64,000 nt of DNA from Halosimplex litoreum. GTDB taxonomy: Archaea; Halobacteriota; Halobacteria; Halobacteriales; Haloarculaceae. The DNA lies in the NCBI RefSeq assembly GCF_016065055.1, contig NZ_CP065856.1, forward strand, positions 2,789,836 through 2,853,835, given 5' to 3'. Below the pieces are notes generated by a model, which was not told the DNA's origin, did no database searches, and saw only the letters and a list, made by a program, of their open reading frames with translations. A program made the translations under genes and the position numbers. Positions 1-64,000 of this stretch are shown here, piece after piece (the first letter of the stretch is position 1; every line of letters begins with the position of its first letter).

Positions 1-875
1 GCGTTGCGCGCCGAGAGCGACCCGCCGTCGGCCTCGAACGTCGGGACGTCGTTCAGGTCGATGCTGACGCCGATCCCCTCCGGTGAGCCCGGTACGGGCA
101 CGTCGCCGGGGTTGTGGACCCGCATGTGGAAGACGACGGTCGTCCGGTTCGCCGTCACCTCGCCCCAGGTGGCCCAGCCGCGTTCGATCTCGTAGCCGAC
201 GGTGAGACTCCCGGTCTCGCTCAGTCCGGTGCCTTCCAACAGCGAGTCGGACGCCTCGCCCGCGCCGACCGACCGCGTGTAGGTGCCGCTGGTCCGGTTG
301 GCCGAGGCCGACAGCGAGTCGATCACCGGCGTCGACTCCGTCAGCATCGTTCGGTTCCGGTGGACGTCGTAGGTCACCGGGAGCGGCGTATCGACGCGGA
401 GCGTCGCGTTGGCGTCGACGGCGACGGTCTCGTTGCTCCGGACGTATCTCACCCACCAGTCCGCCAGGCGGTCGTTCAGCACGTCCGTCCGCAACTGCTC
501 GGTGCTGTTGCCCCTCGGGACGGTGATGTTCGACTTCGTCCCCTCAGCGAGCAACACGTCGTTGAGAGAGATGTCGTAATCGGCGGTGACCGTGTCGCCG
601 AGCGAGACGCCGACGGGGTTCGGGTTGTTCACCCACACGGTCGTGACGATCTCCGTGCGCTCGTCGGTCACTTCCCCCCAGTCGCCGCGGTCGACCAGCC
701 CCGCGCTCGGCGCCCCGACGATGCCGAGCAGGTACAGCAGGACGAACAGCCCCACCAGCGCGCCCAGTCCGGTGGCGATCCTCCGCGGCCAGGTGCCGAC
801 GAGCGCGGCGAGTCGCGACCTCCAGCCCCCCTCCGCGCTCTCCGCTCCCGAACCCGCCGGACCAGCCTCTGACAT
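1..875 (-). CDS. LEA14-like (WHy domain) membrane-anchored protein, C-terminus outside window
   Basis: Reading on the minus strand from ATG at 875 gives about 291 residues with no stop before the window edge. After a short Gly/Ala/Ser-rich head there is one hydrophobic helix (about residues 38-55), so the bulk is probably outside the membrane. Two copies of a beta-rich domain follow. Each carries an Asn-Pro turn after a V-rich strand (VWVNNPNPVGVSL and MRVHNPGDVPVP), the pattern of LEA14/water-stress-and-hypersensitive-response domains. Many N-x-S/T sites are present. The role is unknown; LEA14-type domains are linked to desiccation or stress in other organisms. Nothing links it to the cox genes downstream on the same strand beyond proximity (about 105 nt gap). 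Confidence 0.7.
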   Translation of the reverse strand, partial: MSEAGPAGSGAESAEGGWRSRLAALVGTWPRRIATGLGALVGLFVLLYLLGIVGAPSAGLVDRGDWGEVTDERTEIVTTVWVNNPNPVGVSLGDTVTADYDISLNDVLLAEGTKSNITVPRGNSTEQLRTDVLNDRLADWWVRYVRSNETVAVDANATLRVDTPLPVTYDVHRNRTMLTESTPVIDSLSASANRTSGTYTRSVGAGEASDSLLEGTGLSETGSLTVGYEIERGWATWGEVTANRTTVVFHMRVHNPGDVPVPGSPEGIGVSIDLNDVPTFEADGGSLSARN

Positions 876-979
876 GACTGGACGGACAGATAGCGTCGAG
901 CGGATAAACGCTGGCGATCGGATCCGAACGGGTTCGGGCGGCGGTTCGACGGGCCCCCGGAGCGGCGACCGCGCGACCG

Positions 980-1261
980 CTACAGGATCGAGTAGGCCGC
1001 GGCGGTCGTCAGCGCGAGCGCGACGAACAGCCCGCCGAGGAACAGGTAGGTGACCGACCGGGGTTCCCACCGGAGGTGCATGTAGTAGGTCGCGACGAAC
1101 GTCGCCTTGACGAACGAGAGGACGAGGATGACGCCGAACGCCGTCCAGTAGGTCCCCGGTGCGTCGAAGTCGACCATGCCCGTCCGCTCGACGACCGCCT
1201 GCGTCGTCGACAGGCCCATCAGTACCACGAATATCGCCGTGTACAGTTTGAATCGTGCCAT
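980..1261 (-). CDS. Cytochrome c oxidase subunit IV (caa3-type small subunit)
   Basis: A 93-residue protein starting MARFKLYTAIFVVL with three hydrophobic segments (about 5-23, 36-58, 68-90) and the conserved stretch SFVKATFVATYYMHLRWEPR, the hallmark of prokaryotic COX4-type subunits. A longer open frame continues upstream, but the ATG at 1261 lies 2 nt past the coxAC stop codon and gives the family's usual length. It is the last gene of the coxB-coxAC-subunit IV operon. The subunit is a small membrane component of heme-copper oxidase without redox centres. Confidence 0.88.
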   Translation of the reverse strand: MARFKLYTAIFVVLMGLSTTQAVVERTGMVDFDAPGTYWTAFGVILVLSFVKATFVATYYMHLRWEPRSVTYLFLGGLFVALALTTAAAYSIL

Positions 1262-1263
1262 GA

Positions 1264-3873
1264 TTACAGGATGTAGAACAGCGGGAACAGGAACAGCCAG
1301 ACGATGTCGACGAAGTGCCAGTACAGCCCGAAGTACTCGATGCTGGAGTCGTCGTCGAGGTACGCGCCCCGCCAGGCCCGCGGGATCATGTACAGCAGCA
1401 TGATCAACCCGACGACGACGTGGGCGCCGTGGAGTCCGGTCGTCAGGTAGAACGTCGAGGAGGCGACGTTCGTCCCCACGTTCCAGCCGTTCGGGAACGC
1501 GTCCGTCGAGACGTGGAACAGGTGCTGCCACTCCAGGCCCTTGTTGATCAGGAAGCCGACGCCGAGCAACCAGGTCACCGAGAGGCTCGCGACCACGCCC
1601 CGTCTGGAGTTCCGGTGGGCGGCCACCAGCGAGAGCACGACTGCGAAACTGCTCGCCAGCAGCAGGTACGTGTTGACGAGCCCGGGGAACGTGACGTGCG
1701 CTTCGGGAACGAACTCGTGGTGCCAGTGGATCCAGCCGTTGGCGACCCGCAGGAACAGGTACGAGCCGATGAACCCGCCGAACAACACCACGTCGGAGGC
1801 GAGGAACGTCCACATCCCCAGCTTCATGTTCTCGACGCCGCCGAACGGCCACTGCTCGGCGACCGTCGGTTCGGGCACGTAGAACGACTCGCTGGCGAAG
1901 CCGACGAACCCGACGGCGCTCAGGAGACCCCCGACCGCGGTCAGTCCGAGATAGGCACCGCCGCTCTGGATCCCCGAGACGCCGAGGAAGGTGAGGAAGC
2001 CGGCGAAGCAGACGACGAACGGCCAGAAGCTCGCGTGGTCGGCGTGGGGCCCGCCGCCGTGAGCAGTCCCCGTGCCGGCCGCCGCCGGCGTCGCGGTCCC
2101 GGGGTCGCTCACGAGCCCCGTCCCGCCGGTGGCAGCGCCTTCGGTTCGGACGCCGCCGTCGGACCGGGGGTCCGACGAGGTCTCGCTCGCTTCACTCGCG
2201 AGACCGCCGTCCGTAGTCGTGCCGCCGTCAGTCGACGGGCTTCCCGCGGGCTCGTCGTCGCCGCTCCCGTCGGCGGTCAGTTCGGGCTCGTCGCGGAAGG
2301 AGAGCTTCCCGCCGCTGTAGCTGGGCTTCCCGGGGAAGTTCTCCAGCGGCGGCGGCGAGGAGACCACCCACTCGGCGGTGGTGGAGTACTCCCAGGGGTT
2401 CTCGCCGACTTCCTCGCCGGTCGCCAGGCTCACGAACAGGTTGTAGAACATGACGAGGAACGACGCCCCGAGTACGAACCCGCCGATCGAGGCGACCTGG
2501 TGCCAGCTCGTCAGCCCGGGCGCGTAGTCGAACACCCGACGGGGCGTCTCCCAGGCGACGAACAGCGGGAAGTAGAGGAGATTGAACCCGACGAAATAGA
2601 GGGCGAAGTGAACCTTCCCCAGAAACTCGTCGTACATCCGGCCGGTCATCTTCGGGAACCAGTAGTAGATGCCGGCGAACAGGCCGGTCGCGCCGCCGAC
2701 CATCACGTAGTGGAAGTGCGCGACGACCCAGTAGGTGCCCCGGAACTCGTAGTCGAGCACGACCGCGCCGAGGAAGACGCCCGTGATCCCGCCGACGATG
2801 AACAGGATCAGCGCACCGAGCGAGAAGAGGAAGGGAGTCGTAAAGCGGATACGGCCCTTGATCATCGTGTAGATCAGCGAGAAGACCATCAGGTCGAACG
2901 GCAGGGAGATGCCGATGGTCGTGATCATGAAGAGGGTCTTGATCTCCAGGTTGATCCCGGTCAGGAACATGTGGTGCATCCAGACGACGAAGCTCTGGAG
3001 CGCCACGAGCACCATCGCGAGGACGAACCACTTGCGACCGACGATGCGCTGGCCGGTGAACGTCTGGAAGCACTCGGCCATGATGCCCAGCGCCGGGAAG
3101 AAGACGATGTACACCTCCGGGTGGCCGAAGAACCAGAACAGGTGGGTCCACAGCAGGGTCCCGCCCTCCGCCGAGAAGTAGGTCACGCCGAACAGATGCT
3201 CGGCGGCGAGGATCATCAGCGCGGCCAGCAGGGCCGCGAAGGCGAAGAGCATCATCCACACCATCAGCAGGATCGACATCGAGAACATCGGGAGGTCGCG
3301 CATCCGCAGGCCCTCGGCGCGCATGCGGTACATCGTCGTCAGGAAGTTGACCGACCCCATCGTCACCGCGGCGATGAACATGATGAGCGCCAGCACGACC
3401 GTCGTGCCGCCGATGTTGGGCATGTAGGTCGGGAGATTCAGGGGGGCGTACATCGTCCAGCCGCCGTCGAACGTGCCGCCCTGGAAAAAGGAGGCGATAA
3501 ACAGGAGTCCCGAAAAGAGGTACGCCCAGTAGCTCATCGCGTTGAGCCGCGGGAAGGCTAGATCGTCGGCGCCGATCTGCAGGGGGACGAGGTAGTTGGC
3601 GAACCCGAAGGCGAAGGGTGAGATGAACCAGAAGACCATCAGCAGACCGTGGGCGGAGACGGCCTGGTTGTACGCGCCGGCGCTGAGGACGCTCGCGCCG
3701 GGGCTCCACAGCTGGACGCGCATCAGCATCGCCAGCACGCCGCCGAGGACGAGGAAGAAGAGGGCGGTGATCGTGTAGAGGATCCCGATGTCCTTGTGGT
3801 TGGTCGTGACGAACCAGCGCTTGACGGAACTCGTCGGCGGGAAGTCGTGGCCGCCGGCTTCGCCGTGGCTCAT
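1264..3873 (-). CDS. coxAC: Heme-copper oxidase subunit I-III fusion protein
   Basis: An 869-residue fusion. Residues 1-510 are subunit I: low-spin heme ligand His75 (VSAHGLLMVF), the CuB His251 with cross-linked Tyr255 (HPEVY), CuB His300-His301, and His386/His388 for high-spin heme and low-spin heme (AHFHYV). Residues about 525-610 are a Gly/Ser/Thr/Asp-rich linker. Residues about 612-869 are subunit III with the usual helices. It reduces oxygen to water and pumps protons in the cytoplasmic membrane. The start codon overlaps the coxB stop (ATGA), so the two are probably translationally coupled. The usual K-channel lysine seems replaced by Met329. I-III fusions are known in haloarchaea and Thermus, so the fusion is not an assembly artefact. 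Confidence 0.95.
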   Translation of the reverse strand: MSHGEAGGHDFPPTSSVKRWFVTTNHKDIGILYTITALFFLVLGGVLAMLMRVQLWSPGASVLSAGAYNQAVSAHGLLMVFWFISPFAFGFANYLVPLQIGADDLAFPRLNAMSYWAYLFSGLLFIASFFQGGTFDGGWTMYAPLNLPTYMPNIGGTTVVLALIMFIAAVTMGSVNFLTTMYRMRAEGLRMRDLPMFSMSILLMVWMMLFAFAALLAALMILAAEHLFGVTYFSAEGGTLLWTHLFWFFGHPEVYIVFFPALGIMAECFQTFTGQRIVGRKWFVLAMVLVALQSFVVWMHHMFLTGINLEIKTLFMITTIGISLPFDLMVFSLIYTMIKGRIRFTTPFLFSLGALILFIVGGITGVFLGAVVLDYEFRGTYWVVAHFHYVMVGGATGLFAGIYYWFPKMTGRMYDEFLGKVHFALYFVGFNLLYFPLFVAWETPRRVFDYAPGLTSWHQVASIGGFVLGASFLVMFYNLFVSLATGEEVGENPWEYSTTAEWVVSSPPPLENFPGKPSYSGGKLSFRDEPELTADGSGDDEPAGSPSTDGGTTTDGGLASEASETSSDPRSDGGVRTEGAATGGTGLVSDPGTATPAAAGTGTAHGGGPHADHASFWPFVVCFAGFLTFLGVSGIQSGGAYLGLTAVGGLLSAVGFVGFASESFYVPEPTVAEQWPFGGVENMKLGMWTFLASDVVLFGGFIGSYLFLRVANGWIHWHHEFVPEAHVTFPGLVNTYLLLASSFAVVLSLVAAHRNSRRGVVASLSVTWLLGVGFLINKGLEWQHLFHVSTDAFPNGWNVGTNVASSTFYLTTGLHGAHVVVGLIMLLYMIPRAWRGAYLDDDSSIEYFGLYWHFVDIVWLFLFPLFYIL

Positions 3874-4688
3874 CGCGCACCTCGCGCGCGTGCGGGAGTC
3901 AGCGCACCCATCGTCGCGGTACTCGCGGTTGCGTTGCTCGGGGCGGCGGTCCCGTTACTCGCCGCCGCGCTCGCGTTCGCCGGTTCGGTGGTCGCGTACC
4001 ACTCTTCGAAAGCGGATTCGTTCATCGCGACCACGTCGGCGGTCATGCCGGAGTGGCCCTCGCCGCATATCTCGTAGCAGTTGGCCTGATAGGTCCCGGG
4101 CTCTTCGGCGACGAACCAGGCGTTGGTCGTCTGCCCGGGGATCGCGTCGGCCTTCGCGCGCAACTCGGGTATGCCGAAGTTGTGGAACACGTCCCGCGAC
4201 GTCACCGAGAGGTCGATCACCGTGTCCGTCGGGACGCGGAGCGTGTCGGCCTGGGCGCCGTTGGGGTAGGTGAACTGCCAGCCGAAGCGGAACCCGTCGA
4301 CCGCCACCGTCATCACGTCACCCCCGTTCTGCTGGACCTCCGTCGGTTTCCCCTCGACGTACAACAGCGACGCGTACGTCCAGATCACGAGCGAGAGGAC
4401 GATGAACGCGCTGATCGCGAACGAGAGGAACAGCTTCTTGCCCTTGCCCCCGCCTTCGGGTAGTTCGCCGACTTCGGGACGGTCCACGTCGGGTGCCGGG
4501 TCCTCGTCCTCGCGATACCGGTACCTGTAGGCGTTGTACAGCGTGTACGAGATGACGACGACCCCGACCAGCGTCCCCAGTCCGAGGAAGGCGACGAAGA
4601 TGCTGTTGAACACCTCCGCCGGCGCTCGGATCCCGCTGGTCCCCGCCAGGACGGTGTCGCCGACCACCGCGTCACCAACATCTTCCAT
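3870..4688 (-). CDS. coxB: Cytochrome c oxidase subunit II (CuA)
   Basis: A 272-residue protein. Two transmembrane helices (about 27-52 and 86-110) are followed by the cupredoxin domain with CuA ligands His169 (DVFHNFGIPEL), Cys204, Cys208, His212 and Met215 (CYEICGEGHSGM). It accepts electrons, in haloarchaea probably from the blue copper protein halocyanin, and passes them to subunit I. The C-terminal 30 residues are Ala/Ser/Thr/Asn-rich with several N-x-S/T sites. It is the first gene of the cox operon and ends inside the coxAC start codon. A weak promoter-like AATAAG lies about 30 nt before the ATG, suggesting a leaderless transcript. Confidence 0.94.
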   Translation of the reverse strand: MEDVGDAVVGDTVLAGTSGIRAPAEVFNSIFVAFLGLGTLVGVVVISYTLYNAYRYRYREDEDPAPDVDRPEVGELPEGGGKGKKLFLSFAISAFIVLSLVIWTYASLLYVEGKPTEVQQNGGDVMTVAVDGFRFGWQFTYPNGAQADTLRVPTDTVIDLSVTSRDVFHNFGIPELRAKADAIPGQTTNAWFVAEEPGTYQANCYEICGEGHSGMTADVVAMNESAFEEWYATTEPANASAAASNGTAAPSNATASTATMGALTPARARGAR

Positions 4689-4823
4689 ATTCGATCACCA
4701 ACGACTCACCCGCTCTTATTGTTTGGGGACTGTTGACACGCACCGTTTTCAGTCGAACGAACCGGTTCGGGAGCTGCCATCTCAGCCGGGAGCTTTTTGC
4801 CCGCGCCAGTGGTATGTGCTATC

Positions 4824-5357
4824 ATGCCTGACACGCGTGAGCTGGACGAACAGGGGATCGAAGGGGAGGAGTTCGAGGACCCGACGGTGGTCGACGACGA
4901 GTTCGACCGGTTGTTCGGTATCGTCGCGGACGGCGTCGTCGGCGCGGCCGGGGGGCTCGTCGGAACGGCGCTGATGACGGTCGTCCTGCTCATCGGCGAG
5001 GGCTTCGGCGCGTTCACGCGGGCGTCGTTCGCGACCGTCACCGAGATGGTCGGTCTCGAAGGTCTGTTCCCGCCGGTGACGGCCGGCTACGTGCTGTTCG
5101 TCCTCGCGGGGATGTTCCCGTGGCCGCTGCTCTTCGCCTCGCTCAAGGACTACCTGCCGGGCGGTCGCGACCCCGTCCACGGGGTCTACTTCGGGACGGC
5201 GCTGTGGACCGGGTTCGTCTTCGCGTTCTACGACGGCTACGCCGGTCTCGCGCTCGTCGGCTACCTCGCCGTCACGCTCGTCGCTCACTGGGTCTACGGG
5301 ATCGGCCTCGGCGCCGTCTTCGAGTACCTCTCGACCCGGCCCGACACGCTCGTTTGA
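4824..5357 (+). CDS. Multi-helix membrane protein (DUF6789-like)
   Basis: A 177-residue protein with an acidic head and about four hydrophobic segments (around residues 35-58, 74-100, 115-135, 140-165). The ATG at 4824 was chosen over the in-frame TTG 27 nt upstream because a T-run box lies about 28 nt before the ATG. It is divergent from coxB across a 135-nt gap. Membrane proteins of this sort (DUF6789 in haloarchaea) often sit near respiratory genes, but no function is known. The family name is from memory of similar proteins, not from a search. Confidence 0.6.
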   Translation: MPDTRELDEQGIEGEEFEDPTVVDDEFDRLFGIVADGVVGAAGGLVGTALMTVVLLIGEGFGAFTRASFATVTEMVGLEGLFPPVTAGYVLFVLAGMFPWPLLFASLKDYLPGGRDPVHGVYFGTALWTGFVFAFYDGYAGLALVGYLAVTLVAHWVYGIGLGAVFEYLSTRPDTLV

Positions 5358-5442
5358 GCTTTCGAGCGTGTGCGGTCGGGATCGATGCGGACGCGCCGGC
5401 CGCGAAACCGTCGCTTTTGTCCCCCGGGTCCGTAGTTCTCCC

Positions 5443-5649
5443 ATGGACAGGGATCAGATCCTCGAACTCGTCGCGCACTACCTCGTCATCGTCGTCATCG
5501 TCACGGTCGTCCTCGGCGTCGTCCGTGCTGCCGTCGGCGAACTCGGGTTCTGGCTGGAGCTCGCCGTCGTCGTCGTCATCGTCGCGCTGTATCGCCCCGT
5601 GGTCAAGGCCATCGGCATGGAACCGAGCGCCTGGCAACGCGACGAGTGA
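5443..5649 (+). CDS. Small membrane protein, phosphate-starvation-inducible PsiE-like
   Basis: A 68-residue protein with two hydrophobic helices (about 11-28 and 36-53) separated by a short loop and followed by a basic/acidic tail. The ATG at 5443 follows a TTTTG box by about 28 nt, favouring it over the in-frame upstream GTG. The pattern resembles one half of PsiE-type four-helix proteins but is too short to assign. Function unknown. Confidence 0.5.
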   Translation: MDRDQILELVAHYLVIVVIVTVVLGVVRAAVGELGFWLELAVVVVIVALYRPVVKAIGMEPSAWQRDE

Positions 5650-6075
5650 CCGAGTCGGTCTGTGCCGGGACCGCTCGCCGCACTCGCGTGGATAGTACCT
5701 GCTCAGACTACTGGACTGCGCGTGAGCGCGCATCGCCCGTTCAGTCCACCAGGCCACACCGCAACCGTACCGCCCCCCACAGTACCGCAACCGTACCGCC
5801 CCCCACAGTACCGCAACCGTACCGCCCCGCACGGCACCGTACCCGTACTACAACCGTACCGCAACAGCGCCCGTCGCGGACGACTCCGAGTGTCCCCGGT
5901 CGATCCGCTCGGTTTCGTCGTTAGCTCTCCGTTCCATCGTCGAAACACCGCTAACAGTGGTTGTACACCCGATTCCGCCTCGGCCACCAGGAAGTGCTTC
6001 GTGACGGGGTATCCAGGCGAGGACACGGTGGGGCGGAAGGCCACGCTTAAGACGATTCCAGCCGCTGCCCTGTAC
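5650..6075. other. 426-nt intergenic region with short tandem repeats
   Basis: No protein-coding signal was found here. The region carries a three-copy 26-nt tandem repeat (5761-5838) and, near its end, a CTTAAG box at 6046-6051 that sits 25-30 nt before the next ATG and probably drives it. Confidence 0.5.
5761..5838. repeat. 26-nt tandem repeat, 3 copies
   Basis: The unit starting GCAACCGTACCGCCCCCCAC repeats at 5761, 5787 and 5813. Copies 1 and 2 are identical over 26 nt; the third has diverged. Partial CCGTACC/GTACCG units continue to about 5872, so the whole stretch is dense in the palindrome GTAC. There are no spacers, so it is not a CRISPR array. Confidence 0.85.
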
Positions 6076-6654
6076 ATGGATTACGAGCTCGCCATCGAGA
6101 ACACGCCGGACACGGTACCCGGTGGGACGGGCATCCTCCTGCTGCATCCGAGCACGGGCGAGACGGACCGGATCGACACGGAGTTTCTCAGCACCGACAC
6201 CGACGAGATGCTGGTCATCTCGACGCGGACGACCGCTCGCGAGGTGCGCCAGAAGCTCGAACACTACGAGGTCGACGAGGAGCGCGCGACGATCCTCGAC
6301 GCGCTGTCGGTCGAGCGCGGTTACACGCGCCGCCAGTCCGAGAACGTCAAGTACGTCTCTTCGCCCGACGACCTGGACGGGATCGTCGAGGAGACGCGGG
6401 TGTTCCTCGACTCGACCGAGGGCAAACGACGGGTCAGCCTCGACTCGGTGACGGAGATGGTGTACTACTCCGACGCCGAGCGGGCCGCCGAGGCCGTCGA
6501 CGCCATCCTCGACCTGCTCGAAGAACACGACGCGGTCGGGCTGTTCCATCTGGCCAAAGGTGTCCACGACGACGACGAACTGGCGGACTTCCGCGCGCGG
6601 TTCGACGGCGTGGTCGACCTCTCCGAGGACGGCTCGGTCGACACCGACTTCTGA
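6076..6654 (+). CDS. HTR-like / KaiC-related RecA-fold protein lacking a P-loop
   Basis: A 192-residue protein. The head (DYELAIENTPDTVPGGTGIL) and the alternating strand-helix pattern with LVISTRTTAREV, SVERGYTRR and VSLDSVTEMVYY resemble the KaiC/RadA-like proteins of haloarchaea often annotated HTR-like. No Walker A motif is visible, so ATP binding is doubtful. The ATG at 6076 was chosen because a CTTAAG box lies about 28 nt upstream and the long in-frame extension is low-complexity repeat DNA. The likely role is in signal transduction; the substrate is unknown. Confidence 0.6.
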   Translation: MDYELAIENTPDTVPGGTGILLLHPSTGETDRIDTEFLSTDTDEMLVISTRTTAREVRQKLEHYEVDEERATILDALSVERGYTRRQSENVKYVSSPDDLDGIVEETRVFLDSTEGKRRVSLDSVTEMVYYSDAERAAEAVDAILDLLEEHDAVGLFHLAKGVHDDDELADFRARFDGVVDLSEDGSVDTDF

Positions 6655-6714
6655 GCGGCGACCACCGGCCGGTTGCAGTTCTCGAAAATCGTCCACCCGT
6701 AGAGCTACGGCTCG

Positions 6715-8172
6715 TCAGTCGTCCGAACGGGTCGACCCGCCGCCCGAGGGACGGACGCGGTCGTAGCCGGCGCGGAGGCGGCCGGCGATCCAGCGCCGGT
6801 GGTAGACCGCTTCGCCGCCCGCCCAGCCGAGCGTGACGACCGCGGCGCCGAGGAACGCGACGAACGCCCAGGGGTTCATCCAGACGGGACGCACCCAGGG
6901 GGCGACGTGCGCCCACCGCTCGGCGAACCAGTCGACCTGACTCGAGATGGGCGTGCCGGCGAACGTGCTGTGGAGCCACGACGCGAAGGTCGCCCGTTCG
7001 GTCGCGCCGGGGGTGAGCGCGGCGCTGCCGTTCAGGCCGTAGGCGCCGCTGGCGTTCTGGTCGGCGATCGTGGGGCCGCCGGGCTCGTCGCCCAGATTGA
7101 CGCGCTCGGCCTCGTAGGTGCCCCACGGGGCGTAGTACTCCCAGACGACTTCGCCTTCGGGGGTGACCTCCATGACGCGGTGGTTGAGCGAGTCGGTGAC
7201 GAGCGTGTTGCCGTTGGGGAGCCGGTCGGCGTCGCGGGGCCAGTTGAGGTTGCCGTCGGCGCCGAGGTTCCAGGTGCGCTCCCAGGTGGCGTTGCGGCCC
7301 TCGCCGCCCGTGTGCTCGTACTCGACGACGCGGTCGTTCTCGCTGTCGGCGACGAGGATCGTCGGGCTCCCGTCCTCGCTCTCGATGTAGTCGGGGTTGT
7401 GTTGCTCGTAGACGACGCTGTGGTTGCCGGGCGTGCCCAGCGACAGGTCGACCTCCTTCGTCGAGCGGTTGATGACGACGACCTCGTCCATGTTGCGGGG
7501 CGAGGCCATGTACCGGCCGTCGTCGAGTTTGTCGACGTCGTTGACGTGGGTCCAGTCGCCGGTGTAGCTGCCGCTGCCGCCGCTGGCGTCCCCGCGGTCG
7601 TAGATGCGCTCGAAGCGGTACTCCCAGACCGTCTCGTCGGTCGTCCGGTTGTAGACGAAGATGCGGTCGTCGTTGGTTCCGGTCGTCTCGTTGTAGTTGC
7701 GCATGTTGGCGACGAGCAACTCGTCGCCGTCGATCAGGTCCACGTCGTGGGTGTCGTCGGCGTCGAGGCGTTCGGTCCAGACGCGGCTGTTGGTCGCGGG
7801 GTCGTACTTGAACACCGTCGTCCCGTCGCGGGTGACGCCGGTGACCAGCAGGGTGCCGTCGTCGATGGGGTCCACGTCGTAGAACCACGTCACGTCGTCC
7901 TGGGGTTGGTAGTTCCACTCCAGGTCGCCCTCGGGACCGACGCCGACGAGCCGCGCGGGCTTCTTGGAGCTGTTCTGGCCGCGCCCCTTGAAGCCCTGGA
8001 CGGCGATGACCGTGGTGCCGTTGGCGGGTTCGTCGATAGCGCCCCGCTGGAGCTCGACCGGTTCGTGCGTGAGCGCGGAGACGCCCGACGGGATCAGCAG
8101 TATCGCGACGAGAGCGACCACACAGAGACGGGCGACCAGCGGGCGCGTGAGTTCGGGTGTGTCCAGATCCAT
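6715..8172 (-). CDS. Arylsulfotransferase (ASST)-like beta-propeller membrane protein
   Basis: A 485-residue protein when started at ATG 8172 (MDLDTPELTRPLVARL). An N-terminal hydrophobic helix (about 13-33) acts as signal or anchor. About 340 residues of propeller blades follow, with recurring motifs such as GDLEWNYQP, RVWTERL, TVWEYRFE and NGNTLVTDSLNHRV. A C-terminal helix (about 433-455) ends in a short basic tail. The NHL-like blade and ASST-type WEY repeats point to the arylsulfotransferase superfamily, but the catalytic histidines were not placed with certainty, so sulfotransferase activity is not claimed. The protein would lie mainly outside the cell. Upstream in-frame codons lack a leader signature. 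Confidence 0.72.
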   Translation of the reverse strand: MDLDTPELTRPLVARLCVVALVAILLIPSGVSALTHEPVELQRGAIDEPANGTTVIAVQGFKGRGQNSSKKPARLVGVGPEGDLEWNYQPQDDVTWFYDVDPIDDGTLLVTGVTRDGTTVFKYDPATNSRVWTERLDADDTHDVDLIDGDELLVANMRNYNETTGTNDDRIFVYNRTTDETVWEYRFERIYDRGDASGGSGSYTGDWTHVNDVDKLDDGRYMASPRNMDEVVVINRSTKEVDLSLGTPGNHSVVYEQHNPDYIESEDGSPTILVADSENDRVVEYEHTGGEGRNATWERTWNLGADGNLNWPRDADRLPNGNTLVTDSLNHRVMEVTPEGEVVWEYYAPWGTYEAERVNLGDEPGGPTIADQNASGAYGLNGSAALTPGATERATFASWLHSTFAGTPISSQVDWFAERWAHVAPWVRPVWMNPWAFVAFLGAAVVTLGWAGGEAVYHRRWIAGRLRAGYDRVRPSGGGSTRSDD

Positions 8173-8483
8173 GCGACGACCCCCGGAGATGCCGTCCGGT
8201 TGTCGATTCTCACCCGTCTCTCGGTAATAACCGTACCGCTCTGGGACGGCCGAGGGAGCCGACCGCGGCCGGATCTCGATAGGTCCCGCGATGAACGACG
8301 TTCTCGATAGACGGAGCGTCGTTCTGTGATGTAGTACCACGTTCTGTGTGTCCGACACAGGGGGCGTACCAGACGCACTGCCGGGATCCGACTTCGACGC
8401 CGTCACGCCGGGATTCGTCGGGGTTTGCGTGCTACTACCAAATCACCAACCATTAAGGTCCAGTAATCGAAGGGATATACCGT
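8173..8483. other. 311-nt divergent promoter region
   Basis: This separates the propeller gene (minus) from the zinc-ribbon gene (plus). A 6-bp inverted repeat CTGTGT/ACACAG with a 5-nt spacer lies at 8344-8360 and could be an operator. ATTAAG at 8452-8457 is about 28 nt before the ATG at 8484, the expected position of a box A for a leaderless transcript. Nothing else was recognised. Confidence 0.45.
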
Positions 8484-8642
8484 ATGCCGGAATGCCAGAA
8501 CTGCGGTTCGTTCGTTACCGCAGACTACGCACGGGTGTTCACGCCCAACGGTGTCGAGTCGCCGCGCGTCTGTCCGCAGTGCGAGGACAAGATCCGCGAC
8601 GGGGCCGACGTCCGCGAGGCGCGCTCGACTCGTCGCGGCTAG
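8484..8642 (+). CDS. Small zinc-ribbon protein (DUF7563-like)
   Basis: A 52-residue protein with CQNCG near the N-terminus and CPQC in the second half, a two-knuckle zinc ribbon. It resembles the 49-residue protein at 13003-13152 (MPTCNHCG.. ARVFADE.. CPSC), so the two are paralogues. Such mini zinc-finger proteins are abundant in haloarchaea and mostly uncharacterised; some affect motility or biofilm. It has its own probable leaderless promoter (ATTAAG at 8452). Confidence 0.78.
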   Translation: MPECQNCGSFVTADYARVFTPNGVESPRVCPQCEDKIRDGADVREARSTRRG

Positions 8643-8778
8643 GGTCCTGCATCGTCGTGAATTATCGGGGGGAGGCGGCCTGGCGGGTTCGGGGGGACCC
8701 GCCCGGGCGCTGCCAGGACGCTTCTCCTGTCTCGGAGTTTCCGTCGAGCGACGGCCAGGAGCGCCCGCCGTGGGTCGG

Positions 8779-10089
8779 TCAGTCCTCGATGGCGTCGCCC
8801 AGCAGGGCCCGCGCCTCGGCGAAGACGGTCTCGGCACGGTCGGCGTCGCGGGCCTCGGCGGTGATCCGGACGAGCGGTTGCGTCCCGCTGGCGCGGAGGA
8901 GGAACCATGCGTCGTCCAGACCGACGCGGACGCCGTCCAGCGTGGTCACGTCGTCGTACTCGGCGAGGACGCGCTCGCTGACCCGCTCCATCGCGGCCGC
9001 CTTCTCGTCGGTCTCGACCGAATCACGGCGGATCGGGTAGGTCTCGACCGCCGCGAGTCGGTCGGCGAGGGGGCGCTCGGCCGCGAGGGCGGCGACCTTG
9101 CACGCCGCGAGCGGGCCGTCGGGACACAGCGTCTCCGCGGGCCAGATCCAGGCGCCGCTGGGTTCGCCGCCGAAGGCGACGCCGGTTTCGCTTGCCCGCT
9201 CGGCGACGTAGACGTCCCCTACCCGCGTGCGCTCGACGGACACGTCGATATCGGCGAGGTGGTCGTCGACCGCGAGGCTGGTGTCGACGGGGGCGGCGAC
9301 GCGGTCGCCGGGGCTCGCGGCCTCGCGGGCCAACAAAGCGAGCGTCACGTCCCCCGAGAGGTAGGTGCCGTCCGCGGCGACACAGCGCATCCGGTCGGCG
9401 TCGCCGTCGTGGGCGATCCCCAGGTCCGCGTCGCTCTCGGCGACGAGCGCGGCCAGCGACTCGCAGTTCTCGGCGGTCGGCTCGCTGGGTCGGCCGGGAA
9501 ACGAGCCGTCGGGCTGGGCGTTGAGCGTCTCGACGGCACAGCCCAGCCGCTGGAGCGCGTCGACGGTGACGCCGCCGGCGCCGTTGCCGAGGTCGACGAC
9601 GACCGAGAGGGGGTCGTCGACCGCGACGGCGTCGACGAGCGCGTCGACGTGACGCTCGGCGCCGTCGCGGCGGACGCGGTCACCGAGGTCGTCCCACGGG
9701 CGGAGGTCGGTGACCTCCGCCCGGACGCGTTCGGTGATCGTGTCCTGGAGGGGGCCGTCGAACGCCTGGCCGGACGGCTGCCAGAGCTTGATGCCGTTGT
9801 CCGGCGCGGGGTTGTGCGAGGCGGTGACCGAGACGCCGACGTCGGCGTCTTCCGCGGCTGTGGTCCGGGCGACCGTCGGCGTCGCGGCGAGTCCCAGATC
9901 GACCACGTCGACGCCCGACTCCCGGAGGCCGGCGGCCAGCGCGTCCGTCAGGAGCCGGCCGCTCTCGCGGGCGTCCCGACCGACGACGACGCGATCGGCG
10001 TCGACCCCGACGGCCCGTCCCACGGAGAGGGCCAGTTCCGCGGTCACTTCGTCGCCGACGGGTCCCCGGATACCGCTCGTTCCGAACAT
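8779..10089 (-). CDS. glmM: Phosphoglucosamine mutase / phosphohexomutase
   Basis: A 436-residue alpha-D-phosphohexomutase. It has the N-terminal FGTSGIRG motif, the phosphoserine loop TASHNP with Ser91, the metal-binding DGDADR at 228-233 and the C-terminal phosphate-binding RASGTQP loop near residue 400. These enzymes shift phosphate between C1 and C6 through a bisphosphate intermediate. The GTSGIRG start and overall length match the archaeal GlmM type (glucosamine-6-P to glucosamine-1-P, for UDP-GlcNAc). Phosphomannomutase activity is an alternative that sequence alone does not exclude. A second family member of different subtype lies at 13588-15024. Confidence 0.88.
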   Translation of the reverse strand: MFGTSGIRGPVGDEVTAELALSVGRAVGVDADRVVVGRDARESGRLLTDALAAGLRESGVDVVDLGLAATPTVARTTAAEDADVGVSVTASHNPAPDNGIKLWQPSGQAFDGPLQDTITERVRAEVTDLRPWDDLGDRVRRDGAERHVDALVDAVAVDDPLSVVVDLGNGAGGVTVDALQRLGCAVETLNAQPDGSFPGRPSEPTAENCESLAALVAESDADLGIAHDGDADRMRCVAADGTYLSGDVTLALLAREAASPGDRVAAPVDTSLAVDDHLADIDVSVERTRVGDVYVAERASETGVAFGGEPSGAWIWPAETLCPDGPLAACKVAALAAERPLADRLAAVETYPIRRDSVETDEKAAAMERVSERVLAEYDDVTTLDGVRVGLDDAWFLLRASGTQPLVRITAEARDADRAETVFAEARALLGDAIED

Positions 10090-10251
10090 ACTCGACCGTC
10101 GCGGGGCCGGAGTAAAAAGATCGGCCGTCGGCGCGACCCGCCGGCTGCGGCTGTCACGTCGACGACGCGAAAATGGGGTGGATGCCTGACAGTATCCAGT
10201 GGTTCACCGCGCGAGCGGCGGACAGTGTCTCGCTGGTCGTCCCGGGCGGCG

Positions 10252-10380
10252 TCAGTCGGCGCCGTGACGCGGCGCGTGACCGCAGTCGCTGCACTCCCAG
10301 GACTGGTGTTCGAACGTGATCCGACCGTCGCAATCGGGACACCGATACACCCCGACGGCTGTGTGCTGCTGCGTTGCCAT
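10252..10380 (-). CDS. Rubrerythrin-like mini zinc-ribbon protein (DUF7129-like)
   Basis: A 42-residue protein with two CxxC knuckles (YRCPDCDG and WECSDCGHAP), a rubredoxin-like ribbon in the style of the small C-terminal domains of rubrerythrins. A TTTATA box on the minus strand at 10406-10411 lies about 27 nt before the ATG, strongly supporting this start and a leaderless transcript. It probably binds Zn or Fe; the role is unknown. Confidence 0.75.
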   Translation of the reverse strand: MATQQHTAVGVYRCPDCDGRITFEHQSWECSDCGHAPRHGAD

Positions 10381-10405
10381 TACCGGGATACAGAGGATTC
10401 TCCGG

Positions 10406-10411
10406 TATAAA
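10406..10411 (-). promoter_or_regulatory. Box A (TTTATA) for the 10252-10380 gene
   Basis: TTTATA read on the minus strand, about 27 nt before the ATG at 10380. This is the canonical archaeal TATA position if the transcript begins at the start codon. Confidence 0.65.
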
Positions 10412-10421
10412 CGTTCCTATT

Positions 10422-10594
10422 ATTCTGAATTGAGAATATAAGGTCGTAGTACCGGTGTCCAGTGCCCCTCTATCACGTGTTCGAGAATCGATCGCGTAGG
10501 TAGGTAACTCGGATTCGAGATAATCGTTTCTTCTCGAAAAATAAGTGTGTGTATTATTTTCATACACACTACCTAGATTGTTTGTCGACAATCT
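10422..10594. repeat. Cluster of four short inverted repeats in AT-rich DNA
   Basis: Perfect short palindromes follow one another: ATTCT/AGAAT (10422-10437), TTCGAGA/TCTCGAA (10514-10538), GTGTGTAT/ATACACAC (10547-10569) and AGATTGT/ACAATCT (10575-10594, containing TTGTCGACAA). The stretch is clearly more AT-rich than its surroundings and lies in the divergent gap between two zinc-ribbon genes. Confidence 0.75.
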
Positions 10595-10623
10595 TCATGT
10601 AGATCGTGTGGGTCGATCCGGAC

Positions 10624-10800
10624 ATGGCAGCGACAGACTCCTGGAACGACCCCGAGCGGTGTCCGTTCTGCGGTGAGGCGCTCGCGTCCCCGGGCGCGGG
10701 GTTCGTCGACCACACGGCCGAGAACCCGGACTGCGAGGCGAAGTTCGAGACCTGGCGCGACCGGATCGGTGGCGACGTACGCGGCGGCTGGAGCGGGTGA
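10624..10800 (+). CDS. Small zinc-finger protein (DUF7501-like)
   Basis: A 58-residue acidic protein with CPFCGEAL near the N-terminus and a downstream His/Cys pair (DHTAENPDC), making a C2HC-type zinc finger. ATG 10624 gives the compact form; an in-frame GTG at 10606 would add six residues. It is divergent from another mini zinc-ribbon gene, with the inverted-repeat cluster between. Function unknown. Confidence 0.68.
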   Translation: MAATDSWNDPERCPFCGEALASPGAGFVDHTAENPDCEAKFETWRDRIGGDVRGGWSG

Positions 10801-10903
10801 GCGCGGCCGTCGATTCGGCCACAGCGTGTCGCCGGGTACCGGCCGGCCGGCGGTCGACTCGCGGTCGGTAGCGTTTTTGCGGGCCACGGGCGATGGGTCG
10901 GGT

Positions 10904-11584
10904 ATGAACCAGAGCGAGCGCGAGGCGGCCAAGCGTCGCGCGGGCGAGCGCGCGGTCGAAGCGGCCGAAGACGGGAGCGTCGTCGGTCTCGGGAGCGGCA
11001 GCACGGCGGCCCACGCCATCAGGGCGCTCGGTCGCGAGGTCGACGCGGGGCTCGACGTCGAAGGTGTCCCCACCTCCTTCCAGGCTCGAGAGATCGCCAT
11101 CGACGTCGGGATCCCGTTGACGACGCTCGACGAGGCCGACGTGACCCTGGCGATCGACGGCGCCGACCAGATCGCCGGTCGCGACCTCCTCAAGGGCGGC
11201 GGCGGCGCCCACGCCCGCGAGAAGATCGTCGACGCCGCCGCCGATCGACTCCTCGTCGTCGCCGATCCCACCAAAGAGGTCGACGTACTCGACGGCCCCG
11301 TTCCGGTCGAAGTGCTGCCCGACGCGCGGACGCCCGTCGCCGACGCGATCCGTCGACTCGGCGGCCGACCGGAGCTCAGACGAGCCGACCGCAAGAGCGG
11401 TCCCGTCGTCTCCGACAACGGGAACCTGATCCTCGACTGTGAGTTCGGCGCGATGCCCGCCCCGACCGGACTGGCGGCGGACCTGTCGGCACTCCCCGGC
11501 GTCGTAGAGCACGGGCTGTTCGTCGACTTCGCCGACGAGGTGTGTCTCGGGACGGAGACTGACGTAACGGTCTTCGAGCCCTGA
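10904..11584 (+). CDS. rpiA: Ribose-5-phosphate isomerase A
   Basis: A 226-residue protein with all RpiA signatures: phosphate loop GLGSGST (28-34), DGADQI (85-90, catalytic Asp) and KGGGGAHAREK (97-107, catalytic Lys/Glu region). It interconverts ribose-5-phosphate and ribulose-5-phosphate for nucleotide synthesis. The ATG at 10904 lies about 28 nt after a GTTTTTG box. It is convergent with the DUF1931 gene, whose T-run terminator lies in the 36-nt gap. Confidence 0.95.
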   Translation: MNQSEREAAKRRAGERAVEAAEDGSVVGLGSGSTAAHAIRALGREVDAGLDVEGVPTSFQAREIAIDVGIPLTTLDEADVTLAIDGADQIAGRDLLKGGGGAHAREKIVDAAADRLLVVADPTKEVDVLDGPVPVEVLPDARTPVADAIRRLGGRPELRRADRKSGPVVSDNGNLILDCEFGAMPAPTGLAADLSALPGVVEHGLFVDFADEVCLGTETDVTVFEP

Positions 11585-11596
11585 CGCTACTTCCCT

Positions 11597-11602
11597 AAAA
11601 AA
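11597..11602 (-). terminator. T-run terminator of the DUF1931 gene
   Basis: Six T residues on the minus strand, about 20 nt after the stop of the 11621-11788 gene. Short poly-T tracts are the usual archaeal termination signal. Confidence 0.5.
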
Positions 11603-11620
11603 TTCGATGTTCCGTCGACC

Positions 11621-11788
11621 TTACAGGTCGCGCGGCTGAACCGTCTTCCGGTCGTTGGCCTCGGCGCGTCGCTGCGCTTCGTCGAGGAGGTCCTCTACTT
11701 CCTCGTCGAGGGCGTCGTAAAAGTCGCGGGAGACGTTCATGTCTTCGAGCGCTTCCTTGACCGAGTTCTTGACAATGAGGTCTGCCAT
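11621..11788 (-). CDS. DUF1931-family single histone-fold protein
   Basis: A 55-residue protein (MADLIVKNSVKEAL) that can form the helix-loop-helix pattern of a single histone fold and ends in the conserved TVQPRDL, as in DUF1931 proteins. These are structural relatives of histones, but DNA binding has not been shown for the family in general. The high acidic content fits a halophile. A palindromic GGTTTATAAACC box on the minus strand about 29 nt upstream fixes the ATG. It may act as chromatin-associated or regulatory protein, an inference. Confidence 0.75.
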   Translation of the reverse strand: MADLIVKNSVKEALEDMNVSRDFYDALDEEVEDLLDEAQRRAEANDRKTVQPRDL

Positions 11789-12107
11789 ACAAGTCACGTG
11801 AACAAATGGATGGTTTATAAACCTTGTCAATTGTGCGCAGTCTCGCCGGCTTTGTCGGGGGTCTAAGCGCCGCTCCGGCCCGGTCGGGGCCTGCGAGCGA
11901 CGGGAGTTTAAGTATCTTTTGGGAACGGTGATGGCCGACCGCGCGGAAATCGGCCCGTTCGGGGGTGTGGGCCCGCTCGCGCGCGCTCGGCCGTGGCTGA
12001 GAACGCGGTTTCGGCGACGCCCGCGGGGGGAGCGCGGGCACGGCCCAGGCGGGGTAGCCACGACCGAAAAGAGGGACGGTCAAGTGGGTCGAACGCACAT
12101 GAGGGGT
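11789..12107. other. 319-nt divergent region between DUF1931 gene and larB
   Basis: This holds the strong TATA palindrome for the minus-strand DUF1931 gene at its left end. No clear box A was seen for larB, and no other structure was recognised apart from GC-rich CG-alternating stretches. Confidence 0.4.
11812..11823 (-). promoter_or_regulatory. TATA box palindrome for the DUF1931 gene
   Basis: GGTTTATAAACC, a perfect palindrome centred about 29 nt before the ATG at 11788. It is among the best box A matches in the window. Confidence 0.7.
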
Positions 12108-12878
12108 ATGCGCGAACTACTCGAAGCGGTCGCGGCGGGCGAAACGTCGCCCGCCGAGGCCGAGGCGGAGCTCGCGGGGTACGCCACCGGCGACGCCGGG
12201 CGGTTCGACGCGGCTCGGGCGACCCGCAGCGGCGTCCCCGAGGCGGTGCTTGCGGCGGGCAAGACGCCGTCGGAGGTAGCTGCGCTGGCCTCGACGTCCG
12301 TCGAGACGACCGGGCGAGCGGTCGTGACGCGAGCCGACGACGCCGTCGAGGACGCCGTCCGAGACGTGCTGGCAGCAGACCACCCGGAGGCAACCGTCGA
12401 CGCCGACGGTCGCTCGGGCGTCGTCGTCGCGACGACGCCCGGTTTCGAGCGACCGGACCTGGACGCGGCCGTCGGGGTCGTGACCGCGGGAACTTCCGAC
12501 GCTGTCCCCGCCGGCGAGGCCGCCGCTATCGCCCGCGAGATGGGCGCGACCGTCGAACGGGTCGACGACGTGGGCGTCGCCTCGCTCGCGCGTGTGGTGG
12601 ACTCGCTCGAAGTCCTGCGTGACCAAGACGTGCTCGTCGTCGCCGCCGGCCGCGAAGGCGCGCTCCCGACGGTGCTGGCGGGACTGGTCGACGTGCCGAT
12701 CATCGGGCTCCCCGTCTCGACGGGGTACGGCCACGCGGGCGAGGGCGAAGCCGCGCTCTCGGGGATGATCCAGTCGTGCACCGCCCTCTCTGTCGTCAAC
12801 GTCGACGCCGGCTTCACGGCGGGCGCGCAGGCCGGTCTGATCGCCCGACGGATCGACGCCGCACGGACCGACCGGTGA
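12108..12878 (+). CDS. larB: LarB, nickel-pincer cofactor biosynthesis carboxylase
   Basis: A 256-residue protein. The N-terminal helical part (1-90) precedes an AIR-carboxylase/PurE-like domain (about 100-250) with TAGTSD (127-132), IGLPVSTGYGHAGEGEAAL and SVVNVDAGF. LarB carboxylates and hydrolyses nicotinic acid adenine dinucleotide, the first step to the nickel pincer cofactor of lactate racemase-type enzymes. No larC, larE or larA is visible in the window, so partners must lie elsewhere or the protein serves another carboxylation. The ATG at 12108 was chosen over 12099; GAGGGG lies directly before it, too close to act as a normal ribosome-binding site. Confidence 0.88.
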   Translation: MRELLEAVAAGETSPAEAEAELAGYATGDAGRFDAARATRSGVPEAVLAAGKTPSEVAALASTSVETTGRAVVTRADDAVEDAVRDVLAADHPEATVDADGRSGVVVATTPGFERPDLDAAVGVVTAGTSDAVPAGEAAAIAREMGATVERVDDVGVASLARVVDSLEVLRDQDVLVVAAGREGALPTVLAGLVDVPIIGLPVSTGYGHAGEGEAALSGMIQSCTALSVVNVDAGFTAGAQAGLIARRIDAARTDR

Positions 12879-13002
12879 ACCGAAGACGGCCGTTCTGGCG
12901 GCTCTCGACCGGTTACACCGACGACACCAAACAGCGTTGGTACACTCGTTATATCCGGGGCGCGCCAACGTGCTGGTACCGGTTGACAGCCGGGCCAAAC
13001 GT

Positions 13003-13152
13003 ATGCCAACGTGTAATCACTGCGGTGCGCACGTCTCCGACCAGTTCGCTCGCGTCTTCGCCGACGAGACCGGAGCGGTTCACGCCTGTCCGAGCTGCTC
13101 GGCGAACGCGGGCATCGCCGAGGTCGCGAGAGAGCGCGCCCCCGAAGCGTAA
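13003..13152 (+). CDS. Small zinc-ribbon protein (DUF7563-like), paralogue of 8484-8642
   Basis: A 49-residue protein with CNHCG at the start and CPSC in the middle. The intervening VSDQFARVFADE matches the paralogue at 8484 (VTADYARVFTPN). It ends 15 nt before the GIY-YIG gene on the same strand, so the two may be co-transcribed. A TATATCC box lies about 50 nt upstream. Function unknown. Confidence 0.72.
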   Translation: MPTCNHCGAHVSDQFARVFADETGAVHACPSCSANAGIAEVARERAPEA

Positions 13153-13167
13153 TCCCCGCATAGCCCC

Positions 13168-13491
13168 ATGACCGACCCGCGGACCATCGACTCCGACCAC
13201 TTCGTATACCTGCTGCGCTGTGCCGACGATACTTTCTATACCGGCTACACGACCGACGTGGAGCGTCGCGTCCGCGAACACGACGAGGGCACGGGCGCGA
13301 AGTACACCCGTGGCCGGACGCCGGTCGAGCTCGTCCACGTCGAGGGGTTCGACTCGAAGTCCGCCGCGATGTCCCGCGAGTACGAGATCAAAGACGGATC
13401 GCGGGCCGCCAAAGAGCGGCTCGTCGCCGAGGGCGGCGTGCCCGATTTCGTCGCCCTACCGGTCGCGTTACTGGCCGACGACGCCCGGTGA
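13168..13491 (+). CDS. GIY-YIG nuclease-fold protein (UPF0213/YhbQ type)
   Basis: A 107-residue single-domain protein. The motif appears as VYLLRCADDTFYTGYT, followed by the helix with RRVREHDEGTGAKYTRGR, as in the stand-alone YhbQ/UPF0213 group. Members are small DNA nucleases implicated in repair or uptake. The catalytic Glu of the C-terminal half (SREYEIKD) is present. It follows the zinc-ribbon gene by 15 nt and ends about 100 nt before the phosphohexomutase. Confidence 0.85.
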   Translation: MTDPRTIDSDHFVYLLRCADDTFYTGYTTDVERRVREHDEGTGAKYTRGRTPVELVHVEGFDSKSAAMSREYEIKDGSRAAKERLVAEGGVPDFVALPVALLADDAR

Positions 13492-13587
13492 GTGGCGCCG
13501 TCGACGGAGGGACCCACACCCACTGCGACACGCGTGGTAGCACGCCACGCACACACCTTTTTCCGCGAGGGAGCGGTGCCTACGGGC

Positions 13588-15024
13588 ATGAACGCTGACG
13601 CAGACGCCGACGCCATCGAGTTCGGCACCGACGGCTGGCGCGCCACGCTCGACGAGTTCACCGAGCCGCGCGTCCGCATGGTCGGCCAGGCGGTCGCGAC
13701 CTACCTGCGAGAAGAGTCCGACGACGGGGACGCCGAGGGGGGAGCCGGCACCGTCGCCGTCGGCTACGACGCCCGCGAGACCTCGCGGGGGTTCGCCGAG
13801 GAACTCGCCCGCGTCCTCGCCGCCAACGGCTTCGACGTGCTCGTCCCGCCGCGTGACCTGCCGACGCCGGCCGTCGCCTGGACCGTCCGCGAACGAAATC
13901 TGGCGGGCGGCCTGATGGTCACCGCCTCGCACAACCCGCCGGAGTACAACGGCGTGAAGTTCCTCCCCGCCGGCGGCGCGCCCGCCCTGCCCGAGGTCAC
14001 CGACGCCCTCGCGGAGAATCTCGCCGAGCCCGACCCGCTGCCCGACGACGAGTGGGGGGCCGTCGAGGAGGTCGACCTCGTCGGGCCGTACACCGACCGC
14101 GTGCGCGCCGCCGTCGACGCGGACCTCTCCGACCTCACGGTCGTCTACGACGCGATGCACGGCAGCGGTCGCGGCGTCACCGACGACTTCCTCGAACGCG
14201 CGGGCGCCGACGTGGAGCGTATCCGCTGCGACCGCGACCCCGAGTTCGGTGGCGACTCCCCCGAACCGACGGCCGACCACCTCGGCGAGCTGGCCGACCG
14301 CGTCGCCGAGTCCGGCGCGGACCTGGGCGTCGCAAACGACGGCGACGCCGACCGGATCGCCGTCGTCACGCCCGACCGTGGGGTCCTCGACCCGAACCTC
14401 TTCTTCGCCGCGACCTACGAGGCGCTGCTCGACGGCGGCCTCTGGGCCAGCGACGAGGAGACGAGCGGCGACGTCGTCAGGACGGTCTCGACCAGCAGCA
14501 TCGTCGACCGCGTCGCCGAGGACCACGGCCAGTCCGTCCACGAGACGGCGGTCGGGTTCAAGTGGGTCGCCCAGGCGATGGCCGACGGCGACGCGCTGCT
14601 GGGCGGCGAGGAGAGCGGCGGGTTCGGCATCACGACGCACGTCCGCAACAAGGACGGCGTCGCCGTCGCCGCCGTCGCCGCGGCCGCCGCCGCCGCCGAA
14701 CCCTACGACGACCGCGTCGACGCCCTGCTCGACCGGCACGGCGATATCGTCCAGGACCGGGTCAGCGTCGACTGTCCCGACGACCGCAAGGAGCCGGTCC
14801 TCGCCGATCTGGAAGACGCCCTGCCCGACGAACTCGCCGGCTCGGCGGTCGAAGACGTGTCGACGGTGGACGGCTTCAAGATCTTCCTCGCCGACGGCAC
14901 CTGGCTGCTCATGCGCCCGAGCGGGACCGAACCCAAGCTCCGGATCTACGCCGAGGGGAGTTCGCAGGAACGGGTCGACGAGCTGCTCGCCGCCGGTCGG
15001 GACCTGGTCGAGCCGCTGGTCTGA
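13588..15024 (+). CDS. Phosphoglucomutase/phosphomannomutase
   Basis: A 478-residue member of the alpha-D-phosphohexomutase family: FGTDGWRA head, phosphoserine loop TASHNPPEYNG (Ser114), metal site DGDADR (251-256), sugar loop GGEESGGFG and phosphate loop MRPSGTEPKLRIY near residue 455. The GTDGWR subtype matches archaeal PGM/PMM enzymes that make glucose-1-P or mannose-1-P for surface glycans. It differs from the GlmM-like enzyme at 8779 in length and subtype. Start at ATG 13588 has a T-rich box about 28 nt upstream. Substrate preference cannot be read from sequence. Confidence 0.88.
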   Translation: MNADADADAIEFGTDGWRATLDEFTEPRVRMVGQAVATYLREESDDGDAEGGAGTVAVGYDARETSRGFAEELARVLAANGFDVLVPPRDLPTPAVAWTVRERNLAGGLMVTASHNPPEYNGVKFLPAGGAPALPEVTDALAENLAEPDPLPDDEWGAVEEVDLVGPYTDRVRAAVDADLSDLTVVYDAMHGSGRGVTDDFLERAGADVERIRCDRDPEFGGDSPEPTADHLGELADRVAESGADLGVANDGDADRIAVVTPDRGVLDPNLFFAATYEALLDGGLWASDEETSGDVVRTVSTSSIVDRVAEDHGQSVHETAVGFKWVAQAMADGDALLGGEESGGFGITTHVRNKDGVAVAAVAAAAAAAEPYDDRVDALLDRHGDIVQDRVSVDCPDDRKEPVLADLEDALPDELAGSAVEDVSTVDGFKIFLADGTWLLMRPSGTEPKLRIYAEGSSQERVDELLAAGRDLVEPLV

Positions 15025-15043
15025 GCCGGCGGTCGGTCTCAGT

Positions 15044-15727
15044 TCACCGGACCGGGTCCGGCGTCCAGACGGACTCGAGCGCCGCTCCGACCAGCACGCC
15101 GACGAAGTGGTAGGCGTGCCCCACCGGGAAACCGACGGCCGCACGCAACGGGTCTATCGGCGTGTACATCCCGAGGAGGCTCACGACCAGTAGCGTCGCC
15201 GTAAACCACCAGAGGGGGACACTCGCCCGGCTCGACGGGAGGATGTAAAACGGAACCGACGGACGCCGTCGCGTCACGTAGCCTATCAGTCCCGCGAGCG
15301 CCATGCTCGACCCGCCGCCCGCGGCTCGACAGCCCGTCCCGGTCCGGAACGCCGCCAGCCCGCAGTCGTTGAGCCCGGCCAGAACCGTCCCGAGGACTGC
15401 GGTCACGACGCCTGTGACGAGGAACACGGTGACGAGTACGCGGCTCCCGTACGTGCGTTCGAGCCCACCGCCGAAGAGAAACAGAAAGACACCGTTCATC
15501 AGGAGGTGAACCGGTGGGCCGTGGATCAGCGTCGCCGTCAGCCACGTCGGGACGAGCCAGAGCCGGTCGGATCGGACCGCGAGCGAGCGGAACGCTACGA
15601 TGTCGAACTGCGCCTCTGTCGCGACCAAGGCGACGTAGACGGCGAGAAACACGCCAAGTAACGCGACCGTCGCGGGCGTCTCCGACTCGCCGAGCGGACC
15701 GTCGGACTCCGTACCGTACCCGGTCAT
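15044..15727 (-). CDS. Rhomboid-family intramembrane serine protease
   Basis: A 227-residue protein with six to seven hydrophobic segments. The oxyanion His and Asn appear in HGPPVHLLMNGVFL (helix 2), the catalytic Ser in a Gly-rich stretch GGGSSMALAG (helix 4), and the catalytic His in GHAYHFVG (helix 6). The usual GxSG is here GSSMA, so Ser identity within the pair needs care. Rhomboids cleave transmembrane helices of membrane proteins. The start overlaps the upstream TetR stop by 4 nt (ATGA), so it is translationally linked to that regulator. Confidence 0.82.
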   Translation of the reverse strand: MTGYGTESDGPLGESETPATVALLGVFLAVYVALVATEAQFDIVAFRSLAVRSDRLWLVPTWLTATLIHGPPVHLLMNGVFLFLFGGGLERTYGSRVLVTVFLVTGVVTAVLGTVLAGLNDCGLAAFRTGTGCRAAGGGSSMALAGLIGYVTRRRPSVPFYILPSSRASVPLWWFTATLLVVSLLGMYTPIDPLRAAVGFPVGHAYHFVGVLVGAALESVWTPDPVR

Positions 15728-16293
15728 TCACGAATCTCCGAGAGGACGAACCGTTCCAGCGCCGCCTTCAGCGGCTCCACGTCGTCGTCGACGGTCTCAC
15801 GGAGGAACGCCGACTCGTGGACGGCGAAGACCAGTCGCGTGACCGCCTCGGCGTCAACGTTCGGGTCGAAGACGCCCCCCGCCTGGCCGGCTTCGAGCGT
15901 CTCGCGGATCGACCGTCGAGCGACCGCGTCGTACTCGCGAAGTTCCCGTCGCAAGCCATCGTGGCGCTCGGCGGCGCCGTACATCTCCAGGATCGCCGCC
16001 ATGTTTTCCCGACTCTCGTAGTAGTCGAGATCAACGAGCAGTCCTATCAGTTCCTCTATGCGCTGTTCCGGATCGTCTGACAGCGAGGCGACCCGATCCT
16101 CGAATCGTTCGCGTCCGAATTCGAGGTAGGCTTCGACGAGCGCCGCCTTCGTGTCGAAGTGGTAGTGCAGTAACGACTGGCTCCCGTCGAACTCCTCGCT
16201 TATCTTCGCCATCGACAGATCCGAATATCCGTGTTTCGCCAGCGCGCGGTTCGTCGCAGCGATGATCTCCGCTTTCGTATCGTCGCTCTCCAT
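15724..16293 (-). CDS. TetR/AcrR-family transcriptional regulator
   Basis: A 189-residue protein. The N-terminal helix-turn-helix reads IIAATNRALAKHGYSDL then MAKISEEFDGSQSLLHYHF, followed by a helical ligand-binding domain. It is first in a two-gene unit with the rhomboid protease. A 24-bp inverted repeat sits directly before the start codon and next to the TATA box, so it probably represses its own operon. An upstream in-frame extension was rejected because the operator and TATA box lie in it. Confidence 0.88.
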   Translation of the reverse strand: MESDDTKAEIIAATNRALAKHGYSDLSMAKISEEFDGSQSLLHYHFDTKAALVEAYLEFGRERFEDRVASLSDDPEQRIEELIGLLVDLDYYESRENMAAILEMYGAAERHDGLRRELREYDAVARRSIRETLEAGQAGGVFDPNVDAEAVTRLVFAVHESAFLRETVDDDVEPLKAALERFVLSEIRE

Positions 16294-16298
16294 CGATG

Positions 16299-16322
16299 TT
16301 GACTGATCGATCGAACAGTCAA
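16299..16322. promoter_or_regulatory. Operator-like inverted repeat before tetR
   Basis: TTGACTG and CAGTCAA form a perfect 7-bp inverted repeat with a 10-nt centre (ATCGATCGAA). It lies 6 nt before the ATG at 16293, over the expected transcription start, and directly next to the TATA box. This placement suits an autorepressor site. Confidence 0.65.
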
Positions 16323-16333
16323 TATATAATAAT
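16323..16333 (-). promoter_or_regulatory. TATA box of the tetR-rhomboid operon
   Basis: ATTATTATATA on the minus strand, a near-ideal box A about 30-40 nt before the ATG at 16293, abutting the operator-like palindrome. Confidence 0.65.
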
Positions 16334-16354
16334 TTCGTCGGGCGTGATAGGGGC

Positions 16355-16789
16355 TCAGTGTTCGATCCACAGGCCGCGACACCGGCCGGCTTCGTCGGCG
16401 GCTTCGGTCTCGAACCCCAGCGACTCGTAGAACGGACGCACCCCGTGGTCGAACTCCGCGACGAGTCGACCGTAACGCCGTGCAGCCGCCGCGACCAGCT
16501 CCCGGCCGATCCCCTGGCCGCGGCGGCTCCGGCGGACAGCCACGCCATCGATACGCGCGGTCTCGAGGTCGTCGAACCCCTCGCCGGCGCCGACCAGCAC
16601 GAGCGCGCCGAGGACCGTCCCACCGTCGGTCGACGCCCCGGTTTCACCTCGAACGGCGACGAACGCGTCGCCGCGGTCGACGCTCGCGCGGACGCGGTCG
16701 GCCTCGGTTTCGAGTGCACCGGCGTCGAGGACGCCGAGAACGCCGACCACGTCGTCGTCGGTCGCGGGGCGGACGGTCACGTCGCGCAT
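16355..16789 (-). CDS. GNAT-family N-acetyltransferase
   Basis: A 144-residue protein with the acetyl-CoA site RRSRRGQGIGRELV (R/Q-x-x-G-x-G/A) and the C-terminal FYESLGFE motif. The N-terminal MRDVTVRPATDDDV is the usual first strand. The substrate is unknown. It lies 25 nt after the thioredoxin-fold gene on the same strand and probably shares its transcript. Confidence 0.82.
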   Translation of the reverse strand: MRDVTVRPATDDDVVGVLGVLDAGALETEADRVRASVDRGDAFVAVRGETGASTDGGTVLGALVLVGAGEGFDDLETARIDGVAVRRSRRGQGIGRELVAAAARRYGRLVAEFDHGVRPFYESLGFETEAADEAGRCRGLWIEH

Positions 16790-16814
16790 CGCTCACCCTG
16801 ACCCATCGCCGGTT

Positions 16815-17309
16815 TCACTCCCGAACGCTGTCCAGTCCTTCGAGGACGGTCGTCATCGAGGGGTGGTCCCACGTGGACCGACCGCGGTAGGTCCAGGCGA
16901 TCTCGGGCTCGGCGCCGCGCGTGTCGACGACGACAACGGCGGGCAGGCGGCCGAATATCGGGAGTTCCGCGAACATCGGGAGGCGGACGGGCTGGTCGTA
17001 GTCGGCTCCGGCGGTCCCGTCGGGGTCGACCAGCAGCGGGTGGGGGAGGTCGAACCGGTCCTGCCAGTCTTCGGCGACCTCGCGGCCGGTCGGGAGGACG
17101 GAGACGGCGACGGCGTCGCGGGCGCGCAGGGCGGCGTATCGGTCGCCGGCCTTCTTCGCCTGGGCGCGGCAGTCGTGGCACTCGTCGTCGTGGTGAAAGA
17201 GGAGGACAACGAACGACTCGTTTGCCGCCAGCGTCGCCAGCGAACAGGGGTCCGGTCCCGGCCCGACGTTCGGGAGTTCGAACGCCGGCGCGGGCTTCCT
17301 GGCACTCAT
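16815..17309 (-). CDS. Thioredoxin-fold / peroxiredoxin-like protein
   Basis: A 164-residue protein with a redoxin pattern: PAPAFELPNVG head, strand VVLLFHHDDECHDC with a CxxC at 44-47, and later LLVDPDGTAGADYD and LPAVVVVD. The active site is CHDC rather than the single peroxidatic Cys in PxxxTxxC of peroxiredoxins, so it may be a thiol-disulfide reductase of the AhpC/TSA-like branch. The ATG at 17309 gives a normal family start; the in-frame extension upstream lacks conserved features. The GNAT gene follows at 25 nt. Confidence 0.75.
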   Translation of the reverse strand: MSARKPAPAFELPNVGPGPDPCSLATLAANESFVVLLFHHDDECHDCRAQAKKAGDRYAALRARDAVAVSVLPTGREVAEDWQDRFDLPHPLLVDPDGTAGADYDQPVRLPMFAELPIFGRLPAVVVVDTRGAEPEIAWTYRGRSTWDHPSMTTVLEGLDSVRE

Positions 17310-17610
17310 CGCTTCCCCCGTAGACGCTCGCCTGTCAAAATCCCCCCGGGTCCCGAGTCGGCGTTCGTGCTCGGTATCGGACGCGAACCCGCTGCGTCCG
17401 GTCGACCGTGCCTCGTGGCTCGCGGCCCGTCCGCGCTGGGAGGAGCGGAGGCGGTCCCCGACGCGCTCGCGTGCGCGCTCACCGTGTGTGACGGCGGGCG
17501 GCGGGCGGCGGTCGGTTCGGGTAGGGGATCCCACAGCACAGTGACCGCTCCGGGGTCCTCGTTTCCAGGTGTACCGACACTATTTACAGCCGGAGTCCGC
17601 TCGAACCGGT
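17310..17610. other. 301-nt divergent region
   Basis: This lies between the thioredoxin-fold gene (minus) and the GIDE-domain gene (plus). It contains TATTTA at 17581-17586, about 27 nt before the ATG at 17611. No other feature was recognised. Confidence 0.4.
17581..17586 (+). promoter_or_regulatory. Box A for the GIDE-domain gene
   Basis: TATTTA about 27 nt before ATG 17611, the expected spacing for a leaderless haloarchaeal transcript. It also argues against the in-frame GTG at 17569, which lies upstream of it. Confidence 0.55.
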
Positions 17611-18450
17611 ATGCGAATCGACGCCGAGGCCGTCGGGTCCGCGCTGCTCGTCGGACTCACGCTGACGCTGTCGTGTTCGTGGTTCCTCTACAGGGGGTGG
17701 CGATTCCGTCGTCGCGCCCGGCGCGTCCGGGAGACGCCGTCGGAGACGCTCGCGACGGCCCGTCCCGGTGACACCGTCGTCGTCACCGGGACCGCGAGCG
17801 GTCGCGACGGCGCCGTCACCGGTCCCCTCTCCGGCGAGCGCGGCGTGCTGGCCGCGTGGCTGGTCGAGGAGTGGCACAACGTGTTCTCGCGGTTCTGGTC
17901 GTCGAAAGCTCGCGGGATCCGAACCGCGAGCTTCGAGGTCGACGCCGGCGAGCGGACGGTCGCGGTCCGCGCGCGGACCGCGGACGGTCCGGCCGGTCTC
18001 TGGGACGGCGTGAACGGTGACGACGCGCTGGTCGGTCTCGCCACCGAGGACGTCCGCGTCGAAGTCGATTCGTTCGGGACGGACACCGAGATCGCGGCCG
18101 CGGCCGACCGCCCCGGACGTTTCCGCGACCTGGAACGTGAGGTCGGTCTCGACGACGCCGAGAACGAGGCGGTCTTCGACGTCGGACGGACCGACGGCAC
18201 GCGTCGCTACCGGGAGTCGGTTCTCGAAACGGGCGAGGAGGTGACCGTCCGCGGCACGCTCGCCGCCCCGGACGACGCAGGCGACCCGCCGGTCGTGACG
18301 CCGCCCGACGACGGTCGCTTGCTCGTCTCGACGCTCTCGGCCGCCGCGCTCTCTCGTCGGTATCGACGGTCGTACTGGAAACTGTTCTACGGCCCGCTCG
18401 CTCTCGTGGCGAGCTGTACGCTTCTGGTCGGTCTCGTGATGTCCCTCTGA
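17611..18450 (+). CDS. GIDE/BAM-domain membrane protein (MULAN E3-like without RING)
   Basis: A 279-residue protein. A transmembrane helix (about 9-30) and basic stretch RFRRRARRVR precede a beta-rich domain that resembles the GIDE (beside-a-membrane) domain of mitochondrial MULAN: GDTVVVTGTASGRDGAVTGP, then LVEEW and FWSSKARGI, then an OB-like EEVTVRGTLAAP. A C-terminal helix (about 258-278) closes it, giving the TM-GIDE-TM layout of MULAN. The RING finger is absent, as is usual in prokaryotic members. It is convergent with the ubiquitin-like SAMP2 gene 78 nt away. Function unknown; a role with protein modifiers is only a possibility. Confidence 0.68.
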   Translation: MRIDAEAVGSALLVGLTLTLSCSWFLYRGWRFRRRARRVRETPSETLATARPGDTVVVTGTASGRDGAVTGPLSGERGVLAAWLVEEWHNVFSRFWSSKARGIRTASFEVDAGERTVAVRARTADGPAGLWDGVNGDDALVGLATEDVRVEVDSFGTDTEIAAAADRPGRFRDLEREVGLDDAENEAVFDVGRTDGTRRYRESVLETGEEVTVRGTLAAPDDAGDPPVVTPPDDGRLLVSTLSAAALSRRYRRSYWKLFYGPLALVASCTLLVGLVMSL

Positions 18451-18528
18451 GCGCTCGCCGGCCGCTCGGTCGTCCAGTCGCGGTCGCACGGACGAACTCT
18501 CGCAGAGGGGCGCCGACGCGGCCGGTGG

Positions 18529-18729
18529 TTATCCGCCCTTCACGAGCCGCAGCACCTCCACCTCGTCGGTCTCGACGGGGGCGTCCTCGGGGACGGGCCG
18601 ACCGTCGACGAGGACGGACACCTGGTGGGCGCTGTAGGGCAGCGGGGCGAGCAGGTCGGCGTACGTCGCGCCCGCCTCGACCTCGACCTCGCGGGTGTCT
18701 TCGCCGGCGACGGCGACGGTGACGCGCAT
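18529..18729 (-). CDS. samp2: SAMP2-like ubiquitin-like small archaeal modifier
   Basis: A 66-residue beta-grasp protein ending in LRLVKGG. The diglycine tail, the SVLVDGRPVPED core and the length match Haloferax SAMP2. That protein is conjugated to lysines by the E1-like UbaA and also donates sulfur for wobble-uridine thiolation of tRNA. UbaA is not in this window. The gene is monocistronic, lying between the convergent GIDE-domain gene and the bactofilin-like gene. Confidence 0.88.
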   Translation of the reverse strand: MRVTVAVAGEDTREVEVEAGATYADLLAPLPYSAHQVSVLVDGRPVPEDAPVETDEVEVLRLVKGG

Positions 18730-18808
18730 ACCGGCCGATCCGTCCGCGCGGGCTTGAGCGTGTCGTCCGGCGGACGCGTCGCGGCCGACCGATCACCCCG
18801 CCTGGGGG

Positions 18809-19885
18809 TCAGTCGGCCGGTTCGGCACCGGTGTCGTCGGCCTCGGGCGCGCGCGGTGCCCGCTCGCGTCGGTCGCGTCGGTCGCGGTAGCCGTCGACGA
18901 GGACGGCGACCAGCGCGCCGAATCCGAGCAGGAAGACGCCAAAGCGGGTGAGCGCGCCGACGACCGGGACGAGTCGGAGCAGCGCCACGGTGACCACACC
19001 GACGAGCAGCGCGGCCCAGCGGTTGTCGACGTCGGCCAGCGAGAGCAGCCACGTCCCGAGGACGAACCGACCGTAGATCGTGCCCAGCCAGACGAGCAGG
19101 CCGAACGCGAGGCTCCCCGCCAGCGCCAGCGGGATGCCGACGATGGTGATCGCGACGACCACGAGGACGATCGGGACGGCGACCGCCGTCAGGAGGCCGA
19201 TCCCGCCGGTCCGGAGCGGATCGCCGGTGGCGCGGTCGGCGACCGCGGCGGCGGTCCCGGGGAACACGAGTAACAAGATCGCACCGACTAGCAGGGCGAC
19301 GAACACGCCGTAGACGGTGAACACGATACCGGGGATCGCGAAGCCGTCGTTCGCGCCGACGTTCATCCCCTCGTTCTGGGTGACGGCCCCGTCGACGGCG
19401 GCACCGTCGGCGCGCGCGAGGTCGCCGTCGTAGACCAGGTCGCCGCCGATCCGCGCGTCGTCGCCGAGTCTGATGCTGTCGGCGCCGAGGCGCGCGTCGC
19501 CGCCGACCGTCCCGTCGACGGTGATGCTGCCGGCGCCGGCTTCGAGCGTCCCGTCGATCTGCGCACCCTCACTGATATCGACGGCGCCGCCCGAGGCGGT
19601 CACGTCGCCGCCGACGTCGCCCAGGATCTGGACGCTCCCGGCGGTCGCTTCCACGTCGCCGGTCACGGTGCCCTCGACGACCACGGAGCCACCGAACGCC
19701 TGCAGGTCGCCGTTCACCGTCCCGCGGACGACGACCGAGCCGCCGAACGCCTCGAGGTCCTCGTCGACGGTCTCGTCCGCCCCGACGACGACGGTCCCCC
19801 CCGTTCGCGTCGCGGCGGCCGCCACCCCCGGCAGCACCGACAGGACGACGATCAGTACCACGACTGCCGTTGCTATTCGTCTCAT
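18809..19885 (-). CDS. Bactofilin-like polymer-forming membrane protein
   Basis: A 358-residue protein with a signal peptide ([23 protein letters not shown]), then about 140 residues of short beta-helix repeats ([44 protein letters not shown] and so on) typical of the bactofilin/polymer-forming cytoskeletal fold. Four C-terminal hydrophobic helices (about 190-335) and an acidic/basic tail follow. The signal peptide suggests that the beta-helix is outside, unlike bacterial bactofilins in the cytoplasm. It ends 80 nt upstream of the SAMP2 start. Confidence 0.82.
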
Positions 19886-20009
19886 ACTCGGAATCTACGC
19901 CCGACGAGACGATAAAGATGTCAGCCACGTAATTGCTGGACGGGTTCGCGCGGTCGCCGGTCGGGGGCCACTCGGTAGGTTTACGGGCGGCGGTCGCTAC
20001 CCTCCGGGC

Positions 20010-20993
20010 ATGAGCGAGGCCGACACGGACTCGGGGTCGCGGGCGGGACGCGAAGAGGTCTGGATCGAGAAGTACCGCCCCCAGACCCTCGACGAGATCG
20101 TCGGACAGGAGGACATCGTCGAGCGTCTCCAGAGCTACGTCGACCGCAACGATCTCAGCCATTTTATGTTTTCGGGGCCGGCCGGTATCGGGAAGACGAC
20201 TAGCGCGACGGCCATCGCCCGCGAACTCTACGGCGACGACTGGGGAGAGAACTTCCTCGAACTCAACGCCTCCGACGAGCGCGGCATCGACGTAGTCCGC
20301 GACCGGATCAAGAACTTCGCCCGGACTTCCTTCGGCGGCTACGAGTACCGGATCATCTTCCTCGACGAGGCCGACGCGCTCACCTCCGACGCACAGGGAG
20401 CGCTCCGTCGGACGATGGAGCAGTTCTCGAACAACGTCCGATTCATCCTCTCGTGTAACTACTCCAGCCAGATCATCGACCCGATCCAGTCCCGCTGTGC
20501 GGTCTTCCGGTTCGCGCCGCTGTCCGAAGAGGCGGTCGCCGAGGAGATGCGCCACATCGCGAGCGAGGAGGGCATCGAGTTCACCGACGACGGCCTCGAC
20601 GCCCTGGTCTACGCCGCCGACGGCGACATGCGCAAGGCGATCAACGCCCTGCAGGCCGCCTCGGTGACGGGCGACGTGGTCGACGAGGAGGCCGTCTACG
20701 CGCTGACCTCGACTGCCAAGCCCGAGGAGATCAAGGAGATGGTCGACCAGGCGCTGGCGGGCGATTTCACCGCCGCGCGCTCGACGCTCGACCGCCTGCT
20801 GACCGAGGAGGGCATCGCCGGCGGCGACGTGATCGACCAGCTCCACCGCTCGGTGTGGGAGTTCGACCTGGAGGACGAGGCCGCGGTCCGCCTGCTCGAC
20901 CGCATCGGCGAGACCGAGTACCGCATCACGACCGGCGCCAACGAGCGCATCCAACTGGAAGCGCTGCTCGCGTCGGTCGCGCTCGACGACTGA
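20010..20993 (+). CDS. rfcS: Replication factor C small subunit
   Basis: A 327-residue AAA+ clamp-loader subunit: [13 protein letters not shown], Walker A GPAGIGKT (56-63), Walker B LDEAD (118-122), sensor/arginine finger QSRC (160-163), and the C-terminal collar domain. It loads the PCNA sliding clamp onto primed DNA together with RfcL. Haloarchaeal copies often carry inteins; this one does not. Start at ATG 20010, in-frame upstream sequence being antisense to the bactofilin gene. A second, more diverged RFC-like protein lies at 37501-38550. Confidence 0.96.
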
Positions 20994-21021
20994 GAACCGC
21001 AATTTCGCCGTTTCCGGTCCG

Positions 21022-21219
21022 TCAGGCCGACGCCTCGTAGCCGGCGGCCTCGACTGCGGCGACGAGGTCGTCCGGGTCCGCCTCCCCGTCGACGGTCGCC
21101 GACTCGGCCTCGCGGTCGGCCGTCGCCGACTCGACGCCCGCGACACCCTCCAGTGCGTCCTCGACGGACTGTTCGCAGCCGCCGCAGCTCATGCCGGTGA
21201 CCGTGAGTTCCTGGGTCAT
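21022..21219 (-). CDS. Heavy-metal-associated domain protein (CopZ-like)
   Basis: A 65-residue ferredoxin-like fold with the metal-binding GMSCGGC loop and the C-terminal LVAAVEAAGYE pattern. It probably carries Cu(I) to a P-type ATPase, as CopZ does, though no such ATPase is in the window. The ATG at 21219 was chosen because the motif then starts at residue 9 as in the family. It is convergent with rfcS (28-nt gap). Confidence 0.86.
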   Translation of the reverse strand: MTQELTVTGMSCGGCEQSVEDALEGVAGVESATADREAESATVDGEADPDDLVAAVEAAGYEASA

Positions 21220-21311
21220 ACCCGACGGTTCGGCGCCGACGCGCTTGTGTGTCACGGCTTCGGCGGCCTGCCCGGTCGGTCCGCGGAGCGTACCGGTCCT
21301 GCGATCGTGAC

Positions 21312-21320
21312 AATAATTTA
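21312..21320 (+). promoter_or_regulatory. AT-rich promoter box of the frameshifted membrane gene
   Basis: AATAATTTA about 30 nt before GTG 21346, consistent with a leaderless start at that GTG and not with the internal ATG at 21495. Confidence 0.5.
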
Positions 21321-21345
21321 CACGTTCCGCGGTCGAACGGCCGGT

Positions 21346-22376
21346 GTGCGCCGCGCCGTTCGAACGGTCCTCCTCCCGGCCGTCCTGACAGTCCTCGCCG
21401 TCGCCGTCCAGTTCGTCCCCGCGGTCGCGCCCCGCCGCAGTCCCACGTGGCTCCCCGTCCCGGGTCGTCCACCGCCGGTGCCGTCCTCTGGGGGATGCTG
21501 GCTCCGTTCGGGACGTTGGCCGTGCTCGTCGGTGCCTGCGGGCTGGGCTATCGCGAGGCGCGCCACCGCGACGTGGGCCGGACGTACCTGCGGTACGTCG
21601 GGACGGTCGCCGGCGCCGGCGCGACCGTGATGCTCCTGGTCTTCGTCGGCGGCGTCGTCCTCGGCGGGTCGAGCGGTTCGGCCCCGTTCGTCGGGCTGCT
21701 CTCGCTGGTGACGCTGCTCGTCGGCCTCCCCGGGGTCCTCACGGTAGCCGCGCTGGCGGGCGTCTCGCTCGCGTCGACTCGCGGGGACGACGCCCCAGTT
21801 CGGTCGACGCGCGAGTTGCTGCCGGTCGCCGTCGGGACCGGCGCCGTCGCCGGCGTCGGATTCGTGCTGGAGTCCGTCGCGGACCTCGCCACGGCGGCGG
21901 GCGGCGGCGTCGGGGTCGCGGCGTCGCTCCCGCAGTTCGGCTCGGCCGGGCGGACCCTGGTCACGTACCTCCAGGCCGGCCGGCTCGCCGGCGATCTGAC
22001 GCTGATCGGCGCCGGGATCGTCGTCGGCGTCCTGGCGGTCCGCCGGCGTGGCGTAGCGGCCCCGTCGCGGCGGTTCGTCGGCGTCGTTGGGGCCGGTGCC
22101 CTGACCGGGCTCCTGGTCGCGTGGGCCCCGGTGATGTACTACGTGACGAGCGCGAACGCCCCGACGACCGACTCCGTCGAGACAGCCGCGACCGCGCTCG
22201 CGAGTGCGGTCGTCTCGACGGCCGCCGTCGCGGCGTTCGCGGTCGTCGCGGGCGTCGGCGTCGCGCGGTTCGGCACCGACGAGGGCGACGCCGACGGGAG
22301 CGAGGACACCGACGGGCTCGATTTCGAGCCGGTGACGGAGACGCCAGCGAGCGAGCGGTCGCTACGCGACCACTGA
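21346..22376 (+). pseudogene. Multi-helix membrane protein with an apparent frameshift near the N-terminus
   Basis: The downstream frame (to stop 22376) encodes about 290 residues with seven or so hydrophobic helices and an acidic tail, but its first possible ATG (21495) starts inside a helix. In another frame, GTG 21346 opens MRRAVRTVLLPAVLTVLAVAVQ, a normal first membrane helix placed about 30 nt after an AATAATTTA promoter. Joining the frames around 21455-21480 restores a continuous protein; one lost base (or two gained) explains it. It could be a sequencing error, a recent mutation or an unused frame. No family was recognised. Without the shift, the short form 21495-22376 would be the product. 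Confidence 0.6.
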
Positions 22377-22445
22377 CGGTCGAACCGCCGGATCGACGCC
22401 CGGTACGGGAACACAGTTTTGTGGTCGGGCGTGGTATCGTGTCTC

Positions 22446-23117
22446 ATGAAATTCGTCATCGTCGGCTTCGGTCGCGTCGGGATGCGGACGGCCCGTATCC
22501 TCCAGAGCGAGGGACACGACCTGGTGATCGTCGACAACGACCCGGACAAGGTCGGACGCGCCCGCGAGGAGGGGTTCACCGTCGTCGAGGGCGACGGCGC
22601 CGACGAGTCGACGCTGACGGAGGCCGGTATCGCCGACGCCGACGCCGTCGGGGGATTGACGGGCGACCTGAACACCAACTTCTCGGCGTGTATGCTCGGC
22701 AAACACCACGGGCTACGGACCGCGCTGCGCATCGACGAGGACTACCGCCAGGAGATCTACGAGAAGTACGCCGAAGACGTCGACGAGATCGTCTACCCCG
22801 AGCGCCTGGGCGCGGCCGGCGCCAAGACCGCGCTGCTCGGGGGTGATTTCAACGTCCTCGCGGACCTGACGGAGGAACTCTCGGTGGCCACGGTGACTAT
22901 CCCCGAGGGGTCACCGCTGATCGGCCGCCGCGTCGTCGAGGTCGACCTGCAGGGCGACGCCCACATCTACGCCCACGGGCGGAGCGACGAGCCGATGGCG
23001 ATCCCGCTGCCCCAGACGGCGATCGAGGCCGGAGATAACGTGGCGCTGATGGCCGCACCCGCCGACCTGCCCGAGATCCGGGCGTTCCTCCGCGGTGACG
23101 AGGCGGCCGCCGCCTGA
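22446..23117 (+). CDS. trkA: TrkA-type K+ transport regulatory protein (RCK)
   Basis: A 223-residue protein. The Rossmann RCK_N domain has the NAD-binding GFGRVG (7-12) and an acidic ribose contact (VIVDNDP, about 27-33). The RCK_C domain (about 140-215) has VTIPEGSPLIGRRV. It gates a potassium channel or transporter in response to nucleotides; K+ is the main osmolyte of salt-in haloarchaea. No membrane partner (TrkH) is adjacent. A TTTTG box lies about 28 nt before the ATG. Confidence 0.92.
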   Translation: MKFVIVGFGRVGMRTARILQSEGHDLVIVDNDPDKVGRAREEGFTVVEGDGADESTLTEAGIADADAVGGLTGDLNTNFSACMLGKHHGLRTALRIDEDYRQEIYEKYAEDVDEIVYPERLGAAGAKTALLGGDFNVLADLTEELSVATVTIPEGSPLIGRRVVEVDLQGDAHIYAHGRSDEPMAIPLPQTAIEAGDNVALMAAPADLPEIRAFLRGDEAAAA

Positions 23118-23417
23118 GGGCGCGTCACTGACGGTCGTGACATCGATGCCGTCGCGGTCCGTCAGCGTCGCGGCTTCTCGTGGCAGAAACGATGCGACCG
23201 CGTGTCCGCGGTCGCCGGGCGTCTTGGAATGGATAGGCGGGCGCGCCGTGGGGAGGATGGGAAACGAGGCCGTCGCTGCGCGCCCGTGTGAGTGTCGGCC
23301 GCGACCGGACGTAAAGACCCGTCAGACGGGCGGCTGACGTCACTCTGTCTCGTCCGACCGACGGGGCCGCGGGGACGAGCCGCACGTTTTACGCCTGCGA
23401 ATCTCGTCAGTTCGCGC
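23118..23417. other. 300-nt intergenic region
   Basis: No gene seen. TTTTAC at 23387-23392 lies about 28 nt before the ATG at 23418 and may be its box A. No other structure stood out. Confidence 0.4.
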
Positions 23418-23525
23418 ATGACCTGGGGCGACCTCTTCGGCCGCGCAGCCGACCACGAGGTGACGAGCGAGTCGATACGGACTGCACTCCGCGAACGCCG
23501 GGCGGAATCGGGTGAGGGGTCGTGA
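23418..23525 (+). CDS. 35-residue protein upstream of a PIN-like gene
   Basis: A 35-residue open frame (MTWGDLFGRAADHEVTSESI) with a helix-forming, charged C-terminal half. Its stop overlaps the GTG start of the PIN-like gene by 4 nt (GTGA), which is strong evidence that both are translated. A TTTTAC box sits about 28 nt before the ATG. It could be an antitoxin-like or coupling peptide; no homologue was recognised with certainty. Confidence 0.6.
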   Translation: MTWGDLFGRAADHEVTSESIRTALRERRAESGEGS

Positions 23526-23992
23526 CCGAGGCGAGCCCTGCCCGGATCGTCGCCGACGCGGACGTACTCGCCGCCGACCTCCTCGTCGGCGGGTACGCCC
23601 GCGACGCGCTCGATCTCGTCCGCGCCCACTCGTGGGTGACCCTCGTCGCGAGCGACGCGCTGCTCGACGACGCCGAGTCGGTGATAACCGATCTGGCCGA
23701 CCCCGAACTCGCAGTCGACTGGCGCGAGCGGATCGAGGGACTCCGGGAACCGGTCGACCATCCCGAGGGGGACCACCCGGCGCTGGCGTCGGCGCTGCAC
23801 GGCGGCGCGATGCACGTCCTCAGCTTCGACGAATCCCTGGGGTCGGCCGCCGCGGGCGCGGCGATCCGCGGTCGCGTCGAGACCAGCGTTAGGTCCCCGC
23901 GAGCGTTCGCGACCGTCTTCGACGCCGAATCGCTGTACGAAGCGGTCGAAGGCGGCGAGTATCCCGGTCCCGACCGCGACCCGCGGGCGTAG
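23522..23992 (+). CDS. PIN-like domain protein (DUF7384-like)
   Basis: A 156-residue protein. The head reads RIVADADVLAADLL, with an early Asp in the position of the first PIN catalytic acid, and MHVLSFDESLG near residue 100 matches the strand with a second acidic pair. Helices between fit the PIN/FEN-like fold. Starts at GTG 23522, overlapping the small upstream frame. It may be an RNase or nucleic-acid-binding protein; family name given from memory and not checked. Confidence 0.62.
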   Translation: MTEASPARIVADADVLAADLLVGGYARDALDLVRAHSWVTLVASDALLDDAESVITDLADPELAVDWRERIEGLREPVDHPEGDHPALASALHGGAMHVLSFDESLGSAAAGAAIRGRVETSVRSPRAFATVFDAESLYEAVEGGEYPGPDRDPRA

Positions 23993-24036
23993 GCCGTCGA
24001 GACGCTAGCGCGGTGCCGGACCGCCCGGCCGCCCGC

Positions 24037-24711
24037 TCACTCCGGCGTGTCGCGCTCGGCGAGCCAGTCGGCGAACTTCGCCAGCGCGCGGCCGCGGTGG
24101 GAGACGGCGTTTTTCTCGTCGGGATCCATCTCGGCGAAGGTGCGGTCGTCGTACTCGAAGATGGGGTCGTAGCCGAAGCCGCCCGACCCCCGTGGCGCGA
24201 CGATCTCGCCGGGGACGACGCCGTAGAAGAGCTTGACGGGGAGCGCCTCGCCGTCGCCCTCGTCGGTGCGGACCTGCTCGTCGGTCGTCGCCGCGGCGCG
24301 CTCGGCGGCGGCCTGGTCCTGGCCGCGCCGCTCGTCCCTATCGACCGGTTCTGGCGTCGCCGCGAAGTCCTCTCCGTCGCAGTAGGCGACCACGCCGCGG
24401 AAGCTCGCGGCGCGGTCGTCCTCCTCGCTGGTCAGGCGCCAGACGCGCTCGACGCCGACGGTGTCGTGGACGTACGAGGAGTAGGGGCCGGGGAAGCCGT
24501 CGAAGGCGTCGACGAACAGCCCGGCGTCGTCGACGAACACCGGTTCACCCGCGTACTCGTAGGCCGCCCGGGCTTTGTGGGCGGCGATAGCACCCATGTC
24601 CGAACTCTGGATCTCCGGCGTGTCGAAGTCGAGCTGTTCGACCGGCTCGGCGAGGTACTCCCGAGCCTCGTCGACTTTCCCGGGATTCGTCGTGACGAAG
24701 GTAACGGTCAT
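24037..24711 (-). CDS. rdgB: XTP/dITP pyrophosphatase (Ham1/RdgB)
   Basis: A 224-residue protein with TTNPGKVDEAREYL at the start, the SSDMGAIAAHKA segment, the catalytic VDDAGLFVDAFDGFPGPYS, and GGFGYDPIFE plus SHRGRALAKF at the end. It hydrolyses non-canonical purine nucleoside triphosphates (ITP, XTP) to monophosphates and so keeps them out of DNA and RNA. An acidic insertion of about 35 residues (around 128-160) between the two halves is not typical of bacterial RdgB. In many archaea this gene follows kae1-bud32; here other genes have come between. Confidence 0.93.
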   Translation of the reverse strand: MTVTFVTTNPGKVDEAREYLAEPVEQLDFDTPEIQSSDMGAIAAHKARAAYEYAGEPVFVDDAGLFVDAFDGFPGPYSSYVHDTVGVERVWRLTSEEDDRAASFRGVVAYCDGEDFAATPEPVDRDERRGQDQAAAERAAATTDEQVRTDEGDGEALPVKLFYGVVPGEIVAPRGSGGFGYDPIFEYDDRTFAEMDPDEKNAVSHRGRALAKFADWLAERDTPE

Positions 24712-24801
24712 ACCCGAGGGCTGCGCTCGGGCGGGCAAAGTCGCGTCGATCGGGACGCGACCGACCGTCGGTCGCGGCGGTGAACGAACCGCAGACGGGC
24801 G

Positions 24802-25083
24802 TCAGTCTTCGACGACGACTTCGACGGGTTCGTCCTCGTCCTCGTCGTCGAACTCGGCCTCGCCGGCGCTCTGGTTCTGCTGCCACCACAGCGCGCCGGC
24901 GACGGCGAGGACGACCCACGAGCGCCAGGAAGCGAGGTTGAGCGTGTAACCGACGCCGAACGGTTTCTCGACCAGCATCCCCTCGCCGGGCTGCCAGTAC
25001 GTCGAGAGCATCCGCTTGAGACTCGGCTGCTCGAAGTTGTACGGAATGCCGAACAGCGACCCGGAAGTGGGCTTGTCGACCAT
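24802..25083 (-). CDS. DUF5808-like small membrane protein
   Basis: A 93-residue protein: LFGIPYNFEQPSLKRM, then STYWQPGEGMLVEKPFGVGYTLNLA, then one hydrophobic helix (about 52-66) with a tail of Asp/Glu. The FGxPYNFExPS and KPFGxGYTLN patterns resemble DUF5808. The ATG at 25083 gives the conserved start. Function unknown. Confidence 0.62.
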   Translation of the reverse strand: MVDKPTSGSLFGIPYNFEQPSLKRMLSTYWQPGEGMLVEKPFGVGYTLNLASWRSWVVLAVAGALWWQQNQSAGEAEFDDEDEDEPVEVVVED

Positions 25084-25220
25084 GTGCCAGGATACGGGCG
25101 GCCCCGTTAAGTCGTTTTCCACCGCGAGCGACGGGACCGTGACGGGGTCACTGCCGGACCGACTCGGAACGTCGATCGATTCTGTCAGGTAGGGTCCGAT
25201 CGCGACCGGCCGCCCCGCCG

Positions 25221-26792
25221 TCAGTCGTCCGCGCCCGATCCGGTCTCACCCGGTCCAGTGTCGTCCGGACTCCCGGCGCGCATCCGGTGCCAGGCGCCGA
25301 GGCCGAGCCCGGCTAGCGCGCCGACGGCGCCGAAGCCGGGGCCGTCACCGGCGGTCGTCTCGGCGGGGCCGTCGGAATCGGCCGTCCCGGACGGCGATCC
25401 GTCGGTCCCGCCGGGCGGCGTGGCGCTCACGGACTCCCCGCCGGTCGGGTCGCCGACGGCGTAGACGAAACTGTCGCTGCTGCCGACGAAGGCCGCGCCG
25501 GCGACCACCGCGGGCGAGGAGAGTATCTCGCCGTCGGTCTCGACGGCGAACCGCTCCCGCCCGCTCTCGCGGTCGATGGCGTAGAGGCTCGTGTCTTCGC
25601 TGCCGACGTAGACCGTGTCGCCGGTGATCGCGGGGGAACCGTAGACCCGGCCGTCGGTCGCGTACGACCACTCGATGTCGCCGTTGGCGGCGTCGAGCGC
25701 CCAGAGACTCTCGTCGAAGCTCCCGACGTAGACGGTGCCGTCGACCACGACCGGCGAGGCGAGCACCGGTCCACCGAGCTGGCGACCCCAGACGAGTTCG
25801 GCCGTGCCGGTGTCGATGGCGTAGATCACGCCGGTGTAGTCTCCGAAGTAGACGACGCCGTCGGTCACGGTCGGCGAGCAGGCGACCTCGGCGCGGGCCG
25901 CGTACGTTCGGACCTCCTCGCCGTCGGCGGCGTCGAGGGCGACGACGCTCCCGGTGCGGTCGTCGTTCCAGCGACCGACGTACACCGTGTCGTCGACGAC
26001 CGCCGCCGTCGAGTCGACGCGGTCGGCGACCGACGCGCTCCAGACCTCCTCGCCGGCGGTGTCGACCGCGTACATCGTCCCGGCCTGGCTGCCGACGTAC
26101 AGCGTCCCGTCGCGGTAGGTCGGCGAGGCGAAGACGGTGCCGTCGGTCGCGAAGGTCCACTGTTCGTCGCCGCTCTCGGCGTCGACAGCGTGGAGGGCGG
26201 CGTCGTGGCTGCCGACGTAGACGGTGCCGTCGACGACCGCCGGCGAGGACATCACCTCTTCCCGTGAGTCGGGGTCCGAACCGGTCCCGTAGGCCCACTC
26301 CTGCTCGCCGGAGGCGGCGTCGAGGGCGTAGAGGTGGCCGTCGTTGCTGCCGACGTAGACGGTGCCGTCGACGACCGCCGGCGAGGAGACGACGTTGTCG
26401 GTCGGGTCGTCGAGCGAGCCGTCGGTGGGAGTGGCCGTTCCCGGGACGGCGGCCGTCGCCCGACCGGTCGACCCGGTGTCGAACGTCCAGGCGGTCGACG
26501 CCTCGTCGGGGCCGAGCGCGTCGGTGAACCCGCTGTTTGCCGGATCCGCCTGGAACTGCGGCCACCGTGCCGGCCCCGCCGACACGGTCGACTGCAGGGC
26601 GAGCACGGCACCGGGGTCGGACTCGGCGCCTGCTGGGTCGCTCCCGTGGTCCGAGCGGTCGTCGGCCGCGTTACTCTGGGGGACCGTCGATGCGGCGCCG
26701 GGTCGGGCGGCGCCGAGCGTCGTCAGGGCGAACGCACTCGTCCCGGCGCGTCGGAGGAGGGTCCGCCGCCGCCAGGGCTGCTGGTCGTCCAT
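25221..26792 (-). CDS. Secreted PQQ-type beta-propeller with Tat signal and PGF-CTERM
   Basis: A 523-residue protein. The head WRRRTLLRRAGTSAFALTTLG is a twin-arginine signal. The body (about 75-440) is an eight-bladed propeller built of repeats like SSPAVVDGTVYVGSNDGHLYAL. A Thr/Gly/Ser/Asp-rich linker leads to GPGFGAVGALAGLGL and a basic stretch, a PGF-CTERM signal for archaeosortase processing and lipid anchoring. No quinone-binding residues could be assigned, so a scaffold or BamB-like role is more likely than dehydrogenase. Similar propellers lie at 40529 and 6715. Confidence 0.85.
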   Translation of the reverse strand: MDDQQPWRRRTLLRRAGTSAFALTTLGAARPGAASTVPQSNAADDRSDHGSDPAGAESDPGAVLALQSTVSAGPARWPQFQADPANSGFTDALGPDEASTAWTFDTGSTGRATAAVPGTATPTDGSLDDPTDNVVSSPAVVDGTVYVGSNDGHLYALDAASGEQEWAYGTGSDPDSREEVMSSPAVVDGTVYVGSHDAALHAVDAESGDEQWTFATDGTVFASPTYRDGTLYVGSQAGTMYAVDTAGEEVWSASVADRVDSTAAVVDDTVYVGRWNDDRTGSVVALDAADGEEVRTYAARAEVACSPTVTDGVVYFGDYTGVIYAIDTGTAELVWGRQLGGPVLASPVVVDGTVYVGSFDESLWALDAANGDIEWSYATDGRVYGSPAITGDTVYVGSEDTSLYAIDRESGRERFAVETDGEILSSPAVVAGAAFVGSSDSFVYAVGDPTGGESVSATPPGGTDGSPSGTADSDGPAETTAGDGPGFGAVGALAGLGLGAWHRMRAGSPDDTGPGETGSGADD

Positions 26793-26853
26793 CGTGTCCG
26801 GCCAGCGTGCCGGACGGAGTAAGTCTTCCGTTAGCCGCGCAAGCGCCCGTCGG

Positions 26854-27306
26854 TCAGGCCAGCAGGCTCGTCACCGGGCCGTCGAAGTTGAGGATGATCG
26901 ACTGGACGCGGTCGCCGAAGACCGCTTTCCCGGTCGGCGAGCGCTTCTGACCGGTGATGAACACGTGGTCGATGTCGTTGTCGTCTGCGACCTCGAGGAT
27001 GCGGTCGGCCTCGCTCTCGCTGTCGCCGATCCGTGCCCCGACGATGCGGTAGTCGACGTCGTCGTCGAACACGTCTTTGGCCGTCTCGCGGGCCTGCTTT
27101 TTCGCCGCGTCGATGACGACGCTGTCGTCGTAGGCGGTGTGTTCCTCCTGAGCGACCACGTCGAGCGCCTCGCGGGCTTCCCTGAACTCGTCCGCGGTCA
27201 TCAGCGAGAGGACGATCAGCTGGGCGTCGACGCCGGCCGCGATCTCCCCCGCCTCTTCGAGCAGTTCCGTGTTCTCGTCGTCGTAGACCACCAGTGGTCG
27301 ATCCAT
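26854..27306 (-). CDS. Universal stress protein family (UspA-like)
   Basis: A 150-residue protein with the Usp alpha/beta fold: MDRPLVVYDDENTELLEEA, a middle segment RIVGARIGDSESEADRIL, and the C-terminal GQKRSPTGKAVFGDRVQSII in place of the ATP-binding G-2x-G-9x-G-S/T pattern. The glycine signature is only partly present, so nucleotide binding is uncertain. It lies 87 nt after kae1-bud32 on the same strand. Confidence 0.82.
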   Translation of the reverse strand: MDRPLVVYDDENTELLEEAGEIAAGVDAQLIVLSLMTADEFREAREALDVVAQEEHTAYDDSVVIDAAKKQARETAKDVFDDDVDYRIVGARIGDSESEADRILEVADDNDIDHVFITGQKRSPTGKAVFGDRVQSIILNFDGPVTSLLA

Positions 27307-27393
27307 ACCCGTATGTTCGCCGACGCGCATTTAAAACTGATTGGTAGCGGCCAGCCCGGCCGAAGCCCGTCGGCCCCCGCCCACCGTCGCGAA

Positions 27394-29088
27394 CTACCGG
27401 TAGCGTCCCCGCCCCTCGACCGCCCGAAGCCGGTCGAGGACGGTCTCACCGCGCTGGCTGGTCGCGCGGTAGGCGTCTTCCGCGGCCGCCTGCAGTCGGT
27501 CGGCCTCGTCGGCCGTCCCGGTGAGGCTCTGGGCGAAGACGTGCAGGTCCATCGCGTGGTCCTCCTCGTGGCCCGTGTGGTACCCGAGTCCGAAGTCGAT
27601 GAGGAAGACGCGGTTCGTGTTCCCCTCGCTCGACCCGACGCGGACGTTTCGCGTGGTCGGGTCGCCGTGGACGAACCCGGCGTCGTGGATCGTCGCGAGG
27701 TGTCGCCCGACCGCTCGTGCCCGCTCGGCGGTCAGCCCGGCGTCTAGGTCGCGGTCGCCGACGCGCTGGAAGACGATCGTCGACTCGGCGGTGTCCACGT
27801 CGAGCACGAGCGGCGTCGGCACGCCACAGCGGCGCGCCTCGCTGGTGAGTCGTGCTTCGATACGCGTCCGCTCGCGTCGCAGTCGCTCGTCGAGCGCGGG
27901 GTGGCGATAGGAGCGGGGAATCCGTCGCTTGACCACGCGGTCGCCCTCGACGGAGACCGTCGCCTCGGCACCTCGCTGTTCGGCCGTCTCGCCGGTCTCG
28001 ACTCGCGTCGCGGCTGCAGGCGCCGGTTCCGGTTCTCCGGCTCGCCAGCTCACTGCCACCTCGTCGGGCCGGAAGTCCGAATCGACGGCCGAGTCCTCGA
28101 TAGCGAGCGTGTCGCCCGCGGCGGCCATCTTCGCGCCCAGCACCGCGATCATCCCCGCGTTGTCCCGCAGAAAGCGATTCTCCGGGACGGACAGCTCGGC
28201 CCCGCGCTGGGCGCACATCTCACGGAGCATCCCCTGGAGGCGCTCGTTCTGCCCGACGCCGCCGCCGAGCACCAGCTCCTCGCGGCCGGTCAGCGACAGC
28301 GCCCGCTCGCTGACCTCCGTCAGCATCGCGAACACCGTCTCCTCCAGGCCGCGACAGACGTCCTCGACGGGGGTCCCCGAGTCGTACTCGTCTTTGGCGG
28401 CGCTCATGATCCCCGAGAAGGAGAAGTCCATCCCCTTGACGACGTAGGGCAGGTCGACGTATTCGCCCCGTTTCGCGTGGTCCTCGACCTTCGGGCCACC
28501 GGGGTGAGACCAGCCGACGTGGCGGGTGAACTTGTCCAGCGCGTTGCCGACGCCGGTGTCCATCGTCTCCCCGAGGACGCGATAGCGGCCGTTGCGGTAG
28601 GCGAGGACGTGCGCGTTGGCGCCGCTGGCGTTGAGACAGACCGGTCGGTCGAATCCCGAGTAGTGGCGGCCGACCTCGAGGTGGGCGACCATGTGGTTGA
28701 CGCCGACGAGCGGCACGTCGAAGCGCTGGGCGACGGCGCGGGCCGCCGTCCCGACGATCCGCAGACAGGGGCCGAGTCCGGGACCGCGCGAAAAGGCGAC
28801 CGCGTCGATCGGTGCGTCGTCGGGCCCGCGGTCCTCGTCGTCGGCCGCTCGGTCGCGGGCGGTTTCGAGCACCGTCTCGACGACGCTCGGGACGGCCTCG
28901 CTCATGTGTTCGGCGGCCTCGCGGGGGTGGATGCCGCCGCTCTCCGGTTGGTAGGGGTCGCTTTCGATGGTCACCTCGTCGGCGTCGACCTCGTAGACGG
29001 CGGCGCTGGCCGCCCAGGCGGTCCCCTCGATGCCCAGCACGCGCTGGATCCCTTCCGACTCGTCGACCGATGGCGTGAGCGGGGCCAT
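27394..29088 (-). CDS. Kae1-Bud32 fusion: tRNA t6A synthesis KEOPS catalytic subunit and kinase
   Basis: A 564-residue fusion. Residues about 14-340 are Kae1/TsaD: ASKHA fold with the metal site NHMVAH (His132, His136), GGGVGQNERL and FLRDNAGMIAVLGA. Residues about 370-564 are Bud32: VVKRRIPRSYRHPALDE, then the catalytic VHGDPTTRNVRV and IDFGLG. Kae1 transfers threonylcarbamoyl to A37 of ANN-decoding tRNAs; Bud32 is the small ATPase/kinase partner in KEOPS. The fusion also occurs in methanogens and other haloarchaea. Cgi121, Pcc1 and Sua5 are not in the window. Confidence 0.96.
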   Translation of the reverse strand: MAPLTPSVDESEGIQRVLGIEGTAWAASAAVYEVDADEVTIESDPYQPESGGIHPREAAEHMSEAVPSVVETVLETARDRAADDEDRGPDDAPIDAVAFSRGPGLGPCLRIVGTAARAVAQRFDVPLVGVNHMVAHLEVGRHYSGFDRPVCLNASGANAHVLAYRNGRYRVLGETMDTGVGNALDKFTRHVGWSHPGGPKVEDHAKRGEYVDLPYVVKGMDFSFSGIMSAAKDEYDSGTPVEDVCRGLEETVFAMLTEVSERALSLTGREELVLGGGVGQNERLQGMLREMCAQRGAELSVPENRFLRDNAGMIAVLGAKMAAAGDTLAIEDSAVDSDFRPDEVAVSWRAGEPEPAPAAATRVETGETAEQRGAEATVSVEGDRVVKRRIPRSYRHPALDERLRRERTRIEARLTSEARRCGVPTPLVLDVDTAESTIVFQRVGDRDLDAGLTAERARAVGRHLATIHDAGFVHGDPTTRNVRVGSSEGNTNRVFLIDFGLGYHTGHEEDHAMDLHVFAQSLTGTADEADRLQAAAEDAYRATSQRGETVLDRLRAVEGRGRYR

Positions 29089-29209
29089 TCGCTTGCTACC
29101 GCGTCGGCCGGCCAGCGAAAAGACGACTTCGGTCTGGGGCGGCGCCGACGGCCGCCACCGACCGGTTCGCGCGCGGCCGCCGCCGACGGTGGCCCGCTGC
29201 CGCGTCGAC

Positions 29210-29968
29210 TTACTGACTCGTGTACCCGCCGTCGATCGTCATCGCCTCGCCGGTGACGAACGAGGCGTCCGCCGAGCAGAGCCAGACGGCCGCGTCGCCG
29301 ATCTCCTCGGGCTCGCCGATCCGGCCGATCGGCGTCGCGGCGGCGGTCTGCTCCATCATCTCGGGGTCCTCCTCCTGCGAGCGCTGGACCATCGGTGTGT
29401 CGATGACGCCCGGACAGACCGCGTTGACCCGGACGCCCTCGCCGCTGTACTCCAGCGCCGCGGTCTTGGTCAGCCCGATCACGCCCCACTTGCTCGCGAC
29501 GTAGGGGCTGATATCCGGGAAGCCCAGCCGGCCGGCGATAGAGGCGGTGTTGACGACCGCGCCGCCGCCCCCTTCGAGGATCTCGGGGATCTCGGCGCGC
29601 ATCCCGAGGAACACGCCCTTCAGGTTGATGCCGATCACCCGCTCGAAGTTGTCGACCGGCTGGTCGCTCGTCGCCGCGCGCTCGCCCTCGATCCCGGCGT
29701 TGTTGAACGCGAAGTCCAGCCCGCCGTAGCTGTCGACGGCCACGTCGACCATCGCGCCCACGTCCGCGGGGTCGGTCACGTCCGTCTCGACGAACGTCGC
29801 CTCGCCGCCCGCGTCCTCGATGTCGGCGACGGTCGCCTCGCCCTCCTCGACTTTCACGTCGGCGACGACCACGGAGGCGCCCTCTGCGGCGAACCGTCTC
29901 GCCGCCGCCTCGCCGATGCCGCCGCTCGCTCCGGTCACGATCGCTGTCTTACCGTCGAAGTCTGGCAT
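29210..29968 (-). CDS. Short-chain dehydrogenase/reductase (FabG-like)
   Basis: A 252-residue classical SDR: cofactor loop TGASGGIG (about 12-19), NNAG (about 90-93), the catalytic SIAG serine region, YVASK (Tyr and Lys) and the C-terminal GxxxTIDGGYTSQ. Asp in VVADVKVEE after the second strand suggests NAD(H) rather than NADP(H). The substrate is unknown. It precedes kae1-bud32 on the same strand with a 121-nt gap and is divergent from the Gfo/Idh operon, so it could belong to a polyol or sugar pathway with it. Confidence 0.88.
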   Translation of the reverse strand: MPDFDGKTAIVTGASGGIGEAAARRFAAEGASVVVADVKVEEGEATVADIEDAGGEATFVETDVTDPADVGAMVDVAVDSYGGLDFAFNNAGIEGERAATSDQPVDNFERVIGINLKGVFLGMRAEIPEILEGGGGAVVNTASIAGRLGFPDISPYVASKWGVIGLTKTAALEYSGEGVRVNAVCPGVIDTPMVQRSQEEDPEMMEQTAAATPIGRIGEPEEIGDAAVWLCSADASFVTGEAMTIDGGYTSQ

Positions 29969-30113
29969 TGGGTGTCTCCCCCGTTCGGCGTTGGGGCGGC
30001 GGCGATATGAATCTGTCACTCAGTTCTACTGTCGGTCGAAGCGTGGGGCGTCGCGGTCGCGGACCGGGTTCCGCGACCGAAGACGCTTTGCGCGGTCGAG
30101 GGCTGGTACGTCC

Positions 30114-31265
30114 GTGCGTTCACAACGTCTCTATCTGATCGGTGCCGGCGTCGTCGCCCGCTACCACGCGAGCGCTGCGACCCACCTCCCTCGCGAGGTG
30201 ACCGTCGCCGCTGCCGACCCAGATCCCGACGCCCGAGCGGCGTTCGCCGACGAGTTCCCGGACGCGGCGTTGTTCGACGACGCGGCGGCGATGCTCGACG
30301 AACCACCCCGTGAGGACGATATCGTCGTCGTCGCCGCTCCGCCCGTTATCCACCGCGACCTCGCCGTGCAGGCCCTGGAGAGCGGCCGTCACGTCCTCTG
30401 TGAGAAACCGCTGGCGATGGACAGGACCGAAGCGCGAGCGATGCTGTCGGCCGCGCGGGAGGCCGACCGACTGCTGGGCAGTTGCGCCTGTCGGTTCGCC
30501 GGGGCGCCGTCGACCGAGGCGGTGCGAGAGCGCCTCGACGCGGGCGCCCTCGGCGACGTGTATCGAGCGACGTGGAGCGACCGCCGCCCCCGTTCCCGGA
30601 GCGGCGTCGAATATCAACCCGGGAGCCGGTGGTTCCTCGACGCCTCGCGAAGCGGTGGCGGCGTCCTGATGGATTGGGGCCCCTACGACTTCCACACGGT
30701 CCACGACCTGCTGGAGCCCGTCGCGGCGACCGTCTCCGGCGCCTGGACCGCCCGGCCGGCGACCGCCGTCGACCCCACGGACGTCCCCAACGACGTCGAG
30801 CAACACGTCGGCGCGGCCATCTCCTACGACCTCGGAGACGGCCGGTCGGTCGCGGTCACGTACGAACGGGCCGCCTGCACCCACGGCCGCGCCGAGCGCA
30901 CGTTCGAACTCGAAGGGACGACGGGCGCGGTGGCGTTCGACTGGATCGACGAGACCGACTCGCTCACCGTCGGCGGCGACGAGGGCGGCGAGGCGGTCTC
31001 CGAGAGGGTCGAGCCCGACCGCGAACCGCCCGCGGGCGCCGACGGCCCGCTCGGCGTCCACGACCGGCCGCTCGTGTTTTTCGACCGCGCGATCCGCGGG
31101 GCGGACTCGCCGGTCGCGACCGGTGCGGACGCGCTGTTCGACTTCGCGGTGTTGCGGGCAGTCTACGACTGCGCCGAGACCGGCGAGCCGGTGACCGTCG
31201 AGCGCGGGACGGTCGCGAACGGCCAGTCGAGTGACCGGAACGGCGACGGAGGCCGGTCGTCGTGA
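30114..31265 (+). CDS. Gfo/Idh/MocA-family oxidoreductase
   Basis: A 383-residue NAD(P)-dependent dehydrogenase from GTG 30114: Rossmann start LYLIGAGVVARYHASAA, the EKPLAMD motif (EKP lysine), WYxx-type region MDWGPYDFHTVHDLL with the HxxD-like catalytic part, and a C-terminal beta sheet. Members oxidise inositols, sugars or similar polyols. It overlaps the downstream TIM-barrel gene by 4 nt (GTGA), so the two form one translational unit. Confidence 0.85.
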   Translation: MRSQRLYLIGAGVVARYHASAATHLPREVTVAAADPDPDARAAFADEFPDAALFDDAAAMLDEPPREDDIVVVAAPPVIHRDLAVQALESGRHVLCEKPLAMDRTEARAMLSAAREADRLLGSCACRFAGAPSTEAVRERLDAGALGDVYRATWSDRRPRSRSGVEYQPGSRWFLDASRSGGGVLMDWGPYDFHTVHDLLEPVAATVSGAWTARPATAVDPTDVPNDVEQHVGAAISYDLGDGRSVAVTYERAACTHGRAERTFELEGTTGAVAFDWIDETDSLTVGGDEGGEAVSERVEPDREPPAGADGPLGVHDRPLVFFDRAIRGADSPVATGADALFDFAVLRAVYDCAETGEPVTVERGTVANGQSSDRNGDGGRSS

Positions 31266-32128
31266 GCGACGTGCCGGACTGGGACACCTTCGCGATGGAC
31301 ACCGCGTTCCGGAACTCGCTGGGCGCCACCCCTCTGGCGGCGCGCTGCGAGATGCTCGCCGATATCGGATACGACGCGACCTACCTGACCCTGTTCCACG
31401 AGCGCGACCGGGCGGACGCCGACCGGGTCGCCGCTGTCGCCGCCGACCACGGCCTGGACGTGACGGCCGTCTACGACACGCTCGACGCGAGCGCGCCGCC
31501 CGACGATCCCGACACCGAACGACTACTCGACCTGGCCGACCGGACCGACTGCGACCTCGAACTCGCCGTCGATGCGAGCGACTTCGACGCCTCCGATCCC
31601 GCGGGCGACGACGACGCGGTCGAGCGGGTCGAGCGACTGCTGGACGCCGCCGGCGACGACGTGACAGTCTCGCTGTACCCGCATCTCGGCAACTGGTTGG
31701 AACGCGTCGGCGACGCCGTCCGCCTCTGCGAGCGCGTCGACCGCTCCACCCTCGGCGTCGTCTTCCCGGCGTATCACTGGTACGCGGTCCGTGGTCGGAA
31801 CCGTGACGGACCGGGACTCCGGCCGACGCTCGACCGCGCGGCGCTCCACCTCACCTCGGTCAACCTCTGTGGGAGCCGCTGGCCGCCGGGCGCCGGCGCG
31901 CCGACGATCGAACCGCTCGACGCGGGCGAACTCGACAACTTCGCCGTTCTCGGCGCCCTCGCCGCCGTCGGCTACGATGGTCCGGTCGGGATCCAGGGCT
32001 ACGGCGACGGCGGCGACGCCTACGCGAAACTCGCCCGCTCACGCGAGGCGCTGGCGGCGATGCGCGAGCGACTGGTGGCCCACCCCGAGTGGGCCGATCT
32101 GGACCGCGACCGCGCTATCGGTCCCTGA
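31262..32128 (+). CDS. Sugar phosphate isomerase/epimerase-like TIM-barrel protein
   Basis: A 288-residue protein from GTG 31262. Its strands and helices follow the xylose-isomerase-like AP endonuclease 2 barrel: CEMLADIGYDATYLTLFHE, LDVTAVYDTLDA, TVSLYPHLGNWLERV, LGVVFPAYHWYAV, LHLTSVNLCG and DGPVGIQGYG. His and acidic residues near the strand ends fit a metal site. Paired with the Gfo/Idh dehydrogenase, it may convert a sugar or inositol intermediate. The substrate is unknown. Confidence 0.82.
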   Translation: MSDVPDWDTFAMDTAFRNSLGATPLAARCEMLADIGYDATYLTLFHERDRADADRVAAVAADHGLDVTAVYDTLDASAPPDDPDTERLLDLADRTDCDLELAVDASDFDASDPAGDDDAVERVERLLDAAGDDVTVSLYPHLGNWLERVGDAVRLCERVDRSTLGVVFPAYHWYAVRGRNRDGPGLRPTLDRAALHLTSVNLCGSRWPPGAGAPTIEPLDAGELDNFAVLGALAAVGYDGPVGIQGYGDGGDAYAKLARSREALAAMRERLVAHPEWADLDRDRAIGP

Positions 32129-32169
32129 GCGGCGATCGAGCCGCACCGCCGCGGGCGGGTCGACTCCGG

Positions 32170-32763
32170 TCACGCACGGGCCCGTTCGCCGAGACGCACG
32201 ACGACGCCGACGAACCCCAGCTGGGCCGCCAGGCCCGACACGAAGGAAATCACCGACGCGATCCGCGCCCACCGGACGATCGTCCACGCGGGGTCGGGAC
32301 CCATCGCGACGTCGAGGACGGCCGGGACGAGATAGTCGTAGCCGAGGGCTGCCCCGGCCGGGAACAGCGCGACGCCGACGAGGGCGAGCCCGACGCGCAC
32401 CGTCGCTGGGAGCGCGTCGCCGGGCCACCACCGACGGAGTTCGGGAGCGTGCCGAGCGCGGTAGACGACCGTCTCCAGCGCCAACAACAGCCCGACCGCG
32501 AGCGCGACCTGTGCCTGGAGAAAGATCACGTCGAAGGGCGCGACGGCGATGATTTCGGTCTCGATCCCCACGATCGCGTTCACGTCGCGTTTCAGCACTG
32601 GCCAGACGGCTCGGCGCATCGTCAGAAACGTCGCCAGCGTGCCGGTCAGGAACGCGAGGGCGGCCGCCAGGAGCGTCAGCAGGTCGTTGCGCGCTTCGCC
32701 GAGGACGCTCCGAACTGCCGACCCGCCGCCCGCCGACCGCTGCCGCGTGGAGGGACTGGTCAT
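32170..32763 (-). CDS. Short TatC-like membrane protein (four helices)
   Basis: A 197-residue protein. After a basic/Gly head, four hydrophobic segments (about 26-48, 77-101, 121-150, 167-190) resemble helices 1-4 of TatC; APFDVIFLQAQVALAVG closely recalls the haloarchaeal TatC segment between helices 1 and 2. Helices 5-6 of the usual six are absent and the stop follows directly. The Glu expected in helix 4 of TatC is not seen (GLAAQLGF). It may be a degenerate paralogue or a specialised partner, and translocase function cannot be assumed. It lies convergently after the TIM-barrel gene. Confidence 0.6.
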   Translation of the reverse strand: MTSPSTRQRSAGGGSAVRSVLGEARNDLLTLLAAALAFLTGTLATFLTMRRAVWPVLKRDVNAIVGIETEIIAVAPFDVIFLQAQVALAVGLLLALETVVYRARHAPELRRWWPGDALPATVRVGLALVGVALFPAGAALGYDYLVPAVLDVAMGPDPAWTIVRWARIASVISFVSGLAAQLGFVGVVVRLGERARA

Positions 32764-32872
32764 TCGAACGGAACGTCTGTCCTCGCAGGTATCAATCTTC
32801 TGTCGAGCGAGCGGCGACGAGGCCGGCGGACCGGTCGCTACGAAGTCGCGAAAACGGTGGAGAAACGGCGCC

Positions 32873-33007
32873 TTACTCCCACTCGGTGTAGCCGCACTTG
32901 CCACAGTGCTGGCGGTCGCCGTGGTCGGCGAGGAAGGTGTCGCCACAGCGGGGGCACTGCTCGCGGTCGGTGGTGCCGTCCTCGTCGTAGAACTCGTGGC
33001 GGGACAT
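32873..33007 (-). CDS. rps27ae: 30S ribosomal protein S27ae
   Basis: A 44-residue protein ([20 protein letters not shown]) with a C4 zinc ribbon CPRCGDTF and [10 protein letters not shown]. It directly follows rps24e with no gap (stop TAG next to ATG). S27ae binds zinc in the small ribosomal subunit. In eukaryotes its homologue is made as a ubiquitin fusion; here it is free. Confidence 0.95.
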
Positions 33008-33319
33008 CTAGGCCTCCTCGGCCTCTTCGGCCTCGCCGTCGGCGACGATCTTGTTGCGTTCGAGCATGTGGTCCTGCTCGACGTCGCGGGCGTACTCGGC
33101 GTCGTCGTAGACCTTCGCGTAGCCGACGGTCTTGCGCATGCCGAACTTGGTGTCCAGCTCGTGGACGACGACTTCCTCGGCGTCCTTGTTGAGCTTGGCC
33201 GCAAGGGAGTCGCGCACGGAGAGCCGCGAGGGCGTCGCCTCGTCGTGGGTCATCTCGAAGCGCACGTCCGTCCGATGCAACATCGGGTTCTCGTCTTCCG
33301 CGATGATGTCGATGTCCAT
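33008..33319 (-). CDS. rps24e: 30S ribosomal protein S24e
   Basis: A 103-residue protein with MDIDIIAEDENPMLHRTDV and the ribosomal S24e core KLNKDAEEVVVHELDTKFG..GYAKVYDD. The last 15 residues are Glu/Ala-rich. It is the first gene of the rps24e-rps27ae operon, with the ATG about 100 nt from the divergent small membrane gene. Confidence 0.95.
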   Translation of the reverse strand: MDIDIIAEDENPMLHRTDVRFEMTHDEATPSRLSVRDSLAAKLNKDAEEVVVHELDTKFGMRKTVGYAKVYDDAEYARDVEQDHMLERNKIVADGEAEEAEEA

Positions 33320-33446
33320 GGTTCGTTGCCCAATACTCCCCCCGAAGCGCGTAAAAGGATTTCGAAGCGGCCAACGGCCTCGAACGGACCCGCGCGGACG
33401 CTTCCGAAAGATACGTCATTCGTGTCGGCAGAACGATCTGATAGCC

Positions 33447-33839
33447 GTGAGTGACCGTCGACATCTGGCGCTCGGGGCGGTGACCGGCGGCTTCCTCGTC
33501 GTCGGACTCGGCCTCCGCTGGCTCGGCGAGGGAGTCGGGACCCTGTGGCTCGCTCAGTGGGGGCTGCTCTCGGTCGGCGGGTTCGCCGCGTACGCGTCCG
33601 AACGCGTCCGCGTCGCGGGCGCCAGGGTGGCAAACGCGCGACCGGTACAGGCCACGATCCTGACGCTGTCGCTGGGGGTGACCGGGTACTGCTGGTTCGT
33701 CGTGTACCTGACCGTCACCGGACGCGACCTCGACCCGGGCTCGGTCTTCGGCGTCGCGTTCTACGGAACCCTCGGGACGTTCGGCCTCTGGATCGCCGTC
33801 GCGACCGGTCGGGGCCTGCTGTCGGGACGCGCCGACTGA
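33447..33839 (+). CDS. Four-helix membrane protein of unknown function
   Basis: A 130-residue protein from GTG 33447. Hydrophobic segments lie at about 9-28, 33-50, 67-88 and 101-122; the C-terminus is SGRAD. It resembles the next gene (33893-34300) in size and topology, and both precede the KaiC-kinase operon. No family recognised. Confidence 0.55.
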   Translation: MSDRRHLALGAVTGGFLVVGLGLRWLGEGVGTLWLAQWGLLSVGGFAAYASERVRVAGARVANARPVQATILTLSLGVTGYCWFVVYLTVTGRDLDPGSVFGVAFYGTLGTFGLWIAVATGRGLLSGRAD

Positions 33840-33864
33840 CCACCGACTGCAAAACTGACAGCAG

Positions 33865-33869
33865 TTTAT
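33865..33869 (+). promoter_or_regulatory. Box A for 33893-34300
   Basis: TTTAT about 26 nt before the GTG at 33893, supporting a leaderless GTG start. Confidence 0.5.
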
Positions 33870-33892
33870 GGTGTCTGGGTGAGTGATCGGCC

Positions 33893-34300
33893 GTGCCCGA
33901 GCGACGACACTCGCGACCGATCGTGGGACTGCTAGCGGCGTTCGTCGCCGCGCTCGGCACCTACGACACCGTCGCGCTCGGCGGCGTCACCGGCTCCGGG
34001 GGCTGGCCCACGGTCGCCCTCTACGGCGCCACGGCGCTCCTGCTCCTGATCCCATACGGCTCGGATCGGGCCCGATCGCTTTGCCACCGAGTCGTCCGGA
34101 CGGGGCCCGTCCGAGCGGGGCTGGCGCTGTTCGGGCTGGGGGCGCTCACGCTCACGGCGGTGCTGGTCGTCGACTTCGCTCGCGCGCCGCCGGGCGAGTT
34201 CGAGGCCGCCATCGCGGTCGCGTTCTGGGTCCTGATACTCGGCGGCTCCGGCGTGAGCGTCGTCACGGCCGCGATCCGTGGCGAGCGCGACAGTCCGTGA
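33893..34300 (+). CDS. Four-helix membrane protein of unknown function
   Basis: A 135-residue protein from GTG 33893 with hydrophobic segments at about 10-28, 39-55, 74-96 and 106-127. A box A at 33865 fixes the start. The topology is like its neighbour at 33447, so the two may be an old duplication, though identity is low. It ends about 92 nt before the KaiC-like gene. Confidence 0.55.
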   Translation: MPERRHSRPIVGLLAAFVAALGTYDTVALGGVTGSGGWPTVALYGATALLLLIPYGSDRARSLCHRVVRTGPVRAGLALFGLGALTLTAVLVVDFARAPPGEFEAAIAVAFWVLILGGSGVSVVTAAIRGERDSP

Positions 34301-34363
34301 GTCCATCGGACCCCGCGGCGGTCCGGGCTACCGGTATCAGGATTCGAAATGCCCGCGGTAGAC

Positions 34364-34370
34364 CTATATT
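34364..34370 (+). promoter_or_regulatory. Box A for the KaiC-histidine kinase operon
   Basis: CTATATT about 26 nt before ATG 34393, the expected box A position for a leaderless transcript. Confidence 0.55.
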
Positions 34371-34392
34371 TCGTCCGCCGAATACGCTCTTA

Positions 34393-35856
34393 ATGACCTC
34401 CAACGACGATTCACTCGTGCGGGTGACGACCGGTGTCTCGGGTCTCGACGAGGTGCTCGAGGGCGGGCTGATCGACGGACGGAGCTACCTCGTCCGGGGC
34501 CAGCCCGGGTCGGGCAAGACCGTCCTCGGCCTGCACTTCGTGACCGCGGGCGCCGCGGCCGGCGAGCGAAGCCTGTTCATCAACCTCGAAGAGGACGAGG
34601 CCGACGTGCGGGCAAACGCCACGTCGCTCGGGTTCGACCTCGACGGCGTCGACGTGCTCGACCTGTCGCCCTCTTCGGACTTTTTCGCCGAGGACCGGTC
34701 CTACAGCGTCTTCGGCGCCGACGAGGTCGAAGGCGACGACCTCACCGAGCGCATCGCCGAGCGCGTCGCCGACCGCGACCCCGACCGGGTGTTCGTCGAC
34801 CCCGTCACGCAGTTCCGCTACCTGACCGGCGACGAGTACCAGTTCCGCAAGCAGATCATCTCCTTTACGCGCTTTCTCGAAGAGCACGACGCGACGGTCC
34901 TGTTTACGTCCCAGACGACCACCGAGTCGCCCGACGACGACCTGCAGTTCCTGAGCGACGGGATCCTCGAACTCGCCTACGAGAACGACCGACGACGGCT
35001 GACCGTACCGAAGTTCCGCGGCTCGGACAAGCGGGCCGGTCCCCACGGGATGGCCATCCGCGGCGACGGCATCCACGTCTACCCCCAACTGGTCCCGTCG
35101 GCCCACGGCGTCGGTTTCGACACCGAACCCATCCCCTCCGGTATCCCCGCCTTCGACGAGTTGCTCGGCGGCGGCATCGAGCGGGGGACGATCACCGTCG
35201 TCAGCGGCCCGACCGGCGTCGGCAAGACCACGACGGGGACGCAGTTCCTCTGCGAGGCGGCCGAGCGCGGCGAGCGGTCGACGGTCTTCCTCCTGGAAGA
35301 GTCGGTCGACACGTTCGAACACCGCTCGGAGGCCGTCGGCATGCCGGTGTCGTCCATGCGTGAGGAGGGAGTCCTCGCCGTCGAAGGAGTCGAGCCGGTG
35401 ACGACCTCGCCCCAGGAGTTCGCCCAGCGCGTCCGCCGCGAGGTCGAACAGCGCGACACACGCGTCGTCATGATCGACGGCGCTCGCGGATACAAGCTCT
35501 CGATGCAGGGCGACGACGACGACCTCGTTCGGGAACTCCACGCGCTGGGCCGCTACCTGAAGAACATGGGTGTGACGGTGATCCTGATCGACGAGATCGA
35601 CACCATCACCGGCGAGTTCCAGGCGACCAACTCCGGGATCAGTTACCTCGCCGACAACGTCGTCTTCCTCTCGTATCTGGAGATGGACGGCGAGCTCCGG
35701 AAGGTCGCCGGCGTCCTGAAAAAACGGGTCGGCGACTTCGAACGCGCCCTCAGGGAGTTTCGGATCACCAACGATGGGATCGCCGTCGGCGACCCGCTGA
35801 CCGATCTGCGGGGCGTCCTCCGCGGGGAGCCCGAGTTCGTCGACGCGGGTGAGTGA
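34393..35856 (+). CDS. KaiC-like double-domain RecA ATPase
   Basis: A 487-residue protein with two KaiC domains. The first has Walker A GQPGSGKT (36-43) and catalytic glutamates at 66-67; the second has GPTGVGKT (272-279) and Glu302-Glu303 (LLEESVDT). Both P-loops look intact, as in cyanobacterial KaiC, although KaiA and KaiB are absent. The canonical CII phosphosite Ser-Thr pair is not evident. The stop codon shares one base with the histidine kinase start, so the kinase is very probably its partner. Haloarchaeal KaiC-like proteins are linked to light or redox signalling rather than a proven clock. Confidence 0.9.
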   Translation: MTSNDDSLVRVTTGVSGLDEVLEGGLIDGRSYLVRGQPGSGKTVLGLHFVTAGAAAGERSLFINLEEDEADVRANATSLGFDLDGVDVLDLSPSSDFFAEDRSYSVFGADEVEGDDLTERIAERVADRDPDRVFVDPVTQFRYLTGDEYQFRKQIISFTRFLEEHDATVLFTSQTTTESPDDDLQFLSDGILELAYENDRRRLTVPKFRGSDKRAGPHGMAIRGDGIHVYPQLVPSAHGVGFDTEPIPSGIPAFDELLGGGIERGTITVVSGPTGVGKTTTGTQFLCEAAERGERSTVFLLEESVDTFEHRSEAVGMPVSSMREEGVLAVEGVEPVTTSPQEFAQRVRREVEQRDTRVVMIDGARGYKLSMQGDDDDLVRELHALGRYLKNMGVTVILIDEIDTITGEFQATNSGISYLADNVVFLSYLEMDGELRKVAGVLKKRVGDFERALREFRITNDGIAVGDPLTDLRGVLRGEPEFVDAGE

Positions 35857-37463
35857 TGCGGGAGCGCAACGACGACCCACCCGCCCGCGTTCGCGTGCTC
35901 GTGGCCCACGACCGCAACCGAGAGCTGCTGACGGAGTGGCTCGGCGACACCTACGAGGTCGTGACCGGTATCGACGAGGGCGTCGCTGGTGAGGACGGCG
36001 GCGACGGGCCGTTCGCCGACACGGACTTCTGTCTGGTCGACCCGGAGGGGTTCGCCGCCCACCGCGAGCGACTGCGGACGTGGAAAGACGAGGCCGACCC
36101 GGTGTTCGCGCCGGTCGTGCTCGTGACCGAGGAGCCCCTGAGCGAGGGGCTCGACCCCGAGAGCTGGGAGAGCATCGACGGGCTGTACGTCGTCGACGAC
36201 GTGGTCCAGATCCCCGTCGAGAAGGCCGTTCTCTTCCGGCGGCTGGAGAACCTCCTCTCGCGGCGGTCGCTGTCGACGGATCTCGCCCGCTCGTACGAGC
36301 GGGCGGAGGAGCGGTTCGCCTCGCTCTTTCACGCGACGCCGGACCCAGCGCTGGTGCTCTCGGAGGGGCACGTCATCTACGTCAACGACGCCTTCTGCGA
36401 GGAGTTCGCCGTCGACCGCGACGACATCCACTGGCGCCATATCGCCGAACTCGACGCGCTGCCGCCGTCGACCAGAGACGGGATCGAGTCCCAGATCGAG
36501 CGGGTGCTCGCCGCCGAGGCCGGGGCGGCCGAGGCGACCGGCGACGACGGCGCCTCGCCGGAGGACCTCCGGGAGGCGGCGGTCGACGACGGCACGGACG
36601 ACACGGTCTCGACTGGGTCGGACACGGACCTCGACGACGCGCCGACGGACCAAGCGCCGGACGACCGGACGGAGACGGTCGTCGTCGAGCGGCCGGACGG
36701 GGAAGAGCGCTACGTCGAGACGAACGTCAAACCGATGATCCTCGACGACCGGCGAAACGTCGCGGTGGTGATGCGCGACGTGACCGACCGCCGCCGCCGC
36801 AAGCGCGAGCTCGAACGGAAAAACGAACGGCTCGAGGAGTTCGCGAGTCTCGTCAGCCACGACCTGCGCAACCCGATTCAGGTGCTCGACGGGCGACTGA
36901 GCCACCTCGAAGCGGTCGATACCGGCGGGGAGCCGTTCGCCGGCGACGAGTCGCTGGCCGACCAGGTCGAGCCGATGCGGCGGTCGGTCGACCGCATGTC
37001 CGACCTCGTCGAAGACATGCTGACGCTGGCACGACAGGGTACCGCCGTCGACGAGACCGAAGTCGTCGACCTCGCCGCGGTCGTCGAGGAGGCGTGGACG
37101 ACGACGGACGTGCCCGAGGCGACGCTCGCCGTCGATACCGACCGCTCGCTGGCCGCCGACCCCTCGCGGCTCCGCCAGCTGTTCGAAAACTGCTTTCGCA
37201 ACGCCGTCGACCACGGTCCCGACGACGTGACCGTCCGTATCGGCGACCTCCCGGACCGAACGGGCTTTTTCCTCGAGGACGACGGTCCCGGCATCCCCGA
37301 GTCCGAGCGCGACGCGGTCTTCGCGCTCGGACACACCACGAGCGACGACGGGACGGGCCTCGGTCTCGGTATCGTCTCGGAGATCGTCGACGCCCACGGC
37401 TGGTCGATCTCGGCGACCGAGAGCGCGGACGGCGGGGCGCGCTTCGAGATCGTGACCGAGTGA
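35856..37463 (+). CDS. Sensor histidine kinase with receiver-like and PAS domains
   Basis: A 535-residue protein. Residues about 10-130 resemble a receiver domain (RVRVLVAHDRNRELL, putative phosphoacceptor Asp62 in FCLVDPEGF). Residues about 150-310 are a PAS domain interrupted by a roughly 60-residue acidic insertion (220-275). HisKA follows with SLVSHDLRNP (His335), then HATPase_c with the N box NCFRNAVDHG, DDGPGIPESE and GTGLGLGIV. No membrane helix is present, so it senses in the cytoplasm. Translationally coupled to the KaiC-like ATPase. Confidence 0.92.
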   Translation: MRERNDDPPARVRVLVAHDRNRELLTEWLGDTYEVVTGIDEGVAGEDGGDGPFADTDFCLVDPEGFAAHRERLRTWKDEADPVFAPVVLVTEEPLSEGLDPESWESIDGLYVVDDVVQIPVEKAVLFRRLENLLSRRSLSTDLARSYERAEERFASLFHATPDPALVLSEGHVIYVNDAFCEEFAVDRDDIHWRHIAELDALPPSTRDGIESQIERVLAAEAGAAEATGDDGASPEDLREAAVDDGTDDTVSTGSDTDLDDAPTDQAPDDRTETVVVERPDGEERYVETNVKPMILDDRRNVAVVMRDVTDRRRRKRELERKNERLEEFASLVSHDLRNPIQVLDGRLSHLEAVDTGGEPFAGDESLADQVEPMRRSVDRMSDLVEDMLTLARQGTAVDETEVVDLAAVVEEAWTTTDVPEATLAVDTDRSLAADPSRLRQLFENCFRNAVDHGPDDVTVRIGDLPDRTGFFLEDDGPGIPESERDAVFALGHTTSDDGTGLGLGIVSEIVDAHGWSISATESADGGARFEIVTE

Positions 37464-37500
37464 GAACGGCCGCTCGCCGATGGGGCGGGCGGCTCGCCGC

Positions 37501-38550
37501 TCAGGTGTGCATCTCGCCGAGTTCGGCGAGCAGGTGCGAGACGTGGATGCGGTCGCTGGTACCTTCGTGGAGGTCCACGTCGATCTCGCCGGCCAACCGG
37601 TGGACTCGCGCCAGGTCGGCCCCGGAGTACCGCGACCGGGCGACCGTGAGCACGTCCTCCAGCACCTCTTCGCCGCTGTGGCCCTCCTCGACCAACAGGT
37701 CGTCGAGCGCCTTGCGGGCGTCGGTGAACTCGCCGGCCTCGGCGGCGGTCACCATCTCCTGCACCCGCTCGTCGGCGCCCAGCGACCCCAGCACCTCGTA
37801 TGCGGTGTTCATCGTGATCTCGCCTTCCTGTTCGTGGGTGGTCTGGGCGGCCAGGATCGCCTCCCGGAGATCGCCGTCGGCGTAGCCCGCGACGTACTCG
37901 ATGCCTTCGTCGTCGTAGTCGGCGCCTTCCGCGTCGACGATGTCCTCCAGCACGGCGACGGTCTCGTCGTGGGTCGGCTTGCGGACGGCGACGGGGAAAC
38001 ACCGCGAGCGGATCGGCGGGATCAGCGCCGAGGGCTGGCGCGTCGCGATGACGAACTGCGTCGCCTCATAATACTGCTCCATCACCCGACGGAGCGCCTG
38101 CTGGAAGTCCTCGCGGACGCCCTCGGCGTTGTCCAGCAGGACCGTCTTGTAGTTGCCCGAAACCGGCTGGTAGCTCGCCGACTCCTTGAGGACGTGGTTG
38201 ATCAGGTCCGCCTTCGAGGACTCCCGGCGGCGCTTGCTGTCGATGAACTGCGCGAACCGGTCGTCCTCGCTGACCTCTTTTTTGGTCATGTCGAAGAAGT
38301 CGGCGACGTTGATCTCCACCAGATCGGCGTCGGGGTTGTCGTGGAGCTCGTCGGCCAGCGCGCGGACCGCGGCGGTCTTGCCGGCGCCCTTCGGCCCGTG
38401 GACCAGCAGGTTCATCGGCTCGGTGACGACGCTCTTCAGGTGGTCGCGGACCTCCGGCTGAGGCAGGTCGGAAAGCGCCGGCGCGTGGGTCTCCGTCCAC
38501 AGCGGCCCCTCGACCGCCGCCCGTCCGTCCTCGCCGTCCTCGTCGGCCAT
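37501..38550 (-). CDS. Replication factor C small-subunit-like AAA+ protein (second RFC)
   Basis: A 349-residue clamp-loader-like protein: Walker A GPKGAGKT (52-59), a Walker B LLDNAE where the usual DEAD is changed to DNAE, and RSRCFPV as the arginine finger. The head WTETHAPALSDLPQ replaces the typical KYRP. Haloarchaea carry two diverged RFC small subunits besides RfcL; this is the less canonical one. The weakened Walker B suggests that it may be a poor ATPase within the pentamer. Its start at ATG 38550 matches the conserved head. Confidence 0.85.
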   Translation of the reverse strand: MADEDGEDGRAAVEGPLWTETHAPALSDLPQPEVRDHLKSVVTEPMNLLVHGPKGAGKTAAVRALADELHDNPDADLVEINVADFFDMTKKEVSEDDRFAQFIDSKRRRESSKADLINHVLKESASYQPVSGNYKTVLLDNAEGVREDFQQALRRVMEQYYEATQFVIATRQPSALIPPIRSRCFPVAVRKPTHDETVAVLEDIVDAEGADYDDEGIEYVAGYADGDLREAILAAQTTHEQEGEITMNTAYEVLGSLGADERVQEMVTAAEAGEFTDARKALDDLLVEEGHSGEEVLEDVLTVARSRYSGADLARVHRLAGEIDVDLHEGTSDRIHVSHLLAELGEMHT

Positions 38551-38668
38551 TGCCCGCCGATAGGTCACCCCCGCGTATCAATCCACCTCTCTCGGACCGG
38601 AGCGCACGACCGGTCGGTCGTCCCTCCGACGCAGAAGACTTATCGTTCCGCCGTCACGTCGTGGGCGC

Positions 38669-38905
38669 ATGGACGGCGCTGGCGGCGAAGACGTCGGCGA
38701 CAGCGGGACCGGATCGAAGGCCAGCGGTGCGAGCGCCCCGGACGCGGTGGCAAAGAGCGAAGCGGCCAGCCGGAGCGAGGACGCGGAGGCGGTTTCGGGG
38801 TTCACGGGGTCGTCGGTCGTCAGGACCGTCGTCGCCTTTCTCGCCGGTCTCGGCGCGTTCTTCGCGCTGCTGTACGCTCTCTCGATCGTCTTGAACTCGT
38901 ACTGA
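38669..38905 (+). CDS. Small single-helix membrane protein
   Basis: A 78-residue protein with a Gly/Ala/Ser/Asp-rich N-terminal half and one C-terminal hydrophobic helix (about 50-74), the C-terminus in SIVLNSY. An ACTTATC box lies about 28 nt before the ATG. The long polar head and C-terminal anchor resemble SecE/Sec61-like or SCP-like tail-anchored proteins only in topology; no family assigned. Confidence 0.5.
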   Translation: MDGAGGEDVGDSGTGSKASGASAPDAVAKSEAASRSEDAEAVSGFTGSSVVRTVVAFLAGLGAFFALLYALSIVLNSY

Positions 38906-38955
38906 GCGGACCGGTCCCGCGACGGTCGGGACTGCGCGGGGGTCGTGGCTGGCAG

Positions 38956-39624
38956 TCAGTTCACGTAGTCCTCGTGCCCGCTGGCGACGAGGTACTCGCG
39001 CAACAGCGCCGGGAAGTTCCGACCCTCGAGATATCGCAGACCGAAGTCGTCGGCCCAGCCGACGATGCCCTGGTCTTCGGTGACGACGCCGGCTTCCAGC
39101 TCGCGCGCCAGGATGAGGAGGTCGAAGTCCTCCCGGGAGTCGAGCACGCCCTGTCGGAGCGCGCGGCGGTACTCGTCGCGCAGGTCCGAGATGACCCTGT
39201 CGACCTCGGTCATGTGGTCGTGGTCGTCGACGGTGTCGGTCGAGGACTGTTCGGCCTCGCGGACGGCCTTCTCGGCGACGCGAAGACCGCGGTTGACCCG
39301 GTCGGACATCTCGTCGACGAACTGGTAGACGATGTGGGCCGGCACCCGCACCTCGTAGCGGGCCGGCGCCTTCGTGATGACCCAGGTGTCGAGCTTGGCG
39401 AACACCTCGTCGCTCACGTCGCGGTCGCGCAGCATCTGAGTCAGCTCCTCGTCGATCGTCGGCGGCATGTAACAGGAGATGTTCAGCGCGAGCTTCGCGT
39501 CGGCGACGAGTTCGAGCAGTTCGAGACAGGCCCCCTCGAGGTCCTGGCCGTCGTCGCGGATCGCCTCGGTGATGAACACCGACGTATCGAGTACGAACCG
39601 CTGTTTGAGTGGCGAATCCGCCAT
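38956..39624 (-). CDS. RNA-free ribonuclease P (HARP), PIN-domain RNase P
   Basis: A 222-residue PIN-like protein: [14 protein letters not shown] (first acidic residue), a helical middle with [11 protein letters not shown]-type region, and [29 protein letters not shown] with the remaining acidic residues. This matches the family once called RNA ligase partner, later shown to be homologue of Aquifex RNase P (HARP), which trims tRNA 5' leaders without RNA. Archaea with HARP also keep the ordinary RNA-containing RNase P, and in Haloferax the gene is dispensable, so its role here is accessory. Confidence 0.9.
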
Positions 39625-40186
39625 TATCGGCTGCTACGCGTCGAGCCGTCAAGAAGTGCGCGGCCGGTGTGGCGCGATGCTCGGTTCGTATTGTGAGTGT
39701 ATCGGTCGATTCGGGTGAGCGAGTCGCGGAGCGCAGTCAAACGACAACGACCGCAGTCGACGGCAAGCGATGAACGCCCTCGGCACGCTCGCGGCCGCTG
39801 TGCGACATATCTTCGCTCCCTGCGGTCGCTCAGATAGCGGTCCCGCACCGGCCGCGACCGCGCCTCACGGGTCGCTTCGCTCCCCGTTCGGCCGACCGTG
39901 GCGTTCGCTTCGCTCACGCCACGCGCGCCTCGCCCGTTCAGTCCGCCAGGGTCACCCGACCCACGCAGCACTACACCGTGCCACACACCTCCCCAGCCGA
40001 CTCGCTCGCTCCGCTCGCTCATCCCTCGCACAATTCCGTCTCGCGGCCTCACGTTCGTTCGGCACGCTCGACAGCTCGCGCCACCGAAAGTGACCACTCA
40101 GTGATCTGTACTGAACGAAACCGATACGTGACGCGTCGCTCACGGATCGGTTCCGAGGACGAAAACGCGGAGACAGTCGGACGACG
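39625..40186. other. 562-nt non-coding region rich in TCGCTCCGCTC-type inverted repeats
   Basis: No convincing gene. The region has many short copies of TTCGCT/AGCGAA-like motifs. GTGGCGTTCGCTTCGCTCACGCCAC is split into a perfect stem GTGGCG/CGCCAC with smaller palindromes inside (39898-39922). TCGCTCGCTCCGCTCGCTCA-like runs follow near 40004-40022. Open frames here encode only Arg/Ser/His-rich low-complexity peptides. Similar sequence occurs in the nested palindrome at 53.2-53.4 kb. Confidence 0.6.
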
Positions 40187-40363
40187 TTACGCCGGAGACC
40201 AGCCGCATACCGAGCAGTCTGTGGCGGCCGAGTCGTGGAGTCCCCCGCAGTCGGGGCACTGCTTCTTGTTGTAGTTCTCTTCCCAGCCCGCCTCCTCGAC
40301 GTCGTGTCCGCGGTCGGTTAGGAACTCGTCGAACATGTCGTCGGTGCTCGGTGCGGACGCCAT
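40187..40363 (-). CDS. HVO_0416-family mini zinc-finger protein
   Basis: A 58-residue protein with a helical acidic head (DDMFDEFLTDRGHDVEE) and a C4 zinc finger (CPDCGG and CSVCGW). The pattern matches the HVO_0416-type haloarchaeal zinc-finger family. Start at ATG 40363 keeps the conserved MASAP head; AT-rich sequence with TATA-like runs lies upstream. Function unknown. Confidence 0.78.
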   Translation of the reverse strand: MASAPSTDDMFDEFLTDRGHDVEEAGWEENYNKKQCPDCGGLHDSAATDCSVCGWSPA

Positions 40364-40528
40364 ACATGCTACGCTATACCACACCAGCATATAGGTCTAT
40401 TGGTATGCGAAACCTTTGCACACGAAATCGGGCCGTCGCGGGTCGGCCCGGCGGAGCGGCTCGGTGACCGTGTGTCGTCGATCGGTCGGATCCAAGGACA
40501 TATGCCGTAGTTGTCCGATACACCCGCT

Positions 40529-41839
40529 ATGGCACGGAAACGGGCGAGTCGTCGTCGGTTCCTGGCGGCCGTGCTGGGCGCGTCGACGGTCGGACTGAGT
40601 GGGTGTGGATCCGACGGTGACGCGACGACGACACCGGGGGACGCGGGCACAGCGACGCCGAGGGATACGCCGACGGATACGCCGACCGCCTCGGCGACGC
40701 CGACCGATACGGCGGAGCCGACCGATACGGCGGAGCCGACCGATACGGCGGAACAGACGGCGACCGCGACGCCGGACGCGTCGTCGTTCGCGTCGTGGCC
40801 GACGTTCATGCGAAACGACGAACGCTGGGGACACCATCCCGACGCGACGGGCCCCCAGGAGGAAGTCTCCGCCGACTGGACGAAGCAGTTCGACCAGGAC
40901 GCGGTGAACGCGACGCCCGTTCTGGCCGACGGAACGCTGTATATCGGCGCGGGCGGCGCCGGCGACGACGACGGGTCGTTCCACGCGCTGAATCCCGTGA
41001 CCGGCGAAACGAAGTGGTCGAAAGACGTCGCCGCACCGGTCACCAGCGCGGCGGCGATCGACCGCGGGTTCGCCTACTTCGGGACGACCGACGGCGTGTT
41101 CTACGCGCTGAACACCGACGACGGCTCGGTGTTCTGGGAGTGGGACCTGGGGTCGACGGAGGACTTCACGGCGCCCGCCGTCGTCGACCGGGGCGTCTAC
41201 GTCGGGTCGAGCGGCAGCCCCATCTACAAGTTCGACGCCCTCGACGGCGGCCTGGAGTGGAACCAGAGCACCTACGGCTCGATCACCGCCCCGCCCGTCT
41301 ACGCCGACGGCACGGTCTACGCCACGAGTGCCGACCAGGAACTCTACGCCGTCTCCGATTCGGGGGACCTCCAGTGGACGGTAGACCTCGGCGGCAGCGC
41401 CAACGGCGTCGCCCACCGCGACCGGCGCCTGTTCGTCACCAGCGAGAACAACAGGCTGACGCAGGTCAACGTCCGTGGCAGCACCGGCTGGCAGATCTCC
41501 CGGAGAGACGCGTTCGCGGCGACGCCAGCCGTGACCGCCCAGCGCGTGTTCGCCGGTACCCGCGGCGGGACGCTGTTCGCCTTCGACGTCGGCGACGGCC
41601 GGGAGCTGTGGCGAGTCACCGAACCCAGCGGCGGCGTCACCGCTGCGCCGGTCGTCGCCGACGGCACCGTCTACGTCGGCGCCCGCGACGGCAGCGTCTA
41701 CGCCGTCACTGCCGAGACCGGCGACCTGAAGTGGTCGTTCGCTACGAGCAACAACATCGAAGCGGCCGCGCCCGTCGTCGCCGGCGGCCGCGTCTACATC
41801 GGTAGTCAGGACGGGACGCTCTACGCGCTCGGCGAGTGA
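40529..41839 (+). CDS. Tat-exported lipoprotein with PQQ-type propeller (BamB-like)
   Basis: A 436-residue protein. The head RASRRRFLAAVLGASTVGLS contains a twin-arginine motif and ends in a lipobox with lipidated Cys at about 26 (GLSGC). A Thr/Asp/Glu/Pro-rich linker with an 18-nt DNA repeat (40700-40753) follows. The rest is a propeller of seven or eight blades (SVYAVTAETGDLKWSF, DGTVYVGARDG). The protein would be tethered to the outer face of the membrane. It is similar in body to the propeller at 25221 but anchored at the other end. Confidence 0.88.
   Translation: MARKRASRRRFLAAVLGASTVGLSGCGSDGDATTTPGDAGTATPRDTPTDTPTASATPTDTAEPTDTAEPTDTAEQTATATPDASSFASWPTFMRNDERWGHHPDATGPQEEVSADWTKQFDQDAVNATPVLADGTLYIGAGGAGDDDGSFHALNPVTGETKWSKDVAAPVTSAAAIDRGFAYFGTTDGVFYALNTDDGSVFWEWDLGSTEDFTAPAVVDRGVYVGSSGSPIYKFDALDGGLEWNQSTYGSITAPPVYADGTVYATSADQELYAVSDSGDLQWTVDLGGSANGVAHRDRRLFVTSENNRLTQVNVRGSTGWQISRRDAFAATPAVTAQRVFAGTRGGTLFAFDVGDGRELWRVTEPSGGVTAAPVVADGTVYVGARDGSVYAVTAETGDLKWSFATSNNIEAAAPVVAGGRVYIGSQDGTLYALGE
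40700..40753 (+). repeat. 18-nt in-frame tandem repeat in the lipoprotein linker
   Basis: CCGACCGATACGGCGGAG repeats three times, the last with a final-base change, encoding the period-six peptide TDTAEP. It is preceded by shorter GGATACGCCGAC duplications. Such repeats can change in copy number by slippage, altering linker length. Confidence 0.85.
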
Positions 41840-41860
41840 CCGTCCGACGATTTCAGCCGG

Positions 41861-42208
41861 TCACCACAGCGTCGCCGCGAGCGTCGACCCCAGCCAGACG
41901 GCCGCGAGCGCGCCGAGCAGGTTCACGGCGGCCTTGCCCAGCGCTCGCCGGCGTTCGCCCGTCTCGAACAGCCGCACCGTCTCGAAAGCGAACGTCGAGA
42001 ACGTCGTGAACGCGCCGCAGAAGCCGGTCCCGAGCGCGAGCACCGCGGCGTCCCCCACCGGCGCCACCAGGGTCGCCCCGAGCGCGAAACTGCCGAGGAC
42101 GTTCACCGCCAGCGTGTCGCCGGTGCGGGCGTCGATGCGCTCGCCGAGCAGGTGCCGAGCGAGCGCGCCCGCGACGCCGCCGACGCCGACGAGGACCACC
42201 GGGTTCAC
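41861..42208 (-). CDS. crcB: CrcB/FluC fluoride channel subunit 2
   Basis: A 115-residue four-helix protein with the family signature GFCGAFTTFSTFAFE and the Asn-containing VNVLGSFALGA. It starts at GTG 42208, whose GTGA overlaps the stop of the upstream paralogue. Fluc channels export fluoride as dual-topology dimers; in genomes with two adjacent genes the subunits are thought to insert in opposite directions and form heterodimers. Confidence 0.9.
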   Translation of the reverse strand: MNPVVLVGVGGVAGALARHLLGERIDARTGDTLAVNVLGSFALGATLVAPVGDAAVLALGTGFCGAFTTFSTFAFETVRLFETGERRRALGKAAVNLLGALAAVWLGSTLAATLW

Positions 42209-42630
42209 GACAGCCACCTCGCGAGCCAGCGACCGCAGAGGACGCCCACGAGGCCCACTGCGTAGTTGCCGACGACGTTGGCCGCCGCCAGCGTCGGCCC
42301 GACCGAGCCGACCAGGCCCAGCCCCGTCGAGCCCGTCGACCCCGCCAGCTGGGTCGTCTCGACGGCGAACGTGCTGTAGGTGGTAAACGAGGAGAGGAAA
42401 CCGGTGCCGACGACCAGCCGCGTCTCCGCGCTGAGGGCGTCGGCGAAGTGGCGTTCGTACAGGACGACGCCGAGCGCGAAGCTCCCGAGGCCGTTCGCGG
42501 CCAGCGTCCCCCACGGAAACGCGCCGGGTAACGTGAGCGCGAGCGCATACCGCAGTGCCGCGCCGGCGAACCCGCCCAGGGCGACGAGCGCGAGCGGTTC
42601 CAGCCGGACCAGTGCGTGATCGTCGGCCAT
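42205..42630 (-). CDS. crcB: CrcB/FluC fluoride channel subunit 1
   Basis: A 141-residue four-helix protein with GFLSSFTTYSTFAVE and ANGLGSFALGVVL, the fluoride-channel core, and a longer loop between helices 3 and 4 (GSTGSTGLGLVG). It has an acidic N-terminal extension (MADDHALVRLEP). Its stop overlaps the start of the second subunit by 4 nt, so equal expression is expected. No fluoride riboswitch was recognised upstream. Confidence 0.9.
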   Translation of the reverse strand: MADDHALVRLEPLALVALGGFAGAALRYALALTLPGAFPWGTLAANGLGSFALGVVLYERHFADALSAETRLVVGTGFLSSFTTYSTFAVETTQLAGSTGSTGLGLVGSVGPTLAAANVVGNYAVGLVGVLCGRWLARWLS

Positions 42631-42752
42631 TCGCCCGAACGCACCCGCCGCTCCCACACGTGTGTTTCCCTTCGACGCGCGCGGTCGCGCCCCCGGTCGA
42701 CCGCTGACCGTGGAGCTCGTCGCCCGCTCCGTGGAAAACTTTCGGACGAGCG

Positions 42753-42757
42753 TTTAT
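42753..42757 (+). promoter_or_regulatory. Box A for 42784-43233
   Basis: TTTAT about 28 nt before ATG 42784, consistent with a leaderless transcript. Confidence 0.5.
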
Positions 42758-42783
42758 GACCGGAGACGGGACCAGCCCCCTCC

Positions 42784-43233
42784 ATGCAGCCACGAGCGCT
42801 CGCGGGAGACGAACGCGCCATCGAGGGACTGCCTATCAGACTCGTCATCGCTCTGGTCGTCGGAGTCGCCAGTCTGAGCGTGATGATGAACACGCTCGGG
42901 GGGATCCAGACGCTGGGCGTCACCGAACTCGACGTGAAGCCGACGCCCGAAGTGATCGACGAGGCAAGCACCGACGTCGAAGTCGAAGTGGTCGGCCCGC
43001 AGGGCGACCGCGTCGCCAACGCGACCGTCGTCGCATCCGGCGGCACGGCAACGCTCGGCGCCGTCACGACGGCGCGGACGGACGCCAACGGGACCGCGAC
43101 GCTGTCGCTCTCGCCGTCGCTCGGGCCGAATCAGGACGAGGGGACGATACAGTTCGACGTGAAGCCGCCCGCCGGCGGACAGTACGCCGACGAGCGCGGG
43201 AACACGGAGGTACTGGTCGTGGCAGGGTCATAG
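42784..43233 (+). CDS. Membrane-anchored Ig-like domain protein (DUF7382-like)
   Basis: A 149-residue protein. A head with AIEGLPIRLVIALVVGVASL has one hydrophobic helix (about 18-38) like an archaeal pilin or N-terminal anchor. The rest (about 50-149) is a beta-sandwich with the carboxypeptidase-regulatory/Ig-like pattern (VEVEVVGPQGDRVANATVVAS, ARTDANGTATLSL). It would be exposed outside. Family name from memory; no function is known. Confidence 0.62.
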   Translation: MQPRALAGDERAIEGLPIRLVIALVVGVASLSVMMNTLGGIQTLGVTELDVKPTPEVIDEASTDVEVEVVGPQGDRVANATVVASGGTATLGAVTTARTDANGTATLSLSPSLGPNQDEGTIQFDVKPPAGGQYADERGNTEVLVVAGS

Positions 43234-43248
43234 GGTCACCGGACAGGC

Positions 43249-43995
43249 TCAGCGCCGGACGGCGTCGTCCCAGTCGATCCACTCCTGTTCCCAGCCGGTG
43301 CGGCCCTCGGCGTTGCGGCGGGCGAACTCGCGGTCCTCGCGGCGGGTGCGGTTGCGCTCGACCGTGTCGGCCTGTTCGCCCTCGACGAGCATCGGCTGGA
43401 AAGCGACGCCGCCGAGCCGTTCGGTGACCTCGCCGCCCTCGACGACGGCGATATGCTGCTCGCCGGCGCCGTGGGGCATGACCAGCCGGCCGTCTTCGGC
43501 GAGCTGGTCGACCAGCGCCGCGGGCGGGCTGACCGCCGCGGCCTCCAGCAGGATGCGGTCGAACGGCGCGTACTCGGGGAGCCCGTCGGCGCCGTCGCGG
43601 CGGTCGACGAGCACGCCGCCGTAGCCCGCTTCGGCGAGGTTCCCCCTCGCTTCGATCACCAACCGGCGCGTGATATCGATGGCGTGGACGTGTTCGGCGC
43701 CGGCGAGTTCCGCGACGACCGCGGCGGTGTACCCGACGCCAGCGCCGACGACGAGGGTCGAATCGCCCTCGCGCACCTCGAGCGCTTCGAGGAGTCGCGC
43801 GACGGTGCTCGGCGCGAGGACGCGGGTACCGAGGCGCTCGAACGGTCGGTCGGCGTAGGCGCCGCGGTCCTCGGCGACGAACGCCTCGCGGGGCACCTCG
43901 CGCATCGCGACGGAGAGGGCCTCGCTCCGGAGACAGCCTTTGCTCTCGTGTTCGAGGCTGTCGACCATGTCGTCGCGCAGTACCGCGGGATCCAT
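43249..43995 (-). CDS. pcm: Protein-L-isoaspartate O-methyltransferase-like protein
   Basis: A 248-residue class I methyltransferase. The head with LRSEALSVAMREVPREAFV is typical of PIMTs; motif I is STLVVGAGVGYTAAVVAEL and the post-motif HVHAIDI follows. The active-site region reads RVLAPSTVARLLEAL, which lacks the usual ISAPH of PIMT but keeps the Ser. A C-terminal extension rich in Arg/Glu (about 200-248) is not part of the catalytic core. It may repair isoaspartyl residues or be a paralogue with another substrate. Confidence 0.8.
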   Translation of the reverse strand: MDPAVLRDDMVDSLEHESKGCLRSEALSVAMREVPREAFVAEDRGAYADRPFERLGTRVLAPSTVARLLEALEVREGDSTLVVGAGVGYTAAVVAELAGAEHVHAIDITRRLVIEARGNLAEAGYGGVLVDRRDGADGLPEYAPFDRILLEAAAVSPPAALVDQLAEDGRLVMPHGAGEQHIAVVEGGEVTERLGGVAFQPMLVEGEQADTVERNRTRREDREFARRNAEGRTGWEQEWIDWDDAVRR

Positions 43996-44152
43996 GCCGA
44001 TAGGTCGGGTCTCGACAGTTATGAATCACGCGGACCGGCCGCTCCGTCCGGGCGCCCGCGTGACGGCGGTCTCACGGACGTGGTCGTCGTCGATCCGACT
44101 GCGTTCGTCGAGGCGGTCGATCAGTCGCTGGCGGGCGGCCGCGACGTCCGCG

Positions 44153-44806
44153 CTACCACGCCGACCAGGCCGAGGAGGATTCGTCGCGAGCGTACAACCG
44201 GTTGATGTCCTTGGCGATGGCGCCGTCGCCGTCGAAGTCGAGCTTGTCGTAGTCGTAGCCGACGGCGTCGTCGCGGATGTGGATCCCCTCGATCGTGAAC
44301 TCCTCGCCGCCGAGTTCGTCGGTCTCGCCGACGACGAACTCGTAGTCACCGGGGACCTGAACGGTCAACGACTCCGTCTCGTCGTGGGTGCCGTCCTTTG
44401 GGTGTAGCGTCAGGTCGACGCTCACGTTGCCGACCGCACGGGTCCAGATGGTCCGCACGTCCTCGGCGCTGGCCTCCTCGACGCGCTGCTCGCCGTCGAG
44501 TTCGAGGCTGGTGATCCGGGCGGTCACGATGGCTTCCTCCGTGTCGAGGAGGAACTCCTCACCGACGGCGAGCCGTTCGCCCTCGGGTACGTCGGCGGTG
44601 GCGGTGAACGATTCGCCGTCCTGGGAGACCACCACGTCGCGCTCGTACTCGGTGGTCGATTCCAGCTGCTGCTTGTGAGTGTGGCCACAGTCGGTACAGC
44701 GGATCGTGGCGTGGCCGCCGCCGGTCGTGAGCACCTCGTGAACGGTCTCCAGCGAGGGCGAACACGACGGGCAGGCGACGGCGACCCGTTCTGCGGACTC
44801 GGTCAT
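44153..44806 (-). CDS. HVO_0476-family zinc-finger protein
   Basis: A 217-residue protein with an N-terminal zinc finger (CPSCSP and CTDCGH, about 12-44) and a beta-rich acidic rest with VGEEFLLDTEEAIVTARI and PGDYEFVVGETDELGGEEF. It matches the haloarchaeal HVO_0476 family. The N-terminal C4 finger suggests nucleic-acid binding. It lies upstream of the pcm gene on the same strand with a 157-nt gap. Function unknown. Confidence 0.75.
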   Translation of the reverse strand: MTESAERVAVACPSCSPSLETVHEVLTTGGGHATIRCTDCGHTHKQQLESTTEYERDVVVSQDGESFTATADVPEGERLAVGEEFLLDTEEAIVTARITSLELDGEQRVEEASAEDVRTIWTRAVGNVSVDLTLHPKDGTHDETESLTVQVPGDYEFVVGETDELGGEEFTIEGIHIRDDAVGYDYDKLDFDGDGAIAKDINRLYARDESSSAWSAW

Positions 44807-44971
44807 ACCCCGTCGTTGCCCCCCAGCGCGTAAAAGTCCGCTGAGTCGCTTCGCGAGGTGTCGCGAGGCCGAATCACCTCGTCGGACCGGGCGACGAAGG
44901 GACCGTCTTCGCCCACTGCGATCCCGGTACGAGGCGAATATTCACGATGTCTCGCGCCGAACGAATTCGAT

Positions 44972-45973
44972 ATGCAAACCGGAACGGAGCGTCGGCGCAC
45001 CGAGTGGGGGAGCGGACTCGGGGACGGGGAACGGTTGCAGCGACGTCGGATCGCCGTCTTCCTCGGCGTCACGTTCGGCGCCTCGTGGGCGACCGCCGGC
45101 GTCATCTACGCGCTGGGGGGTATCGGCGCCGGGCCGACGCTGGCGCTGGGGATCCCGCTGTGGCTGGTGTTGCTCGCCGGTCCGTACATGTGGGGCCCCG
45201 CCGTCGGCCACGTCGCGGCGCGGTGGCTCACCGACGAGGGGTTCGACCGCGGCGAGCTGTTGCTGCGCGTGCGGACGCGTCCGTTCCCGTGGATTCTGGG
45301 GTGGATCGGACCGCTGGTGTTGATCCTCGCCGGTGCGGCTCTCTACTTTCTGGTCTTCCCCGGGCGATTCGGCGGGATGGCCGCGGTCGTAGACCTGCTC
45401 GCGACGGTGGAGGCCCAGACTGGCCAGGAGATCCCCCTCTCACCGTCGGCGTTTCTCGCGGTGCAGATCGTCCAGGCGCTCGTGGCCGCGCCGCTTCTGA
45501 ACAGCGTCGCCACCTTCGGCGAGGAGTTCGGCTGGCGAGCCTACCTGCTGCCGAAACTCGCGCCGCTGGGCTGGCGGCGGGCGCTGGTCGTCCACGGTGT
45601 CGTCTGGGGCGTCTGGCACTGGCCGGTCATCGCGATGGGGTACAACTACGGCCTGGCCTACACCGCCGCGCCGTGGCTCGGGCTGGTCGCGATGACCGTC
45701 GCGACCGTGGGACTGGGGATATTTCTCGGCTGGATCACTCTTCGGAGCGGGAGTGTCTTCCCCGCGGTCGTCGGCCACGCGATGATCAACGGGAGCGCGG
45801 GTCTCGCGACGCTGTTCGCCACTGCCGTCCCCAACCCCGTCTTCGGGCCGACGCCCGTGGGCCTGATCGGCGTCGTCCCCTGGCTCGTCGTCGCCGCCGT
45901 CCTCTTCGTTCGGACCGACTGGCTCTATCCCAGCGAGACGGGACGGGCGAAATACGGGACCGAGAACGTCTGA
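44972..45973 (+). CDS. CPBP-family intramembrane glutamic protease
   Basis: A 333-residue protein with about eight hydrophobic helices and the three family motifs: FGEEFGWRAYL (EExxxR), VWGVWHWPVIAMG (FxxxH-type) and VGHAMINGSAG (HxxxN). These form the active site of CAAX/Rce1-like proteases. Bacterial members mature or inactivate small peptides. It stands alone, divergent from the HVO_0476 gene and convergent with the aminopeptidase. Confidence 0.88.
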   Translation: MQTGTERRRTEWGSGLGDGERLQRRRIAVFLGVTFGASWATAGVIYALGGIGAGPTLALGIPLWLVLLAGPYMWGPAVGHVAARWLTDEGFDRGELLLRVRTRPFPWILGWIGPLVLILAGAALYFLVFPGRFGGMAAVVDLLATVEAQTGQEIPLSPSAFLAVQIVQALVAAPLLNSVATFGEEFGWRAYLLPKLAPLGWRRALVVHGVVWGVWHWPVIAMGYNYGLAYTAAPWLGLVAMTVATVGLGIFLGWITLRSGSVFPAVVGHAMINGSAGLATLFATAVPNPVFGPTPVGLIGVVPWLVVAAVLFVRTDWLYPSETGRAKYGTENV

Positions 45974-45979
45974 GCCGAC

Positions 45980-46936
45980 TCACTCCGCGCTCGGCAGTTC
46001 GATCGCCTCGCCGTCCGCGTAGACGGTGGGACCCGTGATGATCCCGTCGAGGTGGATCGGGGCCGTCGTGTCGCCGCCGATGCCGTGGTCGTCGCCGATG
46101 GCGATGTGGACGGTCCCTGCGGCCTTCTCGTCCAGCAGCACGGACCCGACCAGGTCTTCGACGGCGAGGTTCGAGCCGATCCCGAGTTCGGCGAGGTTGT
46201 AGGCGTCCCGGCCGACCTCTTCGGCGGCTTCCTCCACGTCCGCCCGCACGGCGTCGTCGGAGATGTCGGTCACGTAGCCGTCTTCGACCTCGAACTCCAG
46301 GGTCTGTCCCTCGTCGAGCTTGCCGTGGGGCATCATCGTCCCGTCGACGACGAACCGGCCGTTTGCGTCCTCTGGGCTCGTGAAGATCTCGCCGGCCGGG
46401 AGGTTCGACATCTGGCCCGGGTCGTGGACGATCCCGGTGTCGAGCTGCCACGCTCGGTCGCCCAGGTCGAAGGTGATGTCCGTGCCGAGCTCGGTCGTCA
46501 CACGGACTTCCTCGGCACCGGCCACCTGGTCGAGCAGGCGCTCGGACTCGGCGGCGATCGATTCGTAGTCGGCGTCAAGTCCCATCAGGAAGACGCCGTC
46601 GGTGATCCCCGGGAGCGTGGCGACCCGGGCGCCGGCCTCGGTGGCGTCGGTGCGCGCCTCGGTGTGTGTGAGACTCTTCGTGGTCGGTGCGAGCACCACG
46701 TCGGCGCCGGCCATCGCGGCAGCGACGGGTTCGGGCGGCTCCTCACCGTGCTGGTCGCCCGGCGGGTAGCGGGCGATCACGGCGTCGTCGGTGACCTCGC
46801 TCGCGACGGCGTACAGCGCCTCGCCGATGGCCTGTCGCTTGTCGTCGGTGATCACCGCGCAGGACTCCCCGGATCCGAGGTCCATGCACTGTTTCACGGC
46901 GGTCTCGGCCGGCGCTCGCAGCGACGAATCGCTCAT
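45980..46936 (-). CDS. Aminopeptidase-like protein (M29/PepS type)
   Basis: A 318-residue protein related to leucyl aminopeptidases of family M29: GSGESCAVITDDKRQAIGEAL in the N-terminal part, then RVTTELGTDITFDLGDR, FTSPEDANGRFVVDGTMMP, and the C-terminal ELGIGSNLAVEDLVG and GDDHGIGGD with a His/Asp/Glu metal site. Residues DEKAAGTVHIAIGDDH and HLDGI fit the co-catalytic metal binding. Start at ATG 46936 was chosen as the in-frame extension lacks conserved sequence. Confidence 0.8.
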   Translation of the reverse strand: MSDSSLRAPAETAVKQCMDLGSGESCAVITDDKRQAIGEALYAVASEVTDDAVIARYPPGDQHGEEPPEPVAAAMAGADVVLAPTTKSLTHTEARTDATEAGARVATLPGITDGVFLMGLDADYESIAAESERLLDQVAGAEEVRVTTELGTDITFDLGDRAWQLDTGIVHDPGQMSNLPAGEIFTSPEDANGRFVVDGTMMPHGKLDEGQTLEFEVEDGYVTDISDDAVRADVEEAAEEVGRDAYNLAELGIGSNLAVEDLVGSVLLDEKAAGTVHIAIGDDHGIGGDTTAPIHLDGIITGPTVYADGEAIELPSAE

Positions 46937-47053
46937 ACGCGACTCGAAGCGCGGCCGGCTGTTAGGTCTTGTCCTCGCGGGAACCGCCGTCGGGCGAGGG
47001 TCCGCGCCGACCGCGTCGGTAGGTACAACGGCTGTTTGAGTCTCGCGAAGGGG

Positions 47054-47060
47054 TTTATAT
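47054..47060 (+). promoter_or_regulatory. Strong TATA box with no plus-strand gene after it
   Basis: TTTATAT, flanked by G-runs, on the plus strand. The transcription start would be near 47085, but no plus-strand gene follows; the next gene (mgsA) is on the opposite strand. Read on the minus strand it is TATATAA and could serve the aminopeptidase gene with a leader of roughly 90 nt. Confidence 0.45.
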
Positions 47061-47213
47061 AGGGGGTGCGTAGCAGGGAGTGCCTTCCGAACCCACCCCT
47101 GCCCGCTGTCGGCCCTCCACCTTCGCCCCGTCCCCGCTCTGTTCGGTTCCCGTTCCGGTTTCCGTACCGTCCTCGGTCGCGGCCAACCCATCCGGTCGCG
47201 ACCTCGTTCGCTC

Positions 47214-47600
47214 TCAGTCCATCGTCTCCGTGTCGGCGGCCAGTCCGTCGAGGAGGTACTCCGCTGTGGTTCGGGTCGTCGCCAGCGGCGTGTCGTGGAC
47301 GTCGCAGATCCGCAACAGGGCGCTGATGTCCGGTTCGTGGGGCTGGGCAGTCAGCGGGTCCCGGAGGAAGATGATCCCGTCGAGGCGGTCCTCGGCGACC
47401 TCGGCGGCGATCTGGGCGTCGCCACCGATCGGCCCCGACTCCTTCCGTTCGACGGCCAACCCCGTGGCTTCGGCCACTCGCTTGCCCGTCGTGCCGGTCC
47501 CGACCAGGTCGAACGTCGAGAGCAGCGACTCGTAGGTCTCGGCGAGGTCGATCATCTCGGACTTCTCGTCGTCGTGGGCGATCAGCGCCAGGCGCGTCAT
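47214..47600 (-). CDS. mgsA: Methylglyoxal synthase
   Basis: A 128-residue protein with LIAHDDEK (His9), [15 protein letters not shown] phosphate loop, catalytic [10 protein letters not shown] (Asp61), [11 protein letters not shown] (Asp81, His88) and the C-terminal YLLDGL. It converts dihydroxyacetone phosphate to methylglyoxal plus phosphate, a glycolytic bypass when phosphate is low. The usual length is 130-150, so it is complete. Haloarchaea carry this enzyme widely. Confidence 0.94.
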
Positions 47601-47708
47601 ACCGGCGAGTTCGCGCCCCGTCGGGTTAGGCTTGTCCCGGCGATTCGAACTCGTCGCGCCGCTATCGACACGGTCGCTCCGGATGCCGGTCGGCTCGCCG
47701 CTCGCGGC

Positions 47709-47993
47709 TCACTCGGCGTCGACGGTAACGTGGCCCCCGCCGTCGACGGTGACGTCGTGGTCCTCGACCGCGAACGTCAGCGAGTCGCCCTCGCCGTCGC
47801 CGTCGAGCACGGCCGCGATCTCGTCGAGGTCGACGTACGACTCGGCGTCGTCTATCTCGTCCGGGTCGATGTCTGTCGCGCCCGCGACGGCCGCGCGCAC
47901 GGCCTCGTCGATCGGTCGTGGACTGACCCACCCGTCGCTCTCGCTCTCGCCCTCCCCTGGGGCGAGTACGTACAGGTCCTCGCTGGCTGGCAT
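47709..47993 (-). CDS. HalOD1 output-domain protein
   Basis: A 94-residue protein with the HalOD1 pattern: WVSPRPIDEAVRAAVAGATD, IDPDEIDDAESYVDLDEIAAVL and a C-terminal two-strand SLTFAVEDHDVTVDGGGHVTV. HalOD1 domains occur alone or at the ends of haloarchaeal signalling proteins; their ligand is unknown. A TATATA box at 48015-48020 lies about 25 nt before the ATG. Confidence 0.82.
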   Translation of the reverse strand: MPASEDLYVLAPGEGESESDGWVSPRPIDEAVRAAVAGATDIDPDEIDDAESYVDLDEIAAVLDGDGEGDSLTFAVEDHDVTVDGGGHVTVDAE

Positions 47994-48477
47994 ACCCGTA
48001 CGTCTCCGGAACGGTATATAGTACTGCGACCGCGGTTTCACGCTCTGAAAGAACTGCTCCGGGCCGTCCCCCGGCTCGGAGCGACGACGGCACCGCCGAA
48101 GCGGGCGTCTTCGACGGCCCGGCCGGCGGACTCGCCGCTATCCGGAGGACTACACGACCTCGTCGGACGAACGGGTTACGGGCGAGTCGACGAGTCCGAG
48201 AGAAATCGGGGAACGCCCCGATACACCGGTGTTGGAGGCGTCGTCCGGAGGTTGGATGTCAGAGGCACGTTCCGGGTAGCTCCCCCCCAACACCGTTTGT
48301 ATCATTCTCTACACCTTCGATTAACCTTTCGGCCTGGTTGAACAAGCTTTCTTAAATGAAGGGCGGCGCCGCCGAGCTCGGTCGACGTGCCCGTGGCCGC
48401 AGAAAGCGCCTGACTGCGGGCGGGTCCAGTCCGAGAGGTAGCTTCGTCCCGAACCGTGTCGTCGAGGACTACCGGAG
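47994..48477. other. 484-nt intergenic region
   Basis: The left end holds the promoter of the HalOD1 gene. The remainder, downstream of the dUTPase-type gene, shows no gene that could be supported; a 47-codon open frame at 48356-48499 overlaps the end of that gene and lacks support. AT-rich sequence around 48300-48355 may be a terminator or promoter. Confidence 0.4.
48015..48020 (-). promoter_or_regulatory. Box A for the HalOD1 gene
   Basis: TATATA read on the minus strand about 25 nt before the ATG at 47993, consistent with a leaderless transcript. Confidence 0.6.
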
Positions 48478-48966
48478 TCACTCGATGCCCTCGCGGTGAT
48501 AGCTGCCGTCGTAGGTGGCGGCGTGGTTCGCCTCCGCGAGGACGAGCTGCGCGATCCTGGCACCGGCTTCGAGTTCGACGGGGTGGTACACCTCCAGCAA
48601 GCCCTCGCCACGGCCCTCGTAGCCGGCGTCCCAGACCGCGGTATCGAGCATGCAGGAGTTGCGCAGCAGCGACGACCGGGGGTAGAGGAAGCCCACGTGG
48701 CCCTCCGGGATCCGGACGGTGTCGGCGTAGCCGACGACGTAGCCCCCGGCGTCCAGGTGGTAGACCGCCGTCGCCTCGGGATCGTCCGCCCCTTCGTCGG
48801 GGTCGAGTTCGCGGCGTTCGCCGACGGTCTTGCCGTCGGTCCCGACCCGACCGGGGTCGACTTGCTCGTAGACGGCGCCGAGTCGCAGGTCGACACCGTT
48901 TGGCTGCACCTGTTCGTCGTCCACGTCGCCGAGGGCGTCGGCGACGAACCGCCCGCTCCTGAACAT
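48478..48966 (-). CDS. dut: dUTPase/dCTP deaminase family protein
   Basis: A 162-residue trimeric dUTPase-fold protein. VQPNGVDLRLGAVYEQ, YPRSSLLRNSCMLDTAVWDAGYEGRGEGLLEVYHPVE (split here in parts: YPRSSLLRNSCMLDTAV, WDAGYEGRG) and ARIAQLVLAEA are the conserved motifs. The usual haloarchaeal annotation is deoxyuridine triphosphate nucleotidohydrolase; the family also contains dCTP deaminases. It would keep uracil out of DNA and feed dTMP synthesis. The ATG at 48966 (MFRSGRFVADAL) is the conserved start. Confidence 0.88.
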   Translation of the reverse strand: MFRSGRFVADALGDVDDEQVQPNGVDLRLGAVYEQVDPGRVGTDGKTVGERRELDPDEGADDPEATAVYHLDAGGYVVGYADTVRIPEGHVGFLYPRSSLLRNSCMLDTAVWDAGYEGRGEGLLEVYHPVELEAGARIAQLVLAEANHAATYDGSYHREGIE

Positions 48967-49181
48967 ACCGGCCGTGGACCCCTCGCGCGCATAGCCGTTT
49001 CGCTCCGGCTGTGGCCGCCCACGGGCGCCGAGAGACGGCCCCCACGACCGACAGGCGACCAGCATCGTTCAGCGAAGCCGAACGCCTGACGGCGACGTTA
49101 GTCGTGACTGCGAACGACGATGGTCGAAATCGCAGGACGGCGAAGCCGTGACATCTGACAACACTCGCGTCGACTCGCGGG

Positions 49182-49188
49182 TTTTATA
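49182..49188 (+). promoter_or_regulatory. TATA box of the aconitase gene
   Basis: TTTTATA about 28-34 nt before ATG 49216, a strong box A that gives a leader of only a few nucleotides. Confidence 0.65.
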
Positions 49189-49215
49189 TCCGCTCGTGTG
49201 CCATTGTGGGACGTT

Positions 49216-51192
49216 ATGGGACAGACACTCACCGAAAAGATCCTCGACGACCACCTCGTCGAGGGCGAACTCGAGCCCGGCGAAGAGATCGGGATCGAGG
49301 TCGACCAGGTCCTCACCCAGGACACGACCGGAACGCTCGTCTGGCTACAGTTCGAGGCGCTCGAACTCGACGACGTCCAGACCGAAGTCGCGGCGCAGTA
49401 CTGCGACCACCAGACCTACCAGTTCGACTTCAAGAACACGGACGACCACCGCTTCCTGCGGTCGGCGGCGGGCAAGTTCGGCGCGCACTTCTCGCGGCCG
49501 GGCAACGGTATCTGTCACAACGTCCACAAGGAGAACTTCGCCGCGCCGGGCAAGACGATGCTCGGTTCGGACTCCCACACGCCGACGCCCGGTGGCATGG
49601 GCGAACTCGCCATCGGCGCCGGCGGCCTCGACGTCGCCGTCGCGATGGGCGGGGGCGCCTACTACATCGACATGCCGGAGGTCGTCAACGTCCGCCTCGA
49701 AGGTGAGCTCCCCGAGTGGGCCACCGCCAAGGACGTCATCCTCGAGCTGCTCCGTCGCCTCTCAGTGAAGGGCGGCGTCGGCAAGATCTTCGAGTACACC
49801 GGTCCCGGCGTCGAGAGCCTCTCGGTGCCCGAGCGGACGACCATCACCAACATGGGCACCGAACTCGGTGCCACCTCCTCGATCTTCCCGACCGACGAGC
49901 GCACTGAAGAATACCTCGAAGCGGTCGGCCGCGGCGAGGACTACGAGGAGGTCGCGCCCGACGAGGACGCCGAGTACCACGACGAGATCGTCGTCGACCT
50001 GTCGGATCTGGAACCGCTCATCGCCGAGCCGTCGATGCCCGACAACGTCGTGCCCGTCAGCGAGGTCGCCGGCACCGACGTCGACCAGGTCATGATCGGC
50101 TCCTGTACGAACGGTGCCTACGAGGACATCCTCCCGGCCGCGAAGATGCTGGAGGGTCGCGAGATCAACAAGACGACCGAGATGATCGTCGCGCCCGGCT
50201 CCAAGCAGGCCTCCGAGATGCTCGCCCGCGAGGGCTGGACCGCGGAGATGATGGCCGCCGGCGTCAACTTCTCCGAGGCGACCTGCGGCGCGTGTATCGG
50301 CAACGGTCACGTGCCCGCCTCCGATTCGGTCTCGCTGCGCACCTTCAACCGCAACTTCGAGGGTCGCTCCGGCATCGAGGACGACTCCGTCTACCTCTGC
50401 TCGCCCGAGGTCGCGACCGCCGCGGCGCTCAAAGGCGAGATCGTCGACCCGCGCGAGTTGGCCGACGAGATGGGCGACCTGGAGGACCCGGGCTTCGAAC
50501 TCGGCGACAACTACGTCGGCGTGAGCAACTCCGACCTCATCGCGCCCGACGAGGCCGTCGACGACGAGCTCATCAAGGGCCCCAACATCGGCGACGTGCC
50601 GCTGAAGGACCCGCTCCCGGCCGATCTTTCGGGCGACGTGCTGCTGAAGATGCCCGACAACATCACGACCGACCACATCAGCCCCGCAAACGCGGACGTG
50701 CTGATGTACCGGTCGAACATCCCGAAACTGTCGGAGTTCACGCTCACCCGCGTGGACGACACGTTCCCCGAGCGCGCCCTGGAGGCCGACGGCGGCCTCC
50801 TGCTCGCCGGTGAGAACTACGGCCAGGGTTCCTCGCGCGAGCACGCGGCCCTGTGCCCGATGTACCTCGGCATCGACGCCGTCCTCGCACAGAGCTTCGC
50901 CCGCATCCACAAGGCGAACCTCTTCAACTTCGGCATCGTCCCACTGACGATCGACGAGGACACCTACGAGGACATCGACCAGGGCGACTCCGTCGAGATC
51001 GTCGACGACGTCGCCGAGGCCGTCCGCTCCGGCGCCGAGGAGATCACCATCCGCGTCGACGACGACTGGGAGGCGACCGCCAACCTCGACGCCTCCGAAC
51101 GCGAACGGGAGATCCTCGCCGACGGCGGCAAGCTGACCCACGTCAAACAGCAGTACGAGTCCGGCGACGGCGCGGCCCACGCCGACGACTGA
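49216..51192 (+). CDS. acnA: Aconitate hydratase
   Basis: A 658-residue aconitase with the [4Fe-4S] ligands in GSCTNGAYEDI and TCGACIGNGH, substrate-binding SDSHTPTPGGMGEL, NITTDHISPA and the C-terminal swivel domain with GENYGQGSSREHAAL. It isomerises citrate to isocitrate in the TCA cycle. It is of the compact mitochondrial-like/AcnX-size type found in haloarchaea. The preceding TTTTATA box and short leader suggest constitutive, strong expression; a T6 run ends the transcript. Confidence 0.96.
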   Translation: MGQTLTEKILDDHLVEGELEPGEEIGIEVDQVLTQDTTGTLVWLQFEALELDDVQTEVAAQYCDHQTYQFDFKNTDDHRFLRSAAGKFGAHFSRPGNGICHNVHKENFAAPGKTMLGSDSHTPTPGGMGELAIGAGGLDVAVAMGGGAYYIDMPEVVNVRLEGELPEWATAKDVILELLRRLSVKGGVGKIFEYTGPGVESLSVPERTTITNMGTELGATSSIFPTDERTEEYLEAVGRGEDYEEVAPDEDAEYHDEIVVDLSDLEPLIAEPSMPDNVVPVSEVAGTDVDQVMIGSCTNGAYEDILPAAKMLEGREINKTTEMIVAPGSKQASEMLAREGWTAEMMAAGVNFSEATCGACIGNGHVPASDSVSLRTFNRNFEGRSGIEDDSVYLCSPEVATAAALKGEIVDPRELADEMGDLEDPGFELGDNYVGVSNSDLIAPDEAVDDELIKGPNIGDVPLKDPLPADLSGDVLLKMPDNITTDHISPANADVLMYRSNIPKLSEFTLTRVDDTFPERALEADGGLLLAGENYGQGSSREHAALCPMYLGIDAVLAQSFARIHKANLFNFGIVPLTIDEDTYEDIDQGDSVEIVDDVAEAVRSGAEEITIRVDDDWEATANLDASEREREILADGGKLTHVKQQYESGDGAAHADD

Positions 51193-51213
51193 TCGTCTCG
51201 ACGCACCTTCGGA

Positions 51214-51219
51214 TTTTTT
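51214..51219 (+). terminator. T-run after aconitase gene
   Basis: TTTTTT about 22 nt after the acnA stop, a typical archaeal termination tract. Confidence 0.5.
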
Positions 51220-51289
51220 CGCGGGCTGTCCGGTCAGCGTCCGCAACGGTGAGCCTGAGGTTCAAGTACGGTGACGAGCAAGTGAGCGT

Positions 51290-51571
51290 ATGAGCCAAGT
51301 CGCGAGGCGTATCGTCCGCGAACTCCACGACGAGCCCCATCTCGAAGGGCGACGGACGACAGTCCGGTTCGTCAAGACGCAGGTCGAGGATCGCGGACTC
51401 GACCCACGGACAGTCGCGGACCGCCACGACCTCGACGTGGCGGACGTGTACAGGGCGCTCACGTATTACCACGACAACCCGGCGGAGATGCGAACGGTAG
51501 AGCGCGAGCGCGAGGCAGCCGTCGAGGACCACCGACACCTGACGACGAACCCGGACGACGTTCGCGACTGA
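51290..51571 (+). CDS. DUF433-like antitoxin
   Basis: A 93-residue protein with helix-turn-helix-like pattern: VRFVKTQVEDRGLDPRTVADRH, then LDVADVYRALTYYHDNPAEM, characteristic of DUF433 antitoxins. It is directly upstream of a DUF5615 PIN-like gene; the stop shares one base with the next start. It would bind DNA and neutralise the partner. A TTCAAGTA box lies about 27 nt upstream. Confidence 0.85.
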   Translation: MSQVARRIVRELHDEPHLEGRRTTVRFVKTQVEDRGLDPRTVADRHDLDVADVYRALTYYHDNPAEMRTVEREREAAVEDHRHLTTNPDDVRD

Positions 51572-51912
51572 TGACGTATCGCCTGCTCGCCGACGAAAAC
51601 GTCGAGAAGGCCGCGATCCGATATCTCCGAAAACTCGGCCACGACGTCGAGTGGATCGGTGATGTGCCGGAGCTGGGCCTGGGAGCGACAGACGACGATA
51701 TCGCGACGTACGCCAGTGAGACGAACCGCCTCGTGCTGACCCAGGACGACGATTTCTTCACTGCGATCGATCTCGACCGGATCCCAGGTGTTCTCTTCCA
51801 GCGCGATCAGACGCTTTCGAGCAGCGAAGTCGGCGACGCCGTCCACGAGATGGCCGAGTATCTCGACCAGTCGGACGTGACGCTGGAGTACGTGAGTTGG
51901 AACTGGCTCTGA
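51571..51912 (+). CDS. DUF5615 PIN-like toxin (VapC-type)
   Basis: A 113-residue protein: MTYRLLADENVEKAAIRYLR with Asp at position 8, GHDVEWIG, DDDIATYASETNRLVLTQDDDFF with clustered Asp residues, and GVLFQRDQTLSSSEV. This is the DUF5615/Mut7-C branch of PIN-like domains, commonly paired with DUF433. The expected activity is RNase. A G-rich structure follows 42 nt after the stop. Confidence 0.88.
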   Translation: MTYRLLADENVEKAAIRYLRKLGHDVEWIGDVPELGLGATDDDIATYASETNRLVLTQDDDFFTAIDLDRIPGVLFQRDQTLSSSEVGDAVHEMAEYLDQSDVTLEYVSWNWL

Positions 51913-51954
51913 CGGTCTGAACTGCCGGTCGAACCACGGAAACGGAAAGAGAGT

Positions 51955-51995
51955 GGGTGGGGTGGGGAGGGTGGGGTGGCACCCGAAACGGGTGC
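51955..51995 (+). other. Putative G-quadruplex followed by a perfect hairpin
   Basis: Five runs of three or four G separated by single bases (51955-51976: GGG T GGGG T GGGG A GGG T GGGG) make a strong intramolecular G-quadruplex candidate on the plus strand. It is directly followed by GCACCCG AAA CGGGTGC (51979-51995), a perfect 7-bp stem. The pair lies in the 260-nt gap after the DUF5615 toxin gene and before rimI, in RNA sense for the toxin transcript. Confidence 0.75.
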
Positions 51996-52172
51996 GTTCC
52001 GTGCTCGGTGGGTCGCCGTTAAGAATTTTCCGGTCGTCGAGGTGTCGTGTGGTTTTTGATGATGGATCGGCCGAGCCGGTGCCGGTCGCGCCCGTTCGCG
52101 TCGTCGCCGTCTCCGTCGGGGATTCGCGCGCCGGCAGTAAGCATTTGTAGGCCCACCACATACCCCGCGACA

Positions 52173-52691
52173 GTGACGACCGTCCCAACCGAGGAGGAGT
52201 CGGGTTCGGGCGTACGCGTTCGGGAGGCCGAGCGCGCGGACCTGCTCGCCGTCTTCCACATCGAACAGGAGGCGTTCCCCCAGCCGTGGCCCTTCTCGGC
52301 GTTCGAGCGCTTCCTCGACGAGCCGGGCTTCCTGGTCGCGCAGGTCCGCGACGACGCGGACTCCCGCGAGACGGCCACGGTCGGCGACGACGGCCGCGTC
52401 GTCGGTTACGTCGTCGCCGACGTGGTCCCCAACCACGGTGAATCCCTGGGTCACATCAAGGACATCGCCGTCGCCGAGGCGTGTCGCGGCCAGGGGGTCG
52501 GCCGCCGCCTGCTCCAGCAGGCGCTGACCGTCCTCGCGACCGAGAACGTCGCGTCGGTGAAACTCGAAGTCCGGGAGTCGAACGAGACGGCAAAGCGGCT
52601 GTATCGCGGGTTCGGTTTCGAGCACCACGGCCGGCTCCCCCGCTACTACTCCAACGGCGAGGACGCCCTCGTGATGGTCCAGGAGTTCTGA
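52173..52691 (+). CDS. rimI: RimI-like protein alanine N-acetyltransferase
   Basis: A 172-residue GNAT protein from GTG 52173: FHIEQEAFPQPWPFSAFERFL (the substrate loop of RimI/Naa10-like proteins), HIKDIAVAEACRGQGVGRRLL (acetyl-CoA site) and NETAKRLYRGFGFE. Archaeal members acetylate protein N-termini with broad specificity. The start follows an ATTTGTAG box by about 27 nt. An in-frame upstream ATG (52047) would add 42 residues without family similarity. Confidence 0.87.
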   Translation: MTTVPTEEESGSGVRVREAERADLLAVFHIEQEAFPQPWPFSAFERFLDEPGFLVAQVRDDADSRETATVGDDGRVVGYVVADVVPNHGESLGHIKDIAVAEACRGQGVGRRLLQQALTVLATENVASVKLEVRESNETAKRLYRGFGFEHHGRLPRYYSNGEDALVMVQEF

Positions 52692-52715
52692 GCGACTGCG
52701 ACCGCCGGGGCGGTC

Positions 52716-53000
52716 CTACTCTCCGTCGTCGTCCCTGAGCGCCTCCGCGATCGCCTGCAGATCCCCCTTTCTGAAGCTATCGCCACTGTCCTCCGAACTG
52801 CCGTCGAGTCCGTCGACGGCCGATCGGATCGCCGTTCGCATCTCCGGCTTCGACGGGCGACCGTCCGTGTCGATATCGGCGCCGACGGCGTCACAGATCG
52901 CCGAGAGCGCTTCCTTGGTGAACGAACTCGACACCTCGCGCTCGAAGCGGCCGACCGAGACGCGGATCTCGTTGCGCAGCGCGTGGACCGTCGGTGACAT
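52716..53000 (-). CDS. Small conserved helical protein of unknown function
   Basis: A 94-residue protein (MSPTVHALRNEIRVSVGRFE) predicted to be mainly helical, with repeated SFTKEALSAI and SFRKGDLQAIAEAL motifs that look like an internal duplication: helix starts S-F-x-K-x-x-L-x-A-I in both halves. It resembles small haloarchaeal proteins of unknown role. It lies next to a nested inverted-repeat element. Confidence 0.6.
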   Translation of the reverse strand: MSPTVHALRNEIRVSVGRFEREVSSSFTKEALSAICDAVGADIDTDGRPSKPEMRTAIRSAVDGLDGSSEDSGDSFRKGDLQAIAEALRDDDGE

Positions 53001-53142
53001 GCGTCGTCAGTGGTCGGGGTCCGCCGTGTACGTTGCGGTCGATGGGTTGGAGCAGTCGTCAAAGTGAACGCGGACGACGGCGAATCCGCGACCGCGACAC
53101 CCGTCTGAACCGCGGACGGCGTGAAAACCGCTCGAACAGTCG

Positions 53143-53528
53143 CCGCTACCGCGACCGCGCTCGTGATCGGAACCGCGAACAGCGTGAAAGCCCCCGCGTG
53201 CTCCGGTCGCGCGCCTCGCTGCGCGCTTCACTCGCTCCGCTCGTTGCAGTGCTTGCGTCGTCGTGCTTCCCGGAGCACGCGGCCCCTTTCATTCCCACCC
53301 GTGTCGGCTGGTCGGACAGTCTATGCGGGCGGGAATGAAAGGGGCCGCCGTCTCGACGAACCCGGCCGACGTAAGCACCACAGGGCAGAGGCCTCGCGAG
53401 CGAAGTGAGCGAGGACGGCGCCCGAGGAGCGCAACGAGGCCCGGGAGTCGAGACGGCGGGGGCTTTCACGCTGTCCGCGGTTCCGGTTTAGTCGGCAGTC
53501 GCGGTCCGGTCGGCGGTCGCGGTAGCGG
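53143..53528. repeat. Nested inverted-repeat element (about 386 bp)
   Basis: Four inverted-repeat pairs are nested inside one another: CCGCTACCGCGACCGC at 53143-53158 with its complement at 53513-53528; a 30-bp pair at 53168-53197 and 53456-53485 with one mismatch (contains AGCGTGAAAGCCCCCGC); a 12-bp pair CGCGTGCTCCGG/CCGGAGCACGCG at 53195-53206 and 53270-53281; and a 22-bp pair at 53280-53301 and 53326-53347 with one mismatch (GGCCCCTTTCATTCCC). The interior has TCGCT/AGCGA-rich palindromic sequence. No coding frame with support lies in it. Confidence 0.85.
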
Positions 53529-53556
53529 AACCAGCGAGACTATCGATTCACACAGA

Positions 53557-54801
53557 TCACCACGCAGCGAGCGCGTCGCGACCGTGCGTGTACGAGAGGA
53601 TCCCCAGAAACGCGAACACCCCGGTGAAGGCGAAGGCGCCGCCGAGGAAGAACACGTAATCGATGCCGACGTTGCTCGTCATCCAGCCGCCGGCCAGCGG
53701 CGCGAGGACGGAGCCGGGCCGCCAGACGAGGTCGCGGACGCCGAAACTGGAGGCGACGCCCTGGCCCTTGCCCTCGTCGGCGAACAGCGCCATGCTCGCG
53801 GGCTCGCGGATGGAGTCGGCGACGCCGAGCAGGGCGTTCAGCGCGACGAGCGGGATGAACGCCGCCGAGAGCGTCCCCAGGAACGGGAAGGTGGTGGGGA
53901 GTGCGAGCGCCTCGCCGACGGCGGGGGTGAACGGGACGACGACGGCGACGGTGCCGTAGAACAGCCCGCCGATGAAGACGAACCGGGCGCGGCCGAAGCG
54001 GTCGGAGAGGCCGCCGGTGTAGGGCTGACAGAGCATGTTGGTGAACTTCTCGGCGGCGATGACGACCGAGATCGCGGTCGCGGCCTCGAAGCCGAGGCCG
54101 CCGCGGGCGGCCTCCAACCCCGCGTAGATGGGGACCCACGTCCGGACGAGCGTCACCGCGACGGCGTACTGCGCGCGAAAGCTCGTCATCGTGAGGATGC
54201 GCTTGTTGAGGGCCAGATCGGTGAAGGGGAAGCCGTGGATCCGGGTGTCGTCGGGCTCGACCCAGAGCCAGACGACGACGAACGCCGCGGCGGCCATGAG
54301 CATCAACAGCGTGAAGACGGCGTCGAAGCCGAAGCTATCGTAGAGGATCCCGGCGGAGAAAGTACCGCCGATGGCCGCCGCGAACCGCCAGGAGTTCGAC
54401 GTTCCGATGGTCGTCGCCCGCTCGGACTCCCGCGCGAGGTCGCCGACGAGCGCCAGCGCGATCAGTCCCGCCGCGGTGGCGGCGATGCCCTGGACGGCAC
54501 GGACGGCGATGAACTGCCAGCTCGTGCCGACGAACGCGAACCCGAGGTAGACGAACACCGACATCCCGAGCCCGCCGAGCAGGATCGTCCGTTTGTCGTA
54601 TCGGTCCGCCGCCCACGAGATGGGGACGATTCCGACCGCCTGTGCGAAGGTGAGCCCGGTCGCGAACAGTCCCAGGATAACCCCCTCCGCACCGAGCACT
54701 TCGATGAACTCCGAGAGCAGCGTCAGCAGCGTGATGAGCCCGAACGAACTCGCGAAGCGCGTGAAGTAGAGCGCGCGCAACTGCTTTCCGGTGTCTGTCA
54801 C
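53557..54801 (-). CDS. MFS transporter
   Basis: A 414-residue protein with twelve hydrophobic segments. The loop 2-3 signature ADRYDKRTILLGG (GxxxDRxxRR-like) and a second copy SDRFGRARFVFIGG after helix 8 mark a major facilitator. The tail of ATP-independent drug or metabolite carriers is present but the substrate is unknown. It stands alone between the nested-palindrome element and a small membrane gene on the same strand. Confidence 0.87.
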   Translation of the reverse strand: MTDTGKQLRALYFTRFASSFGLITLLTLLSEFIEVLGAEGVILGLFATGLTFAQAVGIVPISWAADRYDKRTILLGGLGMSVFVYLGFAFVGTSWQFIAVRAVQGIAATAAGLIALALVGDLARESERATTIGTSNSWRFAAAIGGTFSAGILYDSFGFDAVFTLLMLMAAAAFVVVWLWVEPDDTRIHGFPFTDLALNKRILTMTSFRAQYAVAVTLVRTWVPIYAGLEAARGGLGFEAATAISVVIAAEKFTNMLCQPYTGGLSDRFGRARFVFIGGLFYGTVAVVVPFTPAVGEALALPTTFPFLGTLSAAFIPLVALNALLGVADSIREPASMALFADEGKGQGVASSFGVRDLVWRPGSVLAPLAGGWMTSNVGIDYVFFLGGAFAFTGVFAFLGILSYTHGRDALAAW

Positions 54802-54940
54802 TGTCCGAGCGGTTGCGATTCGTGTTAAAAGCGGTTGCGATAGTCGAAGAATTCGCTTCGATCCGTGGCCGGTGAGTTGCGGGACCGGCGGCCGACGGGC
54901 GCGCTCGTCGACTCGGCACCGGCCTCACCCGGCCGACGAG

Positions 54941-55384
54941 TCAGTTCGGCCAGCCCGCATCGAGACCGAGTCGGACGCGGACCGACCGCGGTGCGACTGC
55001 GGCAATCGCGGCGCCCGTCACGCACGTCACGAGCCCGAGTCCGAAGAGCAGGAGCCGCCAGTCGGGTTCGTCGACGGTCGCGGCGGTGGGCAGGAACGTC
55101 CCGCTCGCGAGACAGGCGATGCACCCGGTGCGTGCGATGGTCTCGTCGACGTCACCGTGGCTGGCCACTCGCTGGCGAACCACGAGCCCGCTCGCGACCG
55201 CCGCGACGGCGTTCGCAGCGCCGAGGCCGACGTAGGCGCCGCGTTCGAGTCCCGTCGGGTCGGTCGCGACGAGCGCCCAACCGGCGAGACCGACGAGCAG
55301 CGCCGTACAGACTGTCATCACGACGGCGCCCCAGAACTGGATACGGTCGGCGTTCACGGCGACGACTTCGGACGGGGATCGCAT
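54941..55384 (-). CDS. Four-helix membrane protein of unknown function
   Basis: A 147-residue protein with hydrophobic segments at about 15-37, 47-66, 80-100 and 106-128, and the basic C-terminus RSVRVRLGLDAGWPN. CIACLASGTFLP includes two Cys in a membrane helix. The ATG at 55384 was preferred to the TTG codon before it. It lies 140 nt before the MFS gene start. No family assigned. Confidence 0.55.
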   Translation of the reverse strand: MRSPSEVVAVNADRIQFWGAVVMTVCTALLVGLAGWALVATDPTGLERGAYVGLGAANAVAAVASGLVVRQRVASHGDVDETIARTGCIACLASGTFLPTAATVDEPDWRLLLFGLGLVTCVTGAAIAAVAPRSVRVRLGLDAGWPN

Positions 55385-55444
55385 CAACGTGACGACTAAC
55401 CCACACGAGTGGGGATGGAGAACGGAACGTCGGGCGCGATCCGG

Positions 55445-55675
55445 TCAGTCCGACGCTTCGGCAGTCGCTAGCGAGCCGATCGCGATCTCGACCTCGATCC
55501 CTTCGACCTCCCAGGTCTTGCGGTGGCCGTCCGACACCGCACCGACCTCTTCGGCGCGGACCTCGTCGGCGATCAGGTCGGCGTGGTCGGCCACCAGATC
55601 GGCCACGCGCTCGTCGCGGACCTCGTACTCCAGGCGGATCGATTCCTCCATGTCCAGCTCCAGTTCCTTGCGCAT
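55445..55675 (-). pseudogene. Duplicated C-terminal fragment of isoleucyl-tRNA synthetase
   Basis: A 76-residue open frame that begins MRKELELDMEESIRLEYEV and ends GSLATAEASD. Over its first 66 residues it is nearly identical to the C-terminal end of the IleRS encoded just upstream on the same strand (only two residues differ), the final ten residues being different. It lacks any synthetase catalytic part. The ATG is an internal Met of the parent gene. It is most probably an untranslated remnant, though translation after the ileS transcript cannot be excluded. Confidence 0.85.
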
Positions 55676-55677
55676 CT
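55478..55677 (-). repeat. 200-bp direct repeat of the ileS 3' end, copy 1
   Basis: Matches 55858-56057 with an offset of exactly 380 nt and four mismatches in about 200 positions counted by eye (two near the 3' end of the gene sense, two at the GTCGTCGCGC/CTCGTCGCGG site). No gap is needed. Confidence 0.9.
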
Positions 55678-55744
55678 GGCAACCACTTTTTCCTCGTCGG
55701 GTTTCCTCGCGACCCTTCGGGTCGCTGCGGGAACCACTCCTCGC

Positions 55745-55761
55745 AAAAACTTGGGGAAAAA
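55745..55761 (-). terminator. T-rich terminator of ileS
   Basis: Two T5 runs on the minus strand, about 70-85 nt after the ileS stop and before the duplicated fragment. A GCGACCC/GGGTCGC hairpin (55709-55725) follows. If it acts, the duplicate fragment would mostly not be transcribed from ileS. Confidence 0.45.
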
Positions 55762-55830
55762 GGCCGGACGCTCGCTATCGATGTGCTCCCGGTGGTCGCA
55801 CCTCGCACCGCTCGCGTCCGGTAGAGTGCC

Positions 55831-58800
55831 CTACGCCTGCACCTCTGCGACCGATGCGATCGCGATCTCGACGTCGATCCCCTCGACCTCCCAGGTCTTG
55901 CGGTGGCCGTCCGACACCGCACCGACCTCTTCGGCGCGGACCTCGTCGGCGATCAGGTCGGCGTGGTCGGCCACCAGATCGGCCACGCGGTCGTCGCGCA
56001 CCTCGTACTCCAGGCGGATCGATTCCTCCATGTCCAGCTCCAGTTCCTTGCGCATCTCCTGGACGCGGCGGACGACCTCGCGGGCGTAGCCCTCGCTCTC
56101 GATGTCCTCGGTGAGGGTGGTGTCGACGTAGACGACGCCCTCGCTGTCGAGCGCGGCGAACTCGGACCCGGCGACGCCGTCGGGGGTGTGGCGGACGAAC
56201 TCGACCATCTCCGCGTCGAGGTCGACGGACTCGTCGAGCGCGTCGGCGACGGCCGATTCGAGCGCCTCGACGGTCGGCTCGGCGACGCGGGCGTCGTTGA
56301 GCGCGCCCATGACGCGACCGGCGTCGTCGCCGAAGGCGGGGCCGAGCAGGCTCATGTCGGCCTCGGCGGAGTAGGTGAGTTCGCCCCACTCGCCGTCGGG
56401 CCCCACGACTTCGATGTTGCGGGCGTTGAGCCGGTCGGCCAGGACGTCGGCGCGGAGCTTCACCGTGCCGGCGATATCGGTCGCGTCGGCCTCGTCGCCG
56501 GTCGGGTCCACGTCGACGACGACGCGCTCGACCGGCCAGCGCAGCTTGCGCTCGGCCTGCTGGCGGGCGTTCGAGCCCGCCTCTTCGACGGCGCGGACGA
56601 CCTCGATGTCGCTTTCGAGGCTCGCGTTCCGCCAGCGGTCCTCGGGCTCGGGCCAGTCGCACATGTGGACCGTCGGATGGCCGGCGTCGCCGGTGAGCGA
56701 GCCGTAGACTTCCTCGGCGACGAACGGCGTGAACGGGGCAAAGAGGGCGGCAACCTCTTCGAGCACCGTGTAGAGGGTCGCGTAGGCCGCGCGCTTGCTC
56801 GGCGAGTCGGCCTCGTCCCACATGCGCTCGCGGACGACCTGGATGTAGAACCGGGAGACGTCCTCGACGACGAAGTCGATCAGCGTGTTGGCGGCGCGGT
56901 CGTTCTCGAAGTCGTCCATCGCGTCGGTCATCTCCGCCTTCACGGTCTGGAGCCGCGAGAGGACCCACTCGTCGACGAGCTCGAGGTCGTCGGCCACGTC
57001 GTCCAGCGAGACGGCGTCGGGATCGAAGTCGTCGGCGCGCATGTACGGCAGCGGGAACCGCGCGACGTTCCAGAGGATGTTCAGGCGGCGCTGCATCTCC
57101 TGGGTCTCGTCCCACGAGAAGTTCATGTCCTCGCCCTGGGCGGTCACCGAGAGCAAGAAGAGGCGCATCGGGTCGACGCCGTACTCGTCGATGACCTCGT
57201 GGGGGTCGACGAGGATGCCCTTGGACTTGGACATGCCGCGGCCGTCGGGCATGTTGGCGTAGCCGTGCATCAGCACCTGCTTGTACGGGATCTCGCCGGT
57301 CGCGGCCGTGGACATGCCCAGCTGGGACCAGAACCATCCGCGGGTCTGGTCGTGGGCCTCCATGATGAGGTCGGCGGGCCACAGGTCGTCGAAGCGGCTG
57401 TCGTCTTCGGGGTAGTTCAGCGTGCCCCACGTCGCGACCGACGAATCCAGCCACACGTCGAACACGTCCGGGACGCGCTCGTAGGTCGTCCCGTCCTCGG
57501 TGATGGTGAGGTCGTCGACGGTGTCCTTGTGGAGGTCGACGGCTTCGGGGTCGATCTCCTGGTCGACGCGGTCGGCGAGTTCCGCGCGGTCGCCGACGAC
57601 GACGGCGTTCTCCATCGATCCGTCCCAGTCTTCGGGAATCCAGATCGGGATCGGGATCCCCCAGTAACGCTGGCGGGAGACGTTCCAGTCGGGCGCGTCC
57701 TCGACGAAGTCCCGGAAGCGGTTGTCGCGGGCCCACTGGGGGTGCCACTCGCTGTCCTCGATGTTTTCGAGGAGTTCGTCCTTGATGTCCGTGATCGTGA
57801 TGAACCACTGGTCGGTGACGATCTGGACGATCCCCGTGTCACAGCGCCAGCAGTGACCGTAGCTGTGGGTGGTGACCTCCTCGGCGAGCAGCGCGCCCGC
57901 GGCGTCGAGGTCGTCGATGATGTCGCGGTCGGCCTCCTTGACGAACTCGCCGGCGTATTCGCCCGCGTCCTCGCCGTAGACGCCGTCTGCGCCGACCGGA
58001 CAGAAGATGTCGAGTCCCAGTTCGGTACCGCGGTCGAAGTCCTCCTCACCGTGGCCCGGCGCGGAGTGGACGAGCCCGGTGCCGTCGCCCTCGGTGTCGA
58101 CGTAGTCGGCGGTGTACACTTCCAGCGCGCTCTCGCCGTCGGGCGCCTCGGGAACCTCCTCTCGGAGCGGGTGCTCGTAGCTCCAGCCGACCAGGTCCTC
58201 GCCGGTCAGCTCCTCGACGACCTCGTAGTCGTCGTAGCGGCCCGTCGAGAGGACGCTCTCGACCTTCGGGGCGGCGACGTAGAGCCGTTCGGTCTCGCCG
58301 TCGCGTTCAGCGTCGACAGCGACGTACTCGCCCTCGCCGTCGACGGCGACGAAGGTGTTGGCGGGGATGGTCCACGGCGTCGTCGTCCAGATGACGAGGC
58401 TGCCGTCGCGCCCCTCCAGGTCGAATTTCACGTAGATCGAGGGGTCCTCGACGTCCTCGTACTCGACCTCGTTGTTCGCGATGGCGGTCTCACAGCGGGG
58501 ACACTGGGAGATCGAGCGCTGGCCCTGCTCGACGAGGCCACGCTGGTGGGCCTTCTCGAAGCCCCACCACGCCGCCTCCATGTACTCGGGTTCGACCGTC
58601 TTGTAGGGGTCGTCCCAGTCCATCCAGACGCCAAAGGACTGGAAGTCGCTCTGGAGGCCTTCGAGCTGTTCGTCGGCGTAGGCCTTGCACTCCTCGATGA
58701 AGGCGTCCTCGCCGAACTCCTGGATGTCCTTCTTGTTCTCGAAGTCCAGCCGTTCCTCGACGCGGGTCTCGATGGGCAGGCCGTGCATGTCGTAGCCCGG

Positions 58801-59094
58801 CCGGTCGGTCACGTCGTACCCCTGCATGCGGAGATAGCGGATGTAGCAGTCCTTCAGGGTCTTGTTCCAGGTGGTGCCCATGTGGGCCGACCCGGAGGTG
58901 TAGGGCGGGCCGTCGACGAAGAAGTAATCCTCTCCGTCGGCGCGGTGCTGTACGGTCTGCTCGTAGGCGTCGACGGCGTCCCAGTAGTCGAACACCCGGT
59001 CCTCGACCGCGTCGGGGTCGTACTGGTCGGGCACGTCCGCGAACCGTTCGTCCCGGTCCGCGGCGCCCGCTCCGTCGGCGTCGTCCGTGCTCAT
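55831..59094 (-). CDS. ileS: Isoleucyl-tRNA synthetase
   Basis: A 1087-residue class I synthetase. The HIGH-type motif appears as SGSAHMGTTWNK (about 50-61), the KMSKS motif as GRGMSKSKGI (about residue 620), with the CP1 editing domain between (TTPWTIPANTFVAVDG, SAPGHGEEDF) and an anticodon-binding domain and long C-terminal tail. It charges tRNA-Ile and edits Val. ATG 59094 (MSTDDADGAG) was chosen; the in-frame extension before it overlaps the divergent DUF389 gene's promoter. Its last 200 bp are duplicated downstream. Confidence 0.96.
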   Translation of the reverse strand: MSTDDADGAGAADRDERFADVPDQYDPDAVEDRVFDYWDAVDAYEQTVQHRADGEDYFFVDGPPYTSGSAHMGTTWNKTLKDCYIRYLRMQGYDVTDRPGYDMHGLPIETRVEERLDFENKKDIQEFGEDAFIEECKAYADEQLEGLQSDFQSFGVWMDWDDPYKTVEPEYMEAAWWGFEKAHQRGLVEQGQRSISQCPRCETAIANNEVEYEDVEDPSIYVKFDLEGRDGSLVIWTTTPWTIPANTFVAVDGEGEYVAVDAERDGETERLYVAAPKVESVLSTGRYDDYEVVEELTGEDLVGWSYEHPLREEVPEAPDGESALEVYTADYVDTEGDGTGLVHSAPGHGEEDFDRGTELGLDIFCPVGADGVYGEDAGEYAGEFVKEADRDIIDDLDAAGALLAEEVTTHSYGHCWRCDTGIVQIVTDQWFITITDIKDELLENIEDSEWHPQWARDNRFRDFVEDAPDWNVSRQRYWGIPIPIWIPEDWDGSMENAVVVGDRAELADRVDQEIDPEAVDLHKDTVDDLTITEDGTTYERVPDVFDVWLDSSVATWGTLNYPEDDSRFDDLWPADLIMEAHDQTRGWFWSQLGMSTAATGEIPYKQVLMHGYANMPDGRGMSKSKGILVDPHEVIDEYGVDPMRLFLLSVTAQGEDMNFSWDETQEMQRRLNILWNVARFPLPYMRADDFDPDAVSLDDVADDLELVDEWVLSRLQTVKAEMTDAMDDFENDRAANTLIDFVVEDVSRFYIQVVRERMWDEADSPSKRAAYATLYTVLEEVAALFAPFTPFVAEEVYGSLTGDAGHPTVHMCDWPEPEDRWRNASLESDIEVVRAVEEAGSNARQQAERKLRWPVERVVVDVDPTGDEADATDIAGTVKLRADVLADRLNARNIEVVGPDGEWGELTYSAEADMSLLGPAFGDDAGRVMGALNDARVAEPTVEALESAVADALDESVDLDAEMVEFVRHTPDGVAGSEFAALDSEGVVYVDTTLTEDIESEGYAREVVRRVQEMRKELELDMEESIRLEYEVRDDRVADLVADHADLIADEVRAEEVGAVSDGHRKTWEVEGIDVEIAIASVAEVQA
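55858..56057 (-). repeat. 200-bp direct repeat of the ileS 3' end, copy 2 (within ileS)
   Basis: The in-gene copy of the repeat at 55478-55677. It covers the last coding part of ileS except its final nine codons. Confidence 0.9.
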
Positions 59095-59212
59095 ACGTTG
59101 ACGGACCCGCCCGACGCTCTTGGAAACTTCGATTACGTGACCACCGAGACCGGCGGGACACGTCGAACGCCGATCCCGAGCGTATTTCACCGTCCTGCCC
59201 GTCCCCCGGGAC

Positions 59213-60496
59213 GTGCGTCTCGTCCAGATCACGATCCCGACGGGCAAGCGCGAGACCGTCACGCGGGCGCTCGACGACGAGGACCTCGACTACATCGTCA
59301 CGGACGAGACCAGCGGCCGGGAGTACGCCGCCGTCGCGTACGTCCCGCTGCCCACGAACGCCGTCGAACCGGTGCTGGACACGCTCCGGACCGCCGGTAT
59401 CGACGAGAGTACGTACACGGTCGTCCTCGACGCGGAGACGGTCGTCTCCGACGACTTCGAGGAACTGGAGGACCGCTTCGCCGAGGAGGAGAACGGCGAC
59501 CGCATCGCCCGCGAGGAACTCGTCGCGGCGGCCAAGGACCTGCTGCTCTCGACGCCGGCGTACCTACTGATGACGGTCGTCAGCGCCGTCATCGCGACCG
59601 CCGGCCTCCTGTTGAACTCCCCGGCGGTCATCGTCGGGTCGATGGTGATCGCGCCGCTGATCGGCCCGGCCATGGCCGCCAGCGTCGGGACGGTCGTCGT
59701 CGACGACGAGCTGTTCGCCCGCGGAGTCAAGTTGCAGGCCGTCGGCCTCGCCGTCGCGGTCGCGAGCGCCGCCGCCTTCGCGTGGGTCGTCAAGGCGGTC
59801 CACCTGATACCCCCCTTCACCGACGTGACCACCATCCCGCAGGTCCGGAGCCGTCTCTACCCCGATTTCCTCTCGCTGGTGGTCGCGCTCGGCGCCGGCG
59901 TCGCCGGCGCGGTCTCGCTGACCGCGGGGATCTCCTCGGCGATCGTCGGCGTGATGATCGCCGTCGCGCTCATCCCACCGGCCGCGACCGTCGGGATCGG
60001 CATCGCGTGGGCCAAACCCGTCGTTTCGCTCGGTTCGGGCGTCCTCGTGCTGGTGAACCTCCTCTCCATCAACCTCGCCGCGCTGGTCGTCCTCCGCTAC
60101 AGCGGCTACCGCCCGACCGACTGGTTCCAGCTGGAGGAAGCCCGCGGCGCGACCCTCCGCCGCGTCGGCATCCTCGCCGTCGCCATCGTCGCGCTGTCGG
60201 TGTTCCTCGGCGGCGTCACCTACGACTCCTTCCAGGGCGCGACGACCGAGGAACGGATCCAGGAGGCGACCGACGCCGCCCTCGAGGAGTCCGAGGCCTC
60301 GGCCGAGCTGCTCTCGATGGAGGTCAACCGCAGCGGCGGGCCGCTGTTGCGCCACCCCGTCGGGATCACGGTGACGGTCGGCGTGGAGGACGGCGACTAC
60401 CCGGCGCTGGCCGAGCGGATCGACCGCCGCGTCGAGCGGGCCGTCGACCGCGAGATCGATACGCAGGTTCGATACGTCGTCACCGACTCCGCCTGA
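59213..60496 (+). CDS. DUF389 (TIGR00341-type) membrane protein
   Basis: A 427-residue protein from GTG 59213. The N-terminal 85 residues form a ferredoxin-like beta-alpha domain (RLVQITIPTGKRETVTRAL); about eight hydrophobic helices follow with the DUF389 motifs SPAVIVGSMVIAPLIGPAM and GISSAIVGVMIAVALIPPAA. A soluble C-terminal part closes the protein. The family is widespread and its function is unknown. A TATTT box about 28 nt upstream supports the GTG start. It is divergent from ileS. Confidence 0.85.
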   Translation: MRLVQITIPTGKRETVTRALDDEDLDYIVTDETSGREYAAVAYVPLPTNAVEPVLDTLRTAGIDESTYTVVLDAETVVSDDFEELEDRFAEEENGDRIAREELVAAAKDLLLSTPAYLLMTVVSAVIATAGLLLNSPAVIVGSMVIAPLIGPAMAASVGTVVVDDELFARGVKLQAVGLAVAVASAAAFAWVVKAVHLIPPFTDVTTIPQVRSRLYPDFLSLVVALGAGVAGAVSLTAGISSAIVGVMIAVALIPPAATVGIGIAWAKPVVSLGSGVLVLVNLLSINLAALVVLRYSGYRPTDWFQLEEARGATLRRVGILAVAIVALSVFLGGVTYDSFQGATTEERIQEATDAALEESEASAELLSMEVNRSGGPLLRHPVGITVTVGVEDGDYPALAERIDRRVERAVDREIDTQVRYVVTDSA

Positions 60497-60636
60497 CAGG
60501 GTCTTGTCACCCGTCGACCGGTCGCTCGTGGTCGTGAGGCGCCGTCTGACGGGTGTCCGTGGCGGATTTCGATCCTTCAAAGACGTGTTTGAGTCAACGT
60601 CGTTGCTATTTGATAGGGGGGACATTGGACGAGTGC

Positions 60637-61392
60637 ATGAACTCACGACTCACACTCGCCGGCGTGGCCGTCGTCGCCGCGCTGTTGGCGACGGCGGGCG
60701 TCGGCGCCGCGTTCGCGGCCGGCGGCTCGCCGGTCGAGGCACAGCAGTCCGCACAGCAGTCGGGCAACGACACGATCACCGTCGGCGCCTCCGGGCAGGT
60801 CCAGGCCGAGGCCGACCGCGCGGTGGTCCGCGTCGGCGTCGTCGCGACGGGCGACGACATCGAGACCGTCCGGTCGGACCTGTCGAGCAACGCCAGCTCG
60901 ATGCGTTCGGCGCTGAACGAGATGGGGATCGACGACGGCCAGATCCGGACGGCCCACTACGACATCTCGACGAACCGTCGCTACGGCGGCGCCGAGAGCG
61001 AGGAGCCGACCTACCGCGCGATCCACGCATTCTCCATCACCGTCGAGGACACCGACGCAGTCGGCCAGGTCGTCGACACCGCCGTGACCAACGGCGCCGA
61101 CGAGGTCGACGGCATCGAGTTCACCCTCTCGGCGGACAAGCGCGAGAACCTCCGGCAGGAAGCGCTCACCGAGGCGATGAACTCCGCCCGCGGCGAGGCC
61201 AGCACCATCGCCGCCGCCGAGGACTTGACCGTCACCGGTGTCGACCGCGTCTCGACGACCGAGTACGGCGCGCGCCCCTACGCCGTCGAGACCGCGGCGC
61301 TCTCGGCCGGCGGCGACGCGGGCACCTCCATCGACAGCGGCCCGGTCAGCGTCAGCGCCTCCGTCACCGTCGTCTACGAGACGGGCGACTGA
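60637..61392 (+). CDS. SIMPL-domain (DUF541) secreted protein
   Basis: A 251-residue protein with a signal peptide (MNSRLTLAGVAVVAALLATA..AAFAAG) and a periplasmic-type SIMPL domain: ITVGASGQVQAEADRAVVRVG, ALNEMGIDDGQIRTAHYDIS, and SVSASVTVVYETGD at the end. BP26/OMP28-like members form channel-like rings or resist oxidative stress; in archaea function is unknown. CTATTTGATA lies about 28 nt before the ATG. Confidence 0.87.
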   Translation: MNSRLTLAGVAVVAALLATAGVGAAFAAGGSPVEAQQSAQQSGNDTITVGASGQVQAEADRAVVRVGVVATGDDIETVRSDLSSNASSMRSALNEMGIDDGQIRTAHYDISTNRRYGGAESEEPTYRAIHAFSITVEDTDAVGQVVDTAVTNGADEVDGIEFTLSADKRENLRQEALTEAMNSARGEASTIAAAEDLTVTGVDRVSTTEYGARPYAVETAALSAGGDAGTSIDSGPVSVSASVTVVYETGD

Positions 61393-61585
61393 CCCGGTCG
61401 ACTCACCGATCCCCCTCTGACACCCACCGCCCGAGGCCCCTCCCCGATCCCACGGCGTCGGGCACTCGCACCACCCGCTGACGCTCCAGTTCTCCCGTCA
61501 CCGGTCTCCCCGGTGGCGTTTCGCTTTCCACTCGATAGCCGCGGCTCGCGGTGGCGTGACTCGACGAAGAGGAACGTTGCTCCGG

Positions 61586-62593
61586 TCAGGACCCGTCGTA
61601 GGGCAGTTCCGGTTCGTAGTCGACCGCCTCGACCGCGGCGTCGAGGACGCCCTCGACGTTCTCGTCTTCCGTGACGCTCATGTAGAGATCGGCCTCGACG
61701 TCACGCGAGCGGTCGGCCTTGTTGCAGACGGTGAGGACGGGGACGTCGAACCGGGCTTCGAGGTCGTCGCGAAGTGCCAGCTGCGTGTCCAGGGGGTAGC
61801 CACACTCCCCGCTGGCGTCGACGAGCGCGAGCACCGCGTCGGCGAGGTGCTCGAGCGCGCTCGCTGCTTGGGACTCGACGTCGTTGCGCTCCTCGGGCGC
61901 CCGGTCGAGCAGCCCCGGCGTGTCGACGATCTGGTAGCGGATGTGGCCGTCGTCGAAGTGTCCAACCCGGATCTCGGTCGTCGTGAACGGATAGGAGGCG
62001 GTCTCGTTGCGGGCGTTGGTGACGGCGTTGACGAACGTCGACTTGCCGACGTTGGGGTAGCCGGCGACGACGATGGTCGGCTCGTCGGGGCGGATGTCCG
62101 GGAGCGTCTTCAGGTCGTCGCGGGCGGCGCCGACGGCGGCGAGGTCGTCCTCGACCTCCTCGACCACGTCGGCGATGCGGGCGAAGGCCTGTTTGCGGAT
62201 CTTCCTCGCGGTGTCGATGTCGCTGTTGGCGAGCCGCTCGGCGTATTCGCGGCGGATGTCCGCGGTCTTGCGGCTGGCCCACCCGACTTCCGAGAGGTGC
62301 TGGCGGACGGCGTCGATGCCGCCGATGTCGGGGGCGTCGTCGCCGGTGGTGTTGGAGGCGACGACGGCGTCGGCGAGTTCGCGGTAGAACGGGTCCAGGT
62401 CGTCGAAGTCGGGCCAGGCGGTGACGACGTTCTCCAGGTTGTCGGAGGCGATGTTCGACGCGGTCTGGAGCATCGACTGCTGGGCGTCGAGGCCGTCCTT
62501 GGCCCGCCCCGCACGCGCGGCCCGCGAGAACGCCTTGTCCACCAGCTCCTCGGCGGTCGGCGTCGTCGGCAGGTCCTCGAACGGTTGGCTCAT
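61586..62593 (-). CDS. Nog1-type GTPase (Obg/HflX family)
   Basis: A 335-residue GTPase. The long helical N-terminal domain (1-160) is followed by G1 GYPNVGKS (about 173-180), the switch region, G3 DTPGLL and G4 NKAD. This matches the archaeal NOG1 family, which in eukaryotes assembles the 60S subunit. It lacks the C-terminal extension of eukaryotic Nog1. It is convergent with the SIMPL gene and divergent from the DUF5518 gene. Confidence 0.92.
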   Translation of the reverse strand: MSQPFEDLPTTPTAEELVDKAFSRAARAGRAKDGLDAQQSMLQTASNIASDNLENVVTAWPDFDDLDPFYRELADAVVASNTTGDDAPDIGGIDAVRQHLSEVGWASRKTADIRREYAERLANSDIDTARKIRKQAFARIADVVEEVEDDLAAVGAARDDLKTLPDIRPDEPTIVVAGYPNVGKSTFVNAVTNARNETASYPFTTTEIRVGHFDDGHIRYQIVDTPGLLDRAPEERNDVESQAASALEHLADAVLALVDASGECGYPLDTQLALRDDLEARFDVPVLTVCNKADRSRDVEADLYMSVTEDENVEGVLDAAVEAVDYEPELPYDGS

Positions 62594-62787
62594 TGAACAC
62601 CCGTAGACGGCCGCCGCGTAAAAGGCCGTTTACTCGGCGACGCCCGTGCGAGTGCGCCACAGCCCGCGAGCGCGCCGTCGGCCGCGGTCCCGGGGTCGCC
62701 GCCAGGCCCGGTCCCGATTCGCAGTCCGGTGCCTCGACCTGCGAACCCCAGCGGATCGCATATCAACGACGGTCCCCTACCTCACCT

Positions 62788-63153
62788 ATGACCGACTGGA
62801 GCGCAGTCGTCTGGGGGTTCGTCGCCGGTATCGTCGCGGGACTCGTCGCCTTCCTCGTCCCGGTGGTCGGCCACATCGGCGCCGGGCTGGTCGCCGGGTT
62901 CGTTGCCGGCTACCTCGCCGGCGGCGGCCTCGGCAGCGGCCTCTGGCACGGCCTACTCGCCGGTGCCTTCGGTGGGCTGGTGCTCGTCCTCGTCACCGCC
63001 CCCATCGCCGGCCTGCTCGGCGGCGTCCTCGGCGGCCCCATCGGCGGCCTGTTCGGCGGGCTCAGCGTGATCGTCGTCGGCCTCGTCATCGCGTTCGTCT
63101 TCGCCCTCGACAGCGCCGTCGGCGGCGCAATCGGCGCCATCCTCGCCGACTGA
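62788..63153 (+). CDS. DUF5518-like Gly-rich membrane protein
   Basis: A 121-residue protein of Gly/Ala/Val-rich helices (about 6-30, 32-60, 64-118) with glycine-zipper repeats (GGVLGGPIGGLFGGL). It resembles the DUF5518/TIGR04086 four-helix proteins common in haloarchaea. A CATATCA box about 27 nt before the ATG supports the start. Confidence 0.7.
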   Translation: MTDWSAVVWGFVAGIVAGLVAFLVPVVGHIGAGLVAGFVAGYLAGGGLGSGLWHGLLAGAFGGLVLVLVTAPIAGLLGGVLGGPIGGLFGGLSVIVVGLVIAFVFALDSAVGGAIGAILAD

Positions 63154-63200
63154 ACCACCGCGAAAGTCACGTTTTTGCCGCTCCCGGCCCGAACGTCGAC

Positions 63201-63515
63201 ATGGCCGAGATCGACGCCAGCGAAGTCCTACCCAACGAGCACGTCCAGAGCATGGCCGCCGCCGGTCGCGTCACTCAGATGCACCGCGGGCACAAGTACG
63301 CCGACGAGGGCGACACCTTCGAGATCGAGGGGGCGACCTTCGAGGTGACCGACGTGACCCGCCGCACGCTCGGCGACCTGACCGACGAGGACGCCCAGCG
63401 AGAGGGGTCGGAGGACCTCGAAGCGTACCGCGAGCGACTGAACCGCGTCCACGACTCCTTCGAGTGGGACGACGACAGCGAGGTCGTCCGCCACCGCTTC
63501 GAGCCGCGGGAGTAG
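63201..63515 (+). CDS. ASCH-domain protein
   Basis: A 104-residue protein with an ASCH (PUA-like) fold: EVLPNEHVQSMAAAGRVTQMHRG, a GDTFEIEGATFEVTDVTRR strand pair and TLGDLTDEDAQREG with the conserved lid helix. ASCH domains bind RNA and have been linked to translation or to nucleotide hydrolysis. It lies 47 nt after the DUF5518 gene on the same strand with its own T-run box about 27 nt before the ATG. Confidence 0.82.
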   Translation: MAEIDASEVLPNEHVQSMAAAGRVTQMHRGHKYADEGDTFEIEGATFEVTDVTRRTLGDLTDEDAQREGSEDLEAYRERLNRVHDSFEWDDDSEVVRHRFEPRE

Positions 63516-63596
63516 TCCCCACGAGCGGTGAGACCGTCGGCGAAAGTGATATCCGTGTTTCCGCGTTACTCACCGTTACAACCGTTACGATCAGTC

Positions 63597-63965
63597 ATGC
63601 CCGTAAATTTCGACGAATACGCCGACCGGCAGAGCGAGAACGAACTCGCGTTCGACCCCGATACACACGCGTACCACATCCTCACGTTTCTCGGAGAGCG
63701 CCCGGAGACGGGTTTCAGACCGGCCGAGATCGCAGAAGAGACCGGGATCAAACCGGGGAGCGTTCGCGGTACGCTGAAACGTCTCGAAGAGCAGGGTCTC
63801 GTCCGTCACGCCGAACCGTTCTGGGCGATCGGCGACGACGACCGTCTGGCCGCGTCGACCGGGACGATGCTGGGACTCGAAGCGATCGGTGACCGATACG
63901 CAGACGACGAGTTCGAGGGCTGGGACGAGAACGCGGTCGACCCGCGTGAGATGCGTGACGGGTAG
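63597..63965 (+). CDS. Winged HTH regulator, possible antitoxin
   Basis: A 122-residue protein. The centre HILTFLGERPETGFRPAEIA then GIKPGSVRGTLKRLEEQGLV is a MarR-like winged helix-turn-helix; acidic head and tail. The stop (63963-63965) lies inside the start of another frame at GTG 63955 (GTGACGGGTAG), which could be a MazF-like toxin. The ATG at 63597 (MPVNFDEYADR) is the probable start. Confidence 0.8.
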   Translation: MPVNFDEYADRQSENELAFDPDTHAYHILTFLGERPETGFRPAEIAEETGIKPGSVRGTLKRLEEQGLVRHAEPFWAIGDDDRLAASTGTMLGLEAIGDRYADDEFEGWDENAVDPREMRDG

Positions 63966-64000
63966 CCAGCCGTTCCAGCGCGCCGACGTGGTCAAACACC
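63955..64000 (+). CDS. Start of a possible MazF/PemK-like toxin, cut by the window edge
   Basis: From GTG 63955 the frame reads MTGSQPFQRADVVKH and runs off the end. The pattern FQRADVV resembles the RGDVV strand that opens MazF/PemK toxins. The overlap of 11 nt with the HTH gene would fit an antitoxin-toxin unit. With only 15 residues this remains a suggestion. Confidence 0.4.
   Translation, partial: MTGSQPFQRADVVKH

Follow-up and report, generated by a model that had tools for sequence, protein, structure and literature searches.

The 64,000-nucleotide stretch of Halosimplex litoreum DNA analysed here (the window) carries two different ~135-nt hairpin units placed back to back as an inverted pair, or heterodimer, in an intergenic region bounded by a GNAT gene on one side and an MFS gene on the other. 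With a probability of roughly 55%, we read this pair, along with its many relatives, as members of a family of structured, interspersed repeats that is specific to Halobacteria and behaves like REP/BIME. In this reading the G-rich strand would function in single-stranded, folded form, RNA being the likeliest, and the stems would be selected for their structure and corrected arm against arm at the DNA level.

A first-pass annotation of the window had described four inverted-repeat pairs nested within 53143-53528, all of which are present, and had proposed that the whole can fold into one large cruciform or RNA. The fold is indeed strong, at -283.6 kcal/mol for the region against -216.6 +/- 6.6 in dinucleotide shuffles (z = -10.2), but what forms is an outer stem that bears two different hairpins and a central one. 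From the left, the element runs through AACAGCGTGAAAGCCCC, hairpin A, the central hairpin GCCCCTTTCATTCCCACCC / GGGCGGGAATGAAAGGGGC, hairpin B and GGGGCTTTCACGCTGT, with the following features:

53178-53475, unstranded: core of the whole element, an inverted pair of two hairpin units between the terminal inverted repeats AACAGCGTGAAAGCCCC and GGGGCTTTCACGCTGT; ~20 further copies were compared by eye
53171-53305, minus strand: hairpin unit A, G-rich, minus being the candidate functional strand (covariance model, contig 2843006-2843140, minus, 148.6 bits, E 2.1e-29, unit A itself being included in the training alignment of the model)
53322-53482, plus strand: hairpin unit B, G-rich, plus being the candidate functional strand (covariance model, contig 2843157-2843317, plus, 116.6 bits, E 2.5e-22)
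53195-53206, plus strand: variable stem of unit A, 5' arm CGCGTGCTCCGG
53270-53281, plus strand: variable stem of unit A, 3' arm CCGGAGCACGCG
53346-53357, plus strand: variable stem of unit B, arm CGCCGTCTCGAC
53447-53458, plus strand: variable stem of unit B, arm GTCGAGACGGCG
53282-53300, plus strand: central hairpin, left arm GCCCCTTTCATTCCCACCC
53327-53345, plus strand: central hairpin, right arm GGGCGGGAATGAAAGGGGC
53249-53259, plus strand: conserved loop motif of unit A, GTGCTTRCGTC
53368-53378, minus strand: conserved loop motif of unit B (GACGTAAGCAC on plus)
53143-53158, plus strand: outermost flanking arm CCGCTACCGCGACCGC, paired with 53513-53528; a genus-level flank outside the class-wide unit
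53513-53528, plus strand: outermost flanking arm, partner of 53143-53158
53107-53126, plus strand: additional, incomplete terminal repeat lying ~70 bp upstream of the element, with a similar arrangement at loci L046, L048 and L049

The variable stems of both hairpins are perfect over 12 bp, that of hairpin B being a fifth pair perhaps not separated in the first-pass annotation, and the apical part is longer in unit B. The outermost 16-nt arms match at 100% and sit in a GACCGC-rich flank typical of the genus, while the 29-nt arms at 53169-53197 and 53456-53484 carry one mismatch. The recurrence of part of an arm just outside the element was confirmed by the partial copy at 53107-53126. In the window (53107-53177) and at the same three loci, an incomplete second terminal repeat precedes a spacer of similar make-up, CTCGAACAG..ACCGC..GGAACCGC, and it looks as if one end had been duplicated. 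Elsewhere in this genome, tandem arrays with a period of ~15-24 and 5-8 copies adjoin the element in the flanks of L038, L040 and L044, and at L038 and L040 the array unit resembles the sequence just beyond the terminal repeat.

The suspicion that the unit is repeated was borne out by a search of the own genome (one contig, 4.16 Mb), which revealed 36 units at ~21 loci. A two-part unit motif, with two matches in the window and none in any of 100 shuffles, was compared with 84,980 genomes (species), and among the matches listed all were haloarchaeal; many haloarchaeal plasmids also carry matches to the unit. Counterparts in relatives, which the first-pass annotation had proposed looking for, proved abundant: a covariance model built from 59 units detected the unit in 126 of the 145 sampled Halobacteria genomes, with at least 23 units per genome in many of them, and in 0 of ~100 sampled genomes of the same phylum outside Halobacteria. 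The units are ~105-135 nt long, mostly intergenic, and occur solo or as inverted heterodimers, an opposite-orientation unit lying near 120 of 229. A phage or viral origin is ruled against by the negative results in INPHARED phage records (no match to the unit) and in IMG/VR contigs (no match to the exact pattern). Rfam at gathering score produced no family match over the element at 13 loci, and its sole hit in the window, to a microRNA, fell below threshold (30 of 100 bits). Within the open-access literature, no paper prints the motif or describes the family, the motif letters matched unrelated papers only, and the work found on haloarchaeal repeats concerns PATEs and SMRs only. As far as found in that literature, the hairpin repeat family is previously undescribed, and a prior description is possible.

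On the G-rich strand, the unit consensus reads 5'-GGGYGGGAMTGAAAGGGGC - S1 - GAA - S2 - AAGCAC ... GCGCAGCGAG - S2' - GA - S1' - GGGGCTTTC-3', where S1 is the variable stem, and the conserved ends of the unit are GAAAGCCCC / GCCCCTTTC. RNAalifold, applied to the unit alignment, returned one long irregular hairpin with 34 consensus pairs; compensatory changes, whose absence the first-pass annotation had named as a refutation alongside a single copy and a lack of counterparts in relatives, are present in 25 of these, both sides having changed in some sequence with pairing kept. Turnover is evident in S1, a stem of 10-12 bp with 163 distinct 10-mers among 216 units, whose pairs are Watson-Crick in 2141 of 2247 cases (~95%, a value somewhat inflated because the unit filter demanded at least 7 of 10 pairs if the GTGCTT motif was present and 9 otherwise). 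At L067 and L068, for example, the loops are 94% alike and the stems differ almost at random. Outside S1, a C4 block that faces another C4 is conserved (on the complementary strand, G4 faces G4); inside S1, the GAA/GA, AAGCAC and GCGCAGCGAG motifs are conserved. A second recurrent insert, consisting of two small variable-stem hairpins (...TGTCG-TTCGAAAGA..TCTTTCG-TGATGACGA-GAGAG..CTCTCTCGAACCACG...), occupies a similar place in the apical loop of about a dozen units from different genera (L053, L006, L005, L047, L102, L121, L123, L145, L169, L175).

Read on the G-rich strand, the mismatches comprise 135 G.U against 40 A.C (bootstrap ratio 2.4-4.9, in counts that ignore kinship) and 92 purine-purine against 38 pyrimidine-pyrimidine. 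Because the covariance model itself favours G.U, S1 was recounted without it, which gave a G.U:A.C ratio of 27:7 in solo units (p = 0.0008) and a non-significant 13:7 in dimers (S1 alone, p = 0.26); over all helices, dimers gave 46:14. Covariation and strand-specific wobble, which together characterize a structured RNA, are both present in these data, again with kinship ignored in the counts. This strand asymmetry of the mismatches points to a G-rich strand that functions in folded, single-stranded form, for which RNA is the simplest reading and a probable one, single-stranded DNA also being possible. Of the structural RNA put forward in the first-pass annotation, structure with compensatory change is strongly supported, and the folded strand itself would most likely be RNA. 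Wobble amounts to ~3%, which is rare for a normal RNA family and equally compatible with arm correction at the DNA level and with selection on RNA.

Of 69 solo units that have no downstream pairing partner, 51 retain the GGGNGGG motif, and from this retention we venture a bolder guess. The family could be a class-wide haloarchaeal RNA element, each genome holding tens of copies. Its four conserved G-runs (GGGYGGGAMTGAAAGGGG - hairpin - GGGG) would fold into a quadruplex in the potassium-rich cytosol, the variable hairpin serving as the third loop; the element would act in the leaders of downstream genes, and its copy-specific stems would stay paired through continual template switching. We regard this as speculative and distinctly improbable. 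Solo units whose G-rich strand points into a gene of the same direction outnumber the others by 48 to 25, a weak excess that carries little weight given the crude rule by which the ORFs were called. A terminator or REP-like 3' element was rejected on the basis of gene-orientation classes, the counts being near background. Some tens of bases downstream of many solo units from different genera (L056, L057, L070, L075, L105), a conserved CTCCCCARCCG box was also observed (e.g. CCTCCCCAGCCG).

Comparison of sites among species revealed how individual copies have changed. The window site, between a small ORF and the MFS gene, is occupied in at least three congeners (genomes G006, G005 and G004, with aligned flanks 79-89% identical), and G002 has an element there too, judged by position. 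The stems at this site mostly differ: the A stem is CGCGTGCTCCGG here, GACGCGTTCGAC in G006 and CGCTCGCTCCGG in G005 and G004, and the B stem CGCCGTCTCGAC is common to the window and G004. Seven of the nine fetched G006 sites correspond to sites of the own genome, with flanks ~87-93% identical, and many element sites are old and common to more than one species. At one of them (L045/L203), the G006 element has the same two stems and is 94.8% identical, and the whole of it is inverted relative to the flanks; the G005 element at the same site has double changes that leave the pairs intact, and its single mismatch is a wobble when read on the G-rich strand. This in-place inversion lends support to the recombination site of the first-pass annotation, in the sense of recombination or rearrangement at the element. 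The loop alone is inverted between intact arms in ~7 of 275 units (some of the seven recognised by eye among units that automatic classification had not resolved), a signature that template switching (PMC8794818) would leave, as would recombination between arms. At orthologous sites, the elements are in many cases not mutual nearest relatives and resemble one another no more than copies from different sites do, and the stem pair of the window recurs nearly unchanged elsewhere in G002 (L009), observations that suggest ectopic exchange between copies. Rapid change in place stays an alternative, because the neighbouring intergenic DNA has diverged beyond alignment.

Under the preferred reading of a structured repeat, the G-rich strand would become RNA through transcription from the flanking genes. 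The repeat would have no protein of its own and, in the manner of REP/BIME, would persist as old intergenic copies, most of them fixed, with copying to new sites a rare event. Selection on structure may keep the arms paired during letter turnover, and template switching or recombination between arms or between copies at the DNA level may assist the pairing and also give rise to the inversions.

The explanations that compete with this reading concern chiefly how the copies spread. An ordinary MITE, i.e. a non-autonomous DNA transposon bounded by terminal inverted repeats (AACAGCGTGAAAG...CTTTCACGCTGTT) and served in trans by a host transposase, would account for the dispersed copies, for their occurrence on plasmids and for sites occupied in one species and element-free in another, and the clear, clade-specific terminal inverted repeats (AACAGCGTGAAAG) agree with the MITE-like character proposed in the first-pass annotation. 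We nevertheless consider it unlikely. In the own genome, a search with the end motif gave 38 sites, all 38 at short elements, a longer parent transposon sharing these ends was not found there, and around 120 loci no neighbouring protein family was enriched. Most of the fetched G006 sites are common to the own genome; at eight candidate empty sites in two species, most flanks were found, the intergenic DNA was too diverged for clean junctions and no target duplication was seen. At the G006 site L238, corresponding to L044, the element is missing and its right-end GGCTGTT remains, which suggests element loss rather than an ancestral empty site. Stems that are paired yet copy-specific would also be unexpected in a recently spread MITE. 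The matching transposase that the first-pass annotation had suggested looking for did not appear among Y1 enzymes: Y1_Tnp (PF01797) occurs in 13 of the 17 genomes in which no units were detected versus 10 of 18 with at least 20 units, eight high-copy genomes are without any Y1_Tnp, and Y1 transposase was rejected as the mover since its presence is uncorrelated with copy number. These figures also weigh against repeats of the REPIN type that a Y1 transposase (RAYT / IS200-like) would mobilize via single-stranded hairpins, an explanation that would otherwise suit the single-strand asymmetry and the intergenic inverted dimers with different stems, an arrangement reported for bacterial REP heterodimers (PMC3733652). 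Neither a link to a RAYT / Y1_Tnp partner, as in the GTAG type, nor a GTAG or CGTC tag at the unit ends or in the consensus was found, the unit is several-fold longer than a REP, and this origin appears very improbable.

A different alternative dispenses with RNA: the element would be a hairpin or cruciform at the DNA level only, with both strands mattering, the arms staying perfect through template switching or hairpin repair under little or no RNA selection, and the whole being a by-product or a chromosome-structure element. The scarcity of wobble, the near symmetry of S1 in dimers, and the inversion of loops and of whole elements point in this direction, loop inversion being a mark of template switching (PMC8794818). 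However, solo units, and dimers in their S3 helix, are strand-asymmetric, which speaks for a single acting strand, and arm copying would erase the strongly conserved internal-loop motifs and the C4/C4 mismatch block unless these were selected, so that we hold a purely DNA-level element to be rather doubtful.

If the structured-repeat reading is right, most haloarchaeal genomes contain an unnamed structured repeat absent from Rfam. The more than 200 units studied here, and probably thousands in public genomes, would form a natural record of letter change in stems with pairing kept, in which orthologous sites let template switching be tested against stepwise selection, and the covariance model lets annotators mask or name these regions.

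Hairpins that vary in sequence and keep their structure are known from integron attC sites. Like the PATEs and SMRs of Haloquadratum, the present elements are short, dispersed haloarchaeal repeats, too short for a transposase gene. PATEs are reported to be devoid of terminal inverted repeats and to have near-terminal palindromes related to IS605 ends, and SMRs to have terminal inverted repeats, no target duplication and an unknown mover, their copies being commonly >95% identical within a type (PMC3119063); by these descriptions the present copies differ, being ~70-80% alike, with terminal inverted repeats and no link to IS605 found. Compensatory changes of several bases at once, and loops inverted while their arms stay intact, recall the template-switch hairpins described in rRNA and microRNA genes (PMC8794818), whereas here template switching would act in a dispersed archaeal repeat with rapid stem turnover, and whole elements also invert. 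Further parallels lie with REP/BIME/REPIN, with which the family shares intergenic multicopy hairpins, frequent inverted dimers often with differing stems, compensatory stem changes and a repeat without a protein inside. A REP, however, is a short hairpin with a 5-13 bp stem, 20-40 bp in total and with a GTAG or CGTC tag at one end (PMC3733652), whereas the haloarchaeal unit has several conserved internal loops and several times that length, is confined to Halobacteria in the samples searched and has stems nearly unique to each copy. A MITE is not established, and the haloarchaeal repeat, without being a member of the REP/BIME dimers, resembles them.
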